DNA from: a virus
IMG/VR virus record: IMGVR_UViG_3300025468_000017
Span: 1 to 25,103 of that record
Length of the DNA stretch: 25,103 nucleotides
Reading direction: 5' to 3' (one strand)
Shown in pieces: positions 1 through 25,103 of this stretch (positions are counted from its first letter, which is position 1; each line of letters begins with the position of its first letter). Made by a program: the position numbers and the translations under genes. The notes below the pieces were generated by a model that was given only the letters and a program-made list of their open reading frames with translations, searched no databases and was not told where the DNA came from.

Positions 1-3000
1 CTTCTTTAACTCCGCCTAAAACGGTAGGAGCTGATACAGGTAAAGAATAGTTATTAGCTGAAGTAGCTATACCATCTAGTTTAGTGTTATCAGCTGTAGT
101 AAAGTTAACTTGCGTTAGTCCACCATCGCCTACTGAATAAGTAGTATTAGTATCTGTAGAACTAATAGTACCGCCAGCAGAGATAGCAACATTAGACCCT
201 GCTGTTAACGAAGCCACAACATTTGCGGTATCTGTAACATCAGCACTTGCTTCAATACCATCTAACTTATTTTTAAGTGTAGAAGTAAAGTTTTTCTGTG
301 TTAAACCACCATCACCAACACTGTAAGTAGTGTTGTTATCAGGTACAGTAACAGTATCAGTAGTTCCATCACCACGGTTTAATGTGATAGTATGTCCACT
401 AATAGTCATCGCATTTGCCGCAGTACTTAATGACTGGTTCGATGTCTTAGCAGTTTTACTACTTAACGAAGTTGTTACCGAACTCGCATAACTAGAATCA
501 TCGCCAATAGCAGCTGCTAATTCATTGAGAGTATTCAATGCACCGGGTGCACCACCGATTAAGTTAGTAATCTGTGTATCTACATATCCCGGAGTAGTTT
601 TAGCATCTAAAGCCGTTTGTAGTCCATCAACATTACTAATAACATGATTGTGTGAATCATCTGCAACAACTGCACTAATAGTAACATTGCCCAAGTTAGA
701 CATAGTAGCAGAACCAGTTACATCACCACTCAACGCAATTACTGGATCATTTACATTAATATCCATTGTATTATCAGCATCTTGATAAGTCACTGATACA
801 CCACTTTCACTATTACTAGACCACATAGCACCAGCCGTATCTGAAATATATTCAGCCAACCCATCAATGTTTCCAGTGACATGATTATGCGAATCATCAG
901 CGACCACAACACTTAATGTAGCATTACCTAAGTTAGTGAAAGTTGCGGAACCACTTGCATCACCACTCAATGTTAATGTTGGATCTGCTGTAGCTGTAGT
1001 AGCAATACTAACATTTCCTAAATTAGTCATTGTAGCAGAACCCGTTACTGCTCCTGTTACCGTGATTGTTGGATCATTTACATTAATATCCATTGTATTA
1101 TCAGCATCTTGATAAGTCACTGATACACCACTTTCACTATTACTAGACCACATAGCACCAGCCGTATCTGAAATATATTCAGCCAACCCATCAATGTTTC
1201 CAGTGACATGATTATGCGAATCATCAGCAACCGTTAATGCAACACTTACATTGCCTAAGTTAGTCATTGTACCCGACCCAGTAGCATCACCGGTAAATGT
1301 TAATGTTGAATCTTGCGTAATTGTAATAGTTGGGGTAGCACCTTCACCACTATTATTAGTGATTCCAATACCAGTACCAGCAACCAAACTTTCAACATAA
1401 CTTCCAGTGGTATCAGTACCTAATGTTATTGCACCTGCTGATGTAGCACTATCAACATAAGCCTTTGTAGCTGCTTGTGCTGAATTAGTAATTGCATCAC
1501 TTAGGAACAATGAACTAGCTTGCATACTAGCATCAGAATAAGATGTACCATTGGCTGACGTTGCCGCTCTCCAACGATCCGAACTTTCTTCCCATACCAT
1601 ATATGCATCTGTGCCACCACGTTCTGCTTGAATACCAATGTATGTAGCAGACGCACCAGTGTTACCAGAAGCACACTGAATAATAGCATCAGAAATAGCT
1701 AAGTTAGTGCTATCAATAGTAGTAGTTGTACCATTAACAGTTAAGTTTCCACTCAATGTTAAGTTAGTAAATGTAGGGCTATCAGCACTACCAACACCTA
1801 AATCAGTAGTATGTGAACCACCATCTGCTGTACTAATGGTGTATACACCACTTGAACTATTAAACCCTGTGCTACTCACACCTGCAACAGATGTAGTGCT
1901 AGCACTTGTTATGCGACCCTGTGCATCAACTGTAATTACTGGAACCAATGAAGCTGAACCATAACTACCGGCTGAAACTGCTGTATTATCCATTGCAACC
2001 GTTAATGTATCACCTGAAACACTAGAACTCAATCCAGTTCCACCAGCAATAGTAAATGTATCAGTTCCAACCGTAATTGTGCCTGTTCCAGTATCACCTG
2101 CCATTCCCATATCAGAACTAACTGCGATGGTACTAGCTGATGTAGCACGACCCTTAGCATCAAATGTAATTACAGGAATTGCAGTTGCACTACCATAAGA
2201 AGCAGCGGTAACACCACTAGCTGCTAATGTCATTGCGGATGTAACATTTGCAGAACCATTAAATGATCCTGAATTCCATGTTCCATCACCGGTCATTGCA
2301 ATTGTGCGACTTGTTGCTAATGTAGTTGCAGTGCCAGCATTGCCGGTAGTGTCTGCTGAATCAACATACGCCTTGTTAGTTGCATCGGTAGACACTGTTG
2401 GTGTAGCAAGATTAGTAATCTTTTCGCCTTCCATATGGAAGCCAGCCACATTATGAATAGCATTGCCATCACTTGATGTCATATTCTTACCTGCCATCAG
2501 TTGCATTGTGCCATTTATCTCAATAGTACCACCAGATGCTGGTGATAAACCAATGTCACCCGACCCAGAAGTTTGGATGTCTAAGTTCTGATTCTCATCC
2601 GCACTGAATACGATAGTACCTGAATTATCTTCAATTACTTTCTGTCCATTTACATACAATGATCCTGGACCAATATACACATCTTTCCACATCTTAGTTG
2701 CACTACCCAATGATCTAACATTATCAGTATCTGGTATAAGATCAGTATCAACTATAATAGATGATCCTGAACCAGCACTTAGATTACTAACATCAATAGT
2801 ACCAGCATGAATTTCATTCCAACGGCTAGCAGACGAACCTAAGTTACGTGTAGCATTGCCATCTGGAATCACATTAGAACCGATATCAGCATTAAATGTT
2901 ACTGAATCTGTATTTGCATCACCGAATACTAAATTACCATTTGCTGTAATATTACCAGCAGCGACAATGTTTCCAGTGAAATTAGCAGTACTTGCCGTAA

Positions 3001-6000
3001 CAGTTATATTAGTATCTGAGTCATTAGTTTCAACTGTTGCTGATCCAGCACTATTTGAAATTCCAATAATAGTTTCAGTTGTAGTTAACTCACGTACTTC
3101 AATCGAATCAGCAGAAGACGGTGCTTCTGTGAATGTTAATGTCGTGCCAACTACCGCATATGCAGTGATTGGTTTCTGAATAACACCATTAATATTAACG
3201 ATACATGATGCAGTAGTTTGTGAACTTCCTAATGTAAATGCAGTAGTTGATCCATCACCAGTGAATGATTCTGTAGCAATTGCCGTAAACTCTGTAGACA
3301 TTTGCGTCCACTTACTACCTTCCCAATACTCTGGGTTAGTTGTGTTAGTATTAAATCTAAACATACCAACAGACGGTGTGCCTGGACGCTGTGCAGATGT
3401 ACCTCGTGGTAATAACATTGAATCAGTTGATCCAACTACTAATTTAGCACCAGTAACTGGGGTAGCTGTTCCGATCAATACGGTATCCGTGCCACCATCA
3501 GTAACTAATAAGTTAGCATCAGTGTCACCTTCAATACGAACATCGACATCAGCACCAGCTTCATTAATAGTAACATTACCATCTAATGTAGTTGCACCAT
3601 CAACATCTAATGTTCCACTTGTGTGAATATTACCCGATGTATTAGCAACTGTGAATGCACCACTATCTGCATTAATGCCACCATTTGCGTTTAATAACGC
3701 ACTGATAGTAGTAATGCCAGTAACACCCAATGTACCACCAACCGTTGCATTGTTAGTAACAGTAGCGTTATCTAATGTGTTGGTTCCGTTTGCATTTAAT
3801 GCACCAGTTAATGTAGTTGCACTAGTAACAGCTAATGTACCAGCAATTGCTGTATTACCACTTGCACTTGCTACTGTAAACTTAGATGTGTTAACATCGA
3901 AGTCACCATCAATACCAGCAGCACCAGAAACTGCTAATGTAGTTCCAATTGTTGCAGCACCAGTAATAGTTGCACTTGCTAATGTTGAAGCACCAGCATT
4001 TAGTGTACTAGATAATGTAGTTGCCCCAGATACCCCTAGTGTACCACCGACCGAAGTGTTACCACTTGATTGGGTGATAGTAGTAGCACCGACAGTTAAT
4101 GTTGTTCCATCAAATGTGAAGTTTCCATCATCTTCAATTTCACCAGCAGCACCGGCAATAACTACACGGTTGTTGGTTAAATCACTAATTTTAGCACTTG
4201 ATAATGTAGCTGCACCCGAAGTCAATGTACTTGTAACCGCTAATGTACCTGATACGGTCTCATTTCCAGTAACCGCTAACACAGAACCATTAAATGTTAA
4301 GTTTCCACTATCTTCGATAGCACCACCAGCACCTGCCAATATAACACGTCCACTTGTCAGATCACTAACTGTAGCACTTGATAATGTTGTTTCGCCAGCA
4401 CTCAATGTACTAGATAATACAGTAGCATCAGTAACACTTAATGTACCAGCAATAGTTGTATTACCTGTAGCATCAGCAACGATAAACTTATCAGTATCAA
4501 CTGTAATACCACCATTTGCAGCCAATGAACCACCAATCGTAGCAGTAGTTGTGACACTAGCACTATTCAATGTAGCTAACCCACTTGTTGAAGCAGTAGA
4601 CATTGTAGTAGCACCAGTTACACCCAATGTACCACCTACTGTAGTATTGCCTGTAACCGAAGCACTTGCCAACGTTGAAACACCAGTTACACCTAGTGTG
4701 CCACCTATCGTAGCATCACCTGTATTACGAATCCCACCCATTGCCATAGTACCCAATGCACCAGTAATTACTTCTGCTGTATTAGTTGCATCTGAGATGA
4801 ATACCATTTCAGAAGCACTATCATCATAACCGAAGAATCCAAGTTTAGCATCAGTGCCATTATGCCATTTATACACGATACCACGATCTTTATTATCGTC
4901 AGAACCATTCGCCCCAACTGTCATGATTGGGTCAACTACTTCAACCGTAGTTGAGTTTACAGTAGTTGTAGTACCATTAACAGTTAAGTTACCACTAATA
5001 ATAGTATCACCACTTGCTGTCAATGTACTAACATCTGTGTGTCCATCGACTTCTAAGGTACCATCTGTATGTACATTACCTGAAGTATCAGCTACCGTAA
5101 ATGCAGTACCATCAACCTCAATACCACCATTAGCAGCTAATAGACCACTTGCAGTGATTGTTGTAGCTGTTGTGGCACCAGCACTTAATGTACCATAGAC
5201 TGCTGTATTACCAGTCGCACTATCAACAGTGAACTTATTAGTACTAACATCAAAGTCACCATCAATACCAGTAGCACCAGTGACATCTAATGTACTCGCA
5301 GAAGCATTGCCTGTGATAATAGCACTTACTAATGTAGAAACACCTGCACTTAATGTACCATCGATAACTGCGTTACCTGTAACATCCAAGTCCGCACCGA
5401 CATTCATATTACCAGTACTAGTAACAATACCATCAACTAGCAACAATGAACCATTAAATGTTAAGTTTCCGCTATCTTCTAATTCACCTGCTGTTCCAGC
5501 TAATACAACACGTCCACTAGATAAATCACTAACTTTAGCACTTGCTAAGGTAGTATTTCCTGCACTTAATGTACCTGAAACAGTAGCATTGCTACTAAAT
5601 TCAACATTCCCACCAACGGTAGCTCCAGCAGTAACTACTAATCCGTTACCCGATGCTTTACTTAATGTTAATGTATCACTGATATCAGCTGTACTATTTG
5701 CATCGATTGCACCATTAAATGTAGCTAATCCAGATGCTGTAATAGTTGAAGCTGTAGTTGCGCCAGTAACAGCTAACGTACCAGCAATTGCTGTATTACC
5801 GGTAGCATCAGCGACCGTGAACTTATTGCTGTCAACTGCAATACCAGCATTTGCATTAAGGAGACCACTTATTGTGGTAACACCCGTAACACCCAATGTA
5901 CCACCAACCGTAGATGCACCTGTAACTGTTAGTGCATCACCGATAGTAACATCATCTGGTAATCCAATTGTTAACGTATCAGTAGCACTAACCGCAGTAG

Positions 6001-9000
6001 TTACTTCATTTGCTGTTCCACTCACAACCATTGTGTCTCCACTAGAGATTGTCTGTGAAGAAGAACCATCAGATAATGTCCAACCCGTAGAAGATAATAA
6101 ATCTACATATGCTTTGGTAGCAGCATCTTGTGCTGATGTTGGATCTGTTACATTTGAAACTTTATTTGATCCTGCACTAATAGTTTGACCATTCGCAACA
6201 GTTAATCCACCATTGAATGTGGCACTCTGCCCAAATGTCGAAGCACCTGTTACAGTAACCGTATCAACACCTGCATTGCCTAATGTAACATTGCCATTTA
6301 GTGTGGTATTACCCGCAACACTAAGTGCTTGACTTAATGACGCATCACCGGAAACAGTTAATGTAGTTGAAACCGTAGTTGCTCCAGAAATAGCCAACGT
6401 AGACCCATTAAATGTTAAGTTTCCACTATCTTCTACTTCACCACTTGCACCAGCAATTAATACGCGATTATCTGTTAAATCAGTAACACGTAAACTTCCA
6501 ACTGCCATCCCACTTAAACTTCCAGTCATAACAGACGAAGTATCAGTTGCATCAGCAATCACTACAAATTCAGAAGCACTATCATCATAACCCATAAAGG
6601 CTTCTTTTGCATCTGTTCCGTTATGCCATTTTAATTTTAGACCGCGATCTAAGTTATCATCTGACCCATTAGTACCTAATGTCATAATTGGATCAGCTAC
6701 TTCAACTACTGTTGAGTTAACTGTTGTTGTTGTGCCAGAAACGGTTAAGTTTCCACCTACAATAACATTCCCTGTTGATGTCAGTGAACTAACATCAGTA
6801 TGACCAGTAACAGCGAGTGTACCACCAACTGTTGCATCAGCAGTAACAGAAAGTCCTGTTCCTGTTGCTTTGCTTAATGTTAATGTATCTGCAAAATCAC
6901 CTACGCCAGATGCATCCAATGATGAAATAGTAGTTGCGCCTGTTACTGATAATGTACCAGCAATTGCTGTATTACCTGTGCTATCAGCGACAGTGAACTT
7001 ATTGGTATCAACTTCAATACCACCGTTTAAACTAGCTAACCCACCAACAGATAGTGTGCTTGCAGTAACTACTGCACCTGACGATCCATCTACTGTGAAG
7101 TTACTTGTATCAACTGCGATACCACCATCTGCATTAAGTAATCCAGTTAATGTAGTAACACCTGTTACAGCGAGTGTACCACCAACTGTTGCATCAGCAG
7201 TAACAGAAAGACCTGTTCCTGTTGCTTTGCTTAATGTTAATGTATTGTTAATATCAGCAGTATTGTTAATATCAACTGCACCATTTAGTGTAGTTCCACC
7301 AGATATAGTCAATGTTCCTGATGTAGCAACATTTCCAGTTGAATTAGCAACAGTGAACGCACCATCAACATCAATTCCACCATCTAAACTAGCTAAACCA
7401 CTAGCATCAATAGTAGTACTCGACAATGCGCCTGAAGTTAATGAGCCAGATAGTGTCGTATTACCAGTAACAGTTAGTGTACCAGCAACCGCTGTGTTAC
7501 CACTTGCACTTGCTACCGTGAATTTAGATGAATTAACATCGAAGTCACCATCAACACCCATCGCACCAGTAACATCCATTGTAGTACTTACTGTTGCTGA
7601 ACCTGTAACAGCCAATATTGATCCATCAAATGTTAAATTAGTTGAATCTTCTACTTCACCGTTTGTACCAGCAAGTAACACACGACTAGTTGTTAAATCA
7701 GAAACTTTTAAGCTACCAAATTTAGCAGCACCCACCGCACCAGACATTACTTCTGCCGCATTAGATGCATCTGGGATGAATACAAATTCAGAAGAACTAT
7801 CGTCATACCCAAAATAACCAACTTTTGCATCTGTTCCGTTATGCCACTGATATTGCACACCACGATCTTTATTGTCATCCGCAGCTGGTGCAGTATCTCC
7901 ACCTAAATTCATAATTGGGTCATCAACGGAAACCACAGTTGAATTAACTGTAGTAGATGTACCATTAACTGTTAGATTTCCACCCACAATAACATTGCCA
8001 GTAGACTCTAACGTACCATTGATTGTTGTATTTGCAGCGGTTAATGTACCTGATGTGTCTATGTTACCCGTTGAATTAGCAACAGTAAATACGCCATCAA
8101 CATCAATTCCACCATCTAAACTAGCTAAACCACTTGCTGTGATTGTAGTCACCGTAGCATTGTCAGTAGCATTTAATGTTGTTGTAGTAGTTCCGCCATT
8201 TGCAATTAATGCACTAGTTAATGTAGTAACACCAGTAACAGCGAGTGTACCACCAACTGTTGCATCAGCAGTAACAGAAAGTCCTGTTCCTGTTGCTTTG
8301 CTTAATGTTAATGTATCTGCAAAATCACCTACACCAGATGCATCTAACGATGAAATAGTAGTTGCACCATTAACATCCAATGTGCCATCAATAACTGTAT
8401 TGCCTGTAGCATCAGCGACTGTGAACTTATTGGTATCAACTACAATACCACCGTTTAATGTTGCCAATCCTGATGCAGTAATAGCAGCAACAGTTGATGC
8501 ACCGGTAACACCTAATGTGCTACCTAATGTAGTTGCACCATCAGCATTTAATGTGCTTGCAGTAGAAACAGCACCCGATGAACCATCTACAGTGAAATTA
8601 TTTGTATCAACTGCAATACCACCATTTGCGTTTAGCAAATTAGCAAGTGTTGTTACACCAGTAACACCTAGTGTGCCACCAAATGAACCATCTGCTGATG
8701 CTACTAAATCTTCTAATGCTAAGTCTTTGACTTGCATATCAGCATATGCTGATACCGTAACTGTCGTGCTAGAATCTGCATCTGAAGTAGTTGCCGCAAC
8801 GAACTTATCCGCTGATTCATCCCAAACGAATGCTATATTTGTGTTTGTTCCACGTTCACCGATAAACCCGATGTCCGTAGCACCTGCGCCACTTTGGTTT
8901 GACGCTAAAACCATTATCGGATCTTCAACTGTCATAGCGGTAGTATCGATTGTCGTCGATGTACCACTTACAGTCAAGTTGCCGGTGACCGTTAGGTTTG

Positions 9001-9115
9001 AACCATAGGTCATGTCGTTTTCTAAAAGACCACCTGTAATCGTACTAGAAACGAGTTTTGTTCCCGTAATTGTACCATCAGTGATCTGATTATTCTTAAT
9101 TCTTGTAATTGCCAT
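1..9115 (-). CDS. Giant modular phage fibre-like virion protein (C-terminus beyond the window)
   Basis: The frame opens at an ATG at 9113-9115 behind a good Shine-Dalgarno (AAGGGAG, about 9 nt upstream) and stays open to base 1, giving at least 3038 codons; the C-terminus is missing. The N-terminus (MAITRIKNNQITDGTI) resembles the attachment end of fibre-type proteins in marine T4-like phages. The rest is almost wholly repeats: dozens of short Gly/Thr/Ala/Asn-rich units of the form GNTxIxGTLxVTG, five copies of an approximately 75-residue DPIM/WHNGTDAK-type module, five copies of a RVxLAG-ExEDSxNLTF module, one AQRP module (3085-3415), and a DDSHNHVTGN repeat near the left end. I found only two cysteines. 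The composition points to a beta-rich extracellular fibre or adhesin. Its position after the capsid genes and four smaller fibre-like genes fits a virion surface role. The exact function (tail fibre, whisker or head decoration) is inference, and a C-terminal receptor or chaperone domain may lie outside the window. Confidence 0.9.
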   Translation of the reverse strand, partial: MAITRIKNNQITDGTITGTKLVSSTITGGLLENDMTYGSNLTVTGNLTVSGTSTTIDTTAMTVEDPIMVLASNQSGAGATDIGFIGERGTNTNIAFVWDESADKFVAATTSDADSSTTVTVSAYADMQVKDLALEDLVASADGSFGGTLGVTGVTTLANLLNANGGIAVDTNNFTVDGSSGAVSTASTLNADGATTLGSTLGVTGASTVAAITASGLATLNGGIVVDTNKFTVADATGNTVIDGTLDVNGATTISSLDASGVGDFADTLTLSKATGTGLSVTADATVGGTLAVTGVTTLTSALIANGGTTTTTLNATDNATVTTITASGLASLDGGIDVDGVFTVANSTGNIDTSGTLTAANTTINGTLESTGNVIVGGNLTVNGTSTTVNSTVVSVDDPIMNLGGDTAPAADDNKDRGVQYQWHNGTDAKVGYFGYDDSSSEFVFIPDASNAAEVMSGAVGAAKFGSLKVSDLTTSRVLLAGTNGEVEDSTNLTFDGSILAVTGSATVSTTMDVTGAMGVDGDFDVNSSKFTVASASGNTAVAGTLTVTGNTTLSGSLTSGALSSTTIDASGLASLDGGIDVDGAFTVANSTGNVATSGTLTISGGTTLNGAVDINNTADINNTLTLSKATGTGLSVTADATVGGTLAVTGVTTLTGLLNADGGIAVDTSNFTVDGSSGAVVTASTLSVGGLASLNGGIEVDTNKFTVADSTGNTAIAGTLSVTGATTISSLDASGVGDFADTLTLSKATGTGLSVTADATVGGTLAVTGHTDVSSLTSTGNVIVGGNLTVSGTTTTVNSTVVEVADPIMTLGTNGSDDNLDRGLKLKWHNGTDAKEAFMGYDDSASEFVVIADATDTSSVMTGSLSGMAVGSLRVTDLTDNRVLIAGASGEVEDSGNLTFNGSTLAISGATTVSTTLTVSGDASLSQALSVAGNTTLNGNVTLGNAGVDTVTVTGASTFGQSATFNGGLTVANGQTISAGSNKVSNVTDPTSAQDAATKAYVDLLSSTGWTLSDGSSSQTISSGDTMVVSGTANEVTTAVSATDTLTIGLPDDVTIGDALTVTGASTVGGTLGVTGVTTISGLLNANAGIAVDSNKFTVADATGNTAIAGTLAVTGATTASTITASGLATFNGAIDANSTADISDTLTLSKASGNGLVVTAGATVGGNVEFSSNATVSGTLSAGNTTLASAKVSDLSSGRVVLAGTAGELEDSGNLTFNGSLLLVDGIVTSTGNMNVGADLDVTGNAVIDGTLSAGVSTLVSAIITGNASASTLDVTGATGIDGDFDVSTNKFTVDSATGNTAVYGTLSAGATTATTITASGLLAANGGIEVDGTAFTVADTSGNVHTDGTLEVDGHTDVSTLTASGDTIISGNLTVNGTTTTVNSTTVEVVDPIMTVGANGSDDNKDRGIVYKWHNGTDAKLGFFGYDDSASEMVFISDATNTAEVITGALGTMAMGGIRNTGDATIGGTLGVTGVSTLASASVTGNTTVGGTLGVTGATTMSTASTSGLATLNSASVTTTATIGGSLAANGGITVDTDKFIVADATGNTTIAGTLSVTDATVLSSTLSAGETTLSSATVSDLTSGRVILAGAGGAIEDSGNLTFNGSVLAVTGNETVSGTLAVTSTLTSGAATLSSAKISDLTNNRVVIAGAAGEIEDDGNFTFDGTTLTVGATTITQSSGNTSVGGTLGVSGATTLSSTLNAGASTLASATITGAATIGTTLAVSGAAGIDGDFDVNTSKFTVASASGNTAIAGTLAVTSATTLTGALNANGTNTLDNATVTNNATVGGTLGVTGITTISALLNANGGINADSGAFTVANTSGNIHTSGTLDVDGATTLDGNVTINEAGADVDVRIEGDTDANLLVTDGGTDTVLIGTATPVTGAKLVVGSTDSMLLPRGTSAQRPGTPSVGMFRFNTNTTNPEYWEGSKWTQMSTEFTAIATESFTGDGSTTAFTLGSSQTTASCIVNINGVIQKPITAYAVVGTTLTFTEAPSSADSIEVRELTTTETIIGISNSAGSATVETNDSDTNITVTASTANFTGNIVAAGNITANGNLVFGDANTDSVTFNADIGSNVIPDGNATRNLGSSASRWNEIHAGTIDVSNLSAGSGSSIIVDTDLIPDTDNVRSLGSATKMWKDVYIGPGSLYVNGQKVIEDNSGTIVFSADENQNLDIQTSGSGDIGLSPASGGTIEINGTMQLMAGKNMTSSDGNAIHNVAGFHMEGEKITNLATPTVSTDATNKAYVDSADTTGNAGTATTLATSRTIAMTGDGTWNSGSFNGSANVTSAMTLAASGVTAASYGSATAIPVITFDAKGRATSASTIAVSSDMGMAGDTGTGTITVGTDTFTIAGGTGLSSSVSGDTLTVAMDNTAVSAGSYGSASLVPVITVDAQGRITSASTTSVAGVSSTGFNSSSGVYTISTADGGSHTTDLGVGSADSPTFTNLTLSGNLTVNGTTTTIDSTNLAISDAIIQCASGNTGASATYIGIQAERGGTDAYMVWEESSDRWRAATSANGTSYSDASMQASSLFLSDAITNSAQAATKAYVDSATSAGAITLGTDTTGSYVESLVAGTGIGITNNSGEGATPTITITQDSTLTFTGDATGSGTMTNLGNVSVALTVADDSHNHVTGNIDGLAEYISDTAGAMWSSNSESGVSVTYQDADNTMDINVNDPTITVTGAVTGSATMTNLGNVSIATTATADPTLTLSGDASGSATFTNLGNATLSVVVADDSHNHVTGNIDGLAEYISDTAGAMWSSNSESGVSVTYQDADNTMDINVNDPVIALSGDVTGSATMSNLGNVTISAVVADDSHNHVISNVDGLQTALDAKTTPGYVDTQITNLIGGAPGALNTLNELAAAIGDDSSYASSVTTSLSSKTAKTSNQSLSTAANAMTISGHTITLNRGDGTTDTVTVPDNNTTYSVGDGGLTQKNFTSTLKNKLDGIEASADVTDTANVVASLTAGSNVAISAGGTISSTDTNTTYSVGDGGLTQVNFTTADNTKLDGIATSANNYSLPVSAPTVLGGVKE
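743..1228. repeat. 159-bp perfect direct repeat inside the giant fibre gene
   Basis: Bases 743-901 and 1070-1228 read identically in my comparison, 327 bp (109 codons) apart, so the repeat is in frame. It encodes about 53 residues from the DDSHNHVTGN motif through the TAGAMWSSNSESG segment to NVNDP. A third, diverged copy of the DDSHNHV motif lies near 625-675. The lack of synonymous differences, unlike the neighbouring repeats, suggests recent duplication or gene conversion. Confidence 0.93.
4099..7709 (-). repeat. Five copies of the RVxLAG-EDSGNLTF module
   Basis: A roughly 32-residue unit, SDLTxxRVxLAG then ExEDSGNLTFNGSxLAV, occurs at about 4099-4192, 4279-4375, 5440-5536, 6396-6493 and 7612-7709. 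A sixth copy lies in the separate gene at 9210-10232 (about 9957-10041). DNA similarity is also high; the string AATGTTAAGTTTCC recurs in the copies near 4301, 5457 and 6411. It is probably a beta-hairpin unit of the fibre; that structural reading is inference. Confidence 0.82.
6803..8332. repeat. 102-bp exact dispersed repeat with a third near-copy, in the giant fibre gene
   Basis: Bases 6803-6904 and 8231-8332 are identical over 102 bp, and 7167-7245 repeats 79 bp of the same unit with one mismatch. The unit encodes the segment containing LTLSKATGTGLSVTADATVG (read on the minus strand). The copies are in frame and separated by other modules, which fits recombination between modules within the gene. 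Confidence 0.9.
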
Positions 9116-9209
9116 AATTGAGCTCCCTTAATTAGCTACTACTATTTACGGAAAATTACGGAATTATTATATGTGTATATTATACATTACGGCAAATACC
9201 AACGTGTTA
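9116..9209 (-). promoter_or_regulatory. AT-rich gap before the giant gene, with Shine-Dalgarno and three TTACGG repeats
   Basis: The gap holds the AAGGGAG ribosome site of the giant gene, a small TGTATA/TATACA hairpin (9174-9186), and TTACGG three times (9146, 9156, 9187 on the plus strand). No NATAAATA box is present, so the giant gene is probably read through from upstream or uses an unrecognised promoter. Confidence 0.35.
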
Positions 9210-10232
9210 TTAAGTTGCTGATATAGCTACACCAAAAATTATTCGTTGCCAATCTGATCCACTATATACTGCCAAACATGGATTGCCTGAATCCCCATCT
9301 GAAACATATATAAGCTGGCCATTTGATTTATTTGAAAGAGCATTTGCCTGTAATACAGTATAAACTGGCAATTGAATGCTGTGTGCATTGGTAGCATCAA
9401 ATATTTCAGCAGAACCTATTGATATTACAGTATTACCGGAAATATCTAGTGTAATGCCGGTTCCACTTGCATCTACTTTAGTAGTCCCATTTGCATTTGT
9501 GATAGCACTATATGATGCTATTTCTGATATAAATCGTATTTCTACTTTATCAGTAATAACAGGTGCTTCGGCAAATGTTATTTGGTTAGCAGACACTGTA
9601 TATGCAGTATCTGGCATTTGTATAATGCCGTTAATATTAACCATTATTGCCGCAGATGTAGTTGAATTATCCAATGTAAATACAGTAGTTGCACCATCAC
9701 CTGTGATTGTTTGGCTAGTTAGTGCGGCAAAGGCAGCAGGACCAACCACTTCCCATATTACACCGTTGTATATTTCGGGATATCCCAAATCAGAATTATA
9801 TCTAAATGTGCTTGAAACAGGAGTAGATGGACGTTGTGCAGTAGTTCCATACGGTATTCTAATGCCATCATTGCCTGTTATTTTTACAATTCCCGTGCCA
9901 TCTGCTGTGATTGTAAGATCATTATTAGTTCCTGAACTGATATTATCTATGACTAATGTAGTTCCATCAAAGGTCAGATTGGCACTATCTTCCAATAAAC
10001 CACTTGTTCCAGCAATAACTACACGATTATTAGTCAATGTAGTTATTGCGGTATTTCCAGAGACAGACAGCGTTCCGGTAATACTCAATGTTTCGGATGG
10101 TGTAGCATCATTAATGCCAATACGATCATTAACCACATCCAACATCAATAAATCAGTATCAAACGCTAGATTTGTCCCATCACGAAGCAGATTATCAGTA
10201 AGCATTTGGCCATGTATCTTACTAATAGCCAT
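9210..10232 (-). CDS. Tail-fibre-like virion protein, 340 aa
   Basis: A modular structural protein. Residues 1-45 form an N-terminal segment (MAISKIHGQMLTDNLL) like the attachment ends of the neighbouring fibre genes. Residues 67-96 carry the RVVIAG-LLEDSANLTFDG module. Residues 126-235 carry the AQRP module (PYGTTAQRP, then TGDGATTVFTL and NINGIIQMP), also found in the giant gene and in the 137-aa neighbour. The C-terminal part (about 288-332) contains QLIYVSDGDSGNPCLAVYSG, a sheet-like ending familiar in phage fibre proteins. The start overlaps the upstream stop in TAATG, with GAGG 8-9 nt upstream, so translation is probably coupled. A virion surface role is inferred from module sharing and position; the exact substructure is unknown. 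Confidence 0.82.
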   Translation of the reverse strand: MAISKIHGQMLTDNLLRDGTNLAFDTDLLMLDVVNDRIGINDATPSETLSITGTLSVSGNTAITTLTNNRVVIAGTSGLLEDSANLTFDGTTLVIDNISSGTNNDLTITADGTGIVKITGNDGIRIPYGTTAQRPSTPVSSTFRYNSDLGYPEIYNGVIWEVVGPAAFAALTSQTITGDGATTVFTLDNSTTSAAIMVNINGIIQMPDTAYTVSANQITFAEAPVITDKVEIRFISEIASYSAITNANGTTKVDASGTGITLDISGNTVISIGSAEIFDATNAHSIQLPVYTVLQANALSNKSNGQLIYVSDGDSGNPCLAVYSGSDWQRIIFGVAISAT

Positions 10233-10645
10233 TATGCAACCTCATTACTACTTAGATTATGAATTATATTGATCGGCATCCCAGTTGGTGGTGCTGATGT
10301 AAAGGTGATATCATATGTCCCTGCTACTGTATAATTAGTAGTCGGGATTTGGTATATATTACCAACGAAAACAAGTACCTGAGTAGCATCTGCTATTGAA
10401 TAAGCCATTGATCCGAAAACAGTATCAGATCCATTGCCTGTAAATGAATCAACTTCGATATTGGCATCACCTTGTTTTGCTATTGTAGCAAATACAGTAC
10501 CATCAAAATATTCTACTTTACCAATAGTAGTATTGAATCTAATTTGTCCAAATATTGGGTTAGATGGGCGTTCAGCAGCTGTTCCTGCTGGTATTGCAAC
10601 AGAACTATTCATAAAACCAATTTTTTGGTTTTTTACAAGCCCCAT
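10232..10645 (-). CDS. Small AQRP-module virion protein, 137 aa
   Basis: This is nearly a free-standing copy of one fibre module. Residues 16-135 match the AQRP module of the 340-aa neighbour and the giant gene: IPAGTAAERPSNPIFGQIRF, then DSFTGNGSDTVFGS, VFVGNIYQIPTTNYTV and an ITFTSAPP strand. It overlaps both neighbours by one base (TAATG at each end), so translation is probably coupled on both sides. The Shine-Dalgarno for the annotated start is weak (TGGAATCTAATG); Met12, right after an 8-bp hairpin at 10613-10632, is a possible alternative start. A virion structural role is inferred. Confidence 0.78.
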   Translation of the reverse strand: MGLVKNQKIGFMNSSVAIPAGTAAERPSNPIFGQIRFNTTIGKVEYFDGTVFATIAKQGDANIEVDSFTGNGSDTVFGSMAYSIADATQVLVFVGNIYQIPTTNYTVAGTYDITFTSAPPTGMPINIIHNLSSNEVA

Positions 10646-10959
10646 TAGATTCCAGTGTAACTAACAACAGAGGTAATAGATGATCCAGCATCAGCAATAA
10701 TATTAATATAATCATTATTATCCATTACTAATTTTTCACCTGCTGAATACACCATATAGGTATCACCTGCCGGAATTAATACGTCCTTCATCATGATATT
10801 GCTATTGCCTGGACTATCTGCACCTGGTACGACATGCATACTTACAGATACTCCACTAGCACTGTAATTACACAATGATATCATCGTAACTGCTGAAACA
10901 TTACTGCTTGTATAAATTGTAGTGTTTGTGTTGCCTACCGCAACTGCATTAATTGCCAT
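10645..10959 (-). CDS. Small virion-associated protein, 104 aa
   Basis: A compact, hydrophobic/Ser/Asn-rich protein starting MAINAVAVGNTNTTIYTSS, with a short central motif (LIPAGDTYMVYSAGEKLV) and a VVSYTGI end. The pattern resembles small all-beta phage proteins found in neck, tail or fibre clusters, but I do not recognise a specific family. A clear Shine-Dalgarno (AAGGAT) overlaps the upstream stop codon 9 nt away, and the stop overlaps the next start in TAATG. It is therefore a tightly packed member of the fibre operon. Function unknown; a structural role is inferred from context. Confidence 0.75.
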   Translation of the reverse strand: MAINAVAVGNTNTTIYTSSNVSAVTMISLCNYSASGVSVSMHVVPGADSPGNSNIMMKDVLIPAGDTYMVYSAGEKLVMDNNDYINIIADAGSSITSVVSYTGI

Positions 10960-10968
10960 ATATAATCC

Positions 10969-11637
10969 TTAAAATATTAAACCATAAACCATTGCTTTGG
11001 TTTTTGATACTAATTCATCACTAGATGTTGAGTTTACAAAATACAACCCAGTTCCACCTTCACCTGGTGTTGCTGAATATAATTTATTATAACTACTAGT
11101 TGATGAGGGTGCTGCTCCTTGTTCTTCCAAACTAAGCACATTATTTATTTTCACTTGTCCTGTGCCATTAGCATCCAATACAACATCGCCATTCGACGCA
11201 CTTGTAATTGTCATACTATTTACATCAAGATTTCCACCTAACTGTGGTGTTAAATCATCAACGACATCTGACATTCCAGCATTATTACTACTAACATCAG
11301 AAACAATATATTCCCATATAGTGCCATCATGTGTAAGTTGCCAAGCATCTAAACTATCATCGTACCGTATCCCTACATTTAGTGCTGTTCCACGGTCAAT
11401 TTCAATGCCCGAATGAACCGCTGTTACACCCTCATCCTCTTCTCCTTCATTTAACAAAATTGTATTATTACTAATAGCTAAATTTGTTACTAGTACATTT
11501 TCTGATGTTCCAGTAACTACCAAATCACCATTTATTCTTAAATTAGCTGTCGTAATAGTCACATCATTCGCAGCATCACCAGCTGCATTAATGGTATTGA
11601 TATTATAATCACCTTGTACTGTTTTTGTTAAACTCAT
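10969..11637 (-). CDS. Fibre-like virion protein with a DPIM-type module, 222 aa
   Basis: The N-terminal half (about residues 28-118) is a diverged version of the module repeated five times in the giant gene: INGDLVVTGTSENVLVTNLA, an acidic turn, EIDRGTALNVGIRYDDSLDA, then WQLTHDGTIWEY. A linker with TPQLGGNLDVNSM and the unit DVVLDANGTGQVKI follows, both common in fibre proteins of aquatic T4-like phages. The C-terminus (about 175-222) is different and may be an oligomerisation or binding end. An AAGGAT Shine-Dalgarno lies 8 nt before the ATG. It is the first gene after the strong terminator at 11686-11707, so it may have its own promoter, though I see no exact TATAAATA in the gap. Confidence 0.8.
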   Translation of the reverse strand: MSLTKTVQGDYNINTINAAGDAANDVTITTANLRINGDLVVTGTSENVLVTNLAISNNTILLNEGEEDEGVTAVHSGIEIDRGTALNVGIRYDDSLDAWQLTHDGTIWEYIVSDVSSNNAGMSDVVDDLTPQLGGNLDVNSMTITSASNGDVVLDANGTGQVKINNVLSLEEQGAAPSSTSSYNKLYSATPGEGGTGLYFVNSTSSDELVSKTKAMVYGLIF

Positions 11638-11685
11638 TATAGATCCTTATTATACCTTATTTAGTTGTTTTTCAGCACACAAAAA

Positions 11686-11707
11686 AATCCCCCAATAAAG
11701 GGGGATT
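11686..11707 (-). terminator. Rho-independent terminator after the 210-aa virion protein gene
   Basis: On the minus strand an 8-bp stem (AATCCCCC / GGGGGATT) with a 6-nt loop is followed by a run of seven T (counting from the stem end). It lies 24 bases after the stop codon at 11731. It separates the 12449-13051/11731-12363 unit from the fibre operon. Confidence 0.9.
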
Positions 11708-11730
11708 GAAAATGTAAATCAATATACTAA

Positions 11731-12363
11731 TTATGCATTGGTCATTGATACTGAATAGTCCAATACCGCTGAACCTTTCGTCCAAGCAACTTTAACACCA
11801 TCCGCAAATTCTGTGCCTGTGCCACGCACAACAGTACATGTTCCAGCTGAAATTTTACTAATAAAATATGTTCCACTTACTGAATCTGTTGCTGTAATAC
11901 GCATTTCACCAGGTGCATTCGGTGTACTTGTTACTAATTTACAGACTTCAGTACCAGTTGCAGTTGTTACTCTAAAACGCCTTGAACCTTTTTGTGCAAC
12001 TATATCACCAATTTGATCACTGCCACCAGTTACGAATGCAGTCAATGAAATAGCATTCACCTTAGTCGATGTTAATACCGCTGTGCCTGTTGCATCTGCA
12101 TTGCCTGTTGCAAATGTAATTGTTGGTACTGATGTGTAACCAGTACCTGCTTCTGTTACGGTTACAGATACAACAGTGCCATCTGATACAATTGTTGCTG
12201 TTGCTTGTATACCACCTGGTAATTGTGGTGCTGAAATTGTTACTGCTTCACCGGTTGAATAACCAGTGCCAGCTGCTGTTACTAATACTCCGTCTAAGCC
12301 TTCGCCGCCTAAACCGCCTTCGTTTGTGTTACCAAAGTGCTTTTTATTTATTGGTCGTCCCAT
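11731..12363 (-). CDS. Virion-type protein with two GTGY repeats and a QKG domain, 210 aa
   Basis: The N-terminus (MGRPINKKHFG) is followed by a Gly-rich linker and two tandem beta-type repeats: residues 29-59 (AAGTGYSTGEAVTISAPQ, then GGIQATATIV) and 70-97 (EAGTGYTSVPTITFATG). Residues 118-160 form a second domain (IVAQKGSRRFRVTTATGTEV, Cys141) that recurs in the upstream neighbour. I believe similar MGRPINKKHFG proteins occur as virion proteins of marine T4-like phages, but I cannot verify that here. A strong Shine-Dalgarno (AAGGAG) lies 8 nt before the ATG, and a strong terminator follows the stop. Role: probably capsid-associated or neck/tail structural; the specific function is not known. 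Confidence 0.8.
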   Translation of the reverse strand: MGRPINKKHFGNTNEGGLGGEGLDGVLVTAAGTGYSTGEAVTISAPQLPGGIQATATIVSDGTVVSVTVTEAGTGYTSVPTITFATGNADATGTAVLTSTKVNAISLTAFVTGGSDQIGDIVAQKGSRRFRVTTATGTEVCKLVTSTPNAPGEMRITATDSVSGTYFISKISAGTCTVVRGTGTEFADGVKVAWTKGSAVLDYSVSMTNA

Positions 12364-12394
12364 TTTTTTCTCCTTGAAAATCGTTCTATGACTA

Positions 12395-12437
12395 CGCAGA
12401 GGGGTTTCTGCATAAATGTTCTAATTAGTAGAACATT
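12395..12437 (-). other. Two small hairpins between the 200-aa and 210-aa genes
   Basis: AATGTTCTA/TAGAACATT (12415-12437, 9-bp stem, 5-nt loop) is followed in the minus direction by GCAGA/TCTGC (12396-12411). The first hairpin is followed by only three T, so as a terminator it would be weak. It could instead be an RNA-processing or attenuating structure. Confidence 0.4.
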
Positions 12438-12448
12438 CTAGTATTTAG

Positions 12449-13051
12449 TTAATCTTCGGAGGTTTTAACCGTGGCAACTTTTTCAACAGGTTTTGTTTCC
12501 TTTTTATCATTGGGCGCTACTTCTTTGATCTTGGGAGTTTCCACTTTTGCCACCGGAACTTCAGGAACTACTTCCTTGTCTTTTGGTGGTTTTACTTCTG
12601 CTTTCACTACCGCTACCTTTTCTTCTTTCTTAACTGGTTGACTCTTTGTTTTAACAACAGCTTTTTTCTTAGCAGTCTTTGGGGTTGATGATTTTTTAGA
12701 TTTATCAGCCGATTTCTTTAGGATCGCAGGTTCACAATTGTCTAGTACTGGACTCTCTGATACCGTTAATATGTAACGATTCCCTTTAAAATCAACACCA
12801 TATTTATTACTAAGATATTCCAATCTCACTTCTTTGTCATTGTGCACAATACATACGGTCATTGTTCCGTTCTCTAAATCCCCATCAGCTAAATCAGATA
12901 ACACACAACCACCAGTATTTGATCCATCTGTAACTAAAAACTTCTTAGCACCTTTTTGTCTGATAATCGTTCCCGCAGCTTCATCATTCTCCGCAATTTT
13001 CACACGACAATCAATGTCTGCTGTATCATTCGTAATTTTAAATCTTCCCAC
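12449..13051 (-). CDS. Virion-type protein with a QKG domain and a Lys/Pro/Val-rich tail, 200 aa (GTG start)
   Basis: The start is GTG at 13049-13051, chosen because AGGAG lies 8 nt upstream and no in-frame ATG near it has a ribosome site. Residues 1-97 are a folded domain (MGRFKITNDTADIDCRVKIA; IIRQKGAKKFLVTDG; Cys49). Its QKGxxxFxVT...C core matches residues 118-145 of the next gene. Residues 110-200 are a low-complexity tail of Lys, Pro, Val and Glu with KKAVVKTK- and EVPVAKVETPKI-like units, probably disordered and perhaps DNA- or capsid-binding. Two perfect TATAAATA late promoters lie just upstream, so this is a late, probably virion, protein. The function is not established. Confidence 0.78.
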   Translation of the reverse strand: MGRFKITNDTADIDCRVKIAENDEAAGTIIRQKGAKKFLVTDGSNTGGCVLSDLADGDLENGTMTVCIVHNDKEVRLEYLSNKYGVDFKGNRYILTVSESPVLDNCEPAILKKSADKSKKSSTPKTAKKKAVVKTKSQPVKKEEKVAVVKAEVKPPKDKEVVPEVPVAKVETPKIKEVAPNDKKETKPVEKVATVKTSED

Positions 13052-13054
13052 TTG

Positions 13055-13066
13055 ATATTCTCCTAT
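13055..13066 (-). promoter_or_regulatory. Ribosome binding site shared with gp23 (decides the GTG start)
   Basis: The 12-mer ATAGGAGAATAT (minus strand) precedes the GTG start of the 200-aa gene. An identical 12-mer precedes the gp23 ATG at 15884-15895. AGGAG lies 8 nt (this gene) and 10 nt (gp23) from the start codon. Confidence 0.7.
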
Positions 13067-13083
13067 TATATTAGTATATTATG

Positions 13084-13099
13084 TATTTATATATTTATA
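13084..13099 (-). promoter_or_regulatory. Tandem T4-type late promoters (two perfect TATAAATA boxes)
   Basis: On the minus strand two TATAAATA octamers lie back to back (13099-13092 and 13091-13084), 33 to 41 bases before the GTG of the 200-aa gene. TATAAATA is the consensus recognised in T4 by the late sigma factor gp55 with the sliding clamp. The boxes lie in the 85-base gap after the homing endonuclease gene and restart late transcription downstream of the gp23 terminator. Confidence 0.8.
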
Positions 13100-13136
13100 T
13101 TGTTGTCAACGAAAACCCTGAAAGCGTTAGGTATCC

Positions 13137-14588
13137 TTAGTTAGCATACTCAAACACCATATTACCACAATCATAATATCTTCTATACCCGGCATCAAAC
13201 ATATTCATACTTTCACTCTTTGATGCATCAAAGTTTGGCAACCATTTAGCTAGGTTTGACTTTTGGCTTTTATACCTTGAAATCTTAATAGTGCCATCTG
13301 TCCAAAAGTAACCAGGCTTTGTATTACTGAGATGCTTAAAACCCATTTGCAAATACCCATTGCCACTTGACATAGACAAACTACAATACGTCATCAATGA
13401 TCCAACATATTTCATCCCAAAAGCAGACAATATTCGTGACCCACCTCCAACCACAGTAATGCCTCCTTTGCTACATGATCTCAACAATTCATAATCGTAC
13501 TTCTTTTTGTACCTTGACACACCAAAACTCATCAATGATACCAATTCATTATCATAATACAACCCATATGCTATTTTAGATGAGACATACCCCTGTAAAT
13601 GATTTGCATCCAAAAATATGTGTTCATCCTGTTTGGGGACAACTTGCACAGTACACTTCCTTGCATATATTCTGGTGTTAATTCCCATCTTACTTCGTAT
13701 AATTGATTTTATTATATCTTCGTTGTGTATCCACTCATAATCTGTGATGTGCATCAACCTTACATTCTTTTCCTTTGCGGTAGCAGTCTTATCAATATGC
13801 CTTGTTTTATATTCTTCTTTGATATGTGATGGATTATATGAATGCCAATACAACCCATTAACTTCAATCCCTATACCTTTTGATGGGATTAATATATCAA
13901 TTTCTTTGCTTCCTAAAATAGTCCAATCACCTAAAACCACATTGATACGTAACTCATCCCCAATAAACTTTGCTATCTCCATTTCAATCAGTGAATAGTT
14001 TGTTCGTTTTCGTATTTTGAACCCATGCTTCCTACAATACCACCCAACTGTTCCGTAATACACATTCAGTTCACTGGCAATATCCACCAATGATCTTTTT
14101 TTGACATTATACTCATTGTCCATCCATACAAGGTCTGATAGCAATGCATATACATCGGCTGGTATCTTCGGATTTTTTAACTTACTGATAACATCCAATC
14201 GTTGAAGATTATGACTAACCCCATACTTCTGCATCATTGTATCGGATCGTTTTTTATTTACCTTGGTATGGTATTCATTAGACCACTTAGATTTGGTTGC
14301 TGATACCTTTTGTCCCATCTCTTCCTTTAGGCATCTACAGGTAGATGAATGACCACAATACTGATACCCTGATGATATCCTAGCAAACCCTTTATTGTTG
14401 CCATATCTACACACGCCATCTTCTTGTGACAATGCACTATATATCATTTCATTGTATTTTGAACTCTCCACTAATGTATTATATAATACCCACTCATTAA
14501 GTTCAGGATCTCTTTTTATAATTTGAGAATAATGCTTTGGCTTTTCCCGAATTAGTTCAATAATATGTTGTTTATGTTTTTTACTCAT
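13137..14588 (-). CDS. Free-standing EDxHD (Vsr-like) homing-endonuclease-type protein, 483 aa
   Basis: Residues 74-90 hold a Cys/His cluster (C78, H80, C84, C86), possibly zinc-binding. Residues 166-194 look like a helix-turn-helix (SLVDIASELNVYYGTVGWYC). Residues 198-290 fit the PD-(D/E)XK-related, very-short-patch-repair-like fold of the EDxHD homing endonucleases: E202/E204 in a helix, D231 in KEIDILIP, E242 and H249 in IGIEVNGLYWHS, H264, and D283 in MHITDYEW. The C-terminal part (about 308-480: FLDANHLQGYVSS, ELVSLMSFG, VVGGGSRILSAF) is a conserved extension seen in related phage proteins, with an acetyltransferase-like feel. The gene sits alone between the gp23 terminator and the tandem late promoters. 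The ribosome site is poor (AAAGG about 17 nt upstream), as often in free-standing homing genes. Its target is probably near gp23; activity is untested. Confidence 0.85.
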   Translation of the reverse strand: MSKKHKQHIIELIREKPKHYSQIIKRDPELNEWVLYNTLVESSKYNEMIYSALSQEDGVCRYGNNKGFARISSGYQYCGHSSTCRCLKEEMGQKVSATKSKWSNEYHTKVNKKRSDTMMQKYGVSHNLQRLDVISKLKNPKIPADVYALLSDLVWMDNEYNVKKRSLVDIASELNVYYGTVGWYCRKHGFKIRKRTNYSLIEMEIAKFIGDELRINVVLGDWTILGSKEIDILIPSKGIGIEVNGLYWHSYNPSHIKEEYKTRHIDKTATAKEKNVRLMHITDYEWIHNEDIIKSIIRSKMGINTRIYARKCTVQVVPKQDEHIFLDANHLQGYVSSKIAYGLYYDNELVSLMSFGVSRYKKKYDYELLRSCSKGGITVVGGGSRILSAFGMKYVGSLMTYCSLSMSSGNGYLQMGFKHLSNTKPGYFWTDGTIKISRYKSQKSNLAKWLPNFDASKSESMNMFDAGYRRYYDCGNMVFEYAN

Positions 14589-14640
14589 TGCAATGATACA
14601 GTATACCTTTTATTGGGATGGTTAGGTGTAGCATAACACA

Positions 14641-14664
14641 AAAACCACCCCGAAGGGTGGTTTT
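14641..14664 (-). terminator. Rho-independent terminator after gp23 (UUCG tetraloop)
   Basis: On the minus strand the 10-bp stem AAAACCACCC / GGGTGGTTTT closes a TTCG tetraloop, with a fifth T following. It lies 24 bases after the gp23 stop. The exceptionally stable UUCG loop is typical of T4-type terminators, and it separates the capsid operon from the downstream homing endonuclease gene. Confidence 0.92.
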
Positions 14665-14687
14665 AATAAGGTTATTGCTTATTTAAC

Positions 14688-15878
14688 TTACTGGAATGAT
14701 AAGTTAGCTACGGCAATTTCACCTAGATAATCACCCGCGTTACCAAATGAGCTTGCAGTATTTGTTAATTCTACATAACCATATCTAGTAAGGAATGAAA
14801 CTACTGGTTCAAAAGTGCTAGGATCAAGTACTGTTCCTGAACTCATTAGTGGGATATATGGACAGTAGAACGCAGCTGCATCAGCTTCGCTTGACCCCTT
14901 ATAACCTACCAACACAGCCTGTGAATCAGAAGCATATGAATCAACATAAATCTTCATAGCACTATTCAATGTACCTACTAGCTTAGTGTTAGTTGGTGCT
15001 TCAAATGTACCTTCGGTAGTACGTGCAAACGCTGATGTAGTAGCTGATTGCAGAATAGTCAATGCAGCAGGACTAACAACAGCCCAGTTACCAGCACCAC
15101 GGCGTGTGCGTTGTGCAATTAAGTTACCAGTACGATTAACCAATACTGCTAATGCAGCATGTTCATCACCCACGAACGTAGCAGTACCAGAAACGGTAGA
15201 CTGATCGTATGTGAATTCTGTATTAGCCAATGAACGTAAAGATAAAAGAATCTCTTGATCAATTTCAGCAGTGATTTCTTGTGCTAAAGCAGCCATAATT
15301 TCAGCTTCAACATCAATACCATGCATTGAGTTAGCATCCTGTGCCGCTTCAAAAGTCCAACGTGCTTGTAACTTACGAGTCTTAGCTTCAACTGCTTGTT
15401 TCAAGAGTTGAACACTAATGTTACGACCGCCAGTTCCTTCCATATTTGATGTGGAAGCACCTTGATAGCTAGACTGTGTAGCACCATTGCCACCAGAGTA
15501 TGCGGTAGCAATCTTAAATGGGCTCAATGCTTCATCACCAGCAGTGGTATCAGCATTGGCTACGCTTGAATCATTCATTGTTGTACCATAACGCACACGC
15601 AATGTATGAATTTGGCTTACTGGTCCTTGCATTGGTTGTACACCAACTAATTCATTTGCAATTACAGTTGGCATAACACGACGGATGACAGGTAAAATTA
15701 CACGATTAAGTGTAGCAACATTACCTGAAGCCGTAGATCCTACTGTAGCTGATTCAGCCAAGTATGATTTTGTATTTTCTAAAATTACCGCCATAGATGA
15801 ACGCTTTGTTCCATTCAACCCTTCTAAAAGGGCATCTTTAGTCTCGCTCCAACGGCTTTCTAATAGTTCTTGTGACAT
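14688..15878 (-). CDS. 23: Major capsid protein gp23
   Basis: The shell protein of the T4-like head (HK97-type fold in the family). The N-terminus (MSQELLESRWSETKDALLEG) and the segment at about 58-80 (RVILPVIRRVMPTVIANELV) are hallmark gp23 sequences, followed by GVQPMQGPVSQIHTLRVRYG. The C-terminus carries the conserved PFEPVVSFLTRYGY-type motif (here STFEPVVSFLTRYGYVELTN). At 396 aa it is shorter than T4 gp23 (521 aa), lacking much of the middle insertion. A likely gp21 cleavage site of the LxE type is LAE at 40-42 (cut before S43). AGGAG lies 10 nt before the ATG, 25 bases after the gp22 stop, and a terminator follows. Homologues of the vertex protein gp24 are not in the window. Confidence 0.97.
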   Translation of the reverse strand: MSQELLESRWSETKDALLEGLNGTKRSSMAVILENTKSYLAESATVGSTASGNVATLNRVILPVIRRVMPTVIANELVGVQPMQGPVSQIHTLRVRYGTTMNDSSVANADTTAGDEALSPFKIATAYSGGNGATQSSYQGASTSNMEGTGGRNISVQLLKQAVEAKTRKLQARWTFEAAQDANSMHGIDVEAEIMAALAQEITAEIDQEILLSLRSLANTEFTYDQSTVSGTATFVGDEHAALAVLVNRTGNLIAQRTRRGAGNWAVVSPAALTILQSATTSAFARTTEGTFEAPTNTKLVGTLNSAMKIYVDSYASDSQAVLVGYKGSSEADAAAFYCPYIPLMSSGTVLDPSTFEPVVSFLTRYGYVELTNTASSFGNAGDYLGEIAVANLSFQ

Positions 15879-15903
15879 TTGTTATATTCTCCTATTTGAT
15901 GTC

Positions 15904-16992
15904 TTAAAGTCCTGCTAAACGTTTAATGTCAACGACATTATCCGCCATAGCTACTTCTTTTACTTTATTACCAGTTATTTCTCTTCTACTTTCAGTCAAA
16001 GTTCTCTTTTTGTGATTAACTTTAGTCTGTTTGTTTTCAAGAACTACTGGTAAGTACTTCTCAAAAGCGCCTGATAAACGAGATGTTTGTACGCTTTCTA
16101 ATAAATTCTGCATAATTTCTGCTTTGTCTTCTTTAAGAGGACCAAGCAAATCATCCAGAACCTTAGCACGATGGTTACTTTCGGTAATCATACGCACTTC
16201 CTTGTTTTTACTCTCGATTAAGACTTTCGCCTTAGTCATTGTTTTCTTAGCTTCCGCCAGTTTATTATCCTTTGCTTTAACTTCGCTTTGTAATTTACGA
16301 ACTTCTGCACTCTCATTTAAGTGAGTTGTTAAGAACTCAGTAGAGAATGCTTCATAAATTCTACGACCGAAATCATTTTCACGGGCAGATTTAATATCTT
16401 CCTGTAGCTGTGATAATTCACTATGGATTCGTTTAGTAACAACATTTTTAACTTTGGCAGATGATTCTGCTATAAAGTTATTTTTAAGTTTAGTAAGTTT
16501 ATCCTTCGCCTCAGTGATCAGACGTACTTTAGCCTCAACTAAATCACGCTTATCTTCCGCAAATTCAACAACTTCTTTCGCTAATGACTTAGCAACGAAT
16601 TGTTCTAACTTCTTAAACCCTTCTGTTTGTATCGATCGGTCTTTTCTCAATTCTTTAATTTCTTCCGCTAACTTAGTAACCATAAATTCATTAAACTTCT
16701 GTGAATTTTCAGCCATTTTAGCTTGGAACTTAACACGATCTTTAACCAAAGATTTTTTATCTTCTGCTAATTCTGTGATTTCGTTTTTAAGACCATCTGT
16801 TACCATTTTATCCAATGCTTCAACCATTGTTTCTTTGTCATGCTCGTAACGACCTGCGAATTCCTCACGAAGTTCCGCACGAATAGTTTCACGAGTCTCG
16901 GTTAGCTTTACTTCCCATTCTTCCTGGATAGCTACACGAGTATCATCATTCACTAAGTCGCTTTCAAGCAGTGGTTTTAATGCATCTAACAT
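15904..16992 (-). CDS. 22: Prohead scaffold (core) protein gp22
   Basis: The main inner scaffold of the prohead, degraded by the prohead protease during maturation. The protein is highly charged (Glu/Lys-rich) and almost entirely helical, with long coiled-coil heptads over about 25-290 and a basic end (VDIKRLAGL). I place the start at Met8 of the longest frame (ATG at 16990-16992) because AAGGA (17001-17005) lies 8 nt upstream. The longer start at 17011-17013 would put that ribosome site inside the coding region. This gives 362 aa; T4 gp22 is smaller (269 aa). It sits between gp21 and gp23 as in T4. A CATAAATA late-promoter-like box lies about 60 bases upstream. Sequence conservation in this family is low, so the name rests mainly on position and composition. 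Confidence 0.87.
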   Translation of the reverse strand: MLDALKPLLESDLVNDDTRVAIQEEWEVKLTETRETIRAELREEFAGRYEHDKETMVEALDKMVTDGLKNEITELAEDKKSLVKDRVKFQAKMAENSQKFNEFMVTKLAEEIKELRKDRSIQTEGFKKLEQFVAKSLAKEVVEFAEDKRDLVEAKVRLITEAKDKLTKLKNNFIAESSAKVKNVVTKRIHSELSQLQEDIKSARENDFGRRIYEAFSTEFLTTHLNESAEVRKLQSEVKAKDNKLAEAKKTMTKAKVLIESKNKEVRMITESNHRAKVLDDLLGPLKEDKAEIMQNLLESVQTSRLSGAFEKYLPVVLENKQTKVNHKKRTLTESRREITGNKVKEVAMADNVVDIKRLAGL

Positions 16993-17000
16993 AATGTTTT

Positions 17001-17005
17001 TCCTT
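17001..17005 (-). promoter_or_regulatory. Ribosome binding site that fixes the gp22 start
   Basis: AAGGA on the minus strand, 8 nt before the ATG at 16990-16992. It overlaps codons that would belong to the longer reading (ATG at 17011-17013), which has no good site of its own. Confidence 0.75.
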
Positions 17006-17050
17006 TTTACCATTATAACTTGCTTTTAAAAACAAGCATATTAATACATT

Positions 17051-17058
17051 TATTTATG
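17051..17058 (-). promoter_or_regulatory. Late-promoter-like box CATAAATA upstream of gp22
   Basis: CATAAATA on the minus strand fits the NATAAATA form described for marine T4-like phages and differs by one base from the T4 consensus. It lies in the 109-base gap between gp21 and gp22, 59 bases before the gp22 ATG. An 8-bp hairpin (ACAGATTC/GAATCTGT, 17071-17096) lies just upstream of it. Confidence 0.55.
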
Positions 17059-17122
17059 TACCAATTCCTCACAGATTCTTCATATAACGAATCTGTTTAA
17101 TTCGTTTACACAATTGCTTGTG

Positions 17123-17752
17123 TCATATTTTAAGATCCTTAATTAAGGATTTTAACCCTTTTTCTAAGTATCTCTGTGCAGTTAAACTCTCTCTTGCATC
17201 AGTTGCCATTTCTAGCATCTTATGTCCACCATTCATATTCAACAACCCTTCATAAATGGCAGTTGGATATGCACCTGGTGCACTCGGCTGTGCCACAACA
17301 TCCACTGTGACTATTTCAAAATCACTGACATTTCCATTAGATTCATTGACATTGCCACTCCCTCTACTAGAAACACCTAATTTAACACCCGCACCTAACA
17401 TAGTTTCAACTAACTTACCCATTGGGGTAGGCAAAATCTTTAACTTACCAAAACCATTTGCACCATCCATCCACATTTCTGTGATCATATGACTGACACG
17501 GTCAAGGTTTACTTTTAAATCTTCTGGATGATCTAATTCACCCAATACTGAATATCCACCCTGTATCTGTTCATTAATAGTTTTTACAGCACTACCAATT
17601 TCATTCACAGGGTAAACACGCTGATTAGCGTTCTGGACATCGCCTTGTATACACATACCTTTCATAAAGAGTGATTTTTTGTCACCTTCACCACGTGATT
17701 CAACTACTATACTAGCAGCATCATATGATAAATTTTCCTGTAGGTAAGCCAT
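17123..17752 (-). CDS. 21: Prohead core protease gp21
   Basis: The maturation serine protease of T4-like heads (assemblin-like family), which cuts gp22, gp23 and the other core proteins at LxE/IxE sites. Visible family motifs are GELDHPEDLKVNLDRVSHMI (catalytic His75), GVSSRGSG (catalytic Ser, S128/S129), and VDVVAQPSAPGAYPTAIYEG (151-170), the classic C-terminal block with D151. The length, 209 aa, matches the T4 family. The ATG lies 12 bases after the acidic core-protein stop, with AAGGAT overlapping that stop codon, so translation is likely coupled. The stop codon is part of a small hairpin (17108-17123). A 16-bp palindrome with a central TTAATTAA at 17135-17150 lies in the last codons and has no obvious role. 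Confidence 0.96.
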   Translation of the reverse strand: MAYLQENLSYDAASIVVESRGEGDKKSLFMKGMCIQGDVQNANQRVYPVNEIGSAVKTINEQIQGGYSVLGELDHPEDLKVNLDRVSHMITEMWMDGANGFGKLKILPTPMGKLVETMLGAGVKLGVSSRGSGNVNESNGNVSDFEIVTVDVVAQPSAPGAYPTAIYEGLLNMNGGHKMLEMATDARESLTAQRYLEKGLKSLIKDLKI

Positions 17753-17764
17753 TATAAATTATCC

Positions 17765-18610
17765 TTACTTGTTATTCTGTTTAGCGATTGATTTAACGCT
17801 ATCACCTTTCTTCTTAGAAATACCCTTGGAAACTTTTTGCAATGGTTTAGCCTCAGTGTTTGCAGTAGTTAAAGAACCAACTGATACTTTACCACGACCT
17901 TTCTCTTCTGCTGATCCAGCTTTTACTGGTTTAGCACCATTTGTTCTTCCTTTTCCACCTGCATTATTTGCATTGGTTGATTTCTTATTAATAGAACCTT
18001 CCTCAGATGTAGTTGGTTTTGGTGCAGGTTTTAATGCTGCGCCTTCAAAAAACCCTGGGTTGGTTGATTCTTCAAATTCTTCTTCGTCATCCAATGATAA
18101 TTCATCACTAAATTCTTCATCACCGAACTCTTCGCCTTCCTCATCATCTAATGATAATTCATCACTAAATTCTGCATCACTAAATTCTTCTCCACCTTCT
18201 TCATCACCCATCAAATCATCGAATTCAGCCATTAGTTCATCAAGTTTATCCTCTAGATCAACAACGCGGTCTTCTAAATCTTCTGAATCTACATCGCCTT
18301 CTGGTGCACCCATTTCAATATCAAATTCACCTTCTTCTTCATCTCCGAAATCTTCATCACCCCCGAATGCTATTTCATCAGCTTCACCATCATCACCCCC
18401 GAATGTCATTTCATCGTCATCCTCATTGATTTCATCAGCTTCTACTTCTTTTTCAACGTCATCAACATCTTCGTCATCAATCTTGTCAGCTTGCATTAAA
18501 TCCTCGTAAATATCACGACTCTTATCTACCACGATCTGGTGAAATAGATCAGCTGCTTTGTTCTCTTCATCATTAATTACATATTCAATTAACTTTTCAA
18601 ATTTATTCAT
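17765..18610 (-). CDS. Acidic prohead-core protein (gp67/gp68-like), 281 aa
   Basis: Position (between the portal region and gp21) matches the T4 inner-core proteins gp67 and gp68. Residues 1-45 (MNKFEKLIEYVINDEENKAA, then DLFHQIVVDKSRDIYEDLM) are a helical N-terminus like that of gp68-type core proteins. Residues 45-180 are extremely acidic (Asp/Glu/Gly/Phe), recalling gp67, with a predicted coiled-coil (EDRVVDLEDKLDELMAEFDD) and a 19-residue tandem repeat (EFSDELSLDDEEG). Residues 195-281 are basic and Ser/Lys/Gly-rich (GKGRTNGAKPVKAG). The strong acidic-to-basic polarity suggests binding of the shell and other core proteins. It is longer than either T4 protein (80 and 141 aa), so it may combine their roles; that is inference. 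A good AAAGGA site lies upstream, with a long hairpin abutting it. Confidence 0.8.
   Translation of the reverse strand: MNKFEKLIEYVINDEENKAADLFHQIVVDKSRDIYEDLMQADKIDDEDVDDVEKEVEADEINEDDDEMTFGGDDGEADEIAFGGDEDFGDEEEGEFDIEMGAPEGDVDSEDLEDRVVDLEDKLDELMAEFDDLMGDEEGGEEFSDAEFSDELSLDDEEGEEFGDEEFSDELSLDDEEEFEESTNPGFFEGAALKPAPKPTTSEEGSINKKSTNANNAGGKGRTNGAKPVKAGSAEEKGRGKVSVGSLTTANTEAKPLQKVSKGISKKKGDSVKSIAKQNNK
18093..18173. repeat. 57-bp tandem repeat within the acidic core gene
   Basis: The 24-mer starting AATGATAATTCATCACTAAA (plus-strand sense) occurs exactly at 18093-18116 and 18150-18173, 57 bp (19 codons) apart. It encodes the repeated EFSDELSLDD segment. The spacers also encode acidic residues, so the repeat expands the acidic tract. 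Confidence 0.88.
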
Positions 18611-18623
18611 TTCGTTTTTCCTT

Positions 18624-18656
18624 TAATTTGTGGTTTAATTCGGACACCACAAATTA
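18624..18656 (-). promoter_or_regulatory. 11-bp hairpin abutting the Shine-Dalgarno of the acidic core gene
   Basis: An 11-bp perfect stem (TAATTTGTGGT / ACCACAAATTA, 11-nt loop) lies in the leader. It ends directly at the AAAGGA ribosome site (18619-18624), with which it shares one base. No T run follows, so it is not a typical terminator. It could tune translation or mark an mRNA 5' end. This is sequence observation only. Confidence 0.5.
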
Positions 18657-18758
18657 TTTGGGTGTGCCAGTACTGTTCGTTGTATTTACAATAACTTACA
18701 AGATTTGGGTAGATAAAGCATTAAAAATGGTATAAAACATTAATAATTGGCTTATTTT

Positions 18759-18983
18759 TTAAAATTGAGGGGGTGCTTCGGCTGGAACAGCATATTGCCG
18801 TTGTACCTTTTTGAGTTTTTCTTTGAATTCAAAATTTCTTACATCATTCATCTGACGCAATTTATTAATTTGTTTTAGGGTGAGCCTAGTCTTCCGTAAA
18901 TCATCTTTTGTGACTTTACTTCCATCATCTTCCACATCCTGATAACCAGGAATACCTTCGCCATACATTTCATTTATTAACAT
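18759..18983 (-). CDS. Small hypothetical protein, 74 aa (gp67 position)
   Basis: MLINEMYGEGIPGYQDVEDD begins the protein; the middle (about 25-64) is basic and helical (DDLRKTRLTLKQINKLRQMN), ending in a Pro-rich tail (VPAEAPPQF). I do not recognise a family. It occupies the slot of T4 gene 67 between portal and core protein, but it is not acidic like gp67, so equating them would be speculation. No good ribosome site precedes either Met1 or Met6, so the start is uncertain. An AATAAATA late-promoter-like box (18989-18996) lies 5 bases before Met1. The downstream gap to the acidic core gene is 148 bases. Confidence 0.6.
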   Translation of the reverse strand: MLINEMYGEGIPGYQDVEDDGSKVTKDDLRKTRLTLKQINKLRQMNDVRNFEFKEKLKKVQRQYAVPAEAPPQF

Positions 18984-18988
18984 AATTG

Positions 18989-18996
18989 TATTTATT
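18989..18996 (-). promoter_or_regulatory. Late-promoter-like box AATAAATA
   Basis: AATAAATA on the minus strand fits NATAAATA. It lies so close to the 74-aa gene start (5 bases) that transcripts would begin at or inside that gene. It may therefore serve the acidic core gene and gp21 downstream, or be a chance match in AT-rich DNA. Confidence 0.35.
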
Positions 18997-19031
18997 AATT
19001 CTACCTATTCTATCAAATCAAGGTTCGTAGT

Positions 19032-19430
19032 TTATGTAATATAGTGCGAATGTTTGCTTTTGTTAAAAACATATGCTACCGGTATTTCATTTAATCCCAA
19101 TAACCAAAATGCTACCATTCTATGTCTGCCTTCCATTATCAATTGCGTTGGATCTGCAATATCTACATATACAGGCAATGGCGATGCACCTGTATTGAGT
19201 TGATCCATTATCTTTTCGGTTCTTGCCGCATCACTGGGGTATTCATCATATGTACTATACATTTCCTTAATCTGAGTTTCAAAATGTGCAATTGGAACCA
19301 TATCTACTTCTATGTGCAAGTTATCAACAGTTGTATCCATCCAACTAGCCACATCTTTAAGATCAGCGTATAGATGATCATTGTTACCAACAGTAACAAT
19401 CTCTTCTATTATAAGTTCACTAACTCTCAT
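19032..19430 (-). CDS. ParB/sulfiredoxin-fold-like small protein, 132 aa
   Basis: The C-terminal half carries the ParB-N/sulfiredoxin-like signature: LPVYVDIADPTQLIMEGRHR (105-124) followed by MVAFWLLGLNEIPVAYV (125-141 numbering approximate), with the basic EGRHR motif expected at the nucleotide-binding loop. The N-terminal part (1-90) is acidic and helical and unfamiliar. The start lies 5 bases after the portal stop, with no clear Shine-Dalgarno, so translation is probably coupled to the portal. Proteins of this fold in phages include ones linked to DNA partitioning, kinase or nuclease activity. A role in head assembly is suggested only by position; activity is unknown. Confidence 0.65.
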   Translation of the reverse strand: MRVSELIIEEIVTVGNNDHLYADLKDVASWMDTTVDNLHIEVDMVPIAHFETQIKEMYSTYDEYPSDAARTEKIMDQLNTGASPLPVYVDIADPTQLIMEGRHRMVAFWLLGLNEIPVAYVFNKSKHSHYIT

Positions 19431-19435
19431 ATATA

Positions 19436-22400
19436 TTAGGCAGGGGGTGGCACAGGTGCTTCTGGTCCCATATCACCTTCCATTCCATCTGGTCCCATAT
19501 CATCTGACATCTCACCCATCATATCTAAATCATCAGCCATGCCAATATCGCCTTCCATTCCACCAGGCATCACACCAACACCACGTAAATCAGAACCCTC
19601 GGTTGGTACTTCTTCTACTTCCTTATTCTCTTCTGCCCATAGTTCATCATTCTTGGTCATATCTTCTTCTGATAAACCAAGATAGCGTTCAAGTAAAAAA
19701 CGTTTACTCAAATATGGATATTGTTCTAGTGATGCAAATGTCCCTACCCTAGATGCATCTTGTTCAGTCTGTCTATAACTAGCAAAGTTTTGTGGTTCGC
19801 CAAATGATATGTCAAATAAACTAGCATCAATATTAAATCCACGCCAAGCCAAAAACATCTTGAACTCTTTATTAAGCATTTCACCAATAGCATTCTGTAA
19901 TCTAATACAATACTGGTTGAATCTATACTCTTGTATTAATGCTGTTCCTAATCGCCCATCATTTACTGGTGCAGTATTATCCTCTGGTCCAGATGGCAAA
20001 TAACTACTTGGTACTCTTAGACCACGTGCTAATTTATTGTTGAAATACAGTAGATCATTAATTGAATTCTTAACAAAAACCCCAGCACTTAGTGCAAATG
20101 TGTGATAATCATGATGTAATTCATCTTGGTCAATAGATAATGTGCCGACATCTATAGTGTCATCTAAATAAATTATATCAACAATTCTATGGTTCTTATA
20201 CTCGGCGAATTCTTTAAATGTCTTGAAATTATCAATACCACATTTATTTAAATGGTTAATAACCTTATGTCTACTTGACAACAAATGATTATTATCTTTT
20301 AACTTTGAGATAAAATCATACTGTGACATCTGATTATCATATTGTGATATTAAATCATTCAATATATCATCGGGAACAATGTAAGAATGAATAAGTTTAA
20401 ATGATTCCCATGTGTGATTCATTTGCTTTAATAACTTGTGCAAGTGCCTAACCGAGAATTTATCAACCTTGGTATTACTATGAACCTTAGTATTCGCAGC
20501 AGCATACATCTGCATAAATGTACTATTATTCCCAATAATAGACGTGAAATCACCGGCATGCTCTACTTTATGTGTCACATACAGAGTTGACACAAATTCA
20601 TACATATCAGAATTAAACTTAATTTTTTGATCTTTAAATACACTATCATAGTACCCATCGGTTTGCCATCTAATAATATTAGCTTCTGTTATTTTTGCAC
20701 TTCGGTTTTTCCATAATTCAGGGTTATCAATCTTTGATTTGGATTGTCCTGCCGAGATTTTATTACCATATTCTTGCCTAAAGGTGTCATCCGTTAGTAG
20801 TGCTAAGAATTTTTCGGTTCCTTTATACCAATTAGTTCGGCTGACTTGCTTTCTCTCTTCTTTTTCATTACTAGTCAAATTTTTATAATATTTCTTCACA
20901 CCCACCGACCGTTTTTTATTAAGTGCATCAATTTCATCACTAGTCAGCGACTCATACCATCGTGATCTACCCTGTGTTTGTCGTTTTATGATGTCATTGT
21001 ACTGTTCGGGATCATGTTCTTTTAAATAATACATTTTATCCCTTGCCGCGAGAGTACCCAATGCCTGTGCTTCTTTTGAAAATCCTTTATCCTGATGATA
21101 CAATGTATGATCTGTGAAGTTCATCCATGTTAAATTAGCAGGAGAGTTATTATAACGATTAAAATCCTTATGGTGAATGGTGTTTTTTGAACTTGAAATA
21201 TAATCTTCATCAAACACCTTTTCAGTAGAATATCCATTCGATCTCATGTATTTCGCTACTAACCTATGTGTATATACCCACTTTTTAGATTCGTTGTCAT
21301 ACACCATTTCATAGTCACGTTTTGCATGCTTAGATATTTCTTTATTCTTTGTATACAACGGAATCAAAGATTGTCCAATTGTTAAATCTTTGGCTTCAAC
21401 AAACCCAATACCTGGCAGTGGTATCTTATGATCAGGAGTACAAACTATTTCTTCCCCATTATCTAATACAATTTTAAGAACTTTAGCATTTGACCTTGTT
21501 TTACCAGCCCATGATATCAATCCCGGCACAATTTTTCCAGTGATAGGATCACAACTATATGCCCACAACTCGTTCCCATCCTTCATTTCAGCTTCTATTT
21601 CAGAAATACTAAGATTGCGGTTATCTAATAATTTCACTTTGGTATCCAATGCAAAACAACCAAGATTGTCCCCGCCTGGCAATGTATCTACTTTAGAACC
21701 ACGTCCTTCCGCTGATTGCGGGAAAAAATAATCTTCTTGCATTGAATTTTTTATGTAAATACCTGATTCTATTGCAAAAGTATGGTATTCATTATCAACA
21801 TTTAAACACCCAGTGTCCATTGTTTCACGAAGGGGAACAAGTTTGGTCATCTTATTTGTGCTTTTAACCGCATGTTCAAATGAAATCAAACTATCATTAA
21901 TTGATAAGTCTTTCGCTTCAACAAACCCTTTCCCCAAAACTGGAATTTTATGATCTGGGGTACAAGTTAATGTCTCTCCATTATCTAAATGTAATTTTAA
22001 TACTTCTGTGTTTTTACGTGTTTCACCAGCCCATTTCACTTCACCTGGTACTACTTTACCCGATACAGGATCTGCACTATATACCCAATTTTCCTTACCA
22101 TCATTATATTCTGCTATAACTTGCTGTAATGTCAGGGTTCTTCCATCTAACAATGGTATTCTTGTTTCTAAATCAATACATAATGGATTGTATGTAGCAT
22201 CCAACATATTATCACCCTCGCCTGATTGGGTTGGTATTCTACGTTGGTGGATTTCATTTTTAACTCGTTCAACAAAACTCATTGCCATATGTGATGGCAT
22301 ATTACCTACATCGATGTAAAATACTCTTCGTTCAGGCGCACGTTGAACGCGATATATTAGAATAGCATCTTCCAATAGTTCTTTTTGTTTGTATACTTTG

Positions 22401-23155
22401 AAAATATTTTCAAGAATACTTGTACCAAAAGGCCAATTCAAGTCTAATCCTTCGGTTAAACTTAAATGAACAATATGTTTAGCATCTACTGTTGTTTCTC
22501 TTTGTGCAGCACCGAAGCGTGTTCCTTCACCAGCCACCGGATTTGACACTTGTTGTTGTTGTGGAGAAATACCGCCAGACATTGGTGTAATTCCAAAATC
22601 ATCTGTGGTTTTTGTTGCCACTGATAAATTTTCAAAATTAGGGTTAATATCTTGTATTATGTATTGATCTGGTTCTTTGCCTTTGCTTTCATTAACAATA
22701 ACACGCCCAACCTTGGACATGTCTACCCAGAATAATTCAAATGTTTCTGGGTCACGGAGAAATACCTGATCTCCATATTTTAGTGTATTCCTGAATAACT
22801 TAAATATACGTTTTTTGAATTGGTTTAATTTACACCATTGTTTTAAATTCTGTTCAATGAGTTTGACTTCATTATCAGTTGGTTTCTCGTGGTAATCAAC
22901 ATCAAATGGTGTGCTATTTTGATCATTGTCTTGTGTACTAAACTCTGAAATAATATCTAAACAAGCACTTATTTCACTATCCATATCCATTGCTTCGTAC
23001 TGATTATAACGATTAACACGATTTGGATGTCCTGAATAAACTTCTGGTAACCTACTTTGATAGTTCTTAAATCCGAACTTACCACCTTGCGCCCCACTAA
23101 TAGGACTCATTACACCGGTATTATCTGCTGCTTTAAAATATTTTTTCCATGACAT
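19436..23155 (-). CDS. 20: Portal vertex protein gp20 interrupted by two inteins
   Basis: The portal (connector) is the dodecameric gate for DNA packaging and the nucleus of prohead assembly. The precursor is 1239 aa in one open frame. N-extein: residues 1-325 (MSWKKYFKAADNTG..., LFRNTLKYGDQVFL, VQRAPERRVFYIDVGNMP). Intein 1: C326-N470. Middle extein: S471-G499 (SMQEDYFFPQSAEGRGSKVD then TLPGGDNLG). Intein 2: C500-N1030. C-extein: S1031-A1239 (SINDLLYFNNKLARGLRVPS, YLPSG). Removing the inteins gives 563 aa, close to T4 gp20 (524 aa), and reconstitutes the conserved SM-EDYFxP and LPGGxNLGxIxDLxYF regions. The C-terminus is Met/Gly/Asp-rich (GMEGDIGMADDLDMMGEM), then Pro-rich. The start ATG is 17 bases after the tape-measure gene stop with a weak AGGA site. 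A functional portal requires both splicing events. Confidence 0.97.
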   Translation of the reverse strand: MSWKKYFKAADNTGVMSPISGAQGGKFGFKNYQSRLPEVYSGHPNRVNRYNQYEAMDMDSEISACLDIISEFSTQDNDQNSTPFDVDYHEKPTDNEVKLIEQNLKQWCKLNQFKKRIFKLFRNTLKYGDQVFLRDPETFELFWVDMSKVGRVIVNESKGKEPDQYIIQDINPNFENLSVATKTTDDFGITPMSGGISPQQQQVSNPVAGEGTRFGAAQRETTVDAKHIVHLSLTEGLDLNWPFGTSILENIFKVYKQKELLEDAILIYRVQRAPERRVFYIDVGNMPSHMAMSFVERVKNEIHQRRIPTQSGEGDNMLDATYNPLCIDLETRIPLLDGRTLTLQQVIAEYNDGKENWVYSADPVSGKVVPGEVKWAGETRKNTEVLKLHLDNGETLTCTPDHKIPVLGKGFVEAKDLSINDSLISFEHAVKSTNKMTKLVPLRETMDTGCLNVDNEYHTFAIESGIYIKNSMQEDYFFPQSAEGRGSKVDTLPGGDNLGCFALDTKVKLLDNRNLSISEIEAEMKDGNELWAYSCDPITGKIVPGLISWAGKTRSNAKVLKIVLDNGEEIVCTPDHKIPLPGIGFVEAKDLTIGQSLIPLYTKNKEISKHAKRDYEMVYDNESKKWVYTHRLVAKYMRSNGYSTEKVFDEDYISSSKNTIHHKDFNRYNNSPANLTWMNFTDHTLYHQDKGFSKEAQALGTLAARDKMYYLKEHDPEQYNDIIKRQTQGRSRWYESLTSDEIDALNKKRSVGVKKYYKNLTSNEKEERKQVSRTNWYKGTEKFLALLTDDTFRQEYGNKISAGQSKSKIDNPELWKNRSAKITEANIIRWQTDGYYDSVFKDQKIKFNSDMYEFVSTLYVTHKVEHAGDFTSIIGNNSTFMQMYAAANTKVHSNTKVDKFSVRHLHKLLKQMNHTWESFKLIHSYIVPDDILNDLISQYDNQMSQYDFISKLKDNNHLLSSRHKVINHLNKCGIDNFKTFKEFAEYKNHRIVDIIYLDDTIDVGTLSIDQDELHHDYHTFALSAGVFVKNSINDLLYFNNKLARGLRVPSSYLPSGPEDNTAPVNDGRLGTALIQEYRFNQYCIRLQNAIGEMLNKEFKMFLAWRGFNIDASLFDISFGEPQNFASYRQTEQDASRVGTFASLEQYPYLSKRFLLERYLGLSEEDMTKNDELWAEENKEVEEVPTEGSDLRGVGVMPGGMEGDIGMADDLDMMGEMSDDMGPDGMEGDMGPEAPVPPPA
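20066..21658 (-). other. Intein 2 of gp20 (531 aa, with HNH endonuclease)
   Basis: Spans C500-N1030 of the precursor. Splicing motifs: block A CFALDTKVKLL; block B CTPDHKIPLPGIGFVEAKDL with T573 and H576; block F DYHTFALSAG with H1018; block G VFVKN with N1030, followed by Ser1031. Residues about 625-690 form an HNH-type endonuclease core (HHKDFNRYNNSPANLTWM, H661/H662 and N670, N674). About 690-990 follow as Lys-rich repeats (GRSRWYESLTSDE and RSVGVKKYYKNLTSNE) resembling NUMOD-type DNA-binding units. The penultimate residue is Lys, not the usual His. This looks like a complete, potentially mobile intein; activity is inferred. Confidence 0.95.
21086..21193 (-). other. HNH endonuclease core within intein 2
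   Basis: Residues about 655-690 of the gp20 precursor contain NTIHHKDFNRYNNSPANLTW and then HTLYHQDKG. The double His, the invariant Asn in RYNNSP and the ANL motif are classic for HNH homing endonucleases found in inteins. Confidence 0.85.
21746..22180 (-). other. Intein 1 of gp20 (145-aa mini-intein)
   Basis: Spans C326-N470. Block A: CIDLETRIPLLDGRTL. Block B: CTPDHKIPVLGKGFVEAKDL with T399 and H402. Block F: EYHTFAIESG with H458. Block G: IYIKN with N470, followed by Ser471. There is only a short linker (about 25 residues) where an endonuclease would sit, so it is a splicing-only intein. It aligns without gaps to intein 2 over the N-terminal 100 residues at about 58 identities by my count. 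The penultimate residue is Lys469. It interrupts the portal just before the conserved SMQEDYFFP motif. Confidence 0.95.
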
Positions 23156-23171
23156 ATTGCTTATTTAGTTC

Positions 23172-25103
23172 CTAATTTTGTGTTACTCGAAGTATCTTGT
23201 TGGATATGCTTGTGTTATCCTCAATTGCTTTAACAACAGCAGTTAGCTTATTTACTTGTTTTTCTAGTAGTTCAATATGTTTATTATTTGATGTTCCTGC
23301 TTGTACATTTACTGGGATACCTTTCTTGTCAGGGAGTGGGACAACAGCTTCGGTGCCATGCATAGTCACATTATACCCAGATTTTGGTCCAGATAACACC
23401 CCACCCTTTACCATTTCAGGTGATGAATGCACTGCATGAGATGACTTTTCTATAACATTTACATCTATAGGTGTAGTACCAGGCAATACTTTTATTTCGT
23501 CTGGGAATACCACTTCTATTTTTCCAGCACTAAACATACCAGTACTCTCAGATGTCTCTCTAATTACTTCATATATTTTTTGCCATAATTTGCTATCTTT
23601 ATTAATATCAACACCATCGGTGGTTGCTTGGTCTAATAATGCTTTTATTTGTGCACCACCTGCTTTTGTAATAGTGTCTGATAATATATCATGATCTTTT
23701 TCTAGTAGTGCATTAATGCTACTTTGCAACGGGGGCAGTGGTGTAAATAGCGACTCTCGTTCAGTTTTCTCAATGCCCATTTGTTTTAATATAGCAGAAA
23801 CACTGTCTGTGCGTTTTTCAGTTTCTGTTTTAATAACTGCATTAAGTTTTTTTATTTGGATGTTTATTTCGTCAACCCGCTTATCAATCGCAGTTGATCT
23901 AGCCGTTTCTTCAGGTGTGAGTGGATTTTCTATACCTGCCATTTTCATTTTGTGGGTGGGTGGCACATTTAAGTTTGCCTTTTCAATTAATAATTTTCTG
24001 CGTTCAATGTTTAAATCTTGCAGACTTACTTCCGATTCGGTCGCTGGGCGTTTTGGAGTTGCATCAGTAAAAAAATCACCTTTGAATGTGTCATAAAACA
24101 GATTCGTGCCAACAACAAACTTCTCCCCGGCGCTATCCAATGTTGAAGCCACATTCGGGGAATTCATTAATGTCGCTGTGATACTAGCACTTGCTTGCTG
24201 TAATGCCACCTGCAATGAGACTAATGCCTTAGTGGTTGGGTCAGAATCTGCCCCCATTTGCTTCTGTTGATGCTTAACAGCGTCACCTAAGTCTTTGAAA
24301 TCTGCTGTCATTAGATCCATTGATTCGTGGTATCTCACATAAACACCAGCACTATCACCAATAGATTGATTTAATGATTTCATCGGTGCTTTATTGGCTT
24401 TTACTGCTTCTTGGAAAGCTATCATTGCTTCATGTGCAGACAGCTGCCCACTTTTGACTTTTTCCATTATTTTAACGGATGCACCATTGGTTGAGCGGAA
24501 TAATTTTTGTGCCGCTTCCGATTGAGTGAAACCCGATGCTTGGTCTCGTAACCCTGATGCCATTTCGCCACTAAATGCAGACATTGAATTGTTCAATATA
24601 TCCATTTGAATTCGTTGATCTTTGCCTACATCTTCCATTGTAGCACGCCAGCGTCCTTCTCGCATCGCAGCATCTACTAGTTTTTGCTGTTCTCCACGTT
24701 GCAACCCAGTAAGCCTAGAAACTTTATCCAATTCTTTCGCATATTTTTGAGTTTGTTCTTGTAATGAGGTACTATCTAATCGTTGTCCTCTTCCTAACCT
24801 ACGCTGTAAGTCTGCAAAGTTTATCACGGTTTCACTTATTTCTTCGGTGGTGAAACCAATGTTACGTAGTTCCGTATTCATACCTTTGCGCATAACACCC
24901 ATTACACTAGCAAACTCACTACTAGCATCTCCGGTTGTACCTTGCAAGGCAGCAAGTTGTTTGCTATTGCCTATTATAAGACCACTGAACATTTTCAAAG
25001 GCATACCAGCAGCGTGGATATCCTTCGCAAGTCCAGCAATACTATCAGAACCAATTCCACCAACACGACTTAATTCTTGGAATGACCCTAGACCATCATC
25101 TAA
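23172..25103 (-). CDS. Tail tape-measure-like protein, C-terminal part (continues past the right edge)
   Basis: The frame is open to the window end with no start, giving 643 codons of the C-terminal part. The visible sequence is helical and Ala/Gln/Lys-rich: ELSRVGGIGSDSIAGLAKDI, LIIGNSKQLAALQGTTGD, then KVSRLTGLQRGEQQKLVDAA, typical of phage tail tape-measure cores. Near the C-terminus comes YNVTMHGTEAVVPLPDKKG, the Gly-x-Glu-Ala-Val-Val-Pro-Leu motif seen at tape-measure ends, followed by a short coiled coil (NKHIELLEKQVNKLTAVVKA). Tape-measure proteins set tail length and are threaded through the tail tube. In T4, the gene directly upstream of gp20 is the tail tube gene 19, so this neighbour is unusual. 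Identification rests on motifs; another long virion structural protein is possible. The stop is TAG, 16 bases before the portal ATG. Confidence 0.7.
   Translation of the reverse strand, partial: LDDGLGSFQELSRVGGIGSDSIAGLAKDIHAAGMPLKMFSGLIIGNSKQLAALQGTTGDASSEFASVMGVMRKGMNTELRNIGFTTEEISETVINFADLQRRLGRGQRLDSTSLQEQTQKYAKELDKVSRLTGLQRGEQQKLVDAAMREGRWRATMEDVGKDQRIQMDILNNSMSAFSGEMASGLRDQASGFTQSEAAQKLFRSTNGASVKIMEKVKSGQLSAHEAMIAFQEAVKANKAPMKSLNQSIGDSAGVYVRYHESMDLMTADFKDLGDAVKHQQKQMGADSDPTTKALVSLQVALQQASASITATLMNSPNVASTLDSAGEKFVVGTNLFYDTFKGDFFTDATPKRPATESEVSLQDLNIERRKLLIEKANLNVPPTHKMKMAGIENPLTPEETARSTAIDKRVDEINIQIKKLNAVIKTETEKRTDSVSAILKQMGIEKTERESLFTPLPPLQSSINALLEKDHDILSDTITKAGGAQIKALLDQATTDGVDINKDSKLWQKIYEVIRETSESTGMFSAGKIEVVFPDEIKVLPGTTPIDVNVIEKSSHAVHSSPEMVKGGVLSGPKSGYNVTMHGTEAVVPLPDKKGIPVNVQAGTSNNKHIELLEKQVNKLTAVVKAIEDNTSISNKILRVTQN

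Follow-up and report, generated by a model that had tools for sequence, protein, structure and literature searches.

The window, a 25.1-kb IMG/VR record, encodes a T4-like portal protein (gp20) as a precursor that appears to carry two self-excising class 1 inteins, acquired separately at adjoining sites of a clip and channel-loop segment that is an insertion hot spot. We hold this reading with a probability of about 0.92. A single open reading frame (ORF) on the minus strand matches the Pfam family Portal_T4 and, in two stretches, Intein_splicing. The parts of the precursor, with their computed boundaries, are as follows.

19436..23155, minus strand: T4-like portal (gp20) precursor, 1239 aa, stop codon included in the coordinates (PF07230, 2.6e-86 for the unspliced ORF; phrog_213, 1.3e-93)
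22181..23155, minus strand: N-extein, aa 1-325, C-terminal end DATYNPL (alignment with intein-free portals)
21746..22180, minus strand: intein A, aa 326-470, 145 aa, mini-intein lacking a homing endonuclease (HEN), from C1 to IKN/S (splicing-domain match, boundaries)
21659..21745, minus strand: middle extein, aa 471-499 (S471-G499), 29 aa, SMQEDYFFPQSAEGRGSKVDTLPGGDNLG (alignment)
20066..21658, minus strand: intein B, aa 500-1030, 531 aa, from C1 to VKN/S (splicing-domain match, tree)
21341..21658, minus strand: intein B, N-terminal half of the HINT splicing domain, approximate boundary (pLDDT, identity to intein A)
20195..21340, minus strand: intein B, inserted HNH homing endonuclease region, approximate boundaries (phrog_7545, HNH_3)
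21095..21181, minus strand: intein B, HNH motif region, IHHKDFNRYNNSPANLTWMNFTDHTLYH (H162, H163, N175, H188)
20066..20194, minus strand: intein B, C-terminal half of the HINT domain (pLDDT mostly 83-94; Foldseek matches are inteins)
19439..20065, minus strand: C-extein, aa 1031-1239, first residues SINDLLYF (alignment with intein-free portals)

The initial annotation had proposed two inteins in one T4-like portal gene, 29 residues apart, and the Pfam matches bear this out, with boundaries identical to the residue. Continuity of the portal across residues 325/471 and 499/1031 was checked against the intein-free genes of loci L092, L093 and L096, all of which read NPLSTNEDFFFPQTAEGRGSKVDTLPGGENLGQIDDLRYF with no gap at the junctions. 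The L092 and L093 portals are ∼70% identical to the window portal over its whole length, and the spliced product, a 563-aa portal, can be aligned from end to end with portals that lack inteins. Six further IMG/VR contigs hold the portal ORF at 99.97 to 100% nucleotide identity (four full, two partial), which excludes chance and an assembly error. Both insertion sites were also correctly placed in conserved portal motifs: intein A lies at E325 in the clip domain (T4 gp20 residue 328) and intein B at E354 in the channel loop (T4 gp20 residue 357), where E numbers are residues of the spliced window portal. The middle extein corresponds to residues 329 to 357 of T4 gp20, which comprise the inner clip loop together with the greater part of the channel loop.

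Judged by their motifs, A and B are ordinary class 1 inteins and are predicted to splice. The catalytic set comprises C326, TPDH (the TxxH of block B), the terminal N470 and S471 as the +1 Ser in intein A, and C500, TPDH, N1030 and S1031 in intein B. The same combination of C1, TxxH, terminal Asn and +1 Ser, Thr or Cys was present in 134/134 distinct complete inteins of the family among the matches listed, C1 having served as a filter in choosing these 134. Lys precedes the terminal Asn in both A and B and in 102/134 members, while His takes this penultimate position in 6/134, those in the site counts all being at E334/E336. As Lys is shared by most members, it is in our view characteristic of the family and no sign of decay. 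With Lys in place of the usual His, Asn cyclization must be supported by another residue; penultimate His, though usual, is not universal, and splicing is known for inteins that lack it. Each HINT domain would excise itself by an N-S acyl shift at C1, followed by transfer to Ser+1 and Asn cyclization, and the rejoined flanks would yield the 563-aa portal with clip and channel loop restored. The initial annotation had held that folding and the order of the two splicing reactions must be coordinated; independent splicing of A and B would serve equally well.

Intein A is predicted to adopt a HINT fold (AlphaFold2 mean pLDDT, 90.8), and its model matches the NrdJ-1 intein (PDB 8ubs; Foldseek TM, 0.88) and the Npu DnaE intein (PDB 4kl5; TM, 0.81). 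Both share the fold with A at ∼20% sequence identity and come from different hosts; NrdJ-1 is a split intein, whereas A is contiguous within the portal ORF. Npu DnaE is likewise a split intein. Pfam and phrog profile searches revealed no endonuclease domain within the 145 aa of intein A. Comparison with the intein of L009 gave a dN/dS of ∼0.04, indicating strong purifying selection, as would be expected if splicing is still needed.

Intein B, by comparison, matches the HNH endonuclease family phrog_7545 (3.8e-9) and the Pfam profile HNH_3 (1.7e-4, with a score of 21.6 that is slightly under the curated cutoff of 24.8). Residues H162, H163, N175 and H188 of the HNH motif region are invariant among 11 homologues. 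In the AlphaFold2 model the HINT halves are confident, with pLDDT values of 87 to 95 per 10-residue block over the first 100 residues of the intein, and the endonuclease region includes low-confidence segments with values below 50. We infer that intein B carries an intact HNH homing endonuclease, for which activity is predicted.

The two sites belong to a crowded stretch. At least seven insertion sites fall in the clip region (E310, E314/315, E325 [A], E327, E334-336, E350/351 and E354 [B]), corresponding to T4 gp20 residues 316, 319, 328, 330, 337-339, 353/354 and 357; further insert positions upstream are used in other portals. Seven of 12 site classes lie within 52 of 563 residues, for which a binomial estimate gives 3e-5, a rough figure as the site list is handmade and approximate. 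Sun et al. (2015, PMC4493910) place the clip domain of T4 gp20, which serves to attach the packaging ATPase, at residues 279 to 358; R338 and K342 belong to the inner clip loop, and residues 350 to 359 form the channel loop. This domain map places the clip sites where the portal meets the terminase and the DNA. The same cryo-EM study describes a member of the family of the spliced extein (PF07230), T4 gp20 itself having no intein.

Close spacing is a recurrent property of these genes. Middle exteins in doubles measure 39 (L244), 29 (window), 26 (L285), 25 (L041, L193), 23 (L291) and 17 (L182) residues, and shorter ones measure 14 (L195, L231, L331), 11 (L015, L034, L070, L322) and 10 (L319). 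Triple insertions occur as well. That of L323 (4518-6827) reads NPL/150 aa/SINDDYFFASS/376 aa/SDGRGSKVETLPGGE/218 aa/STGEIS, with middle exteins of 11 and 15 residues and a spliced product that is 46% identical to the window portal and gap-free at every junction; L439 carries inteins of 417, 157 and 149 aa (middles of 13 and 12 residues), and L387 carries inteins of 156, 254 and 346 aa (middles of 11 and 25). Among the matches listed, removal of the inserts gave one uninterrupted portal domain in 24/24 distinct multi-intein genes. Such continuity of the exteins lends indirect support to their ligation after excision.

The family is strongly tied to this gene. All of the best 80 loci listed in the first scan with intein A (80/80) were T4-like portal genes, and 294/298 ORFs with a strong N-block match among the matches listed were portals, the four non-portal ORFs all being weaker or truncated matches. 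In viral contigs we counted at least 163 distinct portal genes with complete inteins, at least 139 of them with one, at least 21 with two and at least 3 with three; as each scan comprised its best 80 loci, these counts describe the sample and not prevalence. A cellular origin was considered and rejected, 84,980 bacterial and archaeal species genomes having given two hits, both portals in metagenome bins. A tblastn search of the GenBank phage collection found no close relative in any cultured-phage record, and the portal of LR756508, an uncultured huge phage in that collection, contains an insert of the portal-intein kind. We found no report of inteins in gp20 in the open-access papers searched, outside which most subscription journals lie. 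The suggestion of the initial annotation that a gp20 with two inteins is undescribed thus held for this literature and for cultured phages, but the arrangement is not singular to the window, given the many portal doubles and triples found. Multi-intein genes themselves are already known; what is new is the portal-restricted family, its density of sites and their spacing of 10 to 25 residues.

Several divergent cases were also seen. Locus L305 is Bacillus phage SP-15, in which SP15_022, an unannotated hypothetical protein that is not a portal, contains a related intein (2e-21, N-block profile). The E325-site inteins of L289:+ and L346:+ have the aligned start PVWKNTPIPLLDG, with no obvious Cys or Ser at position 1, and possibly represent another intein class or a misplaced start. 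Three long inserts interrupt the match to the portal profile in L239, L338, L045 and L353; some lie upstream of the clip, and these are inteins of greater divergence, some of them starting with Pro in the aligned frame.

Site A preserves several states of intein occupancy. L009 and L010 have a 409-aa intein at this position and L093 and L096 have none; their flanks are 86 to 93% identical in nucleotide sequence, and the break is exact to the base. With the site-A mini-inteins of L008 and of the window added, one small group thus displays all three states: empty, full and lacking the endonuclease. This would fit a homing cycle, with intein A as a probable HEN-less derivative of inteins homing at the NPL/S site. 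At site B the nearest intein-free relatives are ∼70% identical in protein, the precise empty site being the one seen at site A.

The lack of an endonuclease in A and the presence of one in B, 87 bp away, raise the possibility that the two form a unit in which A is mobilized together with B by co-conversion of the intervening 87 bp, so that the pair spreads together. Comparable pairs of a mini-intein and a full one occur in L015, L070, L231, L322 and L331, and a study on haloarchaeal inteins states that co-mobilization of inactive elements by an active neighbor is known in phages (PMC10643990). The same study reports, however, that adjacent inteins of haloarchaeal MCM hinder each other's homing, and the L395 double (152 and 208 aa) has no large intein at all. 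Over all loci HEN-less partners had seemed to be in excess in multi-intein genes (Fisher P = 0.003); because three of the scans rank by full-length match and so favor HEN-holding genes, we dropped this claim. In the HEN-unbiased set, made up of two other scans, mini-inteins were not significantly commoner in multi-intein genes (9/24, versus 16/62; Fisher P = 0.30). No conversion tract or recent homing sweep around the inteins was apparent in the near-identical contigs, the whole of 15.5 to 24.58 kb being nearly identical. We regard such joint homing as a minority possibility, at odds of roughly three to one against. Less likely still is the broader proposal that the T4-like portal clip is a docking segment for up to three inteins, 10 to 25 residues apart, which would splice in concert during portal folding and spread jointly by co-conversion from one active endonuclease, with mini-inteins such as A hitchhiking.

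Conditional splicing of one or both inteins, gating portal assembly or packaging, would give the inserts a regulatory role. They do sit in the part of the portal that contacts terminase and DNA, and mycobacterial DnaB inteins are reported to splice conditionally (PMC6195587). Against this, patchy presence, empty sites in close relatives, many site combinations and the HENs all fit selfish spread, and no sensor feature was seen; we consider regulation improbable. The similarity of the HINT halves of A and B could in principle allow the N-terminal half of A to splice with the C-terminal half of B, dropping the 29-residue middle extein and giving a second, shorter portal form. The N-terminal half of B is 54% identical to A over 113 aa, but the C-terminal stretches are only ∼32% identical, and the middle extein is conserved in all intein-free relatives, so that the product should be defective; such cross-splicing is very improbable. 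We give as little weight to a decayed locus, with one intein unable to splice and the gene either dead or an artifact of assembly: the splicing of A and B is read from sequence and not from protein, but the frame is intact and recurs in six other contigs, intein A is under purifying selection, and all catalytic residues are kept.

The separate origin of the two inteins is supported by the computed splicing-domain phylogeny (116 rows, 135 columns), in which the bootstrap had not fully settled. Intein A groups with the E325 inteins of L008 and L009 (100/99). Intein B and the L244 intein at E354 are sisters (100/98), and the pair branches within a clade of E350/E351-site inteins (100/93). The independent E354 intein of L244 led us to reject the notion that site B is unique to the window. 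The site label changes 9 times on the tree, versus 51 times when shuffled. A single clade of all E325 inteins is split by the best tree but was not rejected (p-AU, 0.208); a clade of A and B was rejected (p-AU, 0.006). From these separate tree positions and the rejected sisterhood we infer that A and B arrived separately. For the E354 site, a short displacement (12 bp, 3 to 4 codons) of the E350 lineage at LPGG/S is the probable source, a direction that depends on the rooting within the well-supported nest. Tandem duplication within the portal gene, with later loss of the endonuclease from A, would explain the identity of A and B over 113 aa, yet we rejected it as hardly credible, given that each intein groups with own-site inteins of other phages, that the AU test opposes it, and that partners are no more alike within a gene (identity, 0.56) than between genes (0.57). 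Under the preferred reading, A and B would have been brought together by separate acquisition at neighboring sites, and the hot spot would result from a single portal-restricted intein family having several lineages, each specific to a site, that target the same segment.

Elsewhere in the window, a 483-aa ORF directly downstream of gp23 (13137-14588, minus strand) matches the homing endonuclease families phrog_3339 (4.3e-93) and phrog_559 (2e-72). The gp23 major capsid gene itself, at 14688-15878, belongs to the same head-gene cluster as this free-standing homing endonuclease. At 24585-25002 lies a 420-bp patch that resembles a recombination tract: L084 and L085, otherwise nearly identical to the window over 9 to 10 kb, share ∼76 mismatches and 6 gap positions that are restricted to it. 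Near-identical contigs also show a smaller mismatch cluster inside gp23 (15433-15554). An ORF of at least 3038 aa (2-9115, minus strand) runs off the record end.

The closest parallel is provided by sites a to d of the haloarchaeal MCM helicase (Turgeman-Grott et al. 2023, PMC10643990), which show, as does the portal, several close sites in a conserved part of the gene, double occupancy, some sites lining the DNA channel and some HEN-less partners. MCM is a cellular helicase with LAGLIDADG endonucleases, whereas the portal belongs to the virion, the endonucleases in it are of the HNH type, and its middle exteins go down to 10 residues. Haloarchaeal PolB is also a multi-intein gene. Among phage packaging proteins, the terminase large subunit of cyanophage Mic1 similarly contains two inteins, one with a HEN, but these lie in separate domains and not tens of residues apart (PMC7156551). 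The terminase large subunit of the crAss-like delta group, likewise a protein other than the portal, also has two inteins (PMC7886860). In the distant T4-like Campylobacter phage IBB_35, PhoH and NrdA are each described with two inteins, and gp20 is listed as an ordinary structural protein (PMC3322345).

These findings have a practical consequence, as gp20 is a marker gene for T4-like phages, and gene callers and primers will break or misjoin it in many environmental phages. They also bear on the question, presented as open in PMC10643990, of how often a HEN-less intein homes via the endonuclease of its neighbor. Natural two- and three-intein precursors built around peptides of 10 to 25 residues offer material on how closely inteins can be packed and yet splice. 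The family as a whole is almost confined to one virion gene, in which it occupies at least seven insertion sites within ∼45 residues.
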